Shown piece after piece: positions 1 through 64,000 of a stretch of DNA of 64,000 bases. The translations under genes and the position numbers were made by a program. The DNA is from Blastococcus sp. TF02A-35 (GTDB lineage Bacteria > Actinomycetota > Actinomycetes > Mycobacteriales > Geodermatophilaceae). Position 1 is the stretch's first letter; every line of letters begins with the position of its first letter. The stretch is taken from assembly GCF_004571075.1 (NCBI RefSeq), contig NZ_SPQP01000015.1, positions 1 through 64,000 on the forward strand. Reading direction: 5' to 3'. The notes beneath the pieces are model-generated. The model searched no databases and was not told the origin of the DNA. It worked only from the letters and a program-made list of their open reading frames with translations.

Positions 1-1149
1 GTCCCGCGCTCTCCGCCACGTCGGCTGACAGTACGCACCGTGCGTTGCGTGCGCCCCGCTCACCCCACGTGTCCGCGCATTAGCGCACCGGGGGCGGCGG
101 CGCGAGGCGAAACGCTCGGCCAGGGGCAGCGCCCACCACGCGGCCCACTTCTGGCCGTCGCGCAGCAGCCCGGCCCCGGGGACGGACCCGACGGCCCACT
201 CGAGCAGCTGGGTCGCGCCGGGCAGCGCGCCGGCGCAGGCCAGCAGCAGGCCGGCGCCACCGAGCACGAGCAGGCCGCGGGCCGCCGGCGAGCGCGCGCC
301 CACGCTCGCCCAGCCGAGCACCGCGACCGCCACCAGCAGCAGGGTCAGCACCGGGACGAACGCCGACGTCCGGCTGCCCGGCACCGCGTCGGCGTTCCAG
401 ATGCCCCCGGTGCCCAGGACCGCGACCAGCGTCCCGCCCCAGTTCTCCGCCCGGGCCGCGAAGGCGGCGACACCTGCGGGGTCGGAGGCCCCACCGGCCG
501 GGTGCAGCGCCCCGGCCACGACCCACGGCAGGGACAGCAGCACCCCGCCGGCGGCGGAGGGCAGGCGGGCCCGGCCGACGAGGGCCAGGACCAGGCCACC
601 GGCCAGCAGGGAGCCGGTCGGCGTCAGCGCCGCCGGCGCGCACACCAGGAGGAGCCGGGGCAGCGCGCCCGGCTCGCCGGCGCGCACGCGCAGCGCCGCG
701 CGGGCGATCCAGGGCAGGGCGGCGTAGGCGACCAGCAGCGTCCAGTGGCCGATCAGCAGCCGCTCGCCGAGGTAGGGGCTCCAGCCGTAGACCAGCCCCG
801 CCACCAGCCCGGCGGTCCCGCGGCGCCCGTCCGCCGCGGGCGGCACGAGCCGGGCAGCGCCGAGCACCGCGGCGTAGACGGTGGCGACGAGCACCAGCTT
901 CTGCACAACGTCGCCCGGTACGACGGCGGTGAGGACCGCCATCGCCGCGTCGGCCGGGACCGCGCGCGGCAGCGAACCGCCCAGGCCCAGCGCGTCGGCA
1001 TCCAGATCCTGCCGCGGGACGAAGACCATGTCCCGGAGGAGCACGAAACCGGGGCCCAGCGCGGGCCCGGTGACCAGGAGGGCGACGACCAGGGCCAGGA
1101 CGCGCGCCGGCCACGGCGCCGCGTCGGCGCGGGCCCATCGCTCGTCCAC
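1..1149 (-). CDS. Multi-pass membrane protein, partial (runs off left edge)
   Basis: 383 codons are open and continue past the left edge, so the C-terminus is missing. GTG at 1149 is chosen because GGAGAG lies about 9 nt upstream and no other in-frame start occurs before the next stop. A first membrane segment (about residues 15-36) is followed by RDMVFVPRQ (39-47) and later YGWSPYLGERLLIGHW (121-136). This pattern resembles a large actinobacterial family of hydrophobic proteins of unknown function, possibly GT-C-like glycosyltransferases. It is divergent from the flippase at 1217, which suggests a cell-envelope glycan role. The last 35 or so codons before the edge lose the membrane-protein character. 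Family recognition is from memory and the function is inferred. Confidence 0.6.
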   Translation of the reverse strand, partial: MDERWARADAAPWPARVLALVVALLVTGPALGPGFVLLRDMVFVPRQDLDADALGLGGSLPRAVPADAAMAVLTAVVPGDVVQKLVLVATVYAAVLGAARLVPPAADGRRGTAGLVAGLVYGWSPYLGERLLIGHWTLLVAYAALPWIARAALRVRAGEPGALPRLLLVCAPAALTPTGSLLAGGLVLALVGRARLPSAAGGVLLSLPWVVAGALHPAGGASDPAGVAAFAARAENWGGTLVAVLGTGGIWNADAVPGSRTSAFVPVLTLLLVAVAVLGWASVGARSPAARGLLVLGGAGLLLACAGALPGATQLLEWAVGSVPGAGLLRDGQKWAAWWALPLAERFASRRRPRCANARTRGVSGAHATHGAYCQPTWRRARD

Positions 1150-1216
1150 CTGCTCGGTCTCTCCCGTTCCGACACCCGCGCGCCGGGTTCCCGGCCGACG
1201 TGCGCAGAGTAAGGGG

Positions 1217-2509
1217 GTGAGTGCGCTGCGATCGAGGACCCGCCAGGGACGGCGCTCCCCCGGCGCAGCCCCGTCCTCCGGGCTGCTCGGGGCGACGGCG
1301 GTCGTGTCCGTCGCCTTCCTGGGTGCGAACGCGCTGGCCTACGTCTTCACCGTCGTCGCCGCGCGGCAGCTGGCCCCCGCGGCCTACGGCGAGCTGGCCG
1401 CGCTGCTGAGCGTCCTGCTCGTGGGCTCGGTCCCGGCGGCGGGCCTCCAGACGGCGGCGGCGCTGCACCTGGGCGGCCGCCCCGGCGACGAGCGGACGAT
1501 GGCCCGGCTGCACGCCTCGAGCGCCTTCCTGGCCGTCGGCGTCTGCGCCCTGGGGCTGGTCCTGGTGCCGGTGCTCGTCGCCGCCCTGCACCTGCCGGCG
1601 GCCTCCGCCGCCGTGTGGCTGGCGGCGCTGCTGCTCCCGCACACGCTGGTGCAGGGGTACCAGGGGATGCTGCAGGGGTCGGGCCGCTACCGGCAGCTGG
1701 CCCTCGTCACGCTGGTGCTCGGCGCCGGCAAGCTGGTCGGCGGCGTCGCCGGGCTGCTGCTCGGCGGCACCACGTCCGCGGCCCTGGCGGGGATGGCCGC
1801 CGCCGCTGTCGTCGCCGCCGTCATCGGCTGGCTGGCCGTGGGGCGGCCGGGCCTGGGCCGCGGCACCCGGGCGCCGGTGACCGCCGCGCTGCGCGCGGCC
1901 GGCGCCCTCCTGGGGTTCACCGTGCTGCTCAACCTCGACGTGCTGCTCGCGCGGCACCACCTGCCCGCCGCGGTCACCGGTGAGTACGCCGTCGCGGCGA
2001 TCGTCACGAAGGTCGCGTTCTGGCTCCCGCAGGGCGTGGGGGTGGTGCTGCTCCCCCGGCTCGCCGACGCCGCCGGCCGCCGGCGGGCGCTGCCCGCCGC
2101 CCTGGCCGCGGTGGGCGGTCTGGGCGCCGTACTCACCCTGGGCACGGCCCTGATGGGCGAGCGGGCGCTGCCGCTGATCGGCGGGGCGGCCTACGGCGGC
2201 ACGCTCGGCTCGGCCACCTGGGTGTTCGCCGCGCTGGGCACGCTCCTGGCCCTGGCGCAGCTGCTGCTGTTCTCCGGCATCGCCGCCGCGGACCGGCTGG
2301 CCACGGTGGCGGTCTGGTCAGCGGCCGGGCTGGAGGCGGTGGTCGTGGCGCTCCTGGCGACGACGGACCGGCTCACCCTGCTCTCGCTGGCGACGACCTC
2401 GGTGCTCACCGCGGCCGCGCTCGTGGCGACCGGGCTGGTCCGCTCCCGCCGCGACCGCGCCGTCCCGGTGCTGGCCCCCGAGGGGGTCGTGCCGGCCCCC
2501 ACCGCCTGA
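1217..2509 (+). CDS. Oligosaccharide flippase / polysaccharide biosynthesis protein (MOP superfamily)
   Basis: 430 residues if the GTG at 1217 is used (AAGGGG directly upstream; the open frame extends further but over the divergent gene). After a basic N-terminal tail of about 20 residues there are roughly 12 hydrophobic segments, with the typical Wzx/MurJ-like opening ANALAYVFTVVAARQLAP (about residues 38-55), meaning a transporter of the lipid-linked oligosaccharide flippase type. It would act in the cytoplasmic membrane, moving polyprenyl-linked sugars outward. Its divergent neighbour is a membrane protein that could be the matching glycan enzyme. The substrate cannot be read from the sequence. 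Confidence 0.78.
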   Translation: MSALRSRTRQGRRSPGAAPSSGLLGATAVVSVAFLGANALAYVFTVVAARQLAPAAYGELAALLSVLLVGSVPAAGLQTAAALHLGGRPGDERTMARLHASSAFLAVGVCALGLVLVPVLVAALHLPAASAAVWLAALLLPHTLVQGYQGMLQGSGRYRQLALVTLVLGAGKLVGGVAGLLLGGTTSAALAGMAAAAVVAAVIGWLAVGRPGLGRGTRAPVTAALRAAGALLGFTVLLNLDVLLARHHLPAAVTGEYAVAAIVTKVAFWLPQGVGVVLLPRLADAAGRRRALPAALAAVGGLGAVLTLGTALMGERALPLIGGAAYGGTLGSATWVFAALGTLLALAQLLLFSGIAAADRLATVAVWSAAGLEAVVVALLATTDRLTLLSLATTSVLTAAALVATGLVRSRRDRAVPVLAPEGVVPAPTA

Positions 2510-2650
2510 CCGGCCCGTTCGTGATCAACACCGCGGGCCGGGGAGGACTACTCCGCCTCCGGTCAGGGCAGGAGCACCTCGTCGTCCGCCCGGAACGCCC
2601 TCCGGCGACCGGGCGGCAGCCTCGGCCCCGAGACGAGAGGAGCGCCGCCC

Positions 2651-3052
2651 ATGGCGTCCGTCATCCACTACACGATCGCCACCGAAGCCGAGAAGAGCCC
2701 CGACTTCCGTCGCGTGCTCTGGACCGGCACGAAGACCCAGCTGGTCATCATGACCATCCCGCCGGGCGGTGAGATCGGCGAGGAGGTCCACGAGGACATC
2801 GACCAGATCCTCACCTTCGTCAGCGGGACCGGTAAGGCGATCGTCGCCGGCTCGGAGAAGAACGTGGCCCAGGGCGACCTGGTCGTGGTGCCCGCCGGCA
2901 AGAAGCACAACTTCGTCAACACCGGCGCGAACCCGCTGATCCTCTACACGGTCTACGGCCCGCCGGAGCACGCCGACGGCGCGGTGCACAAGACCAAGGA
3001 AGAGGCCGACCGCCTCGAGGAGGAGGGCAAGGACGAGCCTCCGACGGAGTGA
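2651..3052 (+). CDS. Cupin-domain protein
   Basis: 133 residues, a single small beta-barrel cupin. ATG at 2651 has GAGAGG about 10 nt upstream. Cupin motif 1 is seen as GGEIGEEVHEDIDQILTFVSG (roughly residues 38-58) and motif 2 as GDLVVVPAGKKHNFVNTG (about 77-94), which retains the metal-ligand His. The C-terminal tail is charged (KTKEEADRLEEEGKDEPP). Small stand-alone cupins of this type are common and have varied enzymatic or binding roles; no substrate can be assigned. The gene is followed by a perfect 17-bp stem-loop, so it is probably monocistronic. Confidence 0.82.
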   Translation: MASVIHYTIATEAEKSPDFRRVLWTGTKTQLVIMTIPPGGEIGEEVHEDIDQILTFVSGTGKAIVAGSEKNVAQGDLVVVPAGKKHNFVNTGANPLILYTVYGPPEHADGAVHKTKEEADRLEEEGKDEPPTE

Positions 3053-3067
3053 CGTCGACGTCCCACC

Positions 3068-3104
3068 GGCTGTGGCCGGGCACCGCGGGTGCCCGGCCAC
3101 AGCC
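3068..3104 (+). terminator. Perfect stem-loop after the cupin gene
   Basis: Arms 3068-3084 and 3088-3104 are exact 17-nt inverted repeats with a GCG loop, starting 15 nt after the cupin stop. There is no T-run, as is usual in high-GC actinobacteria, so terminator function is inferred. Confidence 0.75.
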
Positions 3105-3156
3105 GTGCCGGGGGCCGGACGTGCCCGCCGGAGAGGCCCGGGCGAGACTCGGCGTC

Positions 3157-6030
3157 ATGAGCGCACCCGCGGCCCCTCCCTCGACCGACGCTGCCGACGC
3201 CGCCCGTGCCGTCGTCGACGAGCTCCGGCGGGCGGGGATCGCCGACGTCGACGACTCCGGGCTGGCCCGCGCCCTCTACTCCTCCGACGGGTCGCTGTAC
3301 CGCGTGCTCCCGCGGGCCGTGGTCCGCCCGCGCAGCACCGACGAGGTCGTCGCGGCCCTCGACGTGTGCCGCCGGCTGGGGGTGCCGCTGACCGCCCGCG
3401 GCGCGGGCACGTCGATCGCGGGCAACGCCGTCGGCACCGGGGTGGTCCTGGACACCAGCCGCCACCTGGCGCGGGTCCACGCGGTCGACGCCGAGGCGCG
3501 GACGGCCACCATCGACCCCGGGGTCGTCCAGGCGGCCCTGCAGACCGCCGCGCGCCCGTACGGGCTGCGGTTCGGGCCGGACCCGAGCACGCACAACCGG
3601 TGCACCGTCGGCGGGATGATCGGGAACAACGCCTGCGGCTCACGCGCCCTGGGCTACGGCCGGACCTCGGACAACGTCGTCGGCCTGGACGTGGTGACCG
3701 GGTCCGGGGAGCGCCTCACCCTGGCCTCCGGCAGCACACCCGGGGACTCGGCCGTCCTGACGGCGCTGCGCCGGGTCGTGGACGGCGACCTCGCCACCCT
3801 GCGGACCGAGTTCGGCCGCTTCGGCCGGCAGGTGTCGGGCTACTCGCTCGAGCACCTGCTGCCCGAGCGGGGCTTCGACGTCACCCGGGCGCTGGTGGGC
3901 AGCGAGGGCACGCTCGCCGTCGTCCTCGGGGCCACGGTGAAGCTGGTCGCCGACGCCCCGGTGCGCGGGCTGGTCGTGCTGGGCTACCCGAGCATGCCGG
4001 AGGCGGCCGACGCGACCCCGGCGCTGCTCCCCCACGAGCCGACCGCCGTCGAGGGCCTGGACGCCCGCATGGTGCAGCGCCTTCGCGACGTGCCGGCCGC
4101 CGTCGTCCCCGACCTGCCCCGGGGCGAGGGCTGGCTGGTCGTGGAGCTGACCGGTGACACCGAGGCCGAGGTCGTGGCCAAGGCCCGCGGCGTGCTGGCC
4201 GACGCCGGCGCCCTGGACTCCCTGGTGGTCACCGACCCGGCCGAGGCCGCCGCGATCTGGCGGATCCGGGAGGACGGCGCCGGGCTGGCCGCCCGCACCT
4301 CGGACGGGCACCCCGCGCACGCGGGATGGGAGGACGCCGCCGTCCCCGTGGAGCAGCTGGGCGCCTACCTGCGCGAGTTCGACGCGCTGCTGGACCAGCA
4401 CGGCCTCCAGTGCGTCCCCTACGGCCACTTCGGCGACGGCTGCGTGCACGGCCGGATCGACTTCCCGCTCGGGTCCGGCGACGACGCCGGGCGGAGCCGG
4501 TACCGGGCGTTCGTGCGCGACGCCGCCGGGCTGGTCGCCGGCTACGGCGGCTCGCTCTCCGGGGAGCACGGCGACGGCCGGGCGCGCAGCGAGCTGCTGC
4601 CGCTGATGTACTCCCCCGCCGCGATCTCGCTGTTCGAGCAGGTCAAGGCCGTGTTCGACCCCGACGACGTGCTCAACCCGGGGATCCTGGTCCGCCCCGT
4701 CCCCGTCGACGACGACATCCGGATGGCCCAGGCCCCGCGGAAGCGCGACGGTCTCGCGCTGGCCTACCGGCACGACGGCGGCGACTTCTCGGCCGCCGTG
4801 CACCGGTGCACCGGTGTCGGCAAGTGCCGGGCCGACCTGCAGTCCTCCGGCGGGGTCATGTGCCCCTCGTGGCCGGCCACCCGCGAGGAGAAGGACACCA
4901 CCCGCGGCCGCGCCCGGGTGCTGCAGGAGATGCTCGCCCCCGGCGGGCCGGTCAAGGACTGGCGCTCCCCCGAGGTGCACGACGCCCTCGACCTCTGCCT
5001 CTCGTGCAAGGGCTGCTCGCGCGACTGCCCGACCGGCGTGGACATGGCCTCCTACAAGGCCGAGGTGCTGCACCAGTCCTACCGCCGCCGGCTGCGCCCC
5101 CGCGCGCACTACACGCTCGGCCGGCTCCCGTTCTGGGCCGACCTGGCCGCGAGGGCGCCGCGGCTGGTCAACGCCGTCCTGCGCTCCCGGCTGGGCGGGC
5201 GGGTCGCCAAGTGGGGCGCGGGGATGGACCAGCGCCGGGAGGTGCCGCCCTTCGCCCAGCGCACCTTCCGCGACGAGTGGGCCGCCCGCCCCCAGGGTCA
5301 AGATGGCCATTCTGGCCCTGGGGAGGGGCGGCCGGTCGCGCTATGGGTGGACTCGTTCACCGACCACTTCGCCCCCGAGGTCGCGCACGCCGTCGCCCGG
5401 GTCCTGGAGGCGGCCGGCTACCGGGTGCAGGTGCCCGGCGCCGACACCTGCTGCGGCCTCACCTGGATCACCACCGGCCAGCTCGACACCGCCCGCGCGA
5501 CCCTCGCGCACACGGTCGACACCCTGCTGCCGCTCGTGGACGCCGGCATCCCGGTCGTCGGCGTGGAGCCCTCGTGCACCGCCGCGCTGCGCGGTGAGTC
5601 CCTGGAGCTGGTCGGCGGGGAGGCCGCCGAGCGCGTCGCCCGCGGCACCCGCACGCTGGCCGAGCTGCTCGCGGCCACCCCCGGCTGGGAGCCGCCGTCG
5701 CTGGCCGGCGTGCAGATCGTGGCCCAGCCGCACTGCCACCACGCCTCGGTGCTCGGCTGGTCAGCCGACGCCGCGCTGCTGAAGAAGGCGGGCGCGACGG
5801 TGACCCGGCTCGGCGGCTGCTGCGGCCTGGCCGGCAACTGGGGCGTGGAGAAGGGCCACCACGACGTCTCGGTGACGATCGCCGAGCAGCAGCTGCTCCC
5901 GGCGGTGCGCGACCTGCCGGACGGCGCGGTGGTCCTCGCCGACGGGTTCTCCTGCCGGACCCAGCTCGACCAGCTGGCCGGGCGCCGCGGCCAGCACCTC
6001 GCCGAGCTGCTGGCCGACCGCCTGGGCTGA
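3157..6030 (+). CDS. FAD-binding and Fe-S-binding 2-hydroxyacid (D-lactate/glycolate) dehydrogenase
   Basis: 957 residues with ATG at 3157; the frame is open further upstream but only across the terminator of the previous gene. The N-terminal half is a FAD_binding_4 flavoprotein (PRSTDEVV near residue 60, then GAGTSIAGNAVG) with the FAD-oxidase C-terminal domain and an SGEHGDGRARSE motif. Then come ferredoxin-type cysteines (C551 region and CLSCKGCSRDCP from residue 614) and a GlpC-like CCG region (DTCCGL, GGCCGLAGNWG). This GlcD-GlcF-like fusion oxidises D-lactate or a related 2-hydroxyacid and passes electrons to the membrane quinone pool. Residues about 712-722, between the Fe-S and CCG parts, are encoded by a near-palindrome. 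The exact substrate is not determined. Confidence 0.88.
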   Translation: MSAPAAPPSTDAADAARAVVDELRRAGIADVDDSGLARALYSSDGSLYRVLPRAVVRPRSTDEVVAALDVCRRLGVPLTARGAGTSIAGNAVGTGVVLDTSRHLARVHAVDAEARTATIDPGVVQAALQTAARPYGLRFGPDPSTHNRCTVGGMIGNNACGSRALGYGRTSDNVVGLDVVTGSGERLTLASGSTPGDSAVLTALRRVVDGDLATLRTEFGRFGRQVSGYSLEHLLPERGFDVTRALVGSEGTLAVVLGATVKLVADAPVRGLVVLGYPSMPEAADATPALLPHEPTAVEGLDARMVQRLRDVPAAVVPDLPRGEGWLVVELTGDTEAEVVAKARGVLADAGALDSLVVTDPAEAAAIWRIREDGAGLAARTSDGHPAHAGWEDAAVPVEQLGAYLREFDALLDQHGLQCVPYGHFGDGCVHGRIDFPLGSGDDAGRSRYRAFVRDAAGLVAGYGGSLSGEHGDGRARSELLPLMYSPAAISLFEQVKAVFDPDDVLNPGILVRPVPVDDDIRMAQAPRKRDGLALAYRHDGGDFSAAVHRCTGVGKCRADLQSSGGVMCPSWPATREEKDTTRGRARVLQEMLAPGGPVKDWRSPEVHDALDLCLSCKGCSRDCPTGVDMASYKAEVLHQSYRRRLRPRAHYTLGRLPFWADLAARAPRLVNAVLRSRLGGRVAKWGAGMDQRREVPPFAQRTFRDEWAARPQGQDGHSGPGEGRPVALWVDSFTDHFAPEVAHAVARVLEAAGYRVQVPGADTCCGLTWITTGQLDTARATLAHTVDTLLPLVDAGIPVVGVEPSCTAALRGESLELVGGEAAERVARGTRTLAELLAATPGWEPPSLAGVQIVAQPHCHHASVLGWSADAALLKKAGATVTRLGGCCGLAGNWGVEKGHHDVSVTIAEQQLLPAVRDLPDGAVVLADGFSCRTQLDQLAGRRGQHLAELLADRLG
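5290..5323. repeat. Near-perfect palindrome embedded in the dehydrogenase coding sequence
   Basis: Centred on ATGGCCAT (5303-5310). The flanks 5290-5302 and 5311-5323 are complementary except for one A/C mismatch and two positions that would be G-U pairs in RNA. It stays in frame and encodes a Gly/Pro/Gln-rich linker. It looks like a short palindromic repeat inserted in a gene; no second copy was found in the window. Confidence 0.6.
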
Positions 6031-6052
6031 CCCCGTCTGGGACCATGCGGGG

Positions 6053-6538
6053 GTGGACCTCGAGGAGACCCTGCTGCCCGGTGTCGGCGTCCGCTACGAG
6101 CTGCGCTGCAGCTCGGGGCAGGTGCTCGGCATCGTCGTCCAGCGCGAGGGGGGCGCGGAGATCGCCGTCTACGACCGGCGCGACCCCGACCGGGCGCAGG
6201 GCATGTTCCGGCTCAGCCCCGCCGAGGCCGACGCCGTGGCCGAGGTGCTCGGCGCCCCGCGGCTGACCCAGCGCTTCGCCGACCTGTCCAAGGAGGTCCC
6301 CGGCCTGGAGTCGGCACGGCTGGGCATCCAGCCGGGGTCGCCGTTCGACGGCCGCCCGCTCGGGGACACCCGGGCCCGCACGCTCACCGGCTGCTCGATC
6401 GTCGCCCTGGTGCGCGGCGCCGACGTCGTCCCATCCCCGGGGCCGGAAGACGTGCTGCACGGCGGGGACGTGCTGGTGGTGATCGGATCCGGCGCCGGCC
6501 TCGCGCAGCTCGAGCGCCGGCTCGCCGGCCGGGAGTAG
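6053..6538 (+). CDS. Cation:proton antiporter regulatory subunit (KhtT-like, TrkA-C domain)
   Basis: 161 residues. GTG at 6053 lies 22 bp after the dehydrogenase stop. The N-terminal region (PGVGVRYEL...IAVYDRRD) and the C-terminal TrkA-C/RCK_C fold (GDTRARTLTGCSIVALVRG, then DVLHGGDVLVVIGSGAGLAQLER, about residues 100-158) match KhtT-type cytoplasmic gating subunits. Relatives bind nucleotides such as cyclic di-AMP and regulate a CPA2 antiporter. The antiporter gene begins 6 bp downstream, so the two form an operon. The ligand is inferred from the family. Confidence 0.85.
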   Translation: MDLEETLLPGVGVRYELRCSSGQVLGIVVQREGGAEIAVYDRRDPDRAQGMFRLSPAEADAVAEVLGAPRLTQRFADLSKEVPGLESARLGIQPGSPFDGRPLGDTRARTLTGCSIVALVRGADVVPSPGPEDVLHGGDVLVVIGSGAGLAQLERRLAGRE

Positions 6539-6544
6539 CCCCGC

Positions 6545-7708
6545 GTGGACCACGTCGCCGCGCTGCTGGTCGAACTCGGCCTGCTGTTCCTCGGCCTGTC
6601 GGTGCTGGGCATGGTCGCCCGGCGCCTGGGCCTCTCCCCCATCCCCTTCGTGCTGCTCGCCGCCCTGGCGGTGGGCAACGGCGGGCTGGTCCCGCTGAGC
6701 ACCGCCGAGCCCTTCCTCACCGCCGCCGCCGAGATCGGCGTGGTCCTCCTGCTGCTCACCCTCGGCCTGGAGTTCTCCGCCACCGAGCTGTTCAGCTCGT
6801 TCCGGCGGCACGCGCCGTCGGGGGTCGTGGACCTGGTGCTCAACGCACCCCCGGGCTTCGTCGCCGGGCTGCTCGTCGGCCTGCCGTGGCAGGGCGCCCT
6901 GGCGCTGGCCGGCGTCACCTGGATCTCCTCGTCCGGGATCGTCGCGCGGCTGCTGGGCGACCTCGGCCGGCTGGCCAACCGCGAGACGCCGGCCGTGCTC
7001 GCCGTCCTCGTGCTCGAGGACCTGGCGATGGCCCTGTTCCTGCCGCTGCTGGTGGTCGCCCTCGCCGGCCAGGGCCCGGCGGCGGCGGTGGCCGGTATCG
7101 GGCTGGCGGTCGGCGCGGTGGTCCTGGTGCTGTTCGCCGCGCAGCGGCACGGCCACCGGCTGGGCCGGCTGCTCAGCCACGACGACGACGAGCAGGTGCT
7201 GCTGCGCCTGGTCGGGCTGACCCTGCTGGTGGCCGGCGCCGCGCAGGCGATGGGCGCCTCCGCGGCGGTCGGCGCGTTCCTGGTCGGGCTGGCGCTCCCG
7301 GCGGACTTCGCCGAGCGGGCGCGGGCGATCCTCGGGCCGCTGCGGGACCTGTTCGCGGCGCTGTTCTTCGTGGCCTTCGGGTTCGCCACCGACCCCGGCG
7401 CGATCCTGCCGGTGCTGCCGGCCGCGCTGGCGCTGGCCGCCGTCAGCACCGCGACGAAGATGGGGACCGGCTGGTTCGCCGCCCGGCGGGACGGCGTAGG
7501 GGTGCCGGGACGCCTGCGCGCCGGCACCGCGCTCGTCGCGCGCGGCGAGTTCTCCATCGTGATCGCCGGTCTCGCGGTGAGCGCGGGACTGGCCGACGTC
7601 GGCCCCGTCGCCACCGGCTACGTGCTGGTCCTCGCCGTCGCCGGGCCGGTGATCACCCGGTTCGCCGACTCCGCGGCGCTCCGGCGGCCGGTCACCGCCC
7701 CGGCCTGA
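6545..7708 (+). CDS. Cation:proton antiporter (CPA2, KefB/KhtU-like) membrane subunit
   Basis: 387 residues with GTG at 6545. About 12 hydrophobic segments make up a Na_H_Exchanger domain; the characteristic LLLLTLGLEFS stretch lies near residues 70-80 and VLEDLAMALFLPLL near 157-170. There is no C-terminal TrkA-N domain, so regulation would depend on the separate subunit encoded just upstream, as in Bacillus KhtTU. The predicted role is K+ (or Na+) efflux in exchange for protons in pH or osmotic homeostasis. It ends 15 bp from the convergent hydrolase gene. Confidence 0.88.
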   Translation: MDHVAALLVELGLLFLGLSVLGMVARRLGLSPIPFVLLAALAVGNGGLVPLSTAEPFLTAAAEIGVVLLLLTLGLEFSATELFSSFRRHAPSGVVDLVLNAPPGFVAGLLVGLPWQGALALAGVTWISSSGIVARLLGDLGRLANRETPAVLAVLVLEDLAMALFLPLLVVALAGQGPAAAVAGIGLAVGAVVLVLFAAQRHGHRLGRLLSHDDDEQVLLRLVGLTLLVAGAAQAMGASAAVGAFLVGLALPADFAERARAILGPLRDLFAALFFVAFGFATDPGAILPVLPAALALAAVSTATKMGTGWFAARRDGVGVPGRLRAGTALVARGEFSIVIAGLAVSAGLADVGPVATGYVLVLAVAGPVITRFADSAALRRPVTAPA

Positions 7709-7723
7709 ACCTCAGGTCGAGGG

Positions 7724-8362
7724 TCAGGCTGCTGCCTCGTCCCGCCGGGCGCGGGCCGCGGCCAGGACGTGCGGGGTGAGCGCCCGGGCGATCCGCGCGT
7801 AGCCGGCCGAGGAGGGGTGGAACCGGTCGGCGGAGAACAGCCCCGGGTCGGCGACGAAGGCGGTGGCCAGGTCGGCGACGACCGAGGCGACGGTGGCGCC
7901 CCCGGCCTCGGCCACCCGCGTCTGCCCCTCCTGCAGGACGGCGCAGGCCCCGCGGACCAGCGGCCGCAGCGCCGGCGGGACGAACGGGACCATGGACATG
8001 TCCGGCGCCGGCACGACCACCACGGCGCTGCCTGCGGCGCGCAGTGCAGCGACTGCAGCTCCCAGCGCCGCGGTCGCCTGCGCGGCCGGCACGAAGCGGG
8101 CGAGGTCGTTGGCGCCGATGACGACCAGGGCGAGGTCCGGGCCGAGCGCGACGGCGCGCCGCACCTGCGCGGCGAGGTCGGCCGAGACGGCACCGGGGAC
8201 GGCCAGGGCGTGCAGGTCGACGTCGAAGCCGTCGGCGGTCAGCTCGGCAGCGAGCCGGCGGCCGATGGTGTCCTCGGTACGGGCCGCACCGGTGCCGTAC
8301 GCGATCGAGTCACCCAGGACGACCATGCGCACGGGAGCGCGGCGGGAAGCAGTGGGGGCCAC
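7724..8362 (-). CDS. SGNH/GDSL-family hydrolase
   Basis: 212 residues from GTG at 8362. Block I GDSI (about residues 17-20), the block III region GAND and the C-terminal block V DRFHPSSAGY with catalytic Asp and His identify a SGNH esterase/lipase. No signal peptide is visible, so the enzyme is probably cytoplasmic. The start is uncertain: GTG 8362 has no ribosome binding site and sits inside a perfect 15-bp stem-loop (8354-8389). The ATG 36 nt further in (residue 13, just before VVLGDS) would still keep the whole catalytic core. The acyl substrate is unknown. Confidence 0.8.
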   Translation of the reverse strand: MAPTASRRAPVRMVVLGDSIAYGTGAARTEDTIGRRLAAELTADGFDVDLHALAVPGAVSADLAAQVRRAVALGPDLALVVIGANDLARFVPAAQATAALGAAVAALRAAGSAVVVVPAPDMSMVPFVPPALRPLVRGACAVLQEGQTRVAEAGGATVASVVADLATAFVADPGLFSADRFHPSSAGYARIARALTPHVLAAARARRDEAAA

Positions 8363-8389
8363 GACCGGACAACGCCGGTCGTGGCCCCC
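8354..8389 (-). terminator. Stem-loop between MFS transporter and SGNH hydrolase genes
   Basis: Arms 8354-8368 and 8375-8389 are exact 15-nt complements with a 6-nt loop. It lies just downstream of the MFS stop and overlaps the annotated GTG of the hydrolase, so it could end the TetR-MFS transcript or sequester the next start. Confidence 0.7.
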
Positions 8390-8404
8390 GTATGCCGCCG
8401 CGGG

Positions 8405-10000
8405 TCAGTGCAGCGGCAGGCCCGCGGCGCCCTGCTCCTCGGCCAGGCGCTGCGCGCCCGACGTCGTCTTGAGCGCCTTCTCCTTGATGAACAGCACCGT
8501 GACCAGCGCCAGCGCCGCCAGCGGCACGGCGATGCGGAACAGCTCCGCCGTCGCGTCCGCGTAGGCGTTGCGGATCAGCTCGCGCACCGGCTCCGGGAGC
8601 ATGGACATGTCCGGGGCCGCGGCCTCGCCGCCACCCTCCACCGGGCCGAGCACGCTGAGGTCCTCGGCCACCCGGGTGGCCAGCAGGGCACCCAGGACGC
8701 TGACGCCGACCGTGCCGCCGAGGCTGCGGAAGAACGAGACCACCGACGTGGCCGCGCCCAGCTCGTGCGCCGGGACGTCGTTCTGCGCGGCCAGGACCAG
8801 GTTCTGCATCAGCGCACCGACGCCGGCGCCCAGGACGACCATGAACAGGCCGAGCACCCAGGGGGAGGTCTGCGCGTCGATGGTCGAGAACAGGGCGAAG
8901 CCGACCGTCATGAGGACCGCGCCGGCGACCAGCCAGCCCTTCCAGCGGCCGGTCTTGGTGATCAGGGCGCCGGCGACCGTCGAGGACACCAGCAGGCCGC
9001 CGACCAGCGGCAGGGTGAGCAGGCCGGACTCGGTCGGCGAGTAGCCGAGCGAGACCTGCAGGTACTGGGCCAGGAAGACGGTCCCGCCGAACATCGCGAC
9101 ACCGACCAGGGCGCTGGCGACCACCGACAGCGTGACGGTCCTGCTGCGGAAGATGTCGAGCGGGATGACCGGCTCGGACACCTTGGACTCGACGACCACG
9201 GCCAGGCCCAGCAGCACGACGGTGCCGCCGACCATGAGCGCGGTCTCGGTGGACAGCCAGTCGTACCTGTCCCCGGCGAAGGTGATCCAGATCAGCAGCA
9301 GGCTGACGCCGGCCGTGATGAGCAGCGCGCCCCACCAGTCGATGCTGGCCGTCCGCCGCGGGACGGCGGGGAGCTTGAGGGTGCGCTGCACGAGCACCAT
9401 CGCCAGCAGCGTGAACGGCACGCCGAGCAGGAAGCAGAAGCGCCAGCCCAGCCAGTCGGTGTCGACGATGACGCCACCGATCAGCGGGCCGCCCACCGTG
9501 GCGACGGCGAAGATCGCGCCGAAGACACCGGCGTACCGGCCGAGCTCGCGCGGCGGGATCATCGCCGCCATCACGATCTGCACCAGGGCGGTGAGGCCAC
9601 CGGCACCCATGCCCTGCAGCGCGCGGGCGACGATCAGCATGGTCGTGTCCTGCGAGAAGCCGGCGAGCAGCGAGCCCACCACGAACAGGCCGAACGAGAG
9701 CTGCAGCAGCAGCTTCTGGCTGAAGAGGTCGGCCAGCTTGCCCCACAGCGGGACGGTGACGGTCATCGCCAGCAGCTCGGCGGTGACCACCCAGGTGTAG
9801 ATCGACTGGCTGCCGCCGATCTCGGGGATGATCACCGGGAGGGCGTTGGACACGATGGTCGCGGCCAGGATGGCCACGAACATGCCCATGAACAAGCCGG
9901 AGAGTGCCTGGAGCACCTCCTTGCGCGTCATCGGTGCAGCGACCGCGGGGTCCCCGCCGGGCGGGGTCGCCGCAGCGGCAGGTTCGACGGACGTGGACAC
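8405..10000 (-). CDS. MFS drug-export transporter, DHA2 family (EmrB/QacA-like)
   Basis: 531 residues with about 14 hydrophobic segments, the size and layout of the DHA2 drug:H+ antiporters. After TM1 (ATIVSNALPVI, a variant of the usual motif) comes LWGKLADLFSQK (motif A, near residue 85) and later ARALQGMGAGG (motif B). A long periplasmic loop around residues 455-480 carries acidic and Met residues. It lies 51 bp downstream of a TetR gene on the same strand. The two probably form an operon controlled by the operator at 10676-10707. The compound exported is unknown. Confidence 0.9.
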   Translation of the reverse strand: MSTSVEPAAAATPPGGDPAVAAPMTRKEVLQALSGLFMGMFVAILAATIVSNALPVIIPEIGGSQSIYTWVVTAELLAMTVTVPLWGKLADLFSQKLLLQLSFGLFVVGSLLAGFSQDTTMLIVARALQGMGAGGLTALVQIVMAAMIPPRELGRYAGVFGAIFAVATVGGPLIGGVIVDTDWLGWRFCFLLGVPFTLLAMVLVQRTLKLPAVPRRTASIDWWGALLITAGVSLLLIWITFAGDRYDWLSTETALMVGGTVVLLGLAVVVESKVSEPVIPLDIFRSRTVTLSVVASALVGVAMFGGTVFLAQYLQVSLGYSPTESGLLTLPLVGGLLVSSTVAGALITKTGRWKGWLVAGAVLMTVGFALFSTIDAQTSPWVLGLFMVVLGAGVGALMQNLVLAAQNDVPAHELGAATSVVSFFRSLGGTVGVSVLGALLATRVAEDLSVLGPVEGGGEAAAPDMSMLPEPVRELIRNAYADATAELFRIAVPLAALALVTVLFIKEKALKTTSGAQRLAEEQGAAGLPLH

Positions 10001-10051
10001 GGTTCTCCTCGTGGTGCTTCGGGTCCCGGACGGCGATCGGCCGCCGGGGGG

Positions 10052-10654
10052 TCAGTGGGTGCGCGGGGCGGGCAGGCCGGCGGCGAGGACGTCGACCGCC
10101 TCGTCGAAGAGCGCGGCCAGCGGGCGGGTCTCGCCCAGGGCGTGCCAGCGGCCGAGGCTCACGCGGAAGGCGGCGCCGAGCACTGCGGCGAGCAGCGCCG
10201 GGTAGAGGTCGCCGTCGACGTCCTGGCCGGTGCGCTCGGCGATGGCGTCGGCGACCTCACGCTCGCCCGTGCTGCCGATCTCCAGCACGCGGGGCAGCGC
10301 CTCCGGTGCGGCGGCGAGCACGGCCAGCCGCTGGCGCCAGCTCTCCTGGTCCTCGTCGAACGCCTGGAGCTGGGCGCGCATCGCCCGCCGGGCCGCCTCC
10401 AGCACCGGCAGCGCCGGGTCCTGGTCGCGCAGGTGGGGGCCGAAGGTGGCGTCGCCACCGTCGGGCCGCAGCAGCGCCTCCTCCTTGCCGGAGAAGTAAT
10501 TGAAGAACGTCCGGTAGGAGACGCCGGCGCGGGCCGCGATCTGCTCGACGGTGACCGCGGCCAGGCCGTGCTCGACCGCGAGGTCCAGGGTCGCGCGGGC
10601 CAGGGCGGCCCGGGTGCCCTGCTTCTTGCGCTCGCGCAGGCCCGGTTCGGTCAC
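10052..10654 (-). CDS. TetR-family repressor
   Basis: 200 residues from GTG 10654, which starts just before GLRERKKQGTR, a usual TetR N-terminus; a further 12 codons upstream would run into the operator region. The HTH is clear (TVEQIAARAGVSYRTFFNYFSGKEEALL, about residues 38-65), followed by a divergent helical ligand domain. It most likely represses itself and the MFS exporter downstream through the perfect inverted repeat 22-53 nt upstream of its start. The effector is unknown. Confidence 0.9.
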   Translation of the reverse strand: MTEPGLRERKKQGTRAALARATLDLAVEHGLAAVTVEQIAARAGVSYRTFFNYFSGKEEALLRPDGGDATFGPHLRDQDPALPVLEAARRAMRAQLQAFDEDQESWRQRLAVLAAAPEALPRVLEIGSTGEREVADAIAERTGQDVDGDLYPALLAAVLGAAFRVSLGRWHALGETRPLAALFDEAVDVLAAGLPAPRTH

Positions 10655-10675
10655 CGGCCCACTGAAGCAGATTTC

Positions 10676-10707
10676 TTGCACACCGTGCAATCTTTCACGG
10701 TGTGCAA
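10676..10707. promoter_or_regulatory. Operator for the TetR-MFS operon
   Basis: Perfect 12-nt inverted repeat TTGCACACCGTG (10676-10687) and its complement (10696-10707) separated by 8 nt, just upstream of the TetR start and after the crotonase stop. Position and symmetry are typical of a TetR operator; binding is inferred. Confidence 0.75.
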
Positions 10708-10711
10708 CGCA

Positions 10712-11479
10712 TCACCGGCCGCGCCACACCGGCGCGCGCCGCTCGGCGAAGGCGGTCGACCCCTCGCGCGCGTCCTCCGAGGCGAAGACCGGGCGCACGA
10801 CCTCGTCCTGCCGGTCCCACGCCTCCTCAGGGGACCACCCGGGGGCCGACAGCACGACCTGCTTGGTGGCCGCGACGGCCAGCGGCCCGTTGGCCGCGAC
10901 CCGCTCGGCCAGGGCCAGGGCCGCCTCGAGCGCGTCGCCGTCGTCGACCACCCGGTTCACCAGCCCCACCGCCGCGGCCCGCTCGGCGTCCACGGGGTCG
11001 CCGGTGAGCAGCAGCTCGAGCGCGACCGCGCGCGGCACCCGCTGCGGCAGGAGCAGCGCGGCGCCGCCCGCCGCGACCAGCGAGCGCTTCACCTCGGGGA
11101 CGCCGAACCGCGCGCTGCGGCCGGCCACCACGAGGTCGCAGGCCAGCACCAGCTCGAAGCCACCGGCCAGCGCACCGCCCTCCACCGCCGCCACCAGCGG
11201 CTTGCGCGGCGGGGTCCTCGTGATGCCGCACAGCCCCCGCCCCTCGATGGCCGGCGTCTCGCCGCGCAGGAACGCCTTGAGGTCCATGCCCGCGGAGAAG
11301 AAGCCGCCCGCGCCGGTGAGCACGCCGGCGCGCAGGTCCTCGGAGGCGTCCAGCTCGTCGACGGCGGCGGCCACGTCCCGGGCCACGGCGGCGTCGAGCG
11401 CGTTCTTCGCCTGCGGCCGGTTGATCGTGATGACCTGCACGGCTCCACGGCGCTCGACGAGGACGGGCTGCTCGGACAC
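10712..11479 (-). CDS. Enoyl-CoA hydratase/isomerase family protein (crotonase)
   Basis: 255 residues. The crotonase oxyanion-hole segments are seen as FFSAGMDLKAF (about 59-69) and EGGALAGGFELVLACDL (about 99-115). The catalytic-Glu stretch FGVPEVKRSLVAAGG (about 124-138) retains one Glu (the position equivalent to Glu144/164 of hydratases). It hydrates or isomerises acyl-CoA intermediates, for example in fatty-acid or aromatic-acid degradation. An SDR gene lies upstream on the same strand, separated by a strong stem-loop, so it is probably transcribed separately. The substrate is not identifiable. Confidence 0.87.
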   Translation of the reverse strand: MSEQPVLVERRGAVQVITINRPQAKNALDAAVARDVAAAVDELDASEDLRAGVLTGAGGFFSAGMDLKAFLRGETPAIEGRGLCGITRTPPRKPLVAAVEGGALAGGFELVLACDLVVAGRSARFGVPEVKRSLVAAGGAALLLPQRVPRAVALELLLTGDPVDAERAAAVGLVNRVVDDGDALEAALALAERVAANGPLAVAATKQVVLSAPGWSPEEAWDRQDEVVRPVFASEDAREGSTAFAERRAPVWRGR

Positions 11480-11503
11480 GGGACCTCCGGGGTCGAGGAT
11501 GAC

Positions 11504-11539
11504 GCTGGGCCGGGCAGCCTAGTGGCTGCCCGGCCCAGC
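11504..11539 (-). terminator. Stem-loop after the SDR gene
   Basis: Exact 16-nt arms 11504-11519 and 11524-11539 with a TAGT loop, 20 nt beyond the stop of the SDR gene (11559-12326). It separates that gene from the crotonase gene. Confidence 0.75.
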
Positions 11540-11558
11540 GAGAGGGAACTGCCGTGCG

Positions 11559-12326
11559 TCAGGCCTTGGGGCCACCGGCGGCGTAGACGACCTGGCCGGA
11601 GACGAAGCCCGCGCCCTCGCTGACGAAGAACGACACGAGGTGCGCGATGTCCTCGGGCTGCCCCACGCGGGCGACCGGGATCATCGAGGCGGCGCCCTTG
11701 ATGAAGTCGTCGAACGGCACGCCCATGCGGTCGGCCGTCGCCTTGGTCATCTCGGTCTGGATGAAGCCCGGGGCGATCGCGTTGGCGGTGACGCCGAACT
11801 TGCCCAGCTCGATGGCGAGGGTCTTGGTGAAGCCCTGCAGGCCGGCCTTGGCGGTGGAGTAGTTCGCCTGGCCGCGGTTGCCCAGCGCGGAGGTGCTGGA
11901 CAGGTTGACGATCCGGCCCCACTTCTGGTCGATCATGTGCTTCTGGGCCGCCCGGGTCATGAGGAAGGCACCGCGCAGGTGCACGTTCATCACGATGTCC
12001 CAGTCGGAGTCCGACATCTTGAAGAGCATGTTGTCGCGGAGCACACCGGCGTTGTTGACCAGCACGGTCGGCGGGCCGAGCTCGGTGGCGATCCGCTCGA
12101 CGGCGGCCTCCACGGCCGCGGAGTCGCTGACGTCGGCGCCGACGGCCAGGGCCTTGCCGCCCGCGGACTCGATCGCCTCGACGGTCGCCTTCGCGGCGCC
12201 CTCGTCCAGGTCGAGGACGGCGACGGCGAAGCCGTCCTGGGCCAGCCGGATGGCGGTCGCCGCGCCGATGCCCCGGGCCGCGCCGGTCACGATGGCCACG
12301 CGGGACGTGGTGCCTGCCTCGCTCAT
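11559..12326 (-). CDS. SDR-family oxidoreductase, FabG-type (3-oxoacyl reductase)
   Basis: 255 residues, ATG at 12326 with AGGGATC upstream. It is a classical short-chain dehydrogenase: TGAARGIG cofactor loop (about 14-21), NNAG (about 90-93), catalytic Ser in NLSSTSALG and the YSTAK Tyr/Lys pair, then PGFIQTEM. It would reduce a 3-oxoacyl-CoA/ACP or oxidise a 3-hydroxyacyl substrate with NAD(P). Its neighbour is a crotonase, which makes acyl-CoA metabolism plausible. A dedicated fatty-acid-synthesis FabG lies at 43578-44291, so this copy probably has another role. Confidence 0.87.
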   Translation of the reverse strand: MSEAGTTSRVAIVTGAARGIGAATAIRLAQDGFAVAVLDLDEGAAKATVEAIESAGGKALAVGADVSDSAAVEAAVERIATELGPPTVLVNNAGVLRDNMLFKMSDSDWDIVMNVHLRGAFLMTRAAQKHMIDQKWGRIVNLSSTSALGNRGQANYSTAKAGLQGFTKTLAIELGKFGVTANAIAPGFIQTEMTKATADRMGVPFDDFIKGAASMIPVARVGQPEDIAHLVSFFVSEGAGFVSGQVVYAAGGPKA

Positions 12327-12422
12327 GAGAGATCCCTTCAGGTCGGATGCCGGCGGTCACCGGGAGCCCCGGTGCGCGGCGAGCTGCGCCCGACACGTTA
12401 CGGCCGCCCGTTGCGGCCCCCG

Positions 12423-12845
12423 TCACAAGGTCCGCGGCGGCCCCGGCCGGACGACGTCGACCCGGTCGAACCCCTCCGCCACCGACGGCGGCACGAAGCG
12501 CGCCCGGGTGGCGAACACCCCCACGGGCGGCACCCGGGCCGCCCCCTCCCGGGCCTCGTTGCGGGCCAGGCTGACCTCCGGTGGGGTGTCCAGCCACACG
12601 GCCCGCACGGGCACGCCGGCCGCCCGCGCCGCGGCCACCAGCGGCGCCCGCTCCTCCGCGGAGGCGTTGGTGTTGTCGACGACGACGCTGCGCCCCGCCG
12701 CGAGGAGCATGGCGACCACCCGCTGCTGCCGGGCCTCGCGCCGCCGGGCGCGCGGCCAGTGGTCCTTGCTGACCACCGCGTGGGTGCCGGCCAGGTGCGC
12801 GGCGACCCAGGTGCTCTTCCCTGCGCCCTGGAGGCCGACCACCAC
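12423..12845 (-). CDS. Small P-loop kinase-like ATP-binding protein
   Basis: 140 residues. GTG at 12845 is chosen because AGGAG sits 6 nt upstream; this start lies 17 bp after the permease stop. The Walker A GLQGAGKST comes immediately (about residues 4-12), followed by SKDHWPRARRREARQQR, DNTNAS, and a C-terminal RFVPPSVAEGFDRVDVV. The layout matches AAA_33/zeta-toxin or polynucleotide-kinase-like small kinases, in which the DNTN motif holds the conserved Asp. It probably phosphorylates a small molecule or nucleic-acid end. The substrate is unknown. Confidence 0.78.
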   Translation of the reverse strand: MVVGLQGAGKSTWVAAHLAGTHAVVSKDHWPRARRREARQQRVVAMLLAAGRSVVVDNTNASAEERAPLVAAARAAGVPVRAVWLDTPPEVSLARNEAREGAARVPPVGVFATRARFVPPSVAEGFDRVDVVRPGPPRTL

Positions 12846-12862
12846 GACCAGCTCCTGAGCGG

Positions 12863-14200
12863 TCAGCCCTTGTCCGTGGCGTCGACCGTCTCGGGCGCCT
12901 CGACCACGACCGGCTCGGCCACGGCCGGGTCGGCGGCCTCGGCCGCCTCGGCGGACGAGGACCGGCGGTGCGGGTGGTGGTGCAGGCGGCGCATCGAGGC
13001 CAGCGTCGCGTGCCGGGCGGCCATCCGCCGGCGGGCGCGGTTGGTGCGGGGGGCGCGGGGCTCCTCCCGCAGCAGGGCGTCCAGCCAGTGCCCCCGCGGG
13101 TCGACGTCGACCAGCAGCGCCTTGACCAGCAGGGTCAGCGGGATGGCCAGGAGAGCGCCGAGGGCGCCGAGCACCCAGCTCCAGAAGAGCAGCGCGATGA
13201 ACGTGACGGTCATCGACAGACCGACCGAGTCGCCCACGAACCGCGGCTGGACCAGCGTCTGGACGACGAAGTTCAGCAGCGAGTAGACGACCAGGATGGC
13301 CACGAACTCGCCCCAGCCGCCGGCGAGCAGCCCGAGCACCGCGGGGGGCGCGACCCCCAGCACGAAGCCGATGTTCGGCACGTAGTTCGTGATGAACGCC
13401 AGCAGGCCCCACAGCGGCGCGGCCGGCACGTCCAGCCAGACCAGCGCGATGGTGTCGCCGACCGCCACGATCGCGCCGAAGACGGTGCTCACCAGCAGGT
13501 AGCTGCGGGTGCCGCGGGTGAACAGGGTGAGCGCCACCGGGAGGTGCGGCCGCTCGGAGGCGACGAGGGCCATGCGCCGGCTGAAGCCGCTGGACTCGAT
13601 CGCCATGAAGACCAGCGCCGAGAGCAGGAGCACCAGCGTGGAGGCCGCGCTCGTGAGCCGGGCCAGCAGGTCGGTGGCCAGCCCGACCAGCGAGCCGTAG
13701 TCGATCTGCTGCACCAGGTCCGACACCTGCCCGGAGACGATCCCCCGGTTGTTCAGGTCGGCGACGACGTCGTTGATGAGGACCTGCGCCTGGTCGGCGT
13801 AGTCCGGGAGCAGCGCGGCGAACTGGGCCACGGAGACGACCAGCAGCGCGACGAACCCGAGCAGCACCGCCCAGACCAGCAGCAGGAGGACCGTCGTCGC
13901 CACCCAGCGGGGGGTGCCGATCCGCCGCAGCCAGCTCTGCACCGGCGCCAGGGCGATCACGACCACCAGCGCCAGGAACACCGGGGCCACGAGCCAGGCC
14001 ACCGCCTGCAGGCCGGCGATGGCGATCGTGGCCGCGGCGGTCCCGCCGACCACCACCAGCCACCGCGGCAGCCCGGACGTGGCGGGGGCCTCGGGCGGGT
14101 CGGCGGGGACGGCGCCCGACCCGGGCGCGACGTCGTCCTGCTGCGTGCCACGGGCCGCCGTGCGCGGGCCCGCCGCCGGCAGGTCGCGTGCTGCTGCCAT
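12863..14200 (-). CDS. AI-2E family transporter (permease)
   Basis: 445 residues from ATG 14200; an in-frame ATG at 14233 with similar upstream purines is an alternative. A Pro/Ala-rich N-terminus of about 40 residues is followed by eight predicted membrane segments with the family features LVAPVFLALVVVIALAPV and LLAFITNYVPNIGF (around residues 270-285). The C-terminal tail is basic, His-rich and then acidic (HHHPHRRSSSAEAAEAA). Members include TqsA-like exporters and Na+/H+ antiporters, so function cannot be fixed. A second member is at 18270-19562. Confidence 0.85.
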   Translation of the reverse strand: MAAARDLPAAGPRTAARGTQQDDVAPGSGAVPADPPEAPATSGLPRWLVVVGGTAAATIAIAGLQAVAWLVAPVFLALVVVIALAPVQSWLRRIGTPRWVATTVLLLLVWAVLLGFVALLVVSVAQFAALLPDYADQAQVLINDVVADLNNRGIVSGQVSDLVQQIDYGSLVGLATDLLARLTSAASTLVLLLSALVFMAIESSGFSRRMALVASERPHLPVALTLFTRGTRSYLLVSTVFGAIVAVGDTIALVWLDVPAAPLWGLLAFITNYVPNIGFVLGVAPPAVLGLLAGGWGEFVAILVVYSLLNFVVQTLVQPRFVGDSVGLSMTVTFIALLFWSWVLGALGALLAIPLTLLVKALLVDVDPRGHWLDALLREEPRAPRTNRARRRMAARHATLASMRRLHHHPHRRSSSAEAAEAADPAVAEPVVVEAPETVDATDKG

Positions 14201-14268
14201 GCCCGCACCCTCCCCCTCGGTGCCGCCGATCATGCCCTCACCCTCGCCGGGAGGCGACGGCGGTGGCG

Positions 14269-14691
14269 CTAGGCGCGCCCGTCCAGCAGCGCGGCCATCG
14301 CCGGCAGGTCGAAGAAGGTCGCCATCTCGCGGGCGCTGGGCCCGCCGGCGTCGGGGTCGGCACCGGCGGCGAGCAGCGCCTGCACGGTCTCGGTGGACTG
14401 CTTGAAGACCGCCGCCGCGAGCGCCGTCTGGCCGCGGTCGTTGGCCCGCGCGTGGTCGGCCCCGCGGGCCAGGAGGGCGGCCACCGTCCCGGGGTGGCCG
14501 TGGTAGGCCGCGAGGATCAGCAGGGTGTCGCCCTTGTCGTTGGTCAGGTTGGCCGGCACCCCGGCGTCGAGGTAGGCGGAGAGCTCCTCGGTGTATCCGC
14601 CGCGTGCCAGGTCGAAGACCCGGCCGGCGAGTTCGATGACCTCGGGATCGATCTGCTGTCCGCTCACGCCTCCAGCGTAGGAGGCGGTCAC
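14269..14691 (-). CDS. Ankyrin-repeat protein
   Basis: 140 residues from GTG 14691 (132 from GTG 14667; neither has a well-spaced ribosome binding site). Two or three ankyrin repeats are visible: KGDTLLILAAYHGHPGTVAALL (about 59-80), RGQTALAAAVFKQSTETVQALL (about 92-113) and a degenerate third, REMATFFDLPAMAALL. These repeats mediate protein-protein contacts. In bacteria small free-standing ankyrin proteins often accompany catalases or secreted enzymes, but no such partner is adjacent here. Cytoplasmic; function unknown. Confidence 0.82.
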   Translation of the reverse strand: MTASYAGGVSGQQIDPEVIELAGRVFDLARGGYTEELSAYLDAGVPANLTNDKGDTLLILAAYHGHPGTVAALLARGADHARANDRGQTALAAAVFKQSTETVQALLAAGADPDAGGPSAREMATFFDLPAMAALLDGRA

Positions 14692-14715
14692 GGCGCCGGC
14701 CCGCCACCTGCCCCG

Positions 14716-15189
14716 TCAGAGTGGGAGCTTGAGCCCCGCGTGCGAGTGGACGAACCCGAGCGCCTCGTAGAACCGGTGGGCGCCGGGGCGGGACAGGTCG
14801 CTGGTGAGCTGCACCAGGGCGCACCCCTGCCGGCGGCACTCCTCGACAGTCCAGCGGAGCAGCGCTCGCCCCAGCCCCTCGCCGCGGCGGTCGGCCCGCA
14901 CGCGGACGGCCTCCACCTGGCCCCGCAGGGCACCGCCGCGGGCCAGCCCGGGCAGGAGGGAGAGCTGCAGGGTGCCGACGACGTCGTCGCCGTCCGCGGC
15001 CACGACGAGCAGGTGCGCGGGGTCGCCGTCGATCCGGTCGAACGCCGCCCGGTAGGGCGCGAGGTCCGCTCCCTCCCGGCTCCGGCCGAGCGGGTCGTCG
15101 GCCAGCAGCGCCACGAGGGCCGGCAGGTCCTCGGCCGTCGCCGGCCGCACCCGCACGGCGGTTCCGGGCAGCGGCCCCCAGGCCGGCAC
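14716..15189 (-). CDS. GNAT-family N-acetyltransferase
   Basis: 157 residues, GTG at 15189 only 2 bp after the preceding hydrolase stop, so translationally linked. The GNAT fold is recognisable: RPATAEDLPALVALL at the start, LQLSLLPGL for beta4, then the acetyl-CoA pyrophosphate loop VRVRADRRGEGLGRALLRW (about 98-116) and RFYEALGFVHSHAGLKLPL at the end. It transfers an acetyl group to an amine. The ending resembles a common bacterial subgroup acting on small molecules; the substrate is unknown. Confidence 0.85.
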   Translation of the reverse strand: MPAWGPLPGTAVRVRPATAEDLPALVALLADDPLGRSREGADLAPYRAAFDRIDGDPAHLLVVAADGDDVVGTLQLSLLPGLARGGALRGQVEAVRVRADRRGEGLGRALLRWTVEECRRQGCALVQLTSDLSRPGAHRFYEALGFVHSHAGLKLPL

Positions 15190-15191
15190 GC

Positions 15192-15944
15192 TCAGCGCCG
15201 GGCCACCTGGTCGGTGAGGGCGAGCAGGTGCTCCCACGCGTCGTCGCAGGCGTCGGCCCAGTCCCCGTAGGAGCGGTCGAAGAAGGAGTGCGGCGCGCCG
15301 TCGTAGACGACGGCGTCGACCTCGGCACCCGCGGCACGCATGCGCTCCGCGAGGGCCAGCTGCTCCTCGACCGGGGTGGCGGTGTCGGCACCGGCGATGA
15401 GCATCACCGTCGGCAGGTGCGCCCGGTCGGCGGCGTCGCCCACCAGCGAGGGCCGCCCGTAGAAGCCGGCGCAGCCGGCCAGGTCGAGGTCGCCGCCGGC
15501 CAGCCGCCACGCGTGGCTGCCGCCGAAGCAGAAGCCGACGGTGACGACCGGGAGGTCCTCCCCCGCCTCGGCCCGGAGGTGCGCCACGGCGGCGGCGACG
15601 TCGGCGTCGATGCCCTCCGGGGCGGTCCGCGGGATGTGCTGCTGCCAGTCGAAGTCCTCGCCGCGGGTGCCGCCCTCGCACACGCCCGCGGTGCGCCCGA
15701 ACCAGTCGATCGCCACCGCCGCGACGCCGGCCTCGGCGAACCGCTCGACCAGTGCCACGTAGTAGGGGTGCAGCCCGCGGATGTCCGGGAGCACGACGAC
15801 GCCGGTCCGCGCCGGCTCGGCGGGCAGGGCGGTGCTCACCGTGAACTCGGTGCCGTCGGCCGCGGTGAGCGTCGAGGACGAGGTGGCCCCGACGGCGCCG
15901 CTGCGCGGCGGTGCCGGGGGGCGGCTGTCGTGGCTGTGGCACAT
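15192..15944 (-). CDS. Dienelactone hydrolase family protein
   Basis: 250 residues. ATG 15944 gives the start MCHSHDSRPP, the usual beginning of actinobacterial members (they often read MC.DHDSRPP). The alpha/beta-hydrolase core shows GVVVLPDIRGLHPYY, a nucleophile elbow GFCFGG with catalytic Cys (about residue 142), an Asp in IAGADTATPVEEQ, and His in GAPHSFFDRSYG. This Cys-Asp-His triad is that of carboxymethylenebutenolidases. The role may be hydrolysis of lactones in aromatic breakdown or a detoxification step. The next gene, a GNAT, is coupled 2 bp away. Confidence 0.85.
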   Translation of the reverse strand: MCHSHDSRPPAPPRSGAVGATSSSTLTAADGTEFTVSTALPAEPARTGVVVLPDIRGLHPYYVALVERFAEAGVAAVAIDWFGRTAGVCEGGTRGEDFDWQQHIPRTAPEGIDADVAAAVAHLRAEAGEDLPVVTVGFCFGGSHAWRLAGGDLDLAGCAGFYGRPSLVGDAADRAHLPTVMLIAGADTATPVEEQLALAERMRAAGAEVDAVVYDGAPHSFFDRSYGDWADACDDAWEHLLALTDQVARR

Positions 15945-15960
15945 GCGGCGGTCCCCCGGA

Positions 15961-16506
15961 TCAGGTGTCGGCGGCGTCGGACGCGGCCTCGGAGCGGCCA
16001 CCGAAGACCTGGCCGGCGACCTCGCGCCGGGCCTCGGCCAGCCAGGTGTGCTGGTCGTCGGCCTGGTCGATGAGCCGCTCGAACAGACCGGCGTCGATCC
16101 GGTGGTCGACCTCGCCGAGGGCGCGCAGCGTCTCGAAGCCGGCCCGCTTGGCCAGCACCGCGGTGGCGATGAACTCGAACTCCACCAGGTCGCTCAGCGG
16201 CGACCGGGAGAACAGCCGGCCGTTGAGCTTGCCGCGGCTGAGCTTCTCCGCGACCCAGGTGGCCGCGAGCTTGTACTGGCGGACCGGCAGGCCCAACGCG
16301 CCCATCGTCGTGCGCAGCGCGGCCCGCTCCTCGCGCAGCTCGTCGAGCAGGCTCTCCATGGGGCCCTCGAACCGGGTGCCGCGGTAGCGGCCGATCATCC
16401 GGCCGACCAGCTCGATGCCGCCGGTCGCCGCGGCCAGGTGGTCGTTGCAGTAGATGGCCAGCAGCTCGGGGTTGCGGACGGCGCCGGTGGCGGACGGGTC
16501 GGGCAC
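15961..16506 (-). CDS. Conserved hypothetical, helical (ferritin-like) protein
   Basis: 181 residues, ATG at 16506 with GGAGG upstream. The sequence is almost entirely amphipathic helix with conserved-looking segments CNDHLAAATGGIELVGRM (20-37), LAATWVAEKLSRGKLNGRLFSRSPLSDL and a closing QADDQHTWLAEAR. This layout is like a four-helix bundle and matches a widespread actinobacterial hypothetical family remembered from other genomes. No obvious di-iron ExxH motifs are seen. It ends 16 bp before the dienelactone hydrolase start, so the two may be co-transcribed. Function unknown. Confidence 0.72.
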   Translation of the reverse strand: MPDPSATGAVRNPELLAIYCNDHLAAATGGIELVGRMIGRYRGTRFEGPMESLLDELREERAALRTTMGALGLPVRQYKLAATWVAEKLSRGKLNGRLFSRSPLSDLVEFEFIATAVLAKRAGFETLRALGEVDHRIDAGLFERLIDQADDQHTWLAEARREVAGQVFGGRSEAASDAADT

Positions 16507-16576
16507 GGGGCCTCCAGGAGGGACGACGGTGTGCCGTCATTGTCGTCGCCTGGTGATCACCGCGCTCGGCGTGCGC

Positions 16577-17101
16577 TCACCCGCGCAGCAGCACCGCCAC
16601 CCCGACGCACGCCGCGGCCCACAGCGCGCTGGCCAGCGTGCCGACGATGAAGCGCTCGGCGGCGGCGGGCGCGCGCAGCTCCGAGAAGCGGCCGAGACCC
16701 TTCACCGCCAGGATCACGGCCAGCCCCTCCGGCCACCCGACCAGCAGGGCGACGGCGAGGGCGGCGCGCTCGAGCACGCCGATCCAGGCCCCGCCACGCA
16801 GGATGTCGGGGTCCTGCGGGCCCCCGGAGACGCCGGCGGCGGCCGGGTCGGCCGCGTGCAGCACCGCCGTCGCCACGGGACCTCCGCCGCCGACGGCGGC
16901 GAGGACGGCGAGGACCGCCCCGGCCTGCAGCGCCCCCTCCCCAACCTGCTCGCCGAGCCAGGAGAGCACCGCGGCGACGGCGAGGGCGCCGACCAGCGCC
17001 ACGGCGCCGCCGGCGACGACGGGCCTCCGCTCGCCGCGGAGGGTGAGGAACAGGCCCGCCAGCGCCACGAGCCCGAGCAGGACGAGGACGGCGGTGGTCA
17101 T
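16577..17101 (-). CDS. Integral membrane protein, partner of SatD-family gene
   Basis: 174 residues with four or five hydrophobic segments starting right at the N-terminus. The central part reads GAWIGVLERAALAVALLVGWPEG, then AVKGLGRFSEL and AERFIVGTLASALWA (about 105-160). The IGxLER ... K..RF.E ... GTLAS pattern resembles the C-terminal membrane part of DUF3307 proteins, which are commonly paired with SatD-like genes. It overlaps the upstream SatD-type gene by 4 bp (ATGA), implying coupled translation and joint function. The role is unknown. Confidence 0.75.
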   Translation of the reverse strand: MTTAVLVLLGLVALAGLFLTLRGERRPVVAGGAVALVGALAVAAVLSWLGEQVGEGALQAGAVLAVLAAVGGGGPVATAVLHAADPAAAGVSGGPQDPDILRGGAWIGVLERAALAVALLVGWPEGLAVILAVKGLGRFSELRAPAAAERFIVGTLASALWAAACVGVAVLLRG

Positions 17102-17685
17102 CCGGCGGCCCTCGCGAGGAGCCGGGCGCCGGTGGGCCGCAGCTCGCGCTCGAGCTCCCAGGCCGCGGCGGCCAGCCGCTGGCCCACCGCCTGCCGCGTG
17201 ATGCCGAGCTCCGCGGCCGCCTCCGCCTGCGTGCGGCCGCCGTCGACCAGGTCGATGGCCTCCCAGGCCTGGGCGCTGCGCCGGCCGAGGAGGACCGCCA
17301 GGGCACTGAGCACCGACTGCGCGTCGGCGGCGTCCGGCGGCACCGCCCCGCGGACGGCGAGCCGCATCGGGCGCTGCTTGGCGGCGTCGACGGCGCGGCG
17401 GGCGGACAGGAAGGCCGGGCCGGTCGCCGCACGGGTGCTGGGCGGCAGCGGGGTCTGCACGGGGCCGGCGCCGATGCCGATGCTCCAGCCGCCGAGCCGG
17501 AGGAGCCGCACGGTCACGTCGACCACCGCCTCGGGCGTTCCCAGGACCCCCTGGAACTCGTCACCGGCGGTCCGCTCGAAGGGCAGCACGACGCGCACCC
17601 CGGTGGTGAGCTCGGCGAGGGCCTCGCCCACCCGGTCGGGCCCCCGGCGGCTGCCCTGCTGGTCCACGGTCAGTACGTACGGCAC
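17098..17685 (-). CDS. SatD-family / HTH regulatory protein
   Basis: 195 residues from GTG 17685, giving VPYVLTVDQQGSRRGPDRV, a SatD-like beginning. The middle (LPFERTAGDEFQGVL, then GWSIGIGAGPVQTPLP) is typical of the family. The C-terminus carries a helix-turn-helix (TQAEAAAELGITRQAVGQRLAAA, about 155-177), suggesting DNA binding. The family is named for an acid-tolerance locus of Streptococcus mutans, but its biochemistry is unclear. The stop overlaps the start of the membrane protein downstream, so the two act together. Confidence 0.75.
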   Translation of the reverse strand: MPYVLTVDQQGSRRGPDRVGEALAELTTGVRVVLPFERTAGDEFQGVLGTPEAVVDVTVRLLRLGGWSIGIGAGPVQTPLPPSTRAATGPAFLSARRAVDAAKQRPMRLAVRGAVPPDAADAQSVLSALAVLLGRRSAQAWEAIDLVDGGRTQAEAAAELGITRQAVGQRLAAAAWELERELRPTGARLLARAAG

Positions 17686-17723
17686 TCGACAAGGCTGACA
17701 CCTTTCCTCGGCAGATGCAAGCC

Positions 17724-18191
17724 TCAGAGCTTGTCGGCCACCTCGGCGGGGAAACCGCCCGTGGCGATCGGCCCCCAGCCGGTGATGGTGACCCGCACCA
17801 GGGACTTCCCCTGCTTGGCCATCGCGGCCCGGTACTCGTCCCAGTCGGGGTGCTCCCCGCTGATGGAGCGGAAGTACTCGACCAGCGGCTCGAGCGCCTC
17901 GGGCAGGTCCAGCACCTCGGCCTGCCCGTCGACCTGCACCCACGGCCCGTCCCAGTCGTCGGACAGGACGCAGAGCGAGACGGCGGGGTCACGCCGGGCG
18001 TTGGCCACCTTGGCCCGCTGCGGGTAGGTGGAGACCACGACCCGCCCCTCGGCGTCCACCCCGCAGGTGACCGGGGACAGCTGCGGGGCACCCGAGGAGC
18101 GGCGGGTCACCAGCACCGCGCGGTGCCGGGGCCGGAGGAACTCCAGGAGCGCGGCGCGGTCGACCTTGTCGGCGGTGGCGATCTTCGGCAT
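17724..18191 (-). CDS. PPOX-class (F420- or FMN-dependent) oxidoreductase
   Basis: 155 residues from ATG 18191. It is a pyridoxamine-5'-phosphate-oxidase-like split barrel: LEFLRPRHRAVLVTRRSSGAP, then LSPVTCGVDAEGRVVVSTYPQRAKVANARRDP (about 37-68) and the end GWGPIATGGFPAEVADKL. Small actinobacterial proteins of this type usually bind F420 or FMN and reduce small molecules; the cofactor cannot be decided here. It is divergent from the AI-2E permease at 18270 across a 78-bp promoter region. A GGAAAC element with a downstream CGTAG lies upstream and resembles an ECF-type promoter. Confidence 0.82.
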   Translation of the reverse strand: MPKIATADKVDRAALLEFLRPRHRAVLVTRRSSGAPQLSPVTCGVDAEGRVVVSTYPQRAKVANARRDPAVSLCVLSDDWDGPWVQVDGQAEVLDLPEALEPLVEYFRSISGEHPDWDEYRAAMAKQGKSLVRVTITGWGPIATGGFPAEVADKL

Positions 18192-18269
18192 GCACGGAAC
18201 GCTACGACTCGGGTGTGATGATCGTTTCCCGACCGGTCCCCGGGCGCGATCCGTGATGGGATCGCGGGC

Positions 18270-19562
18270 ATGAAGCTGCGCCTGCCTGGTCGGACTCCCG
18301 CTGCCCCGCGCAGCGAGGACGAGCCGCGTCCCCAGCCTGCGCCCCCGCAGGACACCGTCGCCCCGGAGGTCTCGGGCTCGCCGGCGCCCACGCACGGCCG
18401 TGGCCCCAAGATGCAGCGCGCGCTGCGGACCCTGGCCACGACGTCGGCGCAGCTGCTGCTGATCCTCGCGGCCGTCTACGTGCTGGGCTACGTCCTCGGC
18501 AAGCTCTGGGTGATCCTGCTGCCGATCGTGCTCGGCCTGCTCATCGCCACCGTGCTGTGGCCGCCGACGCGCCTCCTGCGCCGGGTCGGCGCGCCGCCGG
18601 CGCTGGCCGCCGCCGTCGTCCTGCTCAGCTTCCTGGCGATCTTCGGCGGCATCATCGCCGCCATCGCCCCGCAGGTGGCCGACCAGGTGACCGAGCTGGC
18701 CGACCAGGCGACCGCAGGGCTGCAGGACGTCCAGGAGTGGGTGCAGGGGCCGCCACTGAACCTCGGCCAGGACCAGGTCGGCGACGCGGTCGACTCGGTC
18801 ATCGACTCGATCCAGGGCAACGCGCAGAACATCGCCGGCTACGCCGTCACCGGCGTGTCCGCGGTCGGGAACGGTCTCATCAACCTGGTGCTGGCCCTCG
18901 TCCTGTGCTTCTTCTTCCTCAAGGACGGGACCCGCTGGGTGCCGTGGCTCTCCGCGCAGACCGGCCCCCGGGCCGCCCGCCACGTCGCGGCGCTGTCCTA
19001 CAAGACCTGGTCCACGCTCTCGGAGTTCATCCGCCAGCAGGCCCTCGTCGGCTTCGTGGACGCCTTCTTCATCGGCATCGGCCTCTGGATCTTCGACGTG
19101 CCGCTGGTGATCCCGCTGGCGATCCTGACCTTCTTCGGCGCGTTCATCCCGATCATCGGTGCGTTCGTGGCCGGCGCCTTCGCCGTCCTCATCGCCCTGG
19201 TCAGCCAGGGCTTCACGACCGCCCTGATCATCCTGGTCATCGTGCTGGTGGTGCAGCAGCTCGAGGGCAACGTGCTGCAGCCGATCATCCAGGGCCGCGG
19301 GTTCAACCTGCACGCCGCCGTCGTCATCCTCGCGGTCACCGCCGGCGGCAGCCTGGCCGGCATCATCGGCGCCTTCCTGGGCGTGCCGGTCGCCGCGCTC
19401 ATCGCCGTCGTCTACCGGTACGTGCGCGACGAGCTCGACGACAAGTCCCCCGAGGTCGCCGACGACGGCACCCGGGCGCGGGTCGACGGCGACGACTCGG
19501 GTACCACCGTGACGCGCGAGCAGGTGGCGCAGCCGCCGTCGTCGGAGCCCCGGCGGGCCTGA
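18270..19562 (+). CDS. AI-2E family transporter (permease)
   Basis: 430 residues, ATG 18270. A disordered Pro/Glu-rich N-terminus (about 45 residues) precedes seven or eight hydrophobic segments. Family marks include LLPIVLGLLIATVLWPPTRLL (about 85-105), ILTFFGAFIPIIGAFVAGA and LEGNVLQPIIQGR (about 331-343). The C-terminal tail is acidic. Members move autoinducer-2, ions or other small solutes; the substrate is open. This is a different subgroup from the one at 12863-14200, so the two are not a recent duplication. Confidence 0.86.
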   Translation: MKLRLPGRTPAAPRSEDEPRPQPAPPQDTVAPEVSGSPAPTHGRGPKMQRALRTLATTSAQLLLILAAVYVLGYVLGKLWVILLPIVLGLLIATVLWPPTRLLRRVGAPPALAAAVVLLSFLAIFGGIIAAIAPQVADQVTELADQATAGLQDVQEWVQGPPLNLGQDQVGDAVDSVIDSIQGNAQNIAGYAVTGVSAVGNGLINLVLALVLCFFFLKDGTRWVPWLSAQTGPRAARHVAALSYKTWSTLSEFIRQQALVGFVDAFFIGIGLWIFDVPLVIPLAILTFFGAFIPIIGAFVAGAFAVLIALVSQGFTTALIILVIVLVVQQLEGNVLQPIIQGRGFNLHAAVVILAVTAGGSLAGIIGAFLGVPVAALIAVVYRYVRDELDDKSPEVADDGTRARVDGDDSGTTVTREQVAQPPSSEPRRA

Positions 19563-19655
19563 CCCTCCCCCCGCGGGAGGACCACGGGAATGCCGGACGG
19601 GCGCCCGCGCGCTGCACCACCTGTCCGGCGTCAACACCCACCAGGAGGTCCCACC

Positions 19656-20603
19656 GTGGCCCAGTCACCGGAGGAGCTGTTCGAGCTGCTCCCCGCGGCA
19701 GACCGGTTCCTCGACCGCGAGGCCGCGGTCACCGACCCGGCCGAGCGACGCGGGCTGGTGCTGGTGCACGACCTGGCCGGCGACTTCGACGCCGCGTCGG
19801 CGGGCAGCCTGGCCGGCGCCCACCTGCTGAGCGCGCTCCCCCACGAGGTGGTCGCCCGGTTCGACGCCGACAGCCTGGTCGACTACCGCGCCCGCCGCCC
19901 GCGCATGACCTTCAACGCCGACCGGTACGAGTCCTTCGCCGCGCCCGAGCTGCTGCTCTACGCCGTCGAGGACGACACCGGCGAGTCGTTCCTGCTGCTG
20001 CACGGCGCCGAGCCGGACTACGCGTGGGAGCGGTTCGTCGCCGCGGTCGGGTCGCTGGTCGACCAGCTCGGCGTCACGAGCGTCGCCGCCCTGCAGGCCA
20101 TCCCGATGCCCGTGCCGCACACCCGGCCGGTCACCGTGACCGCGCACGCCACGCGCCGCCAGCTGATCGAGCCCTACCCGGTGTACTGGGGCGAGATGAG
20201 GATCCCGGGCAGCGTCTCGGCGCTGCTGGAGCTGCGGATGGGCGAGGTCGGGGTGGACGCCTTCGGCGTGGCCGCGCACGTGCCGCACTACCTGGCGCAG
20301 GCCACCTACCCGGCCGCCTCGCTCACCCTCATCGAGCACCTGGAGCGGCTGACCGGCCTGCGGCTGCCCACCGACGCGCTGCGCGAGGCCGCCGAGGCCA
20401 ACCGCACCGAGATCGACGAGCAGATCGCGCGTTCGGCGGACAACACCGCCGTCGTCGCCGCCCTGGAGCAGCAGTACGACTCCTTCGCCGCCGCCCGCGA
20501 GGGATCGGACCTGCTCGGCTCCGCCGGCGAGGTGCCCAGCGCGGACGAGATCGGCGCGGAGTTCGAGCGGTTCCTCGCCGACCAGGACCGCAAGCGCGAC
20601 TGA
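19656..20603 (+). CDS. PAC2-family protein (proteasome-assembly-chaperone-like)
   Basis: 315 residues; GTG 19656 has AGGAGG about 8 nt upstream. The PAC2 fold is recognisable: LVLVHDLAGDFDAASAGSLAG (about 30-50), ALPHEVVARFDADSLVDYRARRP (about 55-77), LLLHGAEPDYAWERF and a repeated second part (HTRPVTVTAHATRR; then GVAAHVPHYLAQATYPAA). Actinobacterial PAC2 proteins are conserved and related to archaeal and eukaryotic proteasome chaperones, but are not proven to act on the proteasome. The C-terminal 60 residues form a charged helical tail. The gene ends 8 bp before a long palindrome. Confidence 0.85.
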   Translation: MAQSPEELFELLPAADRFLDREAAVTDPAERRGLVLVHDLAGDFDAASAGSLAGAHLLSALPHEVVARFDADSLVDYRARRPRMTFNADRYESFAAPELLLYAVEDDTGESFLLLHGAEPDYAWERFVAAVGSLVDQLGVTSVAALQAIPMPVPHTRPVTVTAHATRRQLIEPYPVYWGEMRIPGSVSALLELRMGEVGVDAFGVAAHVPHYLAQATYPAASLTLIEHLERLTGLRLPTDALREAAEANRTEIDEQIARSADNTAVVAALEQQYDSFAAAREGSDLLGSAGEVPSADEIGAEFERFLADQDRKRD

Positions 20604-20610
20604 CCCGGCC

Positions 20611-20664
20611 AGATCTGCACACTCGCCCCCATCAGCGTGCTGATGGGGGCGAGTGTGCAGATCT
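20611..20664. terminator. Perfect 26-bp-arm palindrome between convergent genes
   Basis: Arms 20611-20636 and 20639-20664 are exact complements with a GT spacer. It fills the gap between the PAC2 gene and the convergent MFS gene, so it can serve as a bidirectional terminator. The arms are unusually long and start with AGATCT, more like a REP-type element. Confidence 0.75.
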
Positions 20665-20669
20665 CGTCG

Positions 20670-21971
20670 CTAGCGGCGGGCCGTGCGGGTGATGCTCAGC
20701 GCCAGCGCACCGAGGACGCCGACGACGGCGAACATGTAGAAGCCCCACGGGAAGGCGATCCCGGCGCCGACGAGCAGGCCGGCCAGGATCGGCCCCACGA
20801 TGGCGCCGACGCGGCCGGCACCGGCCGACCAGCCCAGCGCCGTCGCCCGCACCTGCGGCGGGTGGTTGGCGCTGACCAGCGCGTACACCAGCACCTGGGC
20901 GCTGAAGACGAAGCAGCCGGTCAGGAAGACCATCACGTAGATGCCGGCGATCGGCAGCTTGATCGACAGCAGCGCCAGCAGCAGCGCGGCGGCGGCGAAC
21001 CAGGCCATGCCCGCCTTGCGGGCACCGATGCGGTCGGCCACCCCGCCGGCGACCAGCAGACCGGCGATCGCGCCCAGGTTCAGCACGGTGAGGAAGGCCA
21101 GCTGTGCGCCGAGCTCGTAGCCGGCCTCCCGCATGATGCCGGGCAGCCAGTTGTTCAGGCCGTAGACCAGCAGCAGGCCCATGAACGAGGTGACGCCGAT
21201 GGCCACCGTGTTGCGCAGGTAGCTGCTGCTGAACAGCGTCCGCAGGTTCGCGGCGGCACCCCCGGCGCTCGCCTCGCTGGCGTGCGGGTCGACGGCGGCG
21301 GCGGGCGCCTCGAGCTCGAGCCCGTACCGGCGGGCGACCTCCTCGGCCTCGGCGCGGCGGCCGTGCGAGGCCAGGTAGGCGGCCGACTCGGGCAGGTGGC
21401 GCACCATGAGCGGGACGAGCACCAGCGCGGGCAGGGCGCCGATGACGTACATCCAGCGCCAGCCGATCGGCTCGACGACCAGGATGCCCAGCGCCGAGGT
21501 GGCGACGGCGCCCACGTGGTAGCCGGTCATCATCGTCGTCGTCGCCCGGCCGCCGCGCGCGCCCCGGCTGAACTCGTTGACCATCGCGATCGCCGTCGGC
21601 AGGGCGCCGCCCAGGCCCAGGCCGGCGAGGAACCGCAGCACCCCGAACACCGTCGGGTTCGGCGCGAACGCGCAGAGCAGGGTGAGCAGCGAGAAGGCCA
21701 CCACGGCACCGATGAGCGCCTTGCGGCGGCCGAGCAGGTCGGTCAGCGTGCCGATGCTCAGGGCGCCGACCATCATGCCGACGAGGCCGACGGTGATCAG
21801 CGTGCTGGCACCGCCGGCGCTCAGCTCCCACTCGGCGGAGATGCCGCTGAGCGTGGTCGGCACGACCACGAGGTCGAAGCCGTCCAGGAGGACGGCGATC
21901 CAGCAGAGCGGGGCCACCCACCCTGCGGCGCGGGCGGTGGTGCCACCGGTGGCGGTGGAGGTGGAGCTCAC
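20670..21971 (-). CDS. MFS transporter, aromatic acid:H+ symporter type
   Basis: 433 residues, 12 hydrophobic segments, GTG at 21971. The N-terminal DGFDLVVVPTTLSGI (about 30-44) in TM1 and GTLTDLLGRRKALIG (motif A, about 77-91) followed by later GGVADRIGARK are hallmarks of the AAHS family (PcaK, BenK, MhpT). These proteins import protocatechuate, benzoate or similar acids. No aromatic catabolic genes are adjacent, although a dienelactone hydrolase lies about 5 kb away. The substrate remains unknown. Confidence 0.85.
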   Translation of the reverse strand: MSSTSTATGGTTARAAGWVAPLCWIAVLLDGFDLVVVPTTLSGISAEWELSAGGASTLITVGLVGMMVGALSIGTLTDLLGRRKALIGAVVAFSLLTLLCAFAPNPTVFGVLRFLAGLGLGGALPTAIAMVNEFSRGARGGRATTTMMTGYHVGAVATSALGILVVEPIGWRWMYVIGALPALVLVPLMVRHLPESAAYLASHGRRAEAEEVARRYGLELEAPAAAVDPHASEASAGGAAANLRTLFSSSYLRNTVAIGVTSFMGLLLVYGLNNWLPGIMREAGYELGAQLAFLTVLNLGAIAGLLVAGGVADRIGARKAGMAWFAAAALLLALLSIKLPIAGIYVMVFLTGCFVFSAQVLVYALVSANHPPQVRATALGWSAGAGRVGAIVGPILAGLLVGAGIAFPWGFYMFAVVGVLGALALSITRTARR

Positions 21972-22093
21972 GGCGGTTCCCCGGGGGTCGGTGGTCAGGT
22001 CGCCGGGAAACGCTAGGTCCTCCCCCGGCCGCGTCCCAGTCGGGCCTCCACTGGACGGAACGGCGACGGGCGGAACGGCGGGCGGGACGACGA

Positions 22094-22127
22094 CGGGCCG
22101 CGACCGGGAGATCCCGGTCGCGGCCCG
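22094..22127 (-). terminator. Stem-loop after catalase
   Basis: Exact 15-nt arms 22094-22108 and 22113-22127 with a 4-nt loop, 22 nt beyond the catalase stop. It probably ends the regulator-catalase transcript. Confidence 0.75.
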
Positions 22128-22149
22128 CCGCGGTGCTGGCTGGTGACCG

Positions 22150-23811
22150 TCAGGCGACGGTCACGTGCTCGTTCGGCACGCAGTGCGTCATGTCCTTGCC
22201 GGTGACGTCGCGCGGACCGTTCTTGCCGAGGTTGGCCGCACGGGCCAGCTCGTCCTCGGTGAGGGTCTGCGTCTGCAGCGGCTCCAGGCCACGGACGTCG
22301 TCCGCCGTGATGCCCAGGCCGTCGCCGACGCGCTGGCCCCACTCGTCGTCGCACATGAAGAAGTGCCAGACCATCCGCTCCTGGATGTCGCGGCGGCACT
22401 GCTCGAGGGCACCGACGAGGTTGGCGACCAGCTCGTCCTTCTCCCACTGCTCGGAGAGCTGGTAGCGCTCGCCGGCCTGCTGGTAGTCGTTCGTGCGCGG
22501 GATCCGCTTGCGGGTGAGCCGGCCGGTGATGACCGGGCCCTGCTCGTCGTGCGTCGGGTACTCCGCCTCGCGCAGGCCGCCCAGGATCGACGGCTCGTAG
22601 TTCACGTGCGGGTTCGTGCCCTCGGCGCGGTCCACGCCGTAGGCCATCTGGCCGTCGCGCTGGTTGGTGGCGACCCGGGCCTTGGGGGCGTTCACCGGCA
22701 GCTGCAGGTAGTTCGGCCCCACCCGGTAGCGCTGGGTGTCGGAGTAGGAGAACGTCCGGCCGACCAGCATCTTGTCGTCGGAGAAGTCCAGGCCGTCGAC
22801 CAGCACACCGGTGCCGAACGCGATCTGCTCGTTCTCGGTGAAGTTGTCCACCGGCATCCGGTTGAGGGTCATCGTGCCGACCTTGCGGACCGGGAAGAGC
22901 TCCTGCGGCCAGGTCTTGGTGTCGTCGAGCGGGTCGAAGTCCAGCTCCGGGTGCTCGTCGTCGCTCATGATCTGGACGTAGAGGTCCCACTGCGGGAAGT
23001 CACCGGCGGCGATGGCGTCGTGCAGGTCCTTGGTGTGGGTGCCCAGGCTCTTGGCCTGCGCCGCCGACGCGTCGGCCGCGCCCCAGGACTTCACGCCGTC
23101 GCGGGGGTACCAGTGGTACTTGACCAGCACGGACTCACCGGCGGCGTTGAGCCACTTGTAGGTGTTGACGCCGAAGCCCTGCATGTTCCGGTAGTTGGCC
23201 GGGGTGCCGCGGGGGCTGAAGACCAGCGAGATCATGTGCATGGCCTCGGGGGTCTGGCTGAAGAAGTCGAACGCGCGCTCGGCGACGTTGGCCTCGAAGG
23301 TGACCGGGTCCGGCTTCTGCGAGTGGATGAAATCGGGGAACTTGATGGCGTCCCGGATGAAGAAGACACCCAGGTTGTTGCCGACGAGGTCCCAGTTGCC
23401 GTCCTCGGTGTAGAACTTCACCGCGAAGCCGCGGGGGTCACGGGCGGACTCGGAGGAGTCGCGGCCGCCGGCGACCGTGGAGAACCGCAGCGCGACGTCG
23501 GTGCGCTTGCCCTTCTCCTGGAACAGCTTGGCGCGGGTGTACTTGCTGATCGGCTCGTCGCCGACGGTGCCGTCGGCCTCGAAGTAGCCGAACGCGGTGA
23601 TGCCGCGGGCGTGCACCACGCGCTCCGGGATGCGCTCCCGGTCGAAGTGGCTGATCTTCTCGAGGAACTGGTAGTTCTCCAGGGTGGCGGGGCCACGGGC
23701 GCCCACCGTCCGCTGGTTCTGGTTGTCGTAGACCGGGTGGCCCTGACGGTTGGTCAGAACGGGGCGGTCGGCCTCGCTCGGGGCCGGGCCCTGCGATGAG
23801 ACGTCGGTCAT
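22150..23811 (-). CDS. Heme catalase (monofunctional)
   Basis: 553 residues from ATG 23811. It dismutates hydrogen peroxide in the cytoplasm. Distal catalytic His lies in [15 protein letters not shown] (about 58-72), with the Asn-containing [20 protein letters not shown] (about 133-152). The proximal heme-ligand Tyr lies in [18 protein letters not shown] (about 340-357). The length suits a small-subunit catalase with a slightly extended C-terminus. The start overlaps the stop of the upstream Fur-type regulator by 4 bp (ATGA), so the two are translationally coupled and peroxide-regulated through the operator at 24314-24340. Confidence 0.95.
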
Positions 23812-24296
23812 GCGCGTGCTCCTCCTCGGATTTCCTGCTGTTCGTACTGCACGGCTTCGGCGCCGGCCGCGACCTGACGGGCGCGGTCCTGACACTGCCG
23901 ACAAAGACCCCAGAACACGACCTCGGCCTCGTCGATGACGAAGCCGGCCGTGTCCGACGGGATCAGACAAGGGGCTGCGCCCACGGTGCAGTCGACGTCG
24001 GCGACCGCACCGCACGAGCGGCAGACCAGGTGGTGGTGGTTGTCGCCCACCCGCAGCTCGAACAGCGCGGGGGCGCCGGCCGGCTCGATCCGGCGGGCGA
24101 TCCCCGCGGCGACGAACGCCTTGAGCACGCCGTACACGGCCTGGGGGGACAGCGACGGGTGCTGCTCGCGGGCGCCGTTCACGATGGTCTCGGCGTCCGC
24201 GTGGGGGTGGTCGGCCAGGACGCCGAGCACGGACAGCCGGGGCCGCGTCACGCGCAGCCCGGCCTCCCGCAGCTGGTGCGCCCAGGTCGTGTCCAT
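23808..24296 (-). CDS. Fur-family regulator (CatR/FurA-like) of catalase
   Basis: 162 residues from ATG 24296. It has a winged-helix N-terminus ([47 protein letters not shown], about 50-66), a metal-site segment [14 protein letters not shown] (about 82-95), and a closing CRQC (about 134-137) for the structural Zn site. Fur proteins next to catalase genes in actinobacteria (CatR, FurA) act as peroxide- or metal-responsive repressors of themselves and the catalase. The 4-bp overlap with catalase and the palindrome 18 nt upstream fit that model. Confidence 0.9.
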
Positions 24297-24313
24297 CGGT
24301 GACCACCCAACAC

Positions 24314-24340
24314 CCTTTTCTTGACTGGGTCAAGAAAAGG
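24314..24340. promoter_or_regulatory. Operator of the Fur-type regulator-catalase operon
   Basis: Perfect inverted repeat CCTTTTCTTGAC (24314-24325), 3-nt spacer, and its complement (24329-24340), ending 18 nt upstream of the regulator ATG. AT-rich for this genome. Inferred to be the autoregulatory Fur/CatR box; it probably overlaps the core promoter. Confidence 0.8.
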
Positions 24341-24393
24341 ACACGCGCGTGTGGTGCGGACCACCGCTCCGCGAGCGCCCGCGCACGCTCCGC

Positions 24394-25269
24394 TCAGGCG
24401 AAGACGATGGTCCGCGGGCCCTCGACGATGACCCGGTCCTCGACGTGCCACGTCACCGCCTGCGCCAGCACCTGGCGCTCCACGTACCGGCCCACCCGGC
24501 GCATGTCCTCCACCGTCGCCCGGTGGTCCACGCGGGCGACCTCCTGCTCGATGATCGGCCCGGCGTCCAGCTCCGCCGTCACGTAGTGCGCCGTCGCCCC
24601 GATGAGCTTCACGCCCCGGTCGTGCGCCGCCCGGTAGGGGTTCGCACCCACGAACGCCGGCAGGAAGCTGTGGTGGATGTTGATCAGGCGCTCCGGGAAC
24701 CGCGCGCAGAACTCCGGCGAGACGATCTGCATGTAGCGGGCCAGCACCACGAGGTCCACGTCCCCGACGATCTCCAGCGCCCGGGCCTCGGCCTCGGCCT
24801 TCGTCCCCGGCGTCACCGGCACGTGGTGGAACGGGATGCCCGCCGCCGCGGCGACCGGCTCCAGGTCGGGGTGGTTGGAGACGACGGCGACGATGTCGGC
24901 CTGCAGGTCACCCGCGCGGACCCGGTAGATCAGCTCCTGCAGCACGTGGTCGGTGAGGCTGACGAACACCGCGACCCGCGGGCGGTGCGAGGCCTCGACG
25001 AGGCGCCAGGTGAGCTGCCACTCCCCCGCCAGCTCGCCCAGCCGGCCCTCCAGCTCCGCGCGGCGGGCGGGCAGGTCGGCGAGCACGAACTCCAGCCGCA
25101 GCGTGAAGGTGCCGCCGCGGGGGTCCGACGAGTGCTGCTGGGAGTCGGTGATGTTGGCGCCGACGTCGGCCATGAGCCCGCTGATCGCGGCGACGATCCC
25201 CGGCCGGTCGGGGCAGCGGACGACCAGCCGTCCGGCGTCGGCGGGCTGGGCCTGGTGCGGGGAAGCCAT
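24394..25269 (-). CDS. purU: Formyltetrahydrofolate deformylase
   Basis: 291 residues. It hydrolyses 10-formyl-THF to formate and THF, balancing one-carbon pools. An N-terminal ACT domain (LVVRCPDRPGIVAAISGLMADVGANI, about 15-40) is followed by the formyltransferase-like hydrolase domain: VAVFVSLTDHVLQELI, SNHPDLEPVAAAAGIPFHHVP, and the catalytic region INIHHSFLPAFVGANPYRAAHDRGVKLIGATAHY (about 194-227) containing the expected His and, further on, Asp. The length matches the family. It is preceded by the end-joining operon 33 bp upstream on the same strand, so read-through is possible. Confidence 0.95.
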   Translation of the reverse strand: MASPHQAQPADAGRLVVRCPDRPGIVAAISGLMADVGANITDSQQHSSDPRGGTFTLRLEFVLADLPARRAELEGRLGELAGEWQLTWRLVEASHRPRVAVFVSLTDHVLQELIYRVRAGDLQADIVAVVSNHPDLEPVAAAAGIPFHHVPVTPGTKAEAEARALEIVGDVDLVVLARYMQIVSPEFCARFPERLINIHHSFLPAFVGANPYRAAHDRGVKLIGATAHYVTAELDAGPIIEQEVARVDHRATVEDMRRVGRYVERQVLAQAVTWHVEDRVIVEGPRTIVFA

Positions 25270-25302
25270 GATCGCGATCCTCCCAGACCCCCTCCCCGCG
25301 GC

Positions 25303-26232
25303 TCAGAGGTCGGGCAGGGGGGCGCGGCGGGCACCGGCGACGTCGAACAGGTCGCCGTACTCCTCGACGCGGGCGAGGACCTCGTCGGTGGTGAAGCGGA
25401 GCGCGGCCGGGTCCAGCGAGCCGTCGCGGACCGCGTCGACCTCGTCCCAGCCGATGGGAGTGGAGACGGTCGCCCCGGCGCGGGCCCGCAGCGAGTACGG
25501 GGCCACCGTCGTCTTCGCGGTGTTGTTCTGGCTCCAGTCGATGAGCACCTTGCCCGGGCGCAGCGCCTTCTCCATGCGCCAGACGACGTCGTCCGGCGTC
25601 TCGGCGGAGAGCTCCTGCGCCAGCGTCTTCGCGTACCGGCTGGGGTGGTCGCGGTCGGCGGCCTCGACCGGCGCGTAGACCTGCATCCCCTTCGAGCCCG
25701 AGGTCTTCACCACGGGGTCCAGCCCGTCGGCCTCCAGCCGCGCACCGAGCCGCTCGGCCACGTGGCAGCACTCGAGGATGCCGGTGTCGGGGCCGGGGTC
25801 CAGGTCCAGCACGAGCAGGTCGGGCAGCTGCGGCTCGCCGTCGTCGTCCACCTGCCACTGGGGCACGTGCACCTCCAGCGCGGCGAGGTTCGCCGCCCAC
25901 GCCAGGTCGGCGACGTGCTCCAGGACCACCATGTCCAGCGTCTCGCGACCGCGGCTGCTGCCGGGGCTGGGGATGGTCACCCGCCGCACCCACTCGGGCG
26001 CGTGCCGGGCGCTGTTCTTCTCGTAGAAGGCCTGCCCTTCCACGCCGTCGGGCCAGCGGGTGAAGGTGACCGGCCGCCCCGCCACGTGCGGAAGCAGGAC
26101 CGGGGCGATGCGGACGTAGTAGTCGATGACCTGCGCCTTGGTGAACCCCACCTCGGGGAAGAGCACCTTCTCCAGGTTCGAGACGCCGAGCTGCCGCCCG
26201 GCGATCTCGACCCGCTGCTTCGCGGGGCTCAT
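25303..26232 (-). CDS. ligD: LigD polymerase/primase domain protein (NHEJ)
   Basis: 309 residues, ATG 26232. This is the stand-alone polymerase domain of bacterial LigD, an archaeo-eukaryotic-primase-type enzyme that adds nucleotides at broken ends. It shows LEKVLFPEVGFTKAQVIDYY (about 20-39), the metal-binding VLDLDPGP (about 140-147), SGSKGMQVYAP, and SQNNTAKTTVAPYSLRARAGATVSTPI (about 237-263). It lies 28 bp after the ligase-domain gene, which itself follows Ku. The nuclease (phosphoesterase) domain is not encoded here, so the usual three-domain LigD is split, as in several actinobacteria. Confidence 0.93.
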   Translation of the reverse strand: MSPAKQRVEIAGRQLGVSNLEKVLFPEVGFTKAQVIDYYVRIAPVLLPHVAGRPVTFTRWPDGVEGQAFYEKNSARHAPEWVRRVTIPSPGSSRGRETLDMVVLEHVADLAWAANLAALEVHVPQWQVDDDGEPQLPDLLVLDLDPGPDTGILECCHVAERLGARLEADGLDPVVKTSGSKGMQVYAPVEAADRDHPSRYAKTLAQELSAETPDDVVWRMEKALRPGKVLIDWSQNNTAKTTVAPYSLRARAGATVSTPIGWDEVDAVRDGSLDPAALRFTTDEVLARVEEYGDLFDVAGARRAPLPDL

Positions 26233-26260
26233 GGCTCGCGCACCTGCCCGCGCACGGCGC

Positions 26261-27229
26261 TCACGACTCCCGCACCACGTCGTCGGGCTCCAGGTCGTCG
26301 CGGACCCCCCGCCAGGCCGGGTGCCGCAGCCGGTTCTCCGCCGTCCACACCGCGTAGGCCACCTCGCCGACGAGGTCGGGCTCCACCCAGTGCGCGTCGC
26401 GGGTCACCTCGCGCGGCAGCGCCCCCTCGAAGGGGGCGGTCCTGCGCGGCGTCAGGAGGCGCTGGAGGTCCCGCAGGGCCTGGTCGGTGAAACCGGTCCC
26501 CACGTGCCCGACGTAGACCAGCCGGCCCTCGTCGTCGGGCACCCCGACCAGGAGCGAGCCGATCGTCCCGGCCCGCCGTCCCTGGCCTGGCCGCCACCCG
26601 CCGACGACGACCGACTGCGTGAAGAAGTTCTTGACCTTGCGCCACTCCGGGCTCCGTGCACCCTCCCGGTACGGGGAGGCCAGCCGCTTGGCGACGACGC
26701 CCTCGAGGCCGTTCTCCTCGCTGGCGGCCTGCACCTCCGCGCCGTGCCCGGGGAACCACGGCGTGAGCACCCAGCGGTGGCCGGCCGGCGCCAGCTCGTC
26801 GAGCAGCGCCCGGCGCTCGGCGTAGGGGCGGGCCCGCAGGTCCTGCCCGTCGAGCGCCAGCAGGTCGAAGACGAGGTAGGTCACCGGCGCGGCGGCGGCC
26901 ATCCGCGGCACCTCGGGGCCGGTGCGGTGCATCCGGTTCTGCAGCGACCCGAAGTCCGGCCGCCCCTGGGCGTCCATCATCACGATCTCGCCGTCGACGA
27001 CGGCGTCGTGCCCGGCGAGCGCGCCGGGCAGGCGCCCCACCTCGGGGTACCGGACGGTGATGTCGCCGCCCTTGCGCGAGGCCAGGGTGAGCCGGCCCCC
27101 GCGCACGCCGGCGACGGCGCGGACGCCGTCCCACTTGAACTCGTAGCCCCACTCGCCGTCGTCGGCGGGCAGGTCACCGGCGACCGCCAGCATCGGCAGC
27201 GGGAGGTCGGTCGGCTCGGGCGCCGCCAC
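26261..27229 (-). CDS. ligD: ATP-dependent DNA ligase, LigD ligase domain (NHEJ)
   Basis: 322 residues from GTG 27229, one base after the Ku stop. Motif I YEFKWDGVRA (about 29-38) holds the Lys that becomes adenylylated; motif III-like VDGEIVMMD, motif IV EGVVAKRL and motif V WRKVKN are also present, followed by an OB-fold with RLVYVGHVGTGF. It seals ends held by Ku. The enzyme lacks the polymerase and phosphoesterase domains in cis; the polymerase is the next gene. The operon order Ku, ligase, polymerase supports a complete end-joining module. Confidence 0.94.
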   Translation of the reverse strand: MAAPEPTDLPLPMLAVAGDLPADDGEWGYEFKWDGVRAVAGVRGGRLTLASRKGGDITVRYPEVGRLPGALAGHDAVVDGEIVMMDAQGRPDFGSLQNRMHRTGPEVPRMAAAAPVTYLVFDLLALDGQDLRARPYAERRALLDELAPAGHRWVLTPWFPGHGAEVQAASEENGLEGVVAKRLASPYREGARSPEWRKVKNFFTQSVVVGGWRPGQGRRAGTIGSLLVGVPDDEGRLVYVGHVGTGFTDQALRDLQRLLTPRRTAPFEGALPREVTRDAHWVEPDLVGEVAYAVWTAENRLRHPAWRGVRDDLEPDDVVRES

Positions 27230-27230
27230 C

Positions 27231-28241
27231 TCAGGCGCTACGGCGGGCCCGCTTGGCCGGCGGCTTGTCGCCGGCGGCGGCCCGGGCGGTGGTCTTCTTC
27301 GCGGGGGTGGCCGCGGCCGTCTTCTTGGCGGCCGCCTTCTTCGCCGGCGCCTTCTTCGCGGGAGCCTCGTCCTCGGTGGCGGCCTTCTCCTCGGCGGCGG
27401 CCTTCTTCGGCGCGGCCTTCCGGGTGGCCGCCTTCTTCGGCGCCTCCTCCGGCTCGTCGTCGGCCGCGCCGCCCCGGGCGCGCTCGACGCTACGACGCAG
27501 CGCGCTCATCAGGTCCACGACCGCCGCGCCGTCGTCCGGCGTCTCGGGCACCTGCGCGACCTCGCCGCCGGTCTGCTTCGCCTCCAGCAGCGCGGTCATG
27601 GCCTCGCGGTAGTCGTCGGTGAACTCGGTCGGGTCGAACTCCGCCGTCATCGAGCCGATGAGCGCCTCGGCCATCTTCAGCTCCTGCGGCCGGACCGAGA
27701 TGTCCTCGTCGAGGAAGGCGAAGTCGGGACGACGGATCTCGTCGGGCCAGCGCATCGTGTGCAGCACGAGGATCCCGTCGCGCACGCGGAGGGCGGCCAG
27801 CGACTCCCGCTGGCGGAGCGCGATCTTGGTGATCGCGACCTGCCCGGCGTTCTCCAGCGCGTCGCGCAGCAGGACGTAGGGGCGGGCGGCCGGGCCGTCG
27901 GGCTCGAGGTAGTAGGTCTTCTCGAACATGATCGGGTCGATCTCGGAGCGGTCGACGAACTCCAGGACCTCGATCTCCCGGCGGGTGCTGAGCGGGAGCT
28001 CCTCGAAGTCCTCGTCGGTGAGGATCACGACCTCGCCGCTGGGCAGCTCGTAGCCCTTGGCGATGTCGGAGTACTCGACCTCCTCGCCGTCGATGGAGCA
28101 GACCCGCTTGTACTTCACCCGGCCACCGTCGGCGGCGTGCACCTGGTGGAAGCGGATGTCCTTGTCCTCGGTCGCGGAGTACAGCTTCACGCCGATGCTG
28201 ACCAGGCCGAACGACACGGCGCCGCGCCAGATCGATCGCAT
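27231..28241 (-). CDS. ku: Ku protein (non-homologous end joining)
   Basis: 336 residues from ATG 28241, which has GGAGG 7 nt upstream; the longer open frame adds only an unlikely leader. Core features: MRSIWRGAVSFGLVSIGVKLYSA at the N-terminus, RVCSIDGEEVEYSDIAKGYEL (about 47-67) and RPQELKMAEALI (about 182-193). The last 90 residues are a Lys/Ala-rich tail with repeated KKAA/KKAP units, which in actinobacterial Ku proteins adds DNA binding. It forms a homodimeric ring on DNA ends and recruits LigD. It leads the operon with the two LigD genes. Confidence 0.96.
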   Translation of the reverse strand: MRSIWRGAVSFGLVSIGVKLYSATEDKDIRFHQVHAADGGRVKYKRVCSIDGEEVEYSDIAKGYELPSGEVVILTDEDFEELPLSTRREIEVLEFVDRSEIDPIMFEKTYYLEPDGPAARPYVLLRDALENAGQVAITKIALRQRESLAALRVRDGILVLHTMRWPDEIRRPDFAFLDEDISVRPQELKMAEALIGSMTAEFDPTEFTDDYREAMTALLEAKQTGGEVAQVPETPDDGAAVVDLMSALRRSVERARGGAADDEPEEAPKKAATRKAAPKKAAAEEKAATEDEAPAKKAPAKKAAAKKTAAATPAKKTTARAAAGDKPPAKRARRSA

Positions 28242-28381
28242 GCCGCTCCTCCCTCGCGCCCGGCCCTCCGGACGCTCCAGGACCCGAGGTCGGGTCAAGA
28301 TCGCAGGATAGGTCCGGAGCGGTACCCGTGGCAGCCCGGACGACGCGGCCGCTCCCTCCTACGGGCGACAACCCCCGCCGG

Positions 28382-28957
28382 TCAGGACTCGACGCCCGCC
28401 TCGTCCTCCGACGGCGCCAGCGCGCCGTTCTGGATCGCGTCGTAGACGAACTGCAGCACGTCGGACCCGGCGACCGTCGTCATGGTGAGCGCGGCCAGCC
28501 GCGTGGCGCGCGGCGCGGTGACGTAGCCGAACACGAAGGCGGTGCCCACCCACTGGGCGAGGCAGAAGGGGCAGGTCAGCAGCTCCCCCACCGCGTGCTT
28601 CACGCCCCCGTGCTCGCGGACCTCCTCGGCCACCTCGGCGTGCCCCGAGGGGCCCTCGAACTTCACGAACGGCGCCCGGACCGGCGCGGTGACCGGGTCC
28701 TTGGCGATCCGCCGGGCCAGCCGGAAGGTGGCGACGGTCAGCAGGGCCGCGTCCCCGAGCGGGATCCGCTCCGGCAGCTGCTTCCCCGAGGCGCGCACCG
28801 CCGCGGCGCCCCCGGCGACCAGGCTCACGTAGACCCCCATCGCGCCGAGGTCACCGGCCAGCGGACGCGCCTCCCCCTGCGTGTACTCGCGCTTCTGGGT
28901 CCGCGCCCACCGGCGGATCGGTGCCCCGACCCGCTGCACCTCGTCTGCGAAAGCCAT
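28382..28957 (-). CDS. DUF1360 family protein
   Basis: 191 residues, ATG 28957. The signature TCPFCLAQWVGTAFVFGYVTAP (about 129-150) with two close cysteines in a hydrophobic context, preceded by LTVATFRLARRIAKDPVTAPVRAPFV, identifies DUF1360. These are membrane-associated proteins of unknown function, also found in sporulating Bacillus. Two or three weak membrane segments (about 39-55, 130-150, 155-170). It lies upstream of Ku on the same strand but with a 140-bp gap, so it is probably a separate unit. Confidence 0.82.
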   Translation of the reverse strand: MAFADEVQRVGAPIRRWARTQKREYTQGEARPLAGDLGAMGVYVSLVAGGAAAVRASGKQLPERIPLGDAALLTVATFRLARRIAKDPVTAPVRAPFVKFEGPSGHAEVAEEVREHGGVKHAVGELLTCPFCLAQWVGTAFVFGYVTAPRATRLAALTMTTVAGSDVLQFVYDAIQNGALAPSEDEAGVES

Positions 28958-29145
28958 GGCCCCCCGCTACCCCGCGATCCCCCGGCCATGCCCGGGAACA
29001 CGGTGGGGTGCCGCGACGCACACCGGCGCATGGCCGCCGGGCACCCGGGTAGGGCGGAGGTCCGACCGGTCCGCCGACCGGCTCCGGCGTCCACCGACGC
29101 CACGACGCACACCGCGCGCACGCCGCGCAGAGACGGAGGCACCGC

Positions 29146-29559
29146 ATGACGCAGCCCGAGGGCCAGACCGCGCGCGACGTCTTCCCCGAGGACGAGGGCA
29201 TCCCCGAGGTCGCCCAGGACGACTCGCCCACCCTGCAGACCGCCGAGGACCCGCAGTTCGAGCCGCTCCCTGGCGAGCGGCCCGGCGCGAGCGTCGACTT
29301 CGGCACCACCGCCTTCGAGCAGTCCGAGGGCGAGTCCCTGACCGGCCGCCTGGACCGCGAGCTACCCGACGACGCGCTGGACGTGCGCCCGGCCGAGGAC
29401 CCCAACCGCGCCGACGCGCAGCTGGAGCAGGACACCTCCACGACGCCGTTCAGCGACTCCGGGACCAACCGCACGGCCGACGACGTCGAGGCGACCGCCG
29501 ACGTCCCCGTGGGCGGCGAGGGTCCCGAGGAGGCCGCGGTGCACATCACCGACGGCTGA
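29146..29559 (+). CDS. DUF5709 family protein
   Basis: 137 residues, acidic and probably disordered. ATG 29146 has GGAGG upstream. It contains DDSPTLQTAEDP, then SEGESLTGRLDRELPDD (about 63-79), typical of actinobacterial DUF5709 proteins, which usually have the pattern S..ERL..E.PD. No membrane segment or enzymatic motif. The function is unknown; the family often occurs near stress-response genes and the sigma-regulation cluster begins 265 bp downstream. Confidence 0.75.
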   Translation: MTQPEGQTARDVFPEDEGIPEVAQDDSPTLQTAEDPQFEPLPGERPGASVDFGTTAFEQSEGESLTGRLDRELPDDALDVRPAEDPNRADAQLEQDTSTTPFSDSGTNRTADDVEATADVPVGGEGPEEAAVHITDG

Positions 29560-29823
29560 CCGCCGGCCCCGGTTCCTCCCGCCGACCCGCTCCCCGGCCA
29601 CACCCCCTCGGGTGTCTCCCGGGGGGCGGGTTGGCGCGGTCGCGGTCGGTTGTCTACGTTGGGTCAGCGGTTCAGCAGGTAGCCGCGCCGTGCCGGACCG
29701 GACGTCCGGCACTCCACACGTTCGACCACCGGCGCACCGGGGACCTCCGAGCCCCCGGCGCGCACAGCGGTAGATTGTCCGGGCGGTCCGCCGTCCGGGT
29801 GCCGCCGAGAGGAGCCACTGTCC

Positions 29824-30216
29824 GTGACCACTTCCGACTTGCCCGCCGAGGGGCAGCCCGACGTGTCGACCGAGGGCACGGAGGCCCCCTTCGACGACGT
29901 GATCACGCTCTCGACCTCCACCGGTGAGGACGGCGCGGTCACGGTCACGGTCGTCGGCGAGGTGGACACCTTCACCGCGCCCGTGCTGCGCTCCACGCTG
30001 GACAGCCAGCTCGAGCAGTCCCCGAGCGAGCTGGTCATCGACCTGTCGGGCGTGCAGTTCCTGGGCTCGGCCGGCCTGGCCGTGCTGGTGGAGACGCAGA
30101 AGTCCGCCCGCAGCCGCGAGGTCGCCCTGCGGCTCATCGCCACGACGCGCGCCGTCACCCGGCCGCTCGAGGTCACCGGTCTGATCGACCTGTTCACGAT
30201 CGCCGACGCTCGCTGA
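29824..30216 (+). CDS. STAS-domain anti-sigma factor antagonist
   Basis: 130 residues from GTG 29824 (GAGAGGA upstream). A 30-residue acidic leader precedes the STAS domain with VTVVGEVDTFTAPVLRSTL (about 41-59), LVIDLSGVQFLGSAGLAVLVE (about 70-90) and the phosphorylatable Ser82 in FLGSAG. Anti-anti-sigma proteins bind the anti-sigma kinase when dephosphorylated, freeing the sigma factor. Likely partners are the anti-sigma at 33420-33914 and the phosphatase at 31368-33197. A 21-bp-arm terminator follows. Confidence 0.92.
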   Translation: MTTSDLPAEGQPDVSTEGTEAPFDDVITLSTSTGEDGAVTVTVVGEVDTFTAPVLRSTLDSQLEQSPSELVIDLSGVQFLGSAGLAVLVETQKSARSREVALRLIATTRAVTRPLEVTGLIDLFTIADAR

Positions 30217-30224
30217 CGTCGCGC

Positions 30225-30270
30225 ACGACGAGGGGCCCCGCCGGATCCGTCCGGCGGGGCCCCTCGTCGT
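30225..30270. terminator. Bidirectional stem-loop between STAS and topoisomerase genes
   Basis: Exact 21-nt arms 30225-30245 and 30250-30270 with a 4-nt loop, lying between two convergent genes that end at 30216 and 30284. A strong candidate terminator for both. Confidence 0.8.
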
Positions 30271-30283
30271 CGTGGGCCGGCCG

Positions 30284-31309
30284 CTAGGCCGAGAGCAGCT
30301 GGCAGACGGCCTGCTCCAGCACCTTCTGGGTGTCGCGGTCGGCCATGCCGCCGGAGGACAGCGCCTCGTCGGCGGCCCGTAGCGCCTGGGCGACCGTCTC
30401 GCCGTGCTCGAACCGGTCGACCACCCGCGGGTCGACGTAGCTGGCCTTGCACACCGCCGGGGTGTTCCCCAGCTGCTCGCTGACCTGCTTGTAGGCGGCG
30501 CTGACGACCTTCTTGCGGGCCGTCTTCGTCGCCGGCGGCGGTGCCTCGGCGAGCGCAGCGGCCATGAGCACGGTCGCCGTCCAGGTGCGGAAGTCCTTCG
30601 CCGTGATCTCCGCGCCGCTGATCTCCTTGAGGTAGGCGTTGATCTCCGCGCTCGTGACGTCCCGCCACTCACCGTCCTCGGTCTGGTAGGCCAGCAGGTC
30701 CTCCCCCGCGTCGGCGGGCCGCTCCAGGAGCTGCCGGACGACGGTGGCCACCGGCCGGTCGGTGATCTCCACCTCGCGGTCGATGCCGCCCTTGGCGGTG
30801 TAGGAGTAGAAGGTCCGCTCGCCCCGGACCGACACGTGCGCCCGCTTCAGCGTCGCCAGCCCGTAGGTGCCGTTCTCCTCCTCGTACTGCTCGCTGCCGA
30901 TGCGGAAGGCACCGAGGTCCAGCAGCCGGATGGCGGTGGCCAGCACGCGGTCCCGGTTCAGCCCGCGCGTGCGCAGGCCGGCCTTCACCGCGTCGCGCAC
31001 GTCGGGCAGCTGTCGGGCGATGTCCAGCACCCGCTCGTGCTTCTCGGCGTCCCGCCGCGCCCGCCACTGGTCGTGGTACCGGTACTGGCGGCGCCCGGCG
31101 GCGTCGACGCCGGTGGCCTGGATGTGGCCGTTGGGCCAGGGGCAGATCCAGACGTCCTTCCACGCCGGTGGGATCGCCAGGCCGCGGATGCGGTCGAGCC
31201 GCTCGTCGTCCTTGACCAGCGAGCCGTCGAGGTCGTAGTAGGCGAAGCCGCGCCCGGCGCGCCGCCGTCGGTAGCCGGGGCCGTGCACGTCGCTCCGCCG
31301 CAGTCTCAC
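30284..31309 (-). CDS. Type IB DNA topoisomerase
   Basis: 341 residues from GTG 31309. It relaxes supercoils through a 3'-phosphotyrosine intermediate. Visible are the N-terminal domain (GFAYYDLDGS, RIRGLAIPPAWKDVWICP, about 40-57), the catalytic Arg in LLDLGAFRIGSEQYEEENGTYGLATL (Arg136), the Lys of LKRAHV, KDFRTWTATVLMA (Arg241) and the nucleophile Tyr in KASYVDPRVVDRF (Tyr291). The size matches bacterial poxvirus-like TopoIB. The gene is convergent with the STAS gene and shares its terminator. Confidence 0.93.
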   Translation of the reverse strand: MRLRRSDVHGPGYRRRRAGRGFAYYDLDGSLVKDDERLDRIRGLAIPPAWKDVWICPWPNGHIQATGVDAAGRRQYRYHDQWRARRDAEKHERVLDIARQLPDVRDAVKAGLRTRGLNRDRVLATAIRLLDLGAFRIGSEQYEEENGTYGLATLKRAHVSVRGERTFYSYTAKGGIDREVEITDRPVATVVRQLLERPADAGEDLLAYQTEDGEWRDVTSAEINAYLKEISGAEITAKDFRTWTATVLMAAALAEAPPPATKTARKKVVSAAYKQVSEQLGNTPAVCKASYVDPRVVDRFEHGETVAQALRAADEALSSGGMADRDTQKVLEQAVCQLLSA

Positions 31310-31367
31310 GGGCGGTGGATGGGCACCGGGGGCGTTCCGCAAACGCCCGGGTACCGACCGTCACACG

Positions 31368-33197
31368 TCAGCGCAGGTCGACCAGGCCGTCCAGGCCGCT
31401 GATCTCCAGCACGTGCCGGGTCACCCCGCCGGCCGGCGCGCGCACCACGAGGCGCCAGCCCTCGTCCCGCGCGATCCGCGCCATCGCGAGGACGACCCGC
31501 ACCGCGGCGCTGCTGAACAGCGTGACGCCGGTCAGGTCCAGCTCCATCGGGGCGGCCCCGCCGTGGCTGGCCTCCAGCAGGCGGATGCGCAGCTGCTCGG
31601 CGCACAGGCTGTCGACCGGGCCGCGGGCGTGCACGACCGGCCGGTCCCCCTCGCGGTCGACCACGACGTCGACGCTCTCGGCCGCACGCGGCTGGTCCAG
31701 GTCGGCGTCGGGCGCCTGCCGCAGCCGGAAGCTCAGCGTGACGGTCGTGCCGTGGTCCTCCACCAGCGTCACGCCGTCGACGAGCTGCCGCATGATCAGC
31801 AGGCCGCGCCCGCGGTCCCCGGGGTCGCGGTCCGGGGGGCGCCAGGTGCCCTCGTCGTGCACCGTCACGGTCAGCACGCCGTCGACGTCGACCTGGGCGG
31901 TCACCGACATCGGACCGGGCTCGGTGCCGGCGTAGGCGTGCTCGGCGGCGTTGGCGCAGGCCTCGCCGACGGCGACCATCACGCCCACGCGGTCCTGCTC
32001 GCCCATGCCCAGCGCGGTCAGCCAGGCGTTGAGCCGCCGGCGCACGCCGGGCAGCGCCTGGGGCACCGCGGTGAGGTCGAGCCGGAACGCCTCCTGGGTG
32101 GTCGCCCGGCGGTGGGCCACCAGGACGGCGACGTCGTCCAGCCACCCGTGCGGGCGCCGCACCCCGTCGGCGATCGCGTCGGCCAGGGAGGTCGCGGCGT
32201 CCGCGTCGTGCTCGTCCAGCCGGGCCAGGACCTGGCGGGAGACCTCGCCCAGCCGGTCCAGCGCCTCCGTGGGCCGCTCGTCGCTGCCGGCGACGGCGCC
32301 GTTGGAGAAGAGGACCAGCGTCGCACCGTGGGCCAGCACGTCCTCGTGCACGGGCGTGGGGACGCCGGGCACGCTGCCGAGCGGGGGCCTCGGGGTCACC
32401 TCCAGCCAGCGGCGCCCGCCGCCCGCGGCGACGACGAGGGGTGCGGGGTGCCCGGCCGCGGCGTAGACCAGCCGACCGCTGGCCGCGTCCAGGACGCCGT
32501 AGAAGACCGAGGTGCCCTCGACGTCCTCCATGTCGGCGGCGAACGCGTCGAGGGTGGCCAGCACCGCCGAGGGCTCGCTCTCGTGCAGCAGCGTGGAGCG
32601 CAGGGCGCCGCGGAGCCGGCTCATCGCCCCGGCGGCCGCCACCCCGTGCCCGACGGCGTCACCGACGACGAGCGCCAGCCGCCCCTTGCCGAGGGGCACC
32701 GCGTCGTACCAGTCACCACCGGCCACGGAGGCGTCCGTGGCGCGGTGGTAGCTCCCGGACAGCCGCAGGTCCGGCAGCATCGGCAGCGACGGCGGGAGCA
32801 GCGCCAGCTGCGCGCGCTGGAGGTCGTCGGCCGCCTCGCCGTCGACCTCCTCCAGCACCAGGATGGCGGCCGGCTCGCCGCCCACCTCGAGCGGCCGTGC
32901 GGTGGCCATCGTCTGCGGCCCCCCGGCCCCCATCGCGCCCAGCACCGTCTCCGCCCGGCCGCTGCGCAGCGCGGCCGCGACGGTGTCGGCCACCGGCCGG
33001 CCCGAGATCTCCGGCAGCCCGCCTCCGCCGTCCTCCAGCTCGCGTGCCCGGGCGTTGCGCCACAGCGGCTCCGCGGTGCCGGCGCGGAGGAAGAAGATGG
33101 CCTGGGGTGCCGCCTCCAGGGCGGCGACGAGCACGGCGGAGCCCTCGTCCAGGGTGGTGTCCGAGGGGGGTGGCAGACTGCCGGAACTGGCGCTCAT
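31368..33197 (-). CDS. Multidomain SpoIIE phosphatase with PAS-like, HATPase and STAS domains
   Basis: 609 residues from ATG 33197. In order: a PAS-like sensor (about 20-115, AAPQAIFFLRAGTAEPLWRNARA); a SpoIIE/PP2C domain with GGDWYD (160-165), GDAVGHG (179-185) and DDVAVLVA (354-361); a serine-kinase-like HATPase with VAVGEACANAAEHAYAG and RGRGLLIMRQL; and a C-terminal STAS domain with ELDLTGVTLFSSAAVRVVLAM. It combines phosphatase, kinase and antagonist modules of a partner switch. Position 299, normally Asp in the (T/S)DG metal motif, is Asn (LFSNGA), so phosphatase activity may be altered. It is divergent from the anti-sigma/sigma operon that it probably regulates. Confidence 0.92.
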   Translation of the reverse strand: MSASSGSLPPPSDTTLDEGSAVLVAALEAAPQAIFFLRAGTAEPLWRNARARELEDGGGGLPEISGRPVADTVAAALRSGRAETVLGAMGAGGPQTMATARPLEVGGEPAAILVLEEVDGEAADDLQRAQLALLPPSLPMLPDLRLSGSYHRATDASVAGGDWYDAVPLGKGRLALVVGDAVGHGVAAAGAMSRLRGALRSTLLHESEPSAVLATLDAFAADMEDVEGTSVFYGVLDAASGRLVYAAAGHPAPLVVAAGGGRRWLEVTPRPPLGSVPGVPTPVHEDVLAHGATLVLFSNGAVAGSDERPTEALDRLGEVSRQVLARLDEHDADAATSLADAIADGVRRPHGWLDDVAVLVAHRRATTQEAFRLDLTAVPQALPGVRRRLNAWLTALGMGEQDRVGVMVAVGEACANAAEHAYAGTEPGPMSVTAQVDVDGVLTVTVHDEGTWRPPDRDPGDRGRGLLIMRQLVDGVTLVEDHGTTVTLSFRLRQAPDADLDQPRAAESVDVVVDREGDRPVVHARGPVDSLCAEQLRIRLLEASHGGAAPMELDLTGVTLFSSAAVRVVLAMARIARDEGWRLVVRAPAGGVTRHVLEISGLDGLVDLR

Positions 33198-33271
33198 CAC
33201 CGGCCAGGGAACAACAGGGTGGGGGGTGCGGCAACCGCGCCCCGGGGGTTCCCGCCCGTGGGCAGGGCCAC

Positions 33272-33298
33272 GTTTCCGGCCTGGTCCACGGCGGGTAT
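33272..33298 (+). promoter_or_regulatory. SigB/SigF-type promoter of the anti-sigma/sigma operon
   Basis: GTTTCC (33272-33277), 15-nt spacer, GGGTAT (33293-33298). This matches the consensus of SigB/SigF-type stress sigma factors in actinobacteria (GTTT, N14-16, GGGTA). It lies 121 nt upstream of the anti-sigma ATG, indicating autoregulation. Confidence 0.8.
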
Positions 33299-33419
33299 GC
33301 AGTCTCCTTGTGCAGTGACCGGGACGACGGCCCACCCCACCGGTGGTCGGGCCCCCGAACAGGATGGACCGCCGCGGCTCGAGGGCCGAGCGCGCCGGGA
33401 ACGAAGGAGCGGACGACGG

Positions 33420-33914
33420 ATGGTCGACTCGAGGGGCACCCTCGCGCAGGACGCACGACGCCCGGAACGGCTGGAGCTGCGCGTGCCCACGACGGCCACC
33501 CAGCTGCCCGCGGTCCGGGCCATGGCCGGTGACCTGGCGATGCGCATGGACTACGACCTCGACGCCGTCGAGGACCTGCGCCTGGCCGTGGACGAGGCCT
33601 GCGCGACGCTGTCCACGATCGCCGAGGGCGACGCCCCTCTGACCGTCGTCTTCGAGACCACCCGCAGCGGGCTGCACATCGACGCCTGGGTGCCCACCGC
33701 CGACGGCACCGAGGTGCCCACCGACGGGTTCGGCTGGGCGATCCTCGCCTCGCTCGTCGACGCCGTCGACGGGCGACGTGCCACGCAGGCCGAGGTCCCG
33801 GCGGGCAACGGCACGCCCGAGCCGGTCGCCGTCATCTCCCTGGACAAGTACCTCCCGGGCCAGAAGCCCTCCGGGGTGGGCAGCGGCGACCAGAACCTCT
33901 CGGTGGCCCGGTGA
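33420..33914 (+). CDS. RsbW-like anti-sigma factor (serine kinase fold)
   Basis: 164 residues from ATG 33420 with AAGGAG 10 nt upstream. The HATPase N-box is seen as DLRLAVDEACATLSTIAEG (about 45-63); the Gly-rich lid boxes are not obvious. The end, TDGFGWAILASLVDAVDG, is typical of actinobacterial SigF-type anti-sigma factors. It would bind and inactivate the sigma factor encoded next and phosphorylate a STAS antagonist. Its stop overlaps the sigma GTG by 4 bp (GTGA), giving the coupled stoichiometry common for such pairs. Confidence 0.9.
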   Translation: MVDSRGTLAQDARRPERLELRVPTTATQLPAVRAMAGDLAMRMDYDLDAVEDLRLAVDEACATLSTIAEGDAPLTVVFETTRSGLHIDAWVPTADGTEVPTDGFGWAILASLVDAVDGRRATQAEVPAGNGTPEPVAVISLDKYLPGQKPSGVGSGDQNLSVAR

Positions 33915-34843
33915 CCCCCTCGTCCGCCCCCGACTCCGTCGAGGAGCCGCTGGACGCCCCCGCGGGCGAGGACACGGAGCCGGCGGCGACGCCGGGCACG
34001 AGCACCCCCGGCGAGACCCCCGAGGGCGAGGGCCCGGAGGCCGAGGCACCCGTGGCGGAGCCCGACGCCGTCCCGATGTCGGAGAACCGGCGCCGGGCCG
34101 AGCGCACCGCGCCGCTGTTCGCCGAGCTGGCCTCGCTGGAGAAGGACGACCCGCGCCGGGAGCGGCTGCGGGAGATCCTGGTCGAGGAGCACCTGCCGCT
34201 GGTCCGGCACTTCGCCCGGCGGTTCAGCAACCGCGGCGAGCCCTTCGACGACCTGCTGCAGGTCGGCACGCTCGGCCTGATCGCCGCGATCGACCGGTTC
34301 GACCCCACGCGCGGGGTCGAGTTCCTGTCCTTCGCCGTGCCGACCATCACCGGTGAGATCAAGCGGCACTTCCGCGACCAGGGCTGGTCGGTGCGGGTGC
34401 CGCGCCGGCTGCAGGAGCTGCACCTGTCGCTGAACTCCGCCGTGGGCGAGCTGGCCCAGAAGAACGGCCGGGCGCCGACGCCCAGCGAGCTGGCCGAGCA
34501 CCTGGGCATCCCCCGCGCGGAGGTGCTGGAGGGCCTGGCGGTCGCCAACGCCTACCGGAGCAGCTCGCTGGACGAGCGGCTCTCCGGCGAGGACGACTCC
34601 CCCACCCTGGCGGCGACGCTGGGCGAGGAGGACGCCGCGCTGGAGGGCGTGGAGTACCGCGAGTCGCTGCAGCCGCTGCTGGCCACGATCCCGGCCCGCG
34701 AGCGCCGCATCCTGATCCTGCGGTTCTTCGGCAACATGACGCAGTCGCAGATCGCCGCCGACATCGGCATCTCGCAGATGCACGTGTCACGGCTGCTCAG
34801 CCAGACGCTGGCCAAGCTGCGCGAGGGCCTGCTCAAGGACTGA
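33911..34843 (+). CDS. RNA polymerase sigma factor, SigB/SigF/SigG family
   Basis: 310 residues from GTG 33911. After an acidic, Pro/Glu-rich N-terminal extension of about 55 residues comes region 2 (EEHLPLVRHFARRFSNRGEPFDDLLQVGTLGLIAAIDRF, about 94-132, then FLSFAVPTITGEIKRHFRD). Region 3 (VPRRLQELHLSLNSAVGEL) and region 4 HTH (MTQSQIAADIGISQMHVSRLLSQTLAKLR, about 276-304) follow. The order is that of a general-stress group 3 sigma factor. It is controlled by the anti-sigma upstream and probably transcribes its own operon from 33272-33298. The long acidic extension is unusual. Confidence 0.95.
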   Translation: MTPSSAPDSVEEPLDAPAGEDTEPAATPGTSTPGETPEGEGPEAEAPVAEPDAVPMSENRRRAERTAPLFAELASLEKDDPRRERLREILVEEHLPLVRHFARRFSNRGEPFDDLLQVGTLGLIAAIDRFDPTRGVEFLSFAVPTITGEIKRHFRDQGWSVRVPRRLQELHLSLNSAVGELAQKNGRAPTPSELAEHLGIPRAEVLEGLAVANAYRSSSLDERLSGEDDSPTLAATLGEEDAALEGVEYRESLQPLLATIPARERRILILRFFGNMTQSQIAADIGISQMHVSRLLSQTLAKLREGLLKD

Positions 34844-34847
34844 GGAC

Positions 34848-34885
34848 ACGAGAGGCCGGCACCCCGCGGGGTGCCGGCCTCTCGT
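34848..34885. terminator. Stem-loop after the sigma-factor gene
   Basis: 18-nt complementary arms (34848-34865, 34868-34885) around a GC dinucleotide, between the sigma gene and the convergent SPFH gene ending at 34896; probably bidirectional. Confidence 0.75.
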
Positions 34886-34895
34886 CCGCCGCGGG

Positions 34896-36116
34896 TCAGC
34901 GCGGCGGGACCTCGCCCTGGTCAGGCACGTCGAACTGCTCGCGGACGGCGGGGTCGGCGGCGGGGCCGCTCTCCCGCACCTCGGCGGTGACCTCCGACAG
35001 CGACGGCGGGCTCGGGATGGCCGGCGCGGAGTCGGCGATGCTCGACAGCTCGATCTTCGCCTCGGGCTGGTCGGCGGCCGCCGGCACCTGCGACTCGAAC
35101 CAGCTGCTGGTGTCCAGCCCGCTGCCCTTCGGGCCGCCGCCGTTGCCGTCGCCCGGCTGCACGTCCATCCAGGAGCGCCCCTCGCCGGCACCGCCGAGGT
35201 TGGCCAGGCCCTCCAGCGCCTTGCTGAACTCGCTGGGGACGATCCACATCTTGTTGGCGTCGCCCTGCGCGATCTGCGGCAGCGTCTGCAGGTACTGGTA
35301 GGCGAGCAGGCCCTGGTCGGGCTTGCCGTCGTGGATGGCCTGGAAGACCGTCTCGATCGACTTCGCCTGGCCCTGCGCTTGCAGGAACAGCGCGGCGCGC
35401 TCACCCTCGGCGCGCAGGATCCGGCTCTGCCGCTCGGCCTCCGCCTCGAGGATCGCGGCCTGCTTGCGGCCCTCGGCGGAGAGGATGGCCGAGGCCTTCT
35501 CGCCCTCGGCCGAGGTGATGGCGGCCTGCCGCTCACCCTCGGCGGTGAGGATCATCGCCCGCTTGTCGCGGTCGGCGCGCATCTGCTTCTCCATCGAGTC
35601 CTGGATGGACAGCGGCGGGTCGATCGCCTTGATCTCCACCCGGGCGACGCGCAGGCCCCAGGGGCCGGTGGTGCCGTCGAGGACCTCGCGCAGCTGGCTG
35701 TTGATCCCGTCGCGGCCGGTCAGCGCGCCCTCGAGGTTCAGCCCACCGACGACGTTGCGCAGCGTCGTCGTGGTCAGCTGCTCCATGCCGGTGATGTAGT
35801 TCGCGATGCCGTAGACGGCCAGCCGCGGGTCGGTCACCTGGAAGTAGACGACGGTGTCGATGCCGACCTGCAGGTTGTCGGCGGTGATCACCGGCTGCGG
35901 CGGGAACGAGATGACCTGCTCGCGCAGGTCGATGGTGGCGCGCACCCGGTCGATGAACGGCACCAGGATCGACAGGCCGGGCGAGAGGGTGCGGCTGTAG
36001 CGCCCCAGCCGCTCCACGACCTTGGCCTGCGCCTGCGGAACGATGGTCACGCTCTTGGCGAGCAGGACGATCACCAGGATGGCGATGACGAGCAGTGCGA
36101 TGAGCGCCGGTTCCAC
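34896..36116 (-). CDS. SPFH/Band 7 (stomatin-like) membrane protein
   Basis: 406 residues from GTG 36116 with GAAGGGAG upstream. One N-terminal membrane helix (about 5-23) is followed by the SPFH domain (PQAQAKVVERLGRYSRTLSPGLSILVPFIDRV; ITGMEQLTTTTLRNVVG, about 110-126). Next is a heptad-like alanine/glutamate-rich coiled coil with repeated AEGE/AEGEK units (about 180-235), and a disordered Pro/Ser-rich C-terminus. Such proteins scaffold membrane microdomains and bind proteases or NfeD partners. The NfeD-like gene directly upstream on the same strand makes the classical stomatin operon pair. Confidence 0.92.
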   Translation of the reverse strand: MEPALIALLVIAILVIVLLAKSVTIVPQAQAKVVERLGRYSRTLSPGLSILVPFIDRVRATIDLREQVISFPPQPVITADNLQVGIDTVVYFQVTDPRLAVYGIANYITGMEQLTTTTLRNVVGGLNLEGALTGRDGINSQLREVLDGTTGPWGLRVARVEIKAIDPPLSIQDSMEKQMRADRDKRAMILTAEGERQAAITSAEGEKASAILSAEGRKQAAILEAEAERQSRILRAEGERAALFLQAQGQAKSIETVFQAIHDGKPDQGLLAYQYLQTLPQIAQGDANKMWIVPSEFSKALEGLANLGGAGEGRSWMDVQPGDGNGGGPKGSGLDTSSWFESQVPAAADQPEAKIELSSIADSAPAIPSPPSLSEVTAEVRESGPAADPAVREQFDVPDQGEVPPR

Positions 36117-36192
36117 GGCTGGCTCCCTTCCTCGGGGGTCGGTGCAGATCCTGCCCGGCCCGGTCCGCCGGGTCTGCACCCCGGCGAGTTCT

Positions 36193-36630
36193 TCACTCCA
36201 GCGCGTCGCCGACGATCGCCGTCGCCCCGTCGACCTGCAGGATCCGCACGGTCGCCCCGACCGGGAAGGCCTCGCCGGAGTGCTGGCTGCGCGCGGTCCA
36301 CTCGTCGGCGCCCAGGCGGATCCGCCCGCCCGCGACGTCGACGGCCCGGCTGACCTGCGCGGTGCGGCCGATGAGGGTGTCGGTGCCGTCGAGCTGCAGC
36401 GGCGTCCTGCTCTCCAGGTGCCGCTTGGCCAGCGGGCGGACGCCGCCGAGCAGCAGCCCCGAGACGGCGATGAACGCCACCACCTGCAGGACCGCGCCAC
36501 CACCCGCCAGCGCGGCGGCCATGCCGCCCAGCGCGCCGCCGGCGAGCATGAGCAGCACCAGGTCCAGCGTCAGCACCTCGCCGACGGCGAGCGCGACGGC
36601 ACCGATCAGCCAGATCACCCAGGCAGCCAT
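36193..36630 (-). CDS. nfeD: NfeD-family membrane protein
   Basis: 145 residues, ATG 36630. Three hydrophobic segments occupy roughly residues 3-65 (VIWLIGAVALAVGEVLTLDLVLLMLAGG...), followed by the short NfeD C-terminal OB-fold (GRTAQVSRAVDVAGGRIRLGADEWTARS, about 89-116, ending VGATVRILQVDGATAIV). NfeD1b-type proteins partner with SPFH proteins; the SPFH gene starts 76 bp downstream. A partly paired hairpin (36141-36180) separates them and could tune expression. The protein is probably membrane-bound with its OB domain in the cytoplasm or outside. Confidence 0.9.
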   Translation of the reverse strand: MAAWVIWLIGAVALAVGEVLTLDLVLLMLAGGALGGMAAALAGGGAVLQVVAFIAVSGLLLGGVRPLAKRHLESRTPLQLDGTDTLIGRTAQVSRAVDVAGGRIRLGADEWTARSQHSGEAFPVGATVRILQVDGATAIVGDALE

Positions 36631-36739
36631 GGCGGGAGTCTGGCAGAAGCGTGGGCCTCGTCTCACCCACCGCGCCCGAGCTGGGGAGACGTCGGAGGGC
36701 GCCGTCCCGGTCCCTGAGCGCCTCCGTAGCCTCGCTGCC

Positions 36740-37477
36740 GTGCACGACTTCCCCGCGGGCCGGTTCGCGGTGTGGGCCACCGCCTGGCTCACCGGCCGCG
36801 CCTCCTTCGACGACGCCCTCGACGGGATCGCCGGCGACGACGCCCACCGGGTCGTGGGCCTCGCGGGAGACCAGGCGGCGGTGCCCCTCGGCGAGGCGTT
36901 GAGCGCCCTGCGCGGGCTCGGTGAGCGGCGCGTCCGGCTGGTGCTCCCCGCGCCGGGCGACGTCCGCGGGCTGCCCGCCGTCCCCGGGCTGGCGACCTCG
37001 GCGCTGGAGGCGGGCCAGGCCGCCGTCGGCGAGCGGGTGGTGCTGGTGCCGGAGCCGCTGGGCTCAGGGGTCGTGCAGTGGACGGCGTTCGCGCTGGACG
37101 GCGTCCCGGCTCCTCCCCCGGCCGTCGAGGGCACGCTGCGCGCGGCGTCGGGTGCCCTCGACCTGGCCGTCACCGACTCGGCGCGGACGCTGGCCGAGCT
37201 CGACCTGGCCCGGTGGCATCCCGAGGTGCCCACGCTGCTGGCCGGGCTCGCCCGGCCGCGGCCGGCGCCGGGGCTGCCCGAGGACCACGACCCGCTGGCG
37301 CTGTCCATCCTCGGCCGGGCGCTGCGGCTGGCCGCCGTCCTGGACCTCGCGGCGACCGACGCCCCGGGTGCCGCGGTCAACCAGGCCCAGGCTGCTCGCC
37401 GGGACGAGGCCCTGCGGCCGCTGGGCAGCGCGGTGCGCGAGGCGGTGACCGCGGCCTACAACGCCGTGCCGCGCTGA
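36740..37477 (+). CDS. Conserved actinobacterial hypothetical protein
   Basis: 245 residues from GTG 36740. A good -10 (TAGCCT, 36727-36732) lies 7 nt before the GTG, with no ribosome binding site, suggesting a leaderless mRNA. The sequence opens HDFPAGRFAVWATAWLTGRASFDDALD, and contains RVRLVLPAPGDVRGLPAVPG (about 72-91) and ALDLAVTDSARTLAELDLARWHPEVP. I recognise it only as a conserved hypothetical type; no catalytic motif or membrane segment is evident. It is divergent from nfeD and 44 bp upstream of argG. Confidence 0.75.
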   Translation: MHDFPAGRFAVWATAWLTGRASFDDALDGIAGDDAHRVVGLAGDQAAVPLGEALSALRGLGERRVRLVLPAPGDVRGLPAVPGLATSALEAGQAAVGERVVLVPEPLGSGVVQWTAFALDGVPAPPPAVEGTLRAASGALDLAVTDSARTLAELDLARWHPEVPTLLAGLARPRPAPGLPEDHDPLALSILGRALRLAAVLDLAATDAPGAAVNQAQAARRDEALRPLGSAVREAVTAAYNAVPR

Positions 37478-37485
37478 CCCCGGTC

Positions 37486-38973
<1,488 letters not shown>

Positions 38974-38986
38974 GCGGGGTCCGGCC

Positions 38987-39400
38987 ATGGCCGTGGTGCT
39001 GGTGACGGGCATGTCGGGTGCCGGCAAGTCCACCGTCCTGGCCGAGCTGGCCAGGCTGGGCCACCGCGTCGTCGACACCGACGACGGGGGCTGGATCGAG
39101 GCCGCGCGCGTCGACGGCGCCGGGGAGGCCGAGCCGCTCCGGCACGAGCAGCGGATGGCCGCGCCGCTGGACGTGCTGCTGGAGCGGGTCTCCACGCGTC
39201 CGGCGAACCCGTTCGGGCGGACCCCGGCGGACCGGGCACGGATCGCCGAGGACACCCTGGCCGTCGAGCCGCTGCTGCGCCGGCGGGCCACGCACGAGAT
39301 CGACACCCGCCGGCCGCTGGACGACGTCGTCCGGGCCGTGCTGGTGGCCGCCTCCGGCGGCGCGAGCGAACCTCCTGACCGGAGCACCGGACGCGGCTAG
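38987..39400 (+). CDS. Shortened P-loop kinase-like protein
   Basis: 137 residues from ATG 38987, 14 bp after argG. Walker A GMSGAGKST (about 8-16) and GHRVVDTDDGGWIEAA (about 26-41) match a common actinobacterial small-kinase family. After AEPLRHEQRM the text jumps directly to APLDVLLERVSTRPANPFGRT. In relatives I remember, about 35-40 residues including a GTVSNQGRFY-type segment and the strand before the APLDV loop lie between these points. The protein thus looks internally deleted but in frame. Function unknown and possibly impaired. Confidence 0.65.
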   Translation: MAVVLVTGMSGAGKSTVLAELARLGHRVVDTDDGGWIEAARVDGAGEAEPLRHEQRMAAPLDVLLERVSTRPANPFGRTPADRARIAEDTLAVEPLLRRRATHEIDTRRPLDDVVRAVLVAASGGASEPPDRSTGRG

Positions 39401-39403
39401 CGT
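39375..39403 (+). promoter_or_regulatory. Leaderless promoter of the hemerythrin gene
   Basis: CTGACC (39375-39380), 17-nt spacer, TAGCGT (39398-39403), then 6 nt to the ATG at 39410. The -10 overlaps the TAG stop of the preceding gene. No Shine-Dalgarno sequence is present. Confidence 0.55.
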
Positions 39404-39409
39404 TCCTCC

Positions 39410-40060
39410 ATGGCTGCGCCCATGACGATGAACCGCGTGATCCACGCCGCGGTGCGGCGGGACCTGCAGCGCCTGGAGACGGCGCTGGACGACTGGCGGG
39501 AGGGCGACCGCGCCCGCGGCGGCGAGCTCGACCGGGCCTTCGCGAACCTCCGCGCGGAGCTGACCCACCACCACGAGACTGAGGACACCCACATCTGGCC
39601 GATGCTGGCCGCCAAGGGGGTCGACCCCGAGCTGCTGGCCGCGATGGAGGACGAGCACGAGGCGATGGCCGAGGCCCTCGCCCGCACGGCCACGGCGCTC
39701 GGGGCACTGGCCGCCACGGGCAGCACCGCGGACGCCGCCGCCGCGAGCGCGAGCGTGGGCCGGACGCGGGAGATCGTGGAGCGTCACCTCCGCCACGAGG
39801 AGGACGACCTCGAGCCGCAGCTGGCCCCCCACCACGGCTCGCCGGAGTGGAAGGCCGTGGAGCGGAAGCTGCGCAGCCGGCCGCTCGGCGACACCGGCCG
39901 CTTCTTCGCCTGGCTCACCGACGGGGCGGCCGAGCCGGAGCGTCAGTTCCTCCGGTCCACCGTGCCCGCGCCGGTGCTCACCGTCTTCACCCGCGTGCTG
40001 GGCCGCCGGTACACCCGCGAGGTCGCGCCCCTGTGGCGGGCGCAGACCTCACGGCACTGA
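39410..40060 (+). CDS. Hemerythrin HHE-domain protein
   Basis: 216 residues from ATG 39410. The helical di-iron domain shows its ligands as NRVIHAAVRRDL (His, about 11), LTHHHETEDTHIWPML (His/Glu, about 51-66), EDEHEAM (about 81-87) and RHLRHEEDDLEPQL (about 125-138). The C-terminal 70 residues (SRPLGDTGRFFAWLTDG...) form an extension common in actinobacterial members. Hemerythrin-like proteins bind oxygen, NO or iron; the exact role is unknown. Its TGA is followed immediately by one copy of the direct repeat bounding the cutinase insertion. Confidence 0.85.
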   Translation: MAAPMTMNRVIHAAVRRDLQRLETALDDWREGDRARGGELDRAFANLRAELTHHHETEDTHIWPMLAAKGVDPELLAAMEDEHEAMAEALARTATALGALAATGSTADAAAASASVGRTREIVERHLRHEEDDLEPQLAPHHGSPEWKAVERKLRSRPLGDTGRFFAWLTDGAAEPERQFLRSTVPAPVLTVFTRVLGRRYTREVAPLWRAQTSRH

Positions 40061-40063
40061 TCA

Positions 40064-40083
40064 GGCGGGCCGGCCGCGGCGGG
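40064..40083. repeat. Direct repeat, left copy, bounding the cutinase insertion
   Basis: 20-nt exact direct repeat, identical to 41624-41643, which lies in the 3' end of hemH. The copies are 1560 bp apart. Confidence 0.75.
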
Positions 40084-40141
40084 AACCGTCGCTGTCGCGC
40101 CACGTCCGTGTTCGTCGAACACTCGCCACCTGCCCCCTCTG

Positions 40142-40167
40142 CCCGAGCAGGACGCGAGCTGCTCGGG
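40142..40167 (-). terminator. Hairpin after the cutinase gene
   Basis: 8-nt arms CCCGAGCA (40142-40149) and complement (40160-40167), 18 nt past the cutinase stop on the minus strand. A plausible but weak terminator. Confidence 0.45.
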
Positions 40168-40184
40168 CGGGGTCGGCGCGGCTC

Positions 40185-41465
40185 CTAGCGTCCGAGTGCC
40201 CTCCTGGCATCGGAACCGGAGTGGCTGCCCATCGCGCGCAGCAAGTGCGCGGAGGTACGCGCGTAGGCGAGATGTGCGTCCACCCCACCCTTCACGAGGC
40301 TGCCCCCGGCAAGGCCGCCGAGAGGCCCTCCAGCGAGGAGGAGAGGTAGCAATGGGGCGTAGGACCGGTTCGTCGTGTCGCAGACGACGTCCATCTTGTT
40401 GCAGATGTTGAACGTCTTGTCCTCCAGGGCCCGCGGAAGCGGTGTCGCAATCTCCATCCCAGCGGCATAGACGCCACGGTTCGCACCAGCGGACCCGAAG
40501 TCCATCCCGTCTCGCCCGGGAAAGCGATTGGGGTCGGCGATGAGGTTGACCGCCGCGAGGTGCTTGTCTCCGCCCCAGCCGCGGCTGGCCAGGTTGACCA
40601 CCAAGGCTCCCTGGCTGTAGCCCGCGAGGATCCACTTCTCATCGGGGCAGCTCGTAGCGGCACGGGTGAGCAGCCGGGTAAGCCGGTTCTGCCCATCAGC
40701 GATGCTGTCGAAGTACTGCCCGTAACCGTTCGTGGCGATAGACGTCACCGAGGCTGCGGTGTAGTTGATATAGACCTGACGCAGCGAGATGCTGCGGGGC
40801 AGCAGACGGTCCACCTGGTTGGCGACAACGCTGACCTCGCCACCCCAGCTCTGGGTCTGCCCTGAGCCGCGGACCCCCACGAACATCACGTCGGCGCATC
40901 CTTGGCCGATCGCTTCCGTGTCACTGACGGGAGGGACGTGTCCGACGATCCGCGGGACCGACGGTCGGCCGATCGTGAGGACGGGAGTCGCCGAGGCGTT
41001 GACGGTGCTGTACTCCACGGAGACGTACGCCTGGGCCGTGCCCGGCTGCGCCCCGGCTGCCACTCGGAGGGTGAAGACGTCCGTCTTCACGGCGCCTCGT
41101 CCGGCATACGACTCCGGGCACTCCGCTTGAGCAAGACCTCCCGCGTACCCGGCCTGGGTGACCGTGCATGAGCCAGCGTTCTGACGGCCGACGAAGGACA
41201 GGACGGCGGGGTCGTAGGAGACCGCGAAGTAGCCCTGATCCAGCGGCCGCGGCTCGTAGACCGGGTTGGGAACCGCAGGCTCACGCGTGCTGATAGTGAG
41301 CTGCACGGTGCTTCCGGGTGCCGCAGAGCTCAGGAAGCGGGCCTCGACAGTGCCCGAGCTGGGCCCGGCGTGCGCCACTCCGGCGAATGCCAGCAGCAGC
41401 ACCGCGCTGAGCACCGCCGCGAGCGCACCAGAAATGATCTTTCGAGCACCGGTCGGCTTCCGCAT
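40185..41465 (-). CDS. Secreted cohesin-like/cutinase-family protein
   Basis: 426 residues from ATG 41465. A Sec signal peptide (basic start, hydrophobic 11-30, AHA cleavage near residue 33) is followed by a beta-rich domain (about 36-165) with FAVSYDPAVLSFVG, resembling a cohesin/dockerin-type fold. The cutinase alpha/beta-hydrolase domain (about 170-415) shows nucleophile Ser284 in AGYSQGA, Asp in CNKMDVVC (about 359) and His398 in DAHLAY. It probably hydrolyses esters or lipids outside the cell. GC content is lower than its neighbours and the segment is bounded by 20-bp direct repeats, suggesting acquisition by transfer. Confidence 0.85.
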   Translation of the reverse strand: MRKPTGARKIISGALAAVLSAVLLLAFAGVAHAGPSSGTVEARFLSSAAPGSTVQLTISTREPAVPNPVYEPRPLDQGYFAVSYDPAVLSFVGRQNAGSCTVTQAGYAGGLAQAECPESYAGRGAVKTDVFTLRVAAGAQPGTAQAYVSVEYSTVNASATPVLTIGRPSVPRIVGHVPPVSDTEAIGQGCADVMFVGVRGSGQTQSWGGEVSVVANQVDRLLPRSISLRQVYINYTAASVTSIATNGYGQYFDSIADGQNRLTRLLTRAATSCPDEKWILAGYSQGALVVNLASRGWGGDKHLAAVNLIADPNRFPGRDGMDFGSAGANRGVYAAGMEIATPLPRALEDKTFNICNKMDVVCDTTNRSYAPLLPLLLAGGPLGGLAGGSLVKGGVDAHLAYARTSAHLLRAMGSHSGSDARRALGR

Positions 41466-41612
41466 GTCTCCCCCAGACAGCCGGACGCTCCACCATCAGG
41501 TGGCTGTGCGGCCGCACGGTAGCCATGGTGCCGACCACCCACCAGAGGCCTGTGCGCGCCGGTTGAACGCCGAGGCGTGCGGCTAGGGCGATCGCCGAGA
41601 CGGCGACACCGA

Positions 41613-42758
41613 TCAGGTGGTCGGGCGGGCCGGCCGCGGCGGGGTGAAGCAGCAGGCCGCCGGGCAGTTCGTGCCCAGCCGCGGCTCGCCGCCGGCCCGG
41701 CGCTCGGCGAGCAGCCCGACCAGCGACGACACGAAGTCCGGGTGCGTGCCCGCCGTCGCCGCCCGGGCGAAGGCCAGGCCCAGCTCGGCGGCGGTCTCCC
41801 GGGCCTCGTTGTCGAGGTCCCAGATCACCTCGAGGTGGTCGCTGACGAACCCGACCGGGAAGAGGACGACGGCCTTCTCCCCCGCCTCGGCCAGCGCCTT
41901 GAGGTGGTCGTTCACGTCGGGCTCCAGCCACGGCACCGACGGCGGGCCGGAGCGGCTCTGCCAGACCAGGTCGAAGTCGCGGCCGGGGACCGCCGTCTCC
42001 ACGACGCGGCGCGCGGTCTCCATGAGCTCTGCCTCGTAGGCGTGCCCGTCCGGCCCGGCGACGGCGGCCATCGTGTCGGGGATGCTGTGCGCCGTCGCCA
42101 CCAGGCGCGCGGCGTCGCGCAGCTCGGCCGGGATGTGCGCCAGCGCCTCGACGAGCGCGTCGGCGTTGGCCCGCACGAAGCCCTCGGCATCGAAGTAGTG
42201 CGGCAGCTTCTCCGCGGTCGGCCCGCCCGGGGCGGCGGCGGAGCCGGTCATCGCCGCGCGGGCCCGGGCGATGTCCTCGTGGTACTGCCGGCAGCCGGAG
42301 AACGACGCGTAGGCCGACGTCGCCAGGACGTAGGCGTGCTGGATGCCGTCGTCGGCCATCTGCTGCCAGACGTCCTCGACGTAGGGCGCCCAGTTCCGGT
42401 TGCCCCAGTAGACCGGCAGGTCGATGCCGGCCGACCGCAGCTCGCCCTCAAGCGCCGCGATCAGCGCCTTGTTCTGGTCGTTGATCGGGCTGACGCCGCC
42501 GAAGTGGTGGTAGTGCTCGGCCACCTCCTCCAGCCGCTCGCGCGGGATGCCGCGGCCGCGGGTGACGTTCTCCAGGAACGGCATGACGTCGTCATGGCCC
42601 TCCGGGCCGCCGAACGACAGCAGCAGGAGAGCCTCTCGGCGGCCGGCCGGGGCCGGGGCGGACGACGGCTGCGCACCGCCGTTGTTGCGGACGGCGAGCG
42701 AGGGGTCCTCGTCGGGTCGCTGGCCGTCAGGGGTGATGTCGACGAGAGCGCGGGGCAC
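41613..42758 (-). CDS. hemH: Ferrochelatase (actinobacterial coproporphyrin type)
   Basis: 381 residues from GTG 42758 (CAGGAAG upstream). It inserts ferrous iron into the porphyrin; in actinobacteria the substrate is coproporphyrin III. A variable N-terminus of about 40 residues precedes [25 protein letters not shown] (about 44-68), [13 protein letters not shown] (about 87-99), the metal-binding His in [10 protein letters not shown], and the Glu in [20 protein letters not shown]-terminal cysteines (TNCPAACC) fit a 2Fe-2S site. It is third in a fabG-inhA-hemH series like that in mycobacteria, starting 37 bp after inhA. Confidence 0.95.
41624..41643. repeat. Direct repeat, right copy, in the 3' end of hemH
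   Basis: Exact 20-nt match to 40064-40083. This copy is inside the last codons of ferrochelatase, so it is probably the original and the other the duplicated end. Confidence 0.75.
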
Positions 42759-42795
42759 GGCAGTTCTTCCTGTTGCGGGGTGCAGCTGGATGCAG

Positions 42796-43577
42796 TCACA
42801 CGCCGACGGCGTGGAAGCCTCCGTCGACGTGGACGATCTCGCCGGTGGTGGCCGGGAACCAGTCTGACAAGAGGGCGACGACGGCCTTGCCCGCGGGTTC
42901 GGTGTCGGTGACCGACCAGCCCAGCGGGGCGCGGCCCTCCCACGCCTCCTCGAACTGCTTGCTGCCGGGGATCGACTTCATCGCCATGCTGCGCAGCGGC
43001 CCGGCGGCGACGATGTTGGAGCGCACGCCCTCCGGGCCGAGCTCGCGGGCCACGTACCGGGAGGTGGACTCCAGCGCCGCCTTGGCCGCGCCCATCCAGC
43101 CGTAGACCGGCCAGGCCACGGAGGCGTCGAAGGTCAGCCCGACCACCGACGAGGGGTTGGCCAGCAGCGGCCGGCAGGCCTGGGTGAGCGAGGCGTAGGA
43201 CCACGCCGAGACCTGGAACGCCGTCGCCGCGTGCTCCCACGCGACCTCGGGGAAGCCCTCCCCCATGGCCTCCTGCGGCGCGAAGCCGATGGAGTGGACG
43301 ACGCCGTCCAGGCGGTCGAAGTCCTGCTCGCGCAGCCGCTCGGCCAGCGTCGACAGGTGCTCGGTGTTCGTCACGTCGAGCTCGACGACAGCGGCCTCCT
43401 GCGGCAGCCGCTTGGCGATCCGCTGGCACAGCGAGAGCGCGCGGCCGAAGTTGGACAGGACGACGGTGGCGCCCTGCTCCTGGGCCAGCCGGGCGGTGGC
43501 GAAGGCGATCGACGCCTCGGTCAGCACGCCTGTCACCAAGACCTTCTTGCCCGCCAGGATCCCGTCGATGCCGCTCA

Positions 43578-43578
<1 letters not shown>
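42796..43578 (-). CDS. inhA: Enoyl-ACP reductase (InhA/FabI type)
   Basis: 260 residues from ATG 43578, overlapping the fabG stop by 4 bp. It carries out the last NADH-dependent step of FAS-II elongation. Features: [32 protein letters not shown] (N-terminal cofactor site), VVHSIGFAP (about 91-99), active-site Tyr in [21 protein letters not shown] (about 150-170), ending [14 protein letters not shown]. The sequence is close to the mycobacterial InhA subgroup, the isoniazid target in M. tuberculosis. Whether it elongates very long chains here is unknown. Confidence 0.95.
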
Positions 43579-44459
<881 letters not shown>

Positions 44460-44966
44460 CTACGCCGCGAGGTAGGCGTACAGCTTCGCGCGCGCGTCGT
44501 GACGGGCCAGGTCGCGGAGGTTCCGCAGCATCTCCAGCAGGTCGGCCGGGTCGGCGTGCGCGAGCTCCTCGGTGCGGCTCCACGCCTCGGCCACCTCGGT
44601 GAGGCGGGCGTCGCCGGCGGCCGCGACCGCTTCGCGCAGCGCGTCGCTGACGGTCATGACCACGACGTCGCCGGTGGGGGTGGCGGCCACCTCGGCGCCG
44701 TGCCGCGGGTCCTCCTGCACGGTGTCGTAGCCGACGCCGGTCAGCAGCTCGGCGAGCGTCCCGAGCGCGACCACGGGGTCGGCGGCACGGGTCGCGAAGG
44801 CCGGGTAGCCGGGACCGAGCTCGGTGACCACCGGCTCCGTGCGGAAGAGCCCGGTCTTCCGGTGGCCGGTGACCTCCGGCCACCCGAGCGGCCCGCCCGG
44901 CCTGGTCAGCGCTGCCGCGGCGGCCGCGTCGTCGTCGGCCAGGAAGTAGACGTAGTCGACACCCAC
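44460..44966 (-). CDS. Hypothetical protein
   Basis: 168 residues from GTG 44966, giving VGVDYVYFLADDDAAAAAAL; starting 33 nt earlier is possible but unsupported. It reads GYPAFATRAADPVVALGTLAELLTG, then DTVQEDPRHGAEVAATPTGDVVVMTVSDALREAVA (about 85-118). A short alpha/beta architecture of a size common among actinobacterial immunity-like or DUF proteins. No catalytic motif, signal peptide or membrane segment seen. It is divergent from the DCC protein at 45038. Function unknown. Confidence 0.65.
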   Translation of the reverse strand: MGVDYVYFLADDDAAAAAALTRPGGPLGWPEVTGHRKTGLFRTEPVVTELGPGYPAFATRAADPVVALGTLAELLTGVGYDTVQEDPRHGAEVAATPTGDVVVMTVSDALREAVAAAGDARLTEVAEAWSRTEELAHADPADLLEMLRNLRDLARHDARAKLYAYLAA

Positions 44967-45037
44967 GGCGGGATCCTGGCAGGTGGGAGCCTCGCGCATG
45001 GGAGAGTGCCGCGTCCCACCGACCGCCGGGAGTCCTC

Positions 45038-45433
45038 GTGCAGCGACCCGCCCTCGTCTTCGACGGCGACTGCGCCTTCTGCAGCCGCAGCGCCGGGCTG
45101 GCGCGCCGGATGCTGCCGGCCGACGCAGACGTCGTCCCCTGGCAGCAGGTGGACCTCGCGAGCGCCGGGGTCACCGCCGAGCGGGCGCAGCGAGAGGTGC
45201 TGTGGGTCGACCGCCACGGGACGGTCACGGGCGGCGCGGCCGCCGTCGCCCTCGCGCTGCGGGCCGCCGGTGGGCCTTGGGCGCTGCTCGGCTTCCTCCT
45301 GTGGCTGCCGCCGGCCCGCTGGCTCGCGCCGTCGGTGTACCGGCTGGTGGCGGCGAACCGGTACCGGCTGCCCGGCGGGACGGCGGCCTGTCGCGTGCCG
45401 TCCGCCCCGCCGCAGGCCGATCAGGGGTCGTAG
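45038..45433 (+). CDS. DCC-family (DUF393) thiol-disulfide oxidoreductase-like protein
   Basis: 131 residues from GTG 45038. The DxxCxxC signature is clear: LVFDGDCAFCSRSAGLARRML (about 6-26). Then VPWQQVDL, a hydrophobic stretch LLGFLLWLPPARWLAPSVYRLVAANRYRLPGG (about 87-118). The family has a thioredoxin-like fold and is membrane-associated in many bacteria; the redox partner is unknown. Its last 13 bp overlap the end of the convergent membrane protein gene (45421-46668). Confidence 0.8.
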   Translation: MQRPALVFDGDCAFCSRSAGLARRMLPADADVVPWQQVDLASAGVTAERAQREVLWVDRHGTVTGGAAAVALALRAAGGPWALLGFLLWLPPARWLAPSVYRLVAANRYRLPGGTAACRVPSAPPQADQGS

Positions 45434-46668
45434 CTCATCCCCTCGGCCATGGCCAGGACGTCGTCGCGGGTGAGGGTGTCCGGTGCCTGGAAGAGGAACC
45501 CGGTGCCGTCGGGGAACTCGGCAGCGAGGTACCACATCCGCTTGCCCGTGCCCAGGTCGGCGAAGTGGTCGGGCACCGACACCAGCCGGGCCGGGCCCCC
45601 CTTGACGGTGACCTCCTCGACCGGGTTGCCGTCGGCCATCCCCTGCAGCACGACGTCCGGGGAGTCGTAGCCGCGCCACCGCTCGAGCAGGCTGACCGCC
45701 ACGCGCTCGCTCGGGTTCGTCGGGTCGGCCTCGTCGATGAGCGCGAGGTTGCCCAGGCTCTCGTAGCTGGACACCACCCACCCCTGGGGCGCGAGACCGA
45801 ACTGCAGCTGCACCGGCTGGGGGCGGTCGACGATCGACTCACCCACCGACACCAGAGCGGCCTCCGAGCCGTACCGGTCGCCCCACCCCCACACCCCGAC
45901 CCACAGCCCGTCGGCGCGCTGCCAGTAGAGCTCGGCGTAGGTGTCGCTGCACAGCTCCTCCGGCTCGTCCTCCTGTGCCGGTGAGGCGAGGGCGTAGGTG
46001 CAGGACGGCTCGGACAGGGTGGCGCGGGCGAAGTCGGCCGGCCGGCCGCCCACGGTGGTGGTGCCCCGGTCCTGGACCTCGTCGTCGGTGTAGGGCGGCG
46101 CGATGTAGCTACCGGGCGGCGGCACCCGCGGATCCCGCTCGGAGACGGTGAACGTGAACCCCGGGTCGTCCTCCGAGCTGTACCGGGCGGAGTAGGTCAG
46201 CGGGTCCACGGCGCCGAACATCTCGAGTCCTCCCGCACGCACCAGGATCGGCGTCAGGCCGTCGGGCGCCGGGTCCAGCGAGTAGGGGAAGGTGATCGCC
46301 TCGGCGCCCACCAGCGTGAGTCCGCCCGGTGGGTCCAGCGGCAACGGCGCGGGCTCGACCGTGGCCGGGGCGGGCGTGGCGACCGGCTGCCGTACCGGCG
46401 CAGGCCCGTCCACGACGACGGCGGTGGCCCACGCCGCGGCGAGCACGAGCACACCCGCGCCGGCGCGGACCAACGTCCTCCGGCTCGGACGCCGACGGCG
46501 TGGTGCGGTGCGGGCCTCGGCAGCCAGCTGCCGGGCGGCGACGACCGAGGCGGGCTCGTCGGGCCCGGTGACGAGGCGGAGGAAGTCGGCGGGCAGCGCG
46601 GGAAGGTCGGCGTCGCGGACGCCGGAGGCCGCGGCCAGGCGGTCGTCGAGCTCTCGGTCGATGCTCAT
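45421..46668 (-). CDS. Membrane-anchored protein coupled to ECF sigma factor (putative anti-sigma)
   Basis: 415 residues from ATG 46668, overlapping the sigma stop by 4 bp. A cytoplasmic N-terminus of about 60 residues (DRELDDRLAAASGV...), one transmembrane helix (about 74-92, AGVLVLAAAWATAVVVDG) and a large extracytoplasmic region with no recognised enzyme motif. Two Cys (about 199 and 214) might pair. The arrangement, sigma then single-pass protein, is that of CU044_5270-like proteins and other putative anti-sigma factors. The coupling supports regulation of the sigma factor; direct binding is inferred. Confidence 0.72.
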   Translation of the reverse strand: MSIDRELDDRLAAASGVRDADLPALPADFLRLVTGPDEPASVVAARQLAAEARTAPRRRRPSRRTLVRAGAGVLVLAAAWATAVVVDGPAPVRQPVATPAPATVEPAPLPLDPPGGLTLVGAEAITFPYSLDPAPDGLTPILVRAGGLEMFGAVDPLTYSARYSSEDDPGFTFTVSERDPRVPPPGSYIAPPYTDDEVQDRGTTTVGGRPADFARATLSEPSCTYALASPAQEDEPEELCSDTYAELYWQRADGLWVGVWGWGDRYGSEAALVSVGESIVDRPQPVQLQFGLAPQGWVVSSYESLGNLALIDEADPTNPSERVAVSLLERWRGYDSPDVVLQGMADGNPVEEVTVKGGPARLVSVPDHFADLGTGKRMWYLAAEFPDGTGFLFQAPDTLTRDDVLAMAEGMSYDP

Positions 46669-47204
46669 CGGGCGGTCTCCTCGTCGGTGGAGGGGTCGAG
46701 GGCGGCGCGGAGCCGGCCGCGGGCGCGGTGCAGGCGGACCCGTGCGGTCCCGGCCGTCAGACCGAGAGCCGCGGCGGCCTGGGCGGGGGTCAGCCCCTCC
46801 CAGGCGACCAGCGTCAGCAGCTCGCGGTCGTCGGCGGACAGCTGCTGCAGGGCGGTGCGCACGAGGGCGTTGTCCGCCGACCGCTGGAGCAGGTCGGCGG
46901 GGTCGGGGACGGCGTCCGGGGCGAAGGACCGGGCGAGCCGCTCCCCCAGCCGGCCGGCACGGTCCTGCCCGCGCAGCGCGTTGGCGAGGTGCCGGCGGGC
47001 GATGCCGAACAGCCACGGCCGCGCGTCGTCCGGGTCCGGCGGCATGTCGGCCCGGCGCCGCCACGCGGTCGCGAACGTCTCGGCGACGACGTCGAGGGCG
47101 TCCTCCCGGGTGGCCGACCTCCGCAGCGCGTAGCCCAGCACCGCGGTGCCCGAGCTCCGGTAGACCTCCTCGAAGAGGTCCCGGCCGGATGGCGGTCTGG
47201 TCAT
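46665..47204 (-). CDS. ECF RNA polymerase sigma factor
   Basis: 179 residues from ATG 47204. Region 2 is LFEEVYRSSGTAVLGYALRRSATREDALDVVAETFATAWRR (about 10-50), followed by DARPWLFGIARRHLANALRG; region 4 is LSADDRELLTLVAWEGLTPAQAAAALGLTAGTARVRLHRARGRLR (about 122-166). It has the size and two-region layout of an extracytoplasmic-function sigma factor. The next gene, coupled by a 4-bp overlap, is a membrane protein that probably controls it. The targets are not known. Confidence 0.9.
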   Translation of the reverse strand: MTRPPSGRDLFEEVYRSSGTAVLGYALRRSATREDALDVVAETFATAWRRRADMPPDPDDARPWLFGIARRHLANALRGQDRAGRLGERLARSFAPDAVPDPADLLQRSADNALVRTALQQLSADDRELLTLVAWEGLTPAQAAAALGLTAGTARVRLHRARGRLRAALDPSTDEETAR

Positions 47205-47300
47205 GGGTGGTGGCGGCCCCTGCGTCGCGATCACATCCGGTACTTGTCCGGACCGTACTGATCGTTACAGCGCCGCCACGATCCGCTCAGGGACCAGCGG

Positions 47301-48599
<1,299 letters not shown>

Positions 48600-48616
48600 A
48601 CGGTCGACGGCGTGGC

Positions 48617-49027
48617 TCAACCCGGACCGGCCGAGCGCCTCCGGCGCAACCAGCCGCCGCCGTACAGCGCCCAGAGCACGAGCAGCGGCTGGAAGAACAG
48701 CCGCACCAGGCGCTTGCGGTCGGTGTCGAGGCCGAAGGCGTCGGTGCCCTCGAGGTACTGCGCGACGTTGCCCGGGAAGATGACGACGAAGAACGCGGCC
48801 AGCAGCCCGCCGACGAGCCGCTTCCGCCGCGGCAGGGCGACGAAGGCCGCCCCCAGGGCGATCTCGGCGACCCCGGACCCCAGCACCGTGAGGTCCTCGT
48901 CCAGCGGGAACCACGCGGGCACCTGCGCCCGGAACTCCTCCCGCTGTGTCGTCAGGTGCAGCACCCCGGCGCCCACCATCGTCGCCCCCAGGACGAGTCG
49001 GGCGGCGGTCCGGGCGCGGGCGGCCAC
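48617..49027 (-). CDS. DoxX-like membrane protein
   Basis: 136 residues from GTG 49027 with GGAGGAG upstream. Four hydrophobic segments: ARLVLGATMVGAGVLHL, LTVLGSGVAEIALGAAFVAL, LVGGLLAAFFVVIFPGNVAQYLEG (about 69-92), and a last one LVRLFFQPLLVLWALYGG. The pattern is that of DoxX/MauE-type proteins, which are often redox-linked membrane proteins of unclear role. The start is 2 bp after the DAHP synthase stop. This ends the operon that contains the nitrogen-salvage genes, although its link to that pathway is not obvious. Confidence 0.8.
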   Translation of the reverse strand: MAARARTAARLVLGATMVGAGVLHLTTQREEFRAQVPAWFPLDEDLTVLGSGVAEIALGAAFVALPRRKRLVGGLLAAFFVVIFPGNVAQYLEGTDAFGLDTDRKRLVRLFFQPLLVLWALYGGGWLRRRRSAGPG

Positions 49028-49029
49028 GG

Positions 49030-50265
49030 TCAGCTCCTCCGGGCGCGGGCGGCTCCGGCCAGCTCGGCCAGCATCGCCTCGGTCGTCGGGAGGTCGACGC
49101 AGGCGTCGGTGACGCTCCGGCCGTGCTCGAGGCGCTCCGGGTGCTGCCGGTCGAGGTCCTGCCGCCCGGCCACCAGGTTGCTCTCCACCATGACGCCCCG
49201 GATGGCCGTCTCGCCGCCGGCGACCTGCCCGGCGAGGTCGTGCACGACCTCGATCTGGCGCAGGTGGTTCTTCTGGCTGTTGCCGTGCGAGGCGTCGACG
49301 ACGACGACCTGCGGCAGCCCCCGCTCGGCCAGCCGCTGCCGGAGGTCCGCGATGTGCTGGGCGGAGTAGTTGGGGCCGTCCTTGGCGCCGCGCAGGATCA
49401 CGTGCCCGGTGTCGTTGCCCGTGGTCGACAGCTGGGCGGAGACGCCGTGGGCGTCCACGCCGAGGAACTCGTGCGGCGACCGCGCCGTCACCACCGCCTG
49501 GATCGCGGACTCGACGCTCCCCTCCGGGGAGTTCTTGAAGCCGACGACCGAGGAGAAGCCCGACACCCGCTCGCGGGCGGTCTGGTCGGTGACGTTCCGC
49601 GCCCCGACGCCGTTGTAGGTGACCAGGCCGTTGACGTACTGGGGGGTGAGGGCGTTCAGCGGCTCCGCGGCGACCGGGACGCCGAGGTCGGTGATGGCGC
49701 ACATGAGCATCCGGGTGGCGACCAGGCCGACGCTGATCCGGCTGGAACCGTCGAGGAAGGGGTCGTAGGCGAAGCCCTTCCAGTCCACCTCGGTGCGCGG
49801 CTTCTCCGTGTAGGTCCGCATCAGGATCTCGAGGTCCGCACCGTGCCGCTCCCGCATCCGCGCGATGAAGCCGGCGTACTCCAGCGCGGCCTCCGCGTCG
49901 TGGATCGAGCAGGGGCCGGCGATGACCGCGAGGCGCCGGTCGGCGCCGGACAGGATGCCGGTCATGGCCCGGCGGGCGGCCCGGGTGGTCGCGGCGGAGG
50001 TCTCCGACAGCGGGACGACGGCGGCCACCGACGCCGGCGTCACGACGACGCTCAGCCCGGTGATGCGGGCGTTGACCAGGTCGCCGAGGTCGGCGGCGTC
50101 GTCCGGCGCGACGCCGAGCTCCCGCTGGACCCCAGGCAGCAGGTCGGCCAGCGCCGCGTCGATCTGCCCGTTGACGCGGGTCTGCACCTCCAGCAGCAGG
50201 TCGGCGACCCGTGCCGCCCGGTCCAGGATGCGGTTCGCAGCGATGGGAGCCTCCTCGGTCGTCAC
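49030..50265 (-). CDS. Class I 3-deoxy-7-phosphoheptulonate (DAHP) synthase
   Basis: 411 residues from GTG 50265, overlapping the TetR stop by 4 bp. It condenses PEP and erythrose-4-phosphate, the first step of aromatic amino-acid synthesis. Hallmarks: LAVIAGPCSIHDAEAALEYA (about 117-136), RTYTEKPRTEVDWKGFAYDP (about 151-170), GFKNSPEGSVESAIQAV and DASHGNSQKNH. It is AroF/G/H-like. An N-terminal extension of about 60 residues makes it longer than the E. coli enzymes (about 350). Most actinobacteria use the class II enzyme for housekeeping, so this copy in a degradative operon is unusual. Confidence 0.94.
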   Translation of the reverse strand: MTTEEAPIAANRILDRAARVADLLLEVQTRVNGQIDAALADLLPGVQRELGVAPDDAADLGDLVNARITGLSVVVTPASVAAVVPLSETSAATTRAARRAMTGILSGADRRLAVIAGPCSIHDAEAALEYAGFIARMRERHGADLEILMRTYTEKPRTEVDWKGFAYDPFLDGSSRISVGLVATRMLMCAITDLGVPVAAEPLNALTPQYVNGLVTYNGVGARNVTDQTARERVSGFSSVVGFKNSPEGSVESAIQAVVTARSPHEFLGVDAHGVSAQLSTTGNDTGHVILRGAKDGPNYSAQHIADLRQRLAERGLPQVVVVDASHGNSQKNHLRQIEVVHDLAGQVAGGETAIRGVMVESNLVAGRQDLDRQHPERLEHGRSVTDACVDLPTTEAMLAELAGAARARRS

Positions 50266-51029
50266 CGGCCCGTCGACCGGCCGGCCCCGCCATCCTCCCC
50301 GACCGGCTCCGCGAGCGGTCGGCTGACCGCCAGGGACGCCGCCCGCAGCGCCGTCCGGTCCCCGCGCCAGCCGAGCGCGTGCAGGCCGAGGTCGGCGGTG
50401 CGCAGCGGCTGGTCGGGCCGGCCGGTGGCGTCGGCGCGCAGGTTCGGCAGGGTCTCGGTCAGCCGGAAGACGACCTCGTCGTCGGGGTCGGCCACGAAGT
50501 CGCCCGGCACCGCCGGTGGCAGGGCCTCGACCACCGCACGGGAGAGGTCGCGGTACCGGGTCCGCAGGTGGTCGCGGTCCCGCGAGAAGCGGGCGAAGCG
50601 CTCGGTCCGGACCTCGGGCAGCAGGTAGAGGATGCCCAGGTTCCAGGGGCTCTCCCACAGCTGCCGGCAGTCCAGGTGCGTGAGGGCGTGCAGGCGCACC
50701 TCCGGCGCCAGCGGCAGCCGGGCCAGCCGCTCCGCCCACGCCAGCGGACGGGTCACCGTGCCGCTGAGCAGCGCCTCGAGGATGTCGTCCTTGGTGCGGA
50801 ACCAGTGGTAGAGCGAGGCCTGCCGCATCCCGACCGCCTCGGCGATCTGCCGGGTGGAGGTGGCGGCGTAGCCGCAGGTGGTGAACAGCTCCCCCGCCGC
50901 GTCGAGCACCTCGTCGCGGGCGGTGTCGCCGGCCCGCCTCCGGTCCTCGAGCCGGGGGCGCCCGGTGGCGGCAGCACGCACGGCCCCGATGCTGCCGGAC
51001 AGGGCCGTCGCCGTGCGCGCTGCCGCCAC
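50262..51029 (-). CDS. TetR-family regulator
   Basis: 255 residues from GTG 51029, 6 bp after the symporter stop. A long N-terminus (about 35 residues) precedes the HTH: DEVLDAAGELFTTCGYAATSTRQIAEAVGMRQASLYHWFRTKDDIL (about 39-84). The ligand domain contains LTHLDCRQLWESPWNLGILYLLPE. Embedded in the carboxylase operon, it may respond to the substrate or a nitrogen signal, but it could equally regulate the coupled DAHP synthase. No operator palindrome was found nearby. The N-terminal extension is unusual for TetR proteins. Confidence 0.87.
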   Translation of the reverse strand: MAAARTATALSGSIGAVRAAATGRPRLEDRRRAGDTARDEVLDAAGELFTTCGYAATSTRQIAEAVGMRQASLYHWFRTKDDILEALLSGTVTRPLAWAERLARLPLAPEVRLHALTHLDCRQLWESPWNLGILYLLPEVRTERFARFSRDRDHLRTRYRDLSRAVVEALPPAVPGDFVADPDDEVVFRLTETLPNLRADATGRPDQPLRTADLGLHALGWRGDRTALRAASLAVSRPLAEPVGEDGGAGRSTGR

Positions 51030-51035
51030 GCCCGC

Positions 51036-52517
51036 CTACCGGGCGACCGCGAGGTCGGGCACGGCCGGCGCCGGGAGCGGCGCGGGCCCCTCGTCGGCGG
51101 CGCGGCGCCGGGAGACGGCGGCGACTGCGACGTAGGTGACCAGGCATGCGCCGGCCGCCCAGAAGGTCGACCAGCCGTCCGCGGAGGCGGAGACCAGGTC
51201 GTTGTCGACGTGGAACAGGGTGTTCTCGACGCCGTAGATGGTGGGCGTGAGGACGAAGAACGTGAGCCGCACGCCCATGCCGACGACGATCGCGGCGGCC
51301 GCGGCGGCCGCTCCGCCCCGCTGCCAGTACAGCCCGAGGGCGAACGGCACGACCAGGCTGGCGAGCAGCAGGTCGAAGGCGAGGGTGAGCAGGATGCCGG
51401 TCTGCGGCACGCGGAGCGCCACGACTGCGCCGAGCGCGGCCATCGGCAGCGTGGCCCACCGGGTGGCGGTCATGATGCGCGGGGTCATCACCGCGCTGCC
51501 GGCGTCGACCTGCAGCACGTTGCGCACCAGGACCGACGCCGTGCTCAGCAGCACCCCGCTCACCGTGGTGACGGTGGCGGCGAGGATGCCGGAGATCACG
51601 ATGACCGCCAGCCAGGCCGGCGCGTGCTCCCCGAGCAGCGTGTAGAGGATCGGTCCCTCGGCGTCGCCGACGACGCCGACCGCGGCGAGCGCGACGAACG
51701 ACAGCGGCAGGCAGAACAGCAGGATCCCGGCGGAGGCGGAGAAGCAGGCGCGCTGCGCGGTGCCCGGGCTGCGGGAGGAGAAGCCCCGCTGCATGAGGTC
51801 GATGGCCACGAGGTTGCCCAGGCCGAGGGCGATGATCGTGGCCCAGTTGACCACCGCGCCGGAGTCGGCGGAGGTGAGCTGGTCGAGGTTGCCGGCGCCC
51901 AGCCCCCCGGGCGCGGTGAAGCCGTGGGTGCTGCCCATCCAGACCACCAGGGCGATCACGCCGACGACGTTGATCGCCACCTGCGCGACGCCGGTGTAGA
52001 CGCTGGCGAACATCCCGCCGGTGATCGTGTAGAGCAGCGCCAGCGGGATCGTGATGAGGATGCCGACGGTGTAGCTGACGCCGAGGAAGCGCTCGAGCAG
52101 GAAGCCGAGCGCGACCAGGTTGCCGGCCAGCAGGAGGCCGAAGCTGGCCACCGTGAGCAGCGAGGCCGACAGCTCGGTCCCCCGGCCGAACCGGCGGCGG
52201 AAGAACTCCGGCAGCGTCACCACGTTGGCCGCGTGCATCCTCCGGGCGAAGAACAGGCCCATGAGCAGCAGGCACAGCGCCAGGCCGATCGGCAGCGCGG
52301 CGCCGGCCCAGAACCCGAAGGCCGCGGCCAGGTCGGCGTTGCCGACGGTGGCGTTCGAGTCGACGGCCTGGGAGATCAGGACGGCGCCGACCAGGCCGGC
52401 GGACAGGGTGCGCCCGGCGACCAGGTAGTTGGCCGAGTCCCCGCGGACTCTTCGTGCGGACACCAGCCCGCTGACCGTGAGGACGAGCATGCACAGACCG
52501 ACACCAGCAACGACCAT
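51036..52517 (-). CDS. Sodium:solute symporter (SSS family), probable substrate importer of the operon
   Basis: 493 residues, 13 or so membrane segments, ATG 52517. Family motifs: RGDSANYLVAGRTLSAGLVGAVLISQAVDSNATVG (about 25-59), a GxxLPEFFRRRFGR-like loop, and a Na+-site helix around LAVIVISGILAATVTTVSGVLLSTASVLVRNVL (about 307-339). Its position after allophanate hydrolase suggests it imports the operon's substrate, for example urea or guanidine, but SSS proteins are broad. It is separated from the hydrolase by 80 bp that include its own possible promoter. Confidence 0.88.
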   Translation of the reverse strand: MVVAGVGLCMLVLTVSGLVSARRVRGDSANYLVAGRTLSAGLVGAVLISQAVDSNATVGNADLAAAFGFWAGAALPIGLALCLLLMGLFFARRMHAANVVTLPEFFRRRFGRGTELSASLLTVASFGLLLAGNLVALGFLLERFLGVSYTVGILITIPLALLYTITGGMFASVYTGVAQVAINVVGVIALVVWMGSTHGFTAPGGLGAGNLDQLTSADSGAVVNWATIIALGLGNLVAIDLMQRGFSSRSPGTAQRACFSASAGILLFCLPLSFVALAAVGVVGDAEGPILYTLLGEHAPAWLAVIVISGILAATVTTVSGVLLSTASVLVRNVLQVDAGSAVMTPRIMTATRWATLPMAALGAVVALRVPQTGILLTLAFDLLLASLVVPFALGLYWQRGGAAAAAAAIVVGMGVRLTFFVLTPTIYGVENTLFHVDNDLVSASADGWSTFWAAGACLVTYVAVAAVSRRRAADEGPAPLPAPAVPDLAVAR

Positions 52518-52597
52518 GTCGAGACTCCAGAACGGTGGACGGGAGGGGTGGGTGGAGCCCCGGCGACGTCGGCGGGAGGTACTGCGGGGAGGGCGGG

Positions 52598-54364
52598 TCA
52601 GACGAGGTGCGGGACCCCGGCGGGCGGCGCTGCCCGCTGGGCGGTGAGCCAGTCGCCGTGCTCGCTGATGTCCCGGCCGGACTGCCAGGCCTCGAGCGAG
52701 CAGCCGAAGCCGACGACCTCGGAGCGGTCGGCGAGCTCCACCCGGCCCAGGTGCATGGGGGCGGGCAGGGCGGCGAGGAACGTGCCGAGCTGCGCGGTCG
52801 GCACCAGCCAAAGCTGGCCGCCGATCGCGACCCCGGCGGCGGTGCCGACCCGGGCCAGGCCCGGCTTGGCGGGCACGGTGCCCAGCCGGGCGAGGCGGTA
52901 GGCGGCGGCGGTGGTCGCCGGGCCGAGCCACCGCGCGCCCAGCGCGTCGAGCTCGCCCGCGAGGGGCTGGCCGCGCAGGTGCGCGCCGACGACGAGCAGC
53001 CGGGTGGCGTCCGCGCCGGCCGCCACCGGCCAGGGCAGGTCGCGGGGCACCGCGACCGCCCGGGCACCGGCCCGGGCCACCGACGGGGTCGGCAGCTCCA
53101 CCAGCCGCGCCAGGTCGAGCGCGAGGGCGTCGGCCCCGGCCCGCGCGAGGACCGAGACGCCGAACTCGAGGTCCTCGCCGTCGTCGTCCCGCACCGTGCC
53201 CGAGGGGACGGCCACGGCGCAGAGGTCCATGAGGTTGCAGAAGTTCGTGTACGTGCCCAGGCCGGAGTTGACGCCCACCGGGTCAGCGGCGACCTCGGCC
53301 AGCGTCGGGTGCGAGGTGGTGGTCGGGACGAGCAGCGCGTCAAGCCCGTCGAGCGTGGCCAGCGCGGTCGCCGTCAGCTGCTCCAGGCGCTCCCGGTCGT
53401 GCAGCAGCCGGGTCGCGGTCACCGTGCCGGCAGCGCCGATGATGGCGCCGACCACCGGGTCGACGTCGTCGCGGTGCGCGTCGACGAACGCGCCGACGGC
53501 CGCGTGCCGCTCGGCCACGAGACCGCCGTCGTAGAGCAGCCGCGCCGCGTCGAGGAACGGGGTGAGGTCGACCGGCTGCACCGCGACGCCCTGCGCGGCG
53601 AGCCGCTCCACCGCCACCGCGAAGGCCGCGCGCCGGGACGCGGACAGGCCCGGCAGCTCCGCCGGCACGGCGACCCGCGCCCCCGGACGCGCGGCCAGCG
53701 GGGCCGCAGGAGGCCAGGGACGCGCACCGCCGGCCATCTCCGCCATCGCGGCCTCGGCGGTGCCCAGGTCGCGGGCGAAGACGGTGACGCAGTCGTAGGA
53801 GCGGCAGGCGGGGACGACACCCTCGACCGGCACCACCCCGACGGTCGGCTTGATGCCCACCACGCCCTGCAGCGCGGCCGGCACCCGCCCGGATCCGGCG
53901 GTGTCGGTGCCCACGGCCAGGTCCACCAGCCCGAGGGCGACGGCGACGGCGGACCCCGAGCTCGACCCGCCGGAGATCCGGTCGGGGCGCCGGGCGTCGC
54001 GGACCGCGCCGTGCGGGCTGCGGGTGCCGACCAGGCCGGTGGCGAACTGGTCGAGGTTCGTCGTCCCGAGCACCACGGCCCCGGCGGCGCGCAGCCGGGC
54101 CACGGCCGGGGCGTCGGCCGCCGCCGGCGCGGTCGCGAAGGCCGGGCATCCGGCCGTCGTGGGGAGGCCGGCGACGTCGACGTTGTTCTTCACCGCCGCG
54201 GCCAGCCCGGCCAGGGGCAGCCGCTCCCCCGCCGCGACCCGCCGGTCGACGGCGGCGGCCTCGGCGAGGACGTCCGCCTCGTCCCGCAGGTGGACCCAGA
54301 CCTCGGGCCGGTCGACCTCGGCGACCGCGAGGTAGGCCGCCCGGACGCGCTCGACGGCGCTCAC
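52598..54364 (-). CDS. atzF: Allophanate hydrolase
   Basis: 588 residues from GTG 54364, overlapping the carboxylase stop by 4 bp. It hydrolyses allophanate to ammonia and CO2. The amidase signature gives the Ser-cisSer-Lys triad: Lys in LAAAVKNNVDVAG (about 60-72) and GGSSSGSAVAVALG with RISGGSSSG (about 140-155). The C-terminal AtzF/DUR1,2-like domain (about 440-588) includes LPAPMHLGRVELADRSEVVGFGC and HGDWLTAQRAA. Its length and domain pair are those of full-length AtzF. It pairs with the biotin carboxylase upstream. Confidence 0.95.
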   Translation of the reverse strand: MSAVERVRAAYLAVAEVDRPEVWVHLRDEADVLAEAAAVDRRVAAGERLPLAGLAAAVKNNVDVAGLPTTAGCPAFATAPAAADAPAVARLRAAGAVVLGTTNLDQFATGLVGTRSPHGAVRDARRPDRISGGSSSGSAVAVALGLVDLAVGTDTAGSGRVPAALQGVVGIKPTVGVVPVEGVVPACRSYDCVTVFARDLGTAEAAMAEMAGGARPWPPAAPLAARPGARVAVPAELPGLSASRRAAFAVAVERLAAQGVAVQPVDLTPFLDAARLLYDGGLVAERHAAVGAFVDAHRDDVDPVVGAIIGAAGTVTATRLLHDRERLEQLTATALATLDGLDALLVPTTTSHPTLAEVAADPVGVNSGLGTYTNFCNLMDLCAVAVPSGTVRDDDGEDLEFGVSVLARAGADALALDLARLVELPTPSVARAGARAVAVPRDLPWPVAAGADATRLLVVGAHLRGQPLAGELDALGARWLGPATTAAAYRLARLGTVPAKPGLARVGTAAGVAIGGQLWLVPTAQLGTFLAALPAPMHLGRVELADRSEVVGFGCSLEAWQSGRDISEHGDWLTAQRAAPPAGVPHLV

Positions 54365-57300
54365 GCGGACACCAGCTCCGCGGCCTCGGCACCGACGACG
54401 ACCAGCGGCGTGCCGGCGGAGACCTGCGTGCCCGCGCCGACGAGGACGTGGGTGACCACGCCGTCGGCCGGCGCGGTTAGCACCGTCTCCATCTTCATGG
54501 CCTCGAGCGCGAGCAGCGGCTGGCCGGCGGTGACCCGGTCCCCCACCGCGACGTCGACCCGCCACACGTTGGAGACGAACGGTGCGTCCACCCGCTCGGC
54601 GCCGTCGGGGAGCACCAGCTCGCCGGCCGGCTCGGCCGCCACCGAGGACTCCGCCCGCTTGGCGCGGTCGAACTCCCCGGCGGCCTCCCAGTCGGCGCGC
54701 TCCTGGCCGAACGCGGCGGCCTGCTGCGCGCGGAAGGCGGCGATGGAGTCGGCGTTCTCGGCCAGGAACCGCTCATGCTCGGCGAGGGAGAACGTGCCCT
54801 CGGTGATGTCGACCGAGCCGCGCCCCGCCGCCATGTCCGCGCGCAGGTCCAGCAGCTCCTCGGCGGTGACCGGGTACCAGGAGATGCGGTCGAAGAAGCG
54901 CAGCAGCCAGGGGCTGCCCGGCTCGAACGGCGCGGTGTGCCGGTACCGGCTCCAGACCTGCGTGGTGCGGCCGACGAACTGGTACCCGCCCGGCCCCTCC
55001 ATGCCGTAGATGCAGAGGTAGGCGCCGCCGATGCCGACCGAGTTCTCCGCCGTCCAGGTGCGGGCCGGGTTGTACTTGGTGGTGACCAGCCGGTGCCGGG
55101 GGTCCAGCGGGGTGGCCACCGGGGCGCCCAGGTACACGTCGCCCAGCCCGAGGGTCAGGTACTCCGCGGAGAAGACCGTCGCCATGACGTCGTCCGCGCC
55201 GGCCAGGCCGTTGACCCGGCGGATGAAGTCGATGTTGGACGGGCACCACGGGGCGTCGTCGCGGACGCCGGACATGTAGCGGGAGATCGCCTCGCGGGTG
55301 GCCGGGTCGTCCCAGCTCAGCGGCAGCCGCACCGACCGGCTGGGGACGACGAGCTCCGAGGTCGCGGGCAGCTCCCGCTCGACCTCCGCCAGCAGCCCCA
55401 GCAGCCGGGCGACCGGGAGCACGTCGGGGTCGACGTGCACCTGCAGCGACCGGATGCCCGGCGTGAGGTCGAGGATCCCCCGGACCTCGCCGGCGTCCTG
55501 CAGCCGGGCCAGCCGCGTGTGCAGGGCGTGCACGCGAGCGCGCAGGGCCAGGTCCAGCACGATCTCGCCGTACTCGACCAGCACGTTGTCGTCGCCGCTG
55601 CGCCGGTAGGTCACCGACGGCGCACCGTCCACCGCCGGGCGGCGGCCGAGCACGCCGTCGTCGCCGTCGCCGCCGGAGGTGCGCACCAGGGGCGACGCCG
55701 CCCGCCGGCCGGCCGACAGGTCCGCCCGGGAGGCCACCTCGGCGACGCGCACCGGCACGAACCGGACCGTGTCGCCCGGCCGGAGCTGGCCGAGCTTCCA
55801 CCGGTCGGCGGTGACGACCGTGACCGGGCAGACGAAGCCACCGAGGCTGGGGCCGTCGGGCCCGAGCAGGATCGGGGTGTCGCCCGTGAAGTCCAGCGCG
55901 CCGACCGAGTAGGCGTTGTCGTGGATGTTCGACGGGTGCAGGCCGGCCTCGCCGCCGTCGGGCCGCGCCCACGCCGGCTGCGGCCCGACCAGCCGGACGC
56001 CGGTCCGGGCCGAGTTGAAGTGCACCGTGTACGGGCTGGCGTAGAGGGTCTCGACGTCCTCGCGAGTGAAGAACTCCGGGGCGCCGTGCGGCCCCTCGGT
56101 CACCGCGAGCTGCCAGTCGTTCGGCATCGCCGGGCGCACCTCCACCGGGACCGGGCCGGCGGCGCGGCCCGGGGCGTCGGCGGCGCGCAGCACGTCACCG
56201 GGCAGCAGGGCCCGGCCGCCGTGGCCGCCGAACTGGCCGAGGGTGAACGTGGCCGCGCTGCCCAGGTAGGCCGGCACGTCCAGGCCACCGGCGACGAGCA
56301 CGTAGCTGCGCATCCCGGTGCCCTCGGCGGCGCCGACGTCCAGGAGCCCGCCCGCGGGGACCTCGACCGGCTCCCACATCGGCACCGGCCGCCCGTCGAC
56401 GGTCACGGCGCACTCCGCTCCGGTGACGCAGACGGTGGTCGCCGCCGAGAAGCGCAGCGCCGGGCCGGAGGCGGTGCACTCCAGGCCGGGCACGCCCTCG
56501 CGGTTGCCGAGCGCCCGGTTGCCCAGGCGGAAGGAGAGGTCGTCCATCGGCCCGCTCGGCGGGACGCCGACCTGCCACAGGCCGACCCGGCCCGGGGCGT
56601 CCTGCACGGTGGTCATCAGGCCGGGGCGCTCGACGGTGATCCGCGGCCGCGGGTCGCCGACGCCGGCCAGGGTGGCGGTGCTGTGCTCTGCGGCCCTGAC
56701 CTCGGGGAGAGCCGGCACCGCGGCGAGCAGCCCGAGGTTGACCTCGATGCCGTACATCGTGGTGCGGGCCAGGGCGTCGCCGAGCCGGTCGAGGGCCTCG
56801 TCGCGGTCGGCGCCGGAGGTGATGACCTTGGCCAGCAGCGGGTCGTACGACGGCGACACCTCGGTGCCGCTCTCCACCCAGGCGTCGACGCGGACGCCGT
56901 CACCCTCGGGGAGCTGCACAGAGGTGAGCACGCCGGCGCTGGGCTGGAAGTCGCGCGCCGGGTCCTCGGCGTACACCCGCGCCTCGACGGCGTGCCCGCG
57001 CACCGGCACCGCGCCGGTGGGCGCGCCGGCGAGGTGCCCGTCGAGCACCGACGTCTCCCCCTGCGCCAGCCGCAGCATCCAGGCGACGAGGTCGACGCCG
57101 GTGACCGCCTCGGTGACCGGGTGCTCCACCTGCAGGCGGGCGTTGACCTCCAGGAAGGAGGCCTCCTGCCGCCGGGGGTCGTAGATGAACTCGACGGTGC
57201 CGGCCGAGCGGTAGCCGACCGACGCCGCGAGCGCGCGGGAGGACTCGTGCAGCTGCTCCCGGAGGGCGTCCGGCAGCGCCGGGGCGGGGGCCTCCTCGAG

Positions 57301-58014
57301 CACCTTCTGGTTGCGCCGCTGCAGGGAGCAGTCGCGGTCCCCGAGCGAGAGGACCCGGCCGGTGCCGTCGCCGAAGACCTGCACCTCCACGTGCCGAGCG
57401 TGCTCGACGAAGCGCTCCGCGAACACGCCGGCGGAGCCGAAGCTGCGCTCGGCCTGGCGCACGACCCGGTCGTAGGCGGCGAGCAGCTCCCCGGCGTCGC
57501 GGCAGACCTGCATGCCGATCCCGCCACCGCCGCCGGTGGCCTTGAGCATCAGCGGGTAGCCGACCTCCTCGGCCGCTGTGAGCGCGGCGGCGGCGTCGTC
57601 CAGCAGCCCGGTCCCGGCGAAGATCGGGACGCCCGCGGCGTGCGCGGCGTCCCGGGCGGTGTGCTTGGTGCCGAACACGCGCAGCTGCTCCGGCGTGGGC
57701 CCGACGAAGGTCAGCCCGGCGGCCTCGACCGCGGTGGCGAAAGCGGCGTCCTCGGAGAGGAAGCCGTACCCGGGGTGCACCGCACCGGCCCCGGTCCGGG
57801 CGGCCGCCTCGAGGACGGCGTCGGCCCGCAGGTAGCTCTCCTGGGGGGCGGCCGGGCCGATGCGGACCGCCTCGTCGGCGAGGTGCACGTGCGGGGCGCC
57901 GCGGTCGGCGTCGGAGAAGACGGCAACCGTCCGCAGGCCCAGCGCCTTCGCCGAGCGGATGATCCGGACGGCGATCTCGCCGCGGTTGGCCACCAGCAGG
58001 GTCTCGAAGGTCAT
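54361..58014 (-). CDS. Biotin-dependent urea/guanidine carboxylase
   Basis: 1217 residues, single chain. In order: biotin carboxylase N-terminus (FETLLVANRGEIAVRIIRSAKALG, about 3-26), ATP-grasp with ATGGGGGIGMQV (about 162-173) and FLEVNARLQVEHPVTE, and BC C-terminal domain. Then the AHS2/KipA-like carboxyltransferase part (MTTVQDAPGRVGLWQVGVPP), the AHS1/KipI-like part (VEYGEIVLDLALRARVHALH), and a C-terminal biotinyl domain with EAMKM (biotinylated Lys1174). It makes carboxy-urea or carboxyguanidine, which allophanate hydrolase then breaks down. Flanking UAAP proteins favour guanidine. Overlaps both neighbours by 4 bp. Confidence 0.94.
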   Translation of the reverse strand: MTFETLLVANRGEIAVRIIRSAKALGLRTVAVFSDADRGAPHVHLADEAVRIGPAAPQESYLRADAVLEAAARTGAGAVHPGYGFLSEDAAFATAVEAAGLTFVGPTPEQLRVFGTKHTARDAAHAAGVPIFAGTGLLDDAAAALTAAEEVGYPLMLKATGGGGGIGMQVCRDAGELLAAYDRVVRQAERSFGSAGVFAERFVEHARHVEVQVFGDGTGRVLSLGDRDCSLQRRNQKVLEEAPAPALPDALREQLHESSRALAASVGYRSAGTVEFIYDPRRQEASFLEVNARLQVEHPVTEAVTGVDLVAWMLRLAQGETSVLDGHLAGAPTGAVPVRGHAVEARVYAEDPARDFQPSAGVLTSVQLPEGDGVRVDAWVESGTEVSPSYDPLLAKVITSGADRDEALDRLGDALARTTMYGIEVNLGLLAAVPALPEVRAAEHSTATLAGVGDPRPRITVERPGLMTTVQDAPGRVGLWQVGVPPSGPMDDLSFRLGNRALGNREGVPGLECTASGPALRFSAATTVCVTGAECAVTVDGRPVPMWEPVEVPAGGLLDVGAAEGTGMRSYVLVAGGLDVPAYLGSAATFTLGQFGGHGGRALLPGDVLRAADAPGRAAGPVPVEVRPAMPNDWQLAVTEGPHGAPEFFTREDVETLYASPYTVHFNSARTGVRLVGPQPAWARPDGGEAGLHPSNIHDNAYSVGALDFTGDTPILLGPDGPSLGGFVCPVTVVTADRWKLGQLRPGDTVRFVPVRVAEVASRADLSAGRRAASPLVRTSGGDGDDGVLGRRPAVDGAPSVTYRRSGDDNVLVEYGEIVLDLALRARVHALHTRLARLQDAGEVRGILDLTPGIRSLQVHVDPDVLPVARLLGLLAEVERELPATSELVVPSRSVRLPLSWDDPATREAISRYMSGVRDDAPWCPSNIDFIRRVNGLAGADDVMATVFSAEYLTLGLGDVYLGAPVATPLDPRHRLVTTKYNPARTWTAENSVGIGGAYLCIYGMEGPGGYQFVGRTTQVWSRYRHTAPFEPGSPWLLRFFDRISWYPVTAEELLDLRADMAAGRGSVDITEGTFSLAEHERFLAENADSIAAFRAQQAAAFGQERADWEAAGEFDRAKRAESSVAAEPAGELVLPDGAERVDAPFVSNVWRVDVAVGDRVTAGQPLLALEAMKMETVLTAPADGVVTHVLVGAGTQVSAGTPLVVVGAEAAELVSA

Positions 58015-58676
58015 GCCGCACCGCCCGGGCGGGTGACGACCATGCGGACCGGCGTCGGGTCGAAGGCGTTGCAGGGGTTGTTGACCTGCGGGCAGTTCGA
58101 GACCAGCACCAGGGTGTCCACCTCGGCGCGCAGGGCCACCCGCTTGCCGGGGCCGGAGAGCCCGTCTACGATGCCGAGGGCGCCGTCCGGGTCGACCGGC
58201 ACGTTCATGAACCAGTTGATGTTCGAGGCGAGGTCCCGGGCGTCCAGCCCGTGGCGGGCGCCCTCGACCAGGAAGTTCTCCAGGCAGCCGTGCTGGGCGC
58301 GGGTGTGCTGCCCGTAGCGCAGGGTGTTGGACTCCTTGGAGCAGGCGCCGCCCAGGGTGTCGTGCACCCCGACCTCGTCGGCGACGACGGTCATCAGCGC
58401 CTGGCCGGTGTCGGCGCGGAGCACCGAGCCGGTGGTCAGGACGATGCGGCCCTGCCGGCGGACCGTCTCGGCCGCGGAGTAGCGGACCGAGGTGTCGGCG
58501 GCGGAGTAGAGCAGGCAGTCGACGGCCTGGTTGCCGGCCAGGTCGACGATGGTGAGCACGTCCCCGGCGGCGACGACGGCCGACCACGGCCCGCGGGCGG
58601 CGACGACCTCGTCGAGGACGAGCTCCCCCGGCACGAGCGCGGGCGTGGTGGGTGGGACGAGGTCCTGGACGGTCAC
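58011..58676 (-). CDS. DUF1989/UAAP2-type protein (carboxyguanidine deiminase subunit, probable)
   Basis: 221 residues from GTG 58676. Seen: PWSAVVAAGDVLTIVDLAGNQAVDCLLYSAAD (about 30-61), GACSKESNTLRYGQH (about 110-124), HGCLENFLVEGARHGL and SNINWFMNVPVDPDG. These match urea-amidolyase-associated protein 2, whose family is known from guanidine-degrading operons as part of a heteromeric carboxyguanidine deiminase. It would act between the carboxylase and allophanate hydrolase. Conserved Cys/His residues (Cys112, His124, Cys130) fit a metal site. Coupled by 4-bp overlaps on both sides. Confidence 0.88.
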   Translation of the reverse strand: MTVQDLVPPTTPALVPGELVLDEVVAARGPWSAVVAAGDVLTIVDLAGNQAVDCLLYSAADTSVRYSAAETVRRQGRIVLTTGSVLRADTGQALMTVVADEVGVHDTLGGACSKESNTLRYGQHTRAQHGCLENFLVEGARHGLDARDLASNINWFMNVPVDPDGALGIVDGLSGPGKRVALRAEVDTLVLVSNCPQVNNPCNAFDPTPVRMVVTRPGGAA

Positions 58677-59548
58677 AGCACTCCCCTGGCGAGCAGATCG
58701 GCGTCGGTGTTGGCGATGGCCTGGACGTGCTCGGGGCCGAGCGGTCCCACGAGCTCGCCGGCCACGAGGCGGTGGAGGTCACCCGGCGCGGCCCAGGCGC
58801 GGACCTCCAGCGGCGAGCAGGTGAACTCCGGCCGCGGGTCCAGCGGGTGGGCGGTGTTGGCCAGCAGCACCACCGTGTCGACGTGCAGCAGCAGGTCCAC
58901 CGAGGCGCCGGGGCCGGCCGAGCCGAGCCACTCGAAGGAGCCGTCGGCCCGCACCCGGACGCCCTGGAAGAAGGAGACCGACGGTGGGAGGTCGCGGACG
59001 CCGAGGCCGTGCTTGAGGGCGCCGAGGGTGAGCAGCTCGCGGCCGGCCGGGGAGCCGGACTCCGGGGCCGCGGCGCCGTAGCGGGCGAGGTTGCCCTCGC
59101 GCGTGGTCGTGCCGGTGAGCGCGTCGTGCTGGCCGGAGGTGTCGGCGACCACCGTCGCCAGCACCCGGCCGAAGCCGCTGAGCAGCGGGTGGCCGGCGGA
59201 CAGGTAGGCCTGCCAGGGCACCTTGACGGTGTCGGCCACGTTCAGCCGCTCGTGCGGCGAGTCGGCGCGGTGCAGGAGGACGGAGGCACAGGCCGCGCCG
59301 TCCCGGTCGGTCAGCCGCAGCCGGGTGCCGCGGGCGAGGACGGCGGTGGCGTAGCCACCGGGCGCGACGGTCTCCGCCCAGCGCAGCGCCTCGGCCGAGA
59401 GCCCGTCGGGGACGACGCCGGGAGCGGCGGGTGCGGAGGCCGGCGGGACGTGCCGCATGAGGTCGGCGGTTCGGCCGTGCTGGGCTCGGGCGTGCGCCCT
59501 GGCCCCGGCCGTGGTGGCCGTCGCTGAGCCGCTGGTGGTGCTGGTCAC
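58673..59548 (-). CDS. DUF1989/UAAP1-type protein (carboxyguanidine deiminase subunit, probable)
   Basis: 291 residues from GTG 59548. A 50-residue disordered Ala/Thr/His-rich leader precedes the DUF1989 domain: ARGTRLRLTDRDGAACASVLLHRADSPHERLNVADTVKVPWQ (about 72-113), then ADTSGQHDALTGTTTREGN (about 136-154) and LPPSVSFFQGVRV. This is urea-amidolyase-associated protein 1. With UAAP2 it forms, in characterised guanidine pathways, the deiminase that converts carboxyguanidine to allophanate. First gene of the operon. The long leader may mean the true start lies further in. Confidence 0.85.
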   Translation of the reverse strand: MTSTTSGSATATTAGARAHARAQHGRTADLMRHVPPASAPAAPGVVPDGLSAEALRWAETVAPGGYATAVLARGTRLRLTDRDGAACASVLLHRADSPHERLNVADTVKVPWQAYLSAGHPLLSGFGRVLATVVADTSGQHDALTGTTTREGNLARYGAAAPESGSPAGRELLTLGALKHGLGVRDLPPSVSFFQGVRVRADGSFEWLGSAGPGASVDLLLHVDTVVLLANTAHPLDPRPEFTCSPLEVRAWAAPGDLHRLVAGELVGPLGPEHVQAIANTDADLLARGVL

Positions 59549-59632
59549 GGGCCCTCCCGTGGTGTCGGCGACGCCCTCGCGGGGAGGGCTTCCTGTCGCT
59601 CGACAGTTTTTCGAGCACCACGGGGTGGGTGG

Positions 59633-59648
59633 GTTGCCTGCGCGTTAC
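59633..59648 (-). promoter_or_regulatory. Candidate GlnR box upstream of the carboxylase operon
   Basis: On the minus strand GTAAC (59648-59644), 6 nt, GCAAC (59637-59633), matching the GTNAC-N6-GNAAC pattern of the nitrogen regulator GlnR in actinobacteria. It lies about 85 nt before the first gene. A second, poor half-site (GTTAAC) is 21 bp upstream. Position fits nitrogen control; not tested. Confidence 0.45.
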
Positions 59649-59712
59649 CGCTCAGCGGCCGGCGTTAACAACCGTCGACCGCCGTTTCGGCCGCGTGACG
59701 GCGACCGCACGA

Positions 59713-59755
59713 CGCCCCAGGCGCCCCGTGAGGGCTCCTGGGGGCTCCTGGGGCG
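59713..59755 (-). terminator. Hairpin after the SNF2 helicase gene
   Basis: CGCCCCAGG (59713-59721) pairs with CCTGGGGCG (59747-59755) across a 25-nt loop that itself contains CTCCTGGGG repeats. It begins 11 nt beyond the helicase stop and probably ends its transcript. Confidence 0.5.
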
Positions 59756-59765
59756 GTCGCCGGGG

Positions 59766-61901
59766 TCAGGCGGAGAGCGCGTCGGTGAGCAGTGCGACCA
59801 GCGCCTCGAGCTGCACGTCGGTCGAGGACTGCACCTCCTCGTCGGAGCCGTCCAGCGCCCGAGCAGCCAGCCCGGCCTTGCTGTCGATCAGCTCCGCGAT
59901 CCGGGAGTCCAGCGTCTGCGCGGCGATGATCCGCCACGCGGTGACCGGCTCGGTCTGCCCGATGCGGTGGCTCCGGTCGATGGCCTGCGTCTGCTCCGCG
60001 TCGGTCCAGGAGAGCTCGGCGAGCACGATGTTGCTGGCCACCTGCAGGTTCAGGCCGACGCCGGCCGCGGTGAGCGAGCAGACGGCGACTGCGACCCCGG
60101 GGTCCTTCACGAACGCGTCGATGTGCTTCTGCCGCGCCGTCGGCGTCTGGTCCCCGCGGATCGAGGAGTAGCGGATGCCGAGCTTGTCCAGCGTCTCCTC
60201 GGCGGTGTCCATGACGTCGACGTGCTTGGCGAAGAACACCACCTTGCCGGCGCTGCGGGCCAGCTGGGCGGCGTAGTCGGCGGCCAGCCTGGCCTTGGCC
60301 TGGCCGATCCGCCGCATCATGCTGAACACGTTCTCGCCGGTGGCCTTGGTCGTCGTGTCCTTCAGCTCCCAGCCGGCGACCTTGCGGACCAGGTCGTGGT
60401 CGATGCCCTCGACGACGGTCGCGGACTCGCGGGCCGCGATGGCGCTCTCGTAGCGCTTGACCAGCCGGCGGGCGAGTTCCTGCTCGGCGGCCCGGATCGA
60501 GCGGCCGGCCTTGTCGTCGAGCTCCACGGGGAGGTCGGCGATGCGGCGGGCGGGGATGTCGGCAGCGACGTCGACCTTGCGGCGGCGGACGATGCCGAGG
60601 TCGATCACGCACGAGCGCGCCGCCGGGTAGAAGCCGGGGTCGGCCGGCGTCAGGCCGGTCTCCTCCAGGCACTCCATCAGCCGGCCCAGCGGCTTCTCGT
60701 CGTCGATCCAGCCGAGGAACTGCCAGATCGCGCGGAAGTCCTCGATGTCGTTGATCAGCGGGGTGCCGGTCAGCGCCATCAGCAGCGGGCTCGAGGTGCG
60801 CGACCGGATGCGGTCGGACAGCTCCAGGACGTGCTGCGAACGCTGCGAGGTCTTGTTCTTGATGAAGTGGGCCTCGTCGACGACCATGCCGCGGAAGCCG
60901 AAGTCGCCGATCCAGCCGACGTGGCGGTCGAGCACCTCGTAGTTGACGACGACGATGTCGGCGAAGGCGTCGATCGTCTCGCCGTTGCCCTGGATGACGG
61001 TGGCCGGGCGGTGCGGCACCCAGCGGGCGGCCTCGCGGGCCCAGTTGGTCTTGACCACGTTGGGGACGACGACGAGCAGCGGGTAGGCCTGCGCCGCCTC
61101 TGCCGCCAGCAGCGACTGCGCCGTCTTGCCCAGGCCCGGCTCGTCGGCGAGCAGGAAGGTCCGGTGCCCCTGGGCGGCGGCCGCGACCACCTGGCCCTGG
61201 TGCGGCATCAGCTCCAGGCCGGCGGGGGTGAACTGCGAGCTGGGGAAGGGCAGCGCCATGCACGCCGGCGCTCCCCCGCCCGCCCGCTCGAAGGAGTTGA
61301 GCAGCGGGGTGAGCAGCTCCCAGCCGTAGAGCCGGCGGGGGCGGGCTGCGGCCGGCCGGGCGGCGGAGAAGTCGGGGGCGAGGAAGGGGTTGGCCAGCTG
61401 CCGGGAGATGACCGACTGCGGCACGACCTTGCGCTCGGGCGCCACGGGTGCCGCCTCCACCTCGGGAGCGGGCGGCGGGACCTCCTCGGGGGTCTCGATG
61501 CCGCCGGCGGCCAGCATCTCCCGCTTGAGCGCGCGCGCGGCGTCGGAGGCGACGGCGTCGTCGGCGAGGAGGGCCAGCAGGCCGGACTCCCGCACGGCGG
61601 TGGTGGCGAGGATGGTCGCGATGCCGTCGAGCCGCTTGAGCTGCTCGCCCCGGCGGGCGTCGCCCAGCGAGTCGTCGGCCTGCACCCGGGCGCGCTCCTC
61701 GCGCAACACCAGCGCGATGGCCTGGAACTCCGCGCGCACGGTCGGCGTGACGCGACCGCGCTTGACGGCCGCCTCGACCTCGCGGACCGCGCGGGCGAGC
61801 ACGGCGATGACGTCAGCGCCCTCGCGCACGCGCCGCTGACGCTGGTTGCTGCGCGGGGGGTTGCGCCGCGCGCCCGTCGAACGACGAGCCGGTCCTGCCA
61901 C
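59766..61901 (-). CDS. SNF2-family DEAD/DEAH-box helicase/ATPase
   Basis: 711 residues from GTG 61901 with GGAGGAG 3 nt upstream. The N-terminal 220 residues are helical with a Pro/Val-rich linker. Then Walker A ADEPGLGKTAQ (motif I, about 266-276), WVPHRP, DEAH in MVVDEAHFIKNKT, TGTPLINDIEDF (motif III, near 360), and in the second RecA domain SSIRGDQTPTARQ, VCSLTAAGVGLNLQ and QAIDRSHRIGQTEPV (motif VI, about 640-654). It is a DNA translocase of the Snf2/SMARCAL1-like group, involved in remodelling, repair or fork handling. Single gene with its own terminator. Confidence 0.92.
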   Translation of the reverse strand: MAGPARRSTGARRNPPRSNQRQRRVREGADVIAVLARAVREVEAAVKRGRVTPTVRAEFQAIALVLREERARVQADDSLGDARRGEQLKRLDGIATILATTAVRESGLLALLADDAVASDAARALKREMLAAGGIETPEEVPPPAPEVEAAPVAPERKVVPQSVISRQLANPFLAPDFSAARPAAARPRRLYGWELLTPLLNSFERAGGGAPACMALPFPSSQFTPAGLELMPHQGQVVAAAAQGHRTFLLADEPGLGKTAQSLLAAEAAQAYPLLVVVPNVVKTNWAREAARWVPHRPATVIQGNGETIDAFADIVVVNYEVLDRHVGWIGDFGFRGMVVDEAHFIKNKTSQRSQHVLELSDRIRSRTSSPLLMALTGTPLINDIEDFRAIWQFLGWIDDEKPLGRLMECLEETGLTPADPGFYPAARSCVIDLGIVRRRKVDVAADIPARRIADLPVELDDKAGRSIRAAEQELARRLVKRYESAIAARESATVVEGIDHDLVRKVAGWELKDTTTKATGENVFSMMRRIGQAKARLAADYAAQLARSAGKVVFFAKHVDVMDTAEETLDKLGIRYSSIRGDQTPTARQKHIDAFVKDPGVAVAVCSLTAAGVGLNLQVASNIVLAELSWTDAEQTQAIDRSHRIGQTEPVTAWRIIAAQTLDSRIAELIDSKAGLAARALDGSDEEVQSSTDVQLEALVALLTDALSA

Positions 61902-62491
61902 GTACTCCTCCTCTGGGCGCCCGGGCCGAGCGCCACGACAAGCTGCCGCGGGAGCCGCCCGCCGGCCGGGGCCGAGGGGCGGGGTTCCCGCGTGGCTGCT
62001 GCGCCGAGGCCCACGGATCAGTGGGCGATCGACGCCGCCGGGAGGACGTCTCCGCGGTGGGCCGACAGCCGCCGGGATCACCGGGGGCACCCACGCGAGA
62101 TCAGGAGTCGTCGCCGGACGTGCGGCCCTGCTGGGCCTATGCCGTCCCCACAGTAGCGCGAACCGCCCGGCTGCACCCCCGGAGCCGATCTTGGCGACCC
62201 CCGAGGGCGTGGGGCCGGCCGGGGACGGCACGGCGGACGGAGGGGCCCGCGCCGGCGGTCCGGGCCACCGGCGGCCCCGCCCGTCCCACGCACCGCCTGT
62301 CACCACCCGCTTCGCAGCGGTCGCGTCGGGCGCACGGGCAACATATGACGAAGGGGAACGGTCCGTCTCGTCCGTCTCGACCTGACACCCAGCGCACTCG
62401 GCTGCTTACTGTGGGTACCAGCACGGGGGGCGCACTTCGTAGCCGCAGTCAGCGGCTGACGCGTTCCCGAACGCCATCGAGAGGAACGAAC
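61902..62491. other. 590-bp divergent non-coding region
   Basis: Between the divergent helicase and HTH genes. Frames here have no protein-like composition. It includes a possible sigma-70-type promoter for the HTH gene (CTGACA 62382-62387, 19-nt gap, TACTGT 62407-62412). No tRNA, riboswitch or repeat recognised. Confidence 0.5.
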
Positions 62492-62869
62492 GTGTCTCTT
62501 CCCCAGCGCTCCACCGCCGCCACCCTGGCCCGCCCGGTGGCCTACGGCCAGCGCCCCGCGCCCCGGCCCGCCATGCACTCCGGCTACCCCGCCGCCCGCG
62601 TCGCGCCGACCGGCGCCCGCCCGCAGCAGGCCCCCCCGATGGCCCAGCGCCCCGTGGCCCAGCGCCCGGCCGCCGAGCGCCCCGCCCCGCGCGCCGTCAG
62701 CTTCCTCACCGTGGCCGAGGTCGCCGCGATCATGCGGGTCTCGAAGATGACCGTCTACCGCCTGGTCCACGGCGGCGAGCTCTCCGCCGTGCGCGTCGGC
62801 CGCTCCTTCCGCGTGCCGGAGACCGCCGTCCGCGAGTACCTCTCCGAGGCGCGCACCGACGTCGCCTGA
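62492..62869 (+). CDS. Excisionase-family HTH DNA-binding protein (Rv0500A-like)
   Basis: 125 residues from GTG 62492 (GAGAGG 6 nt upstream). The N-terminal 65 residues are low-complexity, rich in Pro, Ala, Arg and Gln (MAQRPVAQRPAAERP repeats). The C-terminus is a MerR/excisionase-like winged helix: FLTVAEVAAIMRVSKMTVYRLVHGGELSAVRVGRSFRVPETAVREYL (about 71-117). This domain is nearly the same as in a small conserved actinobacterial protein, M. tuberculosis Rv0500A. It probably binds DNA as a regulator or chromosome-associated factor. Its long, basic, repetitive N-terminus is longer than in that relative. Confidence 0.87.
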   Translation: MSLPQRSTAATLARPVAYGQRPAPRPAMHSGYPAARVAPTGARPQQAPPMAQRPVAQRPAAERPAPRAVSFLTVAEVAAIMRVSKMTVYRLVHGGELSAVRVGRSFRVPETAVREYLSEARTDVA

Positions 62870-62874
62870 CGGCC

Positions 62875-62894
62875 GGCGTCCCCCCGGGGACGCC
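62875..62894. terminator. Short hairpin after the HTH gene
   Basis: GGCGTCCCC (62875-62883) pairs with GGGGACGCC (62886-62894). The very small loop makes about 8 bp realistic. It lies between the HTH gene and the convergent esterase gene. Confidence 0.5.
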
Positions 62895-62946
62895 GAGGGG
62901 CCCGCCGGACGAACCGACGAGCCCCCCGGCCGAGCGTGCGAGCGGG

Positions 62947-64000
62947 TCAGCCCCGGCCGCCGCCGTGGCCCGCCCCCGGCACCGAGGCGACCTTCCCGCT
63001 GCTCTTCTTGCAGTCGAAGCTCGCAGCGTCCTCGACGTCGCCCCGCTTGTAGGTCGCCACCAGCGGGAACGGGCACAGCGGCCGGCTCCGGTCGGCCGCC
63101 CAGGTCGCCGGCACCTCCGGGTTGGCCCCACCGGGGTTCCCCGCACCCCGTGCGGTGGCGACGATGCGGTCCGGGGCCTTGCCCCGCTCGACCCAGTCGA
63201 CGACCGCGCCGAGACCGTCGAACTGGTCGGTGGCCGGTCCGCCGGAGACGTGGCCCATGCCCGGCACCTCGAAGTACCGGACGAAGTCCCCCGCCTTCCC
63301 GCGGTAGGCGCGGTCGAGCTCTTCGTACCAGCGTGCGGTGTCCTTCGCGGAGAAGACCGCGTCGGAGACCCCGTGGGCGACGACCATCTTCGCGCCCCGC
63401 GTGCGCAGCGTGTCCAGGTTCGTCGGGTTCGGCGGCGTCATGAACGACATGCCGCTCTCCCGGTACGTCCCGTCCGTGGCGAACAGCTTCCCGTACTGGG
63501 TGTCCACGTCGTAGCTCAGCGCGTAGTTCCGAGGACCACCCACCGTGGCCGGGTCCGTCGGCGGGGTCGAGAAGATGAGCCCGACGGCACCCGGGTCCAG
63601 GAGCACGGACAGCTGGAACTTCCACGTGGCCCAGCCGGGCGAGGTGAGACCCGGGTCGAAGTAGAACGGGCTGTACAGCTCGGCGCCGGCGCTGTTGCGG
63701 GCACCGGCGAAGACCCGCTCGACGACCTCCTTCTGGGCAGCCGTGAGGCAGGTCGCCTCAGGACCGGCGGCACAGGTCGGCACCGCCTCGTCGAGGTCGA
63801 AGGCCCGCGCGCAGCCCTCGGCGTCCTGCACCATCCCGTCCGCGAGCCGGTCGAGGCCGTCGCAGCTGCGCAGGATCGCGTCGGCGACGAGCTGCCGCTG
63901 CTCCTTCGGGAAGGCGGTCTCGAGGTTCGGGCCCGTCGCCACGGTGGCCCACTGCTGGGCGCCCCACATCTGCGCCACCGCCGCCTTGGGCAGGTTGAAC
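62947..64000 (-). CDS. Tannase/feruloyl-esterase family hydrolase, partial (right edge)
   Basis: At least 351 codons; the frame is open through the right edge, so the N-terminus with the nucleophile Ser is missing. Features: KAAVAQMWGAQQWATVATGPNLETAF, SCDGLDRLADGMVQDAEGCARAFD with two Cys, KMVVAHGVSDAVFSAKDTARWYEEL (catalytic-Asp region) and YFEVPGMGHVSGGP (catalytic His). Cysteines at the C-terminus (RPLCPFPL, SFDCKKS) fit the disulphides of secreted members. The family cleaves gallate or ferulate esters of plant polymers or related esters. The substrate is unknown. Confidence 0.86.
   Translation of the reverse strand, partial: FNLPKAAVAQMWGAQQWATVATGPNLETAFPKEQRQLVADAILRSCDGLDRLADGMVQDAEGCARAFDLDEAVPTCAAGPEATCLTAAQKEVVERVFAGARNSAGAELYSPFYFDPGLTSPGWATWKFQLSVLLDPGAVGLIFSTPPTDPATVGGPRNYALSYDVDTQYGKLFATDGTYRESGMSFMTPPNPTNLDTLRTRGAKMVVAHGVSDAVFSAKDTARWYEELDRAYRGKAGDFVRYFEVPGMGHVSGGPATDQFDGLGAVVDWVERGKAPDRIVATARGAGNPGGANPEVPATWAADRSRPLCPFPLVATYKRGDVEDAASFDCKKSSGKVASVPGAGHGGGRG

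Follow-up and report, generated by a model that had tools for sequence, protein, structure and literature searches.

A "urea" operon of Blastococcus sp. TF02A-35 reads as a probable guanidine-assimilation module with a candidate SSS importer and an AmtR-like repressor

Results

An operon labelled as urea breakdown in Blastococcus sp. TF02A-35 very probably makes guanidine available to the cell as a source of nitrogen, to judge from its sequence. We hold it highly likely that the locus is a six-gene guanidine-assimilation module, with predicted substrate entry through a transporter of the sodium/solute symporter (SSS) family and predicted repression by an AmtR-like protein at a candidate operator. 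Within the window (the whole 64,000-nt stretch of DNA analysed here), the functional module most likely runs from UAAP1 to a TetR-family gene (50262–59548, minus strand), flanked by the genes for an SNF2 helicase and a DAHP synthase.

All eight minus-strand reading frames of the initial annotation are present, with 4-bp overlaps at five of the seven junctions and gaps of 80 bp (hydrolase–SSS) and 6 bp (SSS–TetR) at the others. The DUF1989 proteins UAAP1 (58673–59548, 291 aa; TIGR03425, 277.6 bits against a cut-off of 205.95) and UAAP2 (58011–58676, 221 aa; TIGR03424, 319.9 bits against 284.7) account for the two PF09347 matches at the locus. The putative guanidine carboxylase, annotated as urea carboxylase (54361–58014, 1217 aa; TIGR02712, 1752.1 bits against 1303.85), joins biotin carboxylase, carboxyltransferase and biotinyl domains in a single chain (Pfam CT_A_B, CT_C_D and Biotin_lipoyl) and carries an AMKM biotin motif. 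It is followed by an AtzF-type allophanate hydrolase (52598–54364, 588 aa) with amidase and AH_C domains (PF01425 and PF21986) that exceeds the cut-offs of both NF006043 (697.5 bits) and TIGR02713 (605.6 bits), by the SSS transporter (51036–52517, 493 aa; PF00474, 97.4 bits against 22.8), and by the final gene of the module, encoding the AmtR-like TetR-family repressor with a TetR_N domain (50262–51029, 255 aa). The flanking genes, likewise on the minus strand, encode a DAHP synthase (49030–50265, 411 aa; TIGR00034 above cut-off, Pfam DAHP_synth_1) and a DoxX-like small membrane protein (48617–49033, 138 aa, TTG start). The family calls originally made for UAAP1, UAAP2, carboxylase and hydrolase thus hold at curated cut-offs, but "DoxX" was a reader's label: no NCBIfam model matched that protein, and Pfam MauE did so only below cut-off. 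UAAP1 has no PDB match at E 0.001, and UAAP2 finds just remote relatives in the PDB (3oru, E 2.5e-13, and TMAO demethylase); by analogy with characterised proteins, the two would form the subunits of a carboxyguanidine deiminase.

The genes and gene order of the proposed eight-gene unit stand, but as a functional unit it is better read as six genes. In one congener that does not have the operon (G206), SNF2 helicase, DAHP synthase and DoxX genes are consecutive and the guanidine genes are missing; its DoxX-like protein is 89% identical to that in the window and adjoins the DAHP synthase. In the stretches fetched for 126 Asp-type relatives (defined below), neither DAHP synthase nor DoxX has a homologue (E ≤ 1e-6). 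On this balance, we rejected both as pathway members, and they probably lie outside the module. Among the four congeners compared, the clear SNF2–DAHP–DoxX arrangement occurs only in G206: DAHP synthase and DoxX are about 8 kb apart in G016, the stretches from G379 and G190 hold DAHP synthase only, and in G190 the module is about 0.3 Mb away from that gene. Two features favour membership, namely the 4-bp overlaps and the arrangement in L111, a locus of the window's own family with a Met-type carboxyltransferase, where a 78% identical DAHP synthase lies about 3 kb from the DUF1989 genes, separated from them by an APC permease and a PIG-L gene.

Substrate specificity in this enzyme family is discriminated at residue 1330 of the Kluyveromyces lactis enzyme, which is Asn for urea and Asp for guanidine (PMC11410670, PMC12186494). 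The initial annotation had argued for guanidine over urea and had named the substrate pocket as the place to look. At the two positions compared, the pocket agrees with that proposal rather than matching a fungal urea carboxylase: Asp708 of the window's carboxylase (TIGR02712 position 701) aligns with Asn1330 of the K. lactis structure 5i8i, and Asp959 aligns with Asp1584, the second required residue, which is kept. The specificity call leans mostly on one residue.

We surveyed 162 related loci and classed them as Asp-, Asn- or Met-type by the residue at the K. lactis 1330 position, counting the ten Met-type loci apart. Four rows were dropped before counting: L091 and L103 overlap L142 and L124, and L187 and L194, whose contigs equal those of L084 and L057 in length, were taken as duplicates of them. 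Three loci were not scorable for DUF1989 (L084, with 8600 masked bases, and L157 and L222, on short contigs), one is a fragment lacking the discriminating residue (L121), and 28 are carboxyltransferase-only, among them L094, whose match is in three pieces. Both DUF1989 genes are linked to the carboxylase at every scorable Asp-type locus (123 of 123) and at none of the 25 Asn-type loci, all of which have AtzF, so the urea pathway does not need the UAAPs. Three genomes (G252, G291 and G105) hold both types at separate loci, the Asp-type with UAAPs and the Asn-type with AtzF and without UAAPs. The Asn type forms one clade, and the Asp full-length group does not fall on one side of a branch (three changes), in a tree built with FastTree only, with local support values, in which meetings of long branches, Met-type rows among them, were flagged. 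Together, the Asp signature and the UAAP linkage in every scorable relative support the guanidine assignment.

Homologues of the SSS transporter (E ≤ 1e-60, 397 genomes) adjoin a guanidine-degrading enzyme in 19 of 19 cases: 12 stand beside Asp-type carboxylases and seven beside guanidinases, where they are 47–54% identical to the window's protein and where a guanidine-I riboswitch heads the unit every time (7/7). This genomic context suggests that the SSS transporter is a strong candidate guanidinium importer. Guanidinase (GdmH), whose pathway shares SSS homologues with the window at these seven loci, is an arginase-family enzyme, unlike the window's carboxylase, and a search of G000 at E ≤ 1e-80 gave no match to it.

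Riboswitch control of the operon itself was rejected: no Rfam family reached its gathering score in the 64,000-nt window, and none of the guanidine riboswitch families matched up to E 5 in 48000–60500. RF00442 exceeded its cut-off in none of 44 carboxylase genomes and appeared below threshold in nine, under strict filters that lose weak matches; these genomes were chosen by a carboxylase match at E ≤ 1e-300, a threshold that misses carboxyltransferase-only forms. Nor did any Rfam family match in seven Asp-type relatives (L043, L055, L057, L069, L070, L092 and L144). As summarized in a review, most guanidine-type carboxylase genes are riboswitch-controlled, which counts against the case made here (PMC12186494).

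The best PDB match of the TetR-family protein is 5e57, "Transcription regulator AmtR" (E 9.7e-51). The further top entries are 5mqq and 6gy3 ("AmtR") and 5dxz, 5dy1 and 5dy0, which are labelled TetR family and which we take to be AmtR structures as well; the next entry, 3dcf, follows at E 8.9e-13. In Corynebacterium glutamicum AmtR, Gln53, Ser55 and Tyr57 contact DNA, and Tyr58 and His59 strongly affect DNA binding (PMC2723105). The window's protein keeps the first three within "RQASLY", with Tyr58 replaced by His and His59 by Trp. Upstream of UAAP1, 44 bp from its start, lies the only exact match in the window to CTGTC-N4-GACAG (59593–59606), a candidate operator that, read as CTGT-N6-ACAG, has the same spacing as the C. 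glutamicum AmtR box, CTAT-N6-ATAG (PMC2723105).

The pattern occurs exactly near UAAP1, TetR or SSS starts in 56 of 123 Asp-type loci and in none of 25 Asn-type loci, and eight control patterns with one mismatch allowed lie near starts in 0–10 of the 123. No operator-like site was found near the scored starts of 49 of the 123, including 11 of the 12 in family f15. At up to one mismatch the window holds two copies against 3.28 expected, which is not above chance; the argument for an operator is one of position and of recurrence in relatives, and these loci are related rather than independent trials. Taken together with its T-run, the palindrome gets a weak terminator score on the plus strand as well, though no convincing plus-strand gene ends there. 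The AmtR-like proteins are not dedicated to such operons: 19 of the 73 homologues have no carboxyltransferase within 12 kb, and many nitrogen genes are under AmtR in C. glutamicum (PMC8864220, PMC2723105).

Discussion

Under the reading that we favor, guanidinium would enter through the SSS symporter, as its genomic context implies, and the biotin enzyme would use ATP to convert guanidine to carboxyguanidine, as Asp708 and comparison with characterised homologues suggest. The UAAP1/UAAP2 pair would deiminate carboxyguanidine to allophanate, as does characterised CgdAB, and AtzF, by family assignment, would release ammonia and CO2, for an expected three ammonia per guanidine. Motif recurrence points to the AmtR-like protein as a repressor acting at CTGTCGAGCGACAG upstream of UAAP1, which would replace riboswitch control.

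That many genes annotated as urea carboxylases are guanidine carboxylases is already known and is not new here (PMC11410670, PMC12186494). The four enzymes (GC, CgdA/CgdB and AtzF) and the Asp signature residues are the same in the pathway described from Pseudomonas syringae, Raoultella, Klebsiella and Vreelandella, but that pathway is served by ABC importers rather than an SSS symporter (PMC12186494, PMC11410670, PMC12508155), and guanidine-I/II riboswitches are described for the latter three genera, whereas the window has an AmtR-like TetR and lacks any riboswitch that Rfam detects. A close regulatory parallel is with msmeg_2184–2189 of Mycobacterium smegmatis and Krad_0901–0906 of Kineococcus, likewise AmtR-linked, in which two "unknown reading frames" stand beside a "urea carboxylase" and an amidase, as in the window, and whose Kineococcus version has similar overlapping GTGA/ATGA junctions (PMC4222082). 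The permease there is an amino-acid permease instead of an SSS protein. The function was read as urea metabolism, and the string "guanid" is absent from that paper's text; in our survey, locus L148 from Kineococcus xinjiangensis belongs to the Asp type and has two DUF1989 genes and an AmtR-like gene.

It is very improbable that the operon degrades urea as annotated, with urea carboxylase and allophanate hydrolase as the pathway and the UAAPs as accessory factors. The TIGR02712 and UAAP models carry urea names and the AmtR-controlled relatives were published as urea metabolism (PMC4222082, PMC5137332). However, the window pairs Asp with UAAPs, whereas the urea carboxylases of K. lactis and of Asn-type bacteria, which share the three-domain chain of about 1200 aa, have Asn at 1330 and, at the bacterial loci, no UAAP genes. 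SSS homologues elsewhere sit in guanidine-riboswitch units. M. smegmatis is reported not to grow on urea alone (PMC4222082), and the window's own genome has two urease-alpha matches above cut-off (contig C37), which would make a urea carboxylase redundant. A substituted guanidine, such as methylguanidine or another guanidino compound, is only slightly less improbable as the substrate. In one relative (L069), a gene for a 2-OG/Fe(II) oxygenase separates AtzF from SSS, an enzyme of this kind demethylates methylguanidine in a Vreelandella operon (PMC12508155), and creatine and creatinine genes are under AmtR in C. glutamicum (PMC8864220). Against this, the window operon has no such oxygenase, and the SSS homologues are found under guanidine-I riboswitches, a class reported as guanidine-specific in the Vreelandella study (PMC12508155).

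We consider it unlikely that the SSS gene is functionally unrelated to its neighbours and that guanidine enters another way, even though the fetched stretch contains no SSS homologue at 107 of the 123 scorable Asp-type loci, six representative loci have an APC permease instead, and 10 of 17 guanidinase genomes lack an SSS homologue at the cut-off used. The association holds for all 19 homologues across two non-homologous guanidine-degrading enzymes, and every unit of the guanidinase group is riboswitch-headed. Regulation is a far more even call: we see about equal chances that the AmtR-like repressor answers general nitrogen state (via GlnK, as in corynebacteria), or GlnR counteraction, and not guanidine. 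An AmtR–GlnK complex has a role in derepression. Such a complex is mentioned for C. glutamicum (PMC2723105), an M. smegmatis glnR mutant lost nitrogen control of AmtR-regulated genes (PMC4222082), and a review describes AmtR as competing with GlnR; one GlnR-like a-b box, a single mismatch away from a review's consensus, can be read at 59648–59633. On the other side, M. smegmatis AmtR binds immediately upstream of the permease/UAAP/carboxylase genes, and neither urea nor amino acids altered this binding in a search that found no effector (PMC4222082). The portions of that work available to us name other compounds and not guanidine, and a whole-word search of the literature available to us found no paper combining AmtR, guanidine and urea. 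Guanidine or a pathway intermediate is our first candidate for the ligand that relieves AmtR-like repression.

A wider reading, which we put forward tentatively and, taken as a whole, as less probable than its negation, is that the actinobacterial AmtR "urea" regulon is a guanidine regulon whose linked AmtR-like proteins are relieved by guanidine or an intermediate; that an SSS subfamily imports guanidinium by sodium coupling and serves both known guanidine-degrading pathways; and that, in many relatives of family f8, the carboxyltransferase of the pathway stands alone and takes its carboxybiotin from another enzyme. Two genes that the initial annotation listed without interpretation, TetR and SSS, proved informative. 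The importer type would be new for guanidine, for which the literature available to us names ABC and APC importers, and, in searches on guanidine together with symporters, no title or abstract opening named an SSS guanidine importer. Our reading would correct the persistent annotation of a widespread actinobacterial operon, name a candidate guanidine importer, and offer a concrete candidate ligand for AmtR, the effector search in M. smegmatis having covered urea and amino acids (PMC4222082).

Residues and gene context favor guanidine over urea

Passages of PMC11410670 and PMC12186494 give Asp at K. lactis position 1330 as the mark of guanidine and Asn as that of urea, with Asp1584 required. 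The initial annotation had read the operon as guanidine rather than urea catabolism and proposed aligning the substrate residues of the carboxyltransferase domain: Over almost its whole length (residues 2–1206), the window carboxylase (1217 aa) can be aligned with its K. lactis counterpart, Asp708 facing Asn1330 and Asp959 facing Asp1584. We surveyed 397 genomes of the order, 44 of which gave 46 carboxylase matches; searching with the carboxyltransferase (hits in 77 of the 397 at E ≤ 1e-100) brought in further forms, and 80 named loci, the best-ranked of at least 571, were added. Four overlapping loci were dropped, leaving 162 loci with a carboxyltransferase. Asp at the 708 position accompanied two DUF1989 genes at 95 of these loci with a biotin carboxylase and at 28 without one, Asn occurred with a biotin carboxylase and no DUF1989 gene at 25, and Met without a biotin carboxylase at 10; three more Asp-type loci were masked or on short contigs, and one fragment lacked the discriminating residue. 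In a tree of 157 carboxyltransferase domains (FastTree), a single branch separated each of the Asn, Met and Asp carboxyltransferase-only groups from the rest (support 100, 100 and 98), and the residue changed at least twice.

Three genomes (G252, G291, G105) have, besides an Asp enzyme linked to UAAPs, an Asn-type enzyme at another locus that has AtzF but lacks UAAP genes, and urease is encoded in the window's own genome too (G000; two PF00449 matches). Together, the signature residues, the survey (UAAP genes at Asp-type and none at Asn-type loci), the tree, the two-enzyme genomes and the urease make guanidine much the better reading of the predicted substrate. Two urease-alpha matches of G000 lie ~2.3 kb apart on one contig, C37 (L009, L010, L085), perhaps representing two urease gene sets.

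Extent of the module

All eight minus-strand genes were recovered where the initial annotation placed them, five of seven junctions being 4-bp overlaps, and family scans agreed with its names except for "DoxX", for which no model exceeded its cut-off. Its unit of eight holds as a gene order, but the functional unit is probably six: UAAP1, UAAP2, carboxylase, AtzF, SSS symporter and AmtR-like TetR (50262–59548), with DAHP synthase and DoxX outside. TIGR02712 was matched at E ≤ 1e-300 in two of 19 genomes of the genus in the order-level sample (G000, G190). G206, a congener that lacks the operon, has an SNF2 helicase, DAHP synthase and DoxX in succession, the order in which they flank the six genes in the window. 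G190 has the module at ~2.39 Mb and its DAHP synthase gene at 2.71 Mb, and the stretches fetched for 126 Asp-type relatives hold no homologue of DAHP synthase or DoxX. The six genes thus behave as one block set before DAHP synthase, although the other congeners examined are less clear. A second reservation comes from L111, a Met-type locus of the window's family: about 3 kb upstream of its DUF1989 genes is a DAHP synthase gene (L111:2089–3246) with 78% identity to that of the window, which may reflect coincidence, a hot spot for insertions or a link to DAHP synthase after all.

The window has 71–77% G+C throughout and lies on contig 8 of 87 (genome 3.93 Mb); neither a tRNA nor an Rfam match reaching the gathering score was found in it. 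By eye, a minus-strand 396-aa protein (47301–48491) looks secreted and contains a coiled coil, and its C-terminal region resembles a resuscitation-promoting factor; a homologue in G206 is near DAHP synthase and DoxX.

A candidate guanidine importer

The SSS protein resembles choline transporters weakly in a PDB search. Its homologues at E ≤ 1e-60 occur in 19 of 397 genomes, and all 19 lie beside a gene for a guanidine-degrading enzyme, judged by sequence: Twelve, counting the window, have an Asp-type carboxylase within ~8 kb (three carboxyltransferase-only), and seven adjoin an arginase-family gene. The arginase-family protein of L097 is closest, among solved structures, to 9fek (E 2.3e-152) and 7esr/7oi1 (E 1.2e-146), guanidinases of N. 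inopinata and Synechocystis, and far weaker to guanidinobutyrase 3nio (E 1.7e-46); all seven such proteins carry the Thr/His/Trp guanidinase signature (structures and signature as described in parts of PMC11410670). A guanidine-I riboswitch over gathering score heads the SSS gene (six) or the guanidinase–SSS pair (one) at all seven loci, which are not independent because six are of one genus (g16), and guanidine-III precedes the guanidinase at six. A transporter that keeps company with two guanidine enzymes unrelated to each other, and that occurs in units headed by a riboswitch, is most simply read as a guanidine importer. The association is one-way: no SSS homologue was found at E ≤ 1e-60 in 10 of 17 guanidinase genomes (358 searched), nor in the fetched stretch of 107 of 123 scorable Asp-type loci, where other importers would serve. 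Six representatives examined have an APC permease, and an oligopeptide-type ABC system, a gene of which lies near two others, is perhaps another such importer. At L069, a 2-OG/Fe(II) oxygenase gene between AtzF and SSS (L069:14212–15240) is reminiscent of the Vreelandella methylguanidine oxygenase, as partly described.

An AmtR-like regulator and its candidate operator

The AmtR-like protein matches 5e57, named AmtR, best in the PDB (E 9.7e-51); five more distinct sequences rank directly after it, namely 5dxz, 5dy1 and 5dy0, titled TetR family only, which we take to be AmtR structures, and 5mqq and 6gy3, titled AmtR. An AmtR-like gene lies near 104 of 123 scorable Asp-type loci versus 0 of 25 Asn-type loci; 54 of 73 AmtR-like homologues in the order are within 12 kb of a carboxyltransferase, so these proteins also have other duties. 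According to portions of PMC4222082, the site bound by M. smegmatis AmtR precedes a permease gene, with two unknown reading frames, a 'urea carboxylase' gene and an amidase gene after it, and neither urea nor amino acids affected the binding; the string 'guanid' is absent from that paper and from a 2023 GlnR review.

UAAP1 is preceded, at a distance of 44 bp, by a candidate operator, CTGTCGAGCGACAG (minus strand). CTGTC-N4-GACAG, scored from -250 to +30 around UAAP1, TetR and SSS starts (APC permease starts left out), occurred exactly at 56 of 123 Asp-type loci and with at most one mismatch at 74, as against 0–4 and, with one mismatch, 0–10 loci for eight control patterns with re-spaced or rearranged arms. 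The 68,283 bases near starts held 75 exact sites and the remainder of 2.26 Mb held 24; the 25 Asn-type loci (0.48 Mb) had no exact site. No similar site was near scored starts at 49 of the 123, including all ten of genus g39 and the non-actinobacterial loci. The spacing is that of the C. glutamicum AmtR box. At the position of His43 in 5dxz, our protein and 5e57 carry Arg; an Arg at that position of TetR recognizes base five of CTATC, in keeping with a half-site of five bases. However, Tyr58 and His59, important in C. glutamicum AmtR, are His and Trp here, which counts against it (box, numbering and contacts from sections of PMC2723105). GTAAC-N6-GCAAC, upstream of the candidate operator (59648–59633, minus strand), is one mismatch from a single GlnR a–b box consensus. 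Nine carboxylase genomes hold sub-threshold guanidine-I-like RNAs away from the operon, eight at 45–53 bits and one at 35 (L086–L090 and four further places).

Carboxyltransferase-only relatives

At 28 loci of family f8, apparently Mycobacteriaceae (L092–L094, L102, L104–L106, L108, L122–L141), a putative carboxyltransferase-only guanidine carboxylase with the Asp signature is accompanied by two DUF1989 genes, and neither a biotin carboxylase nor a biotinyl domain is encoded next to it. These proteins (660–688 aa in four translated; 27 of 28 present in the tree, as one group) would need carboxybiotin from another enzyme or another mode of working. The ten Met-type loci (L111–L120), including two genomes of the window's family (G029, G241), form a third, carboxyltransferase-only class with DUF1989 genes, an allophanate-hydrolase-like amidase at most loci and an APC permease at all three examined; the substrate is perhaps a substituted relative of guanidine.

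A proposed variant of a known pathway

The route suggested by the gene set, signature residues and context statistics, all direct readings of the sequence, would comprise guanidine import by SSS, carboxylation by the biotin enzyme, deimination, hydrolysis and repression by the AmtR-like protein, with guanidine, as a speculative hypothesis, its ligand. The guanidine carboxylase pathway and its misannotation as urea carboxylase are already known (parts of PMC11410670, PMC12186494). Known systems, as partly described, have an ABC importer and a riboswitch, whereas the window would have SSS import and AmtR control instead; our literature search, covering parts of the sources, found no description of this replacement, and we regard it as a variant of the known pathway.
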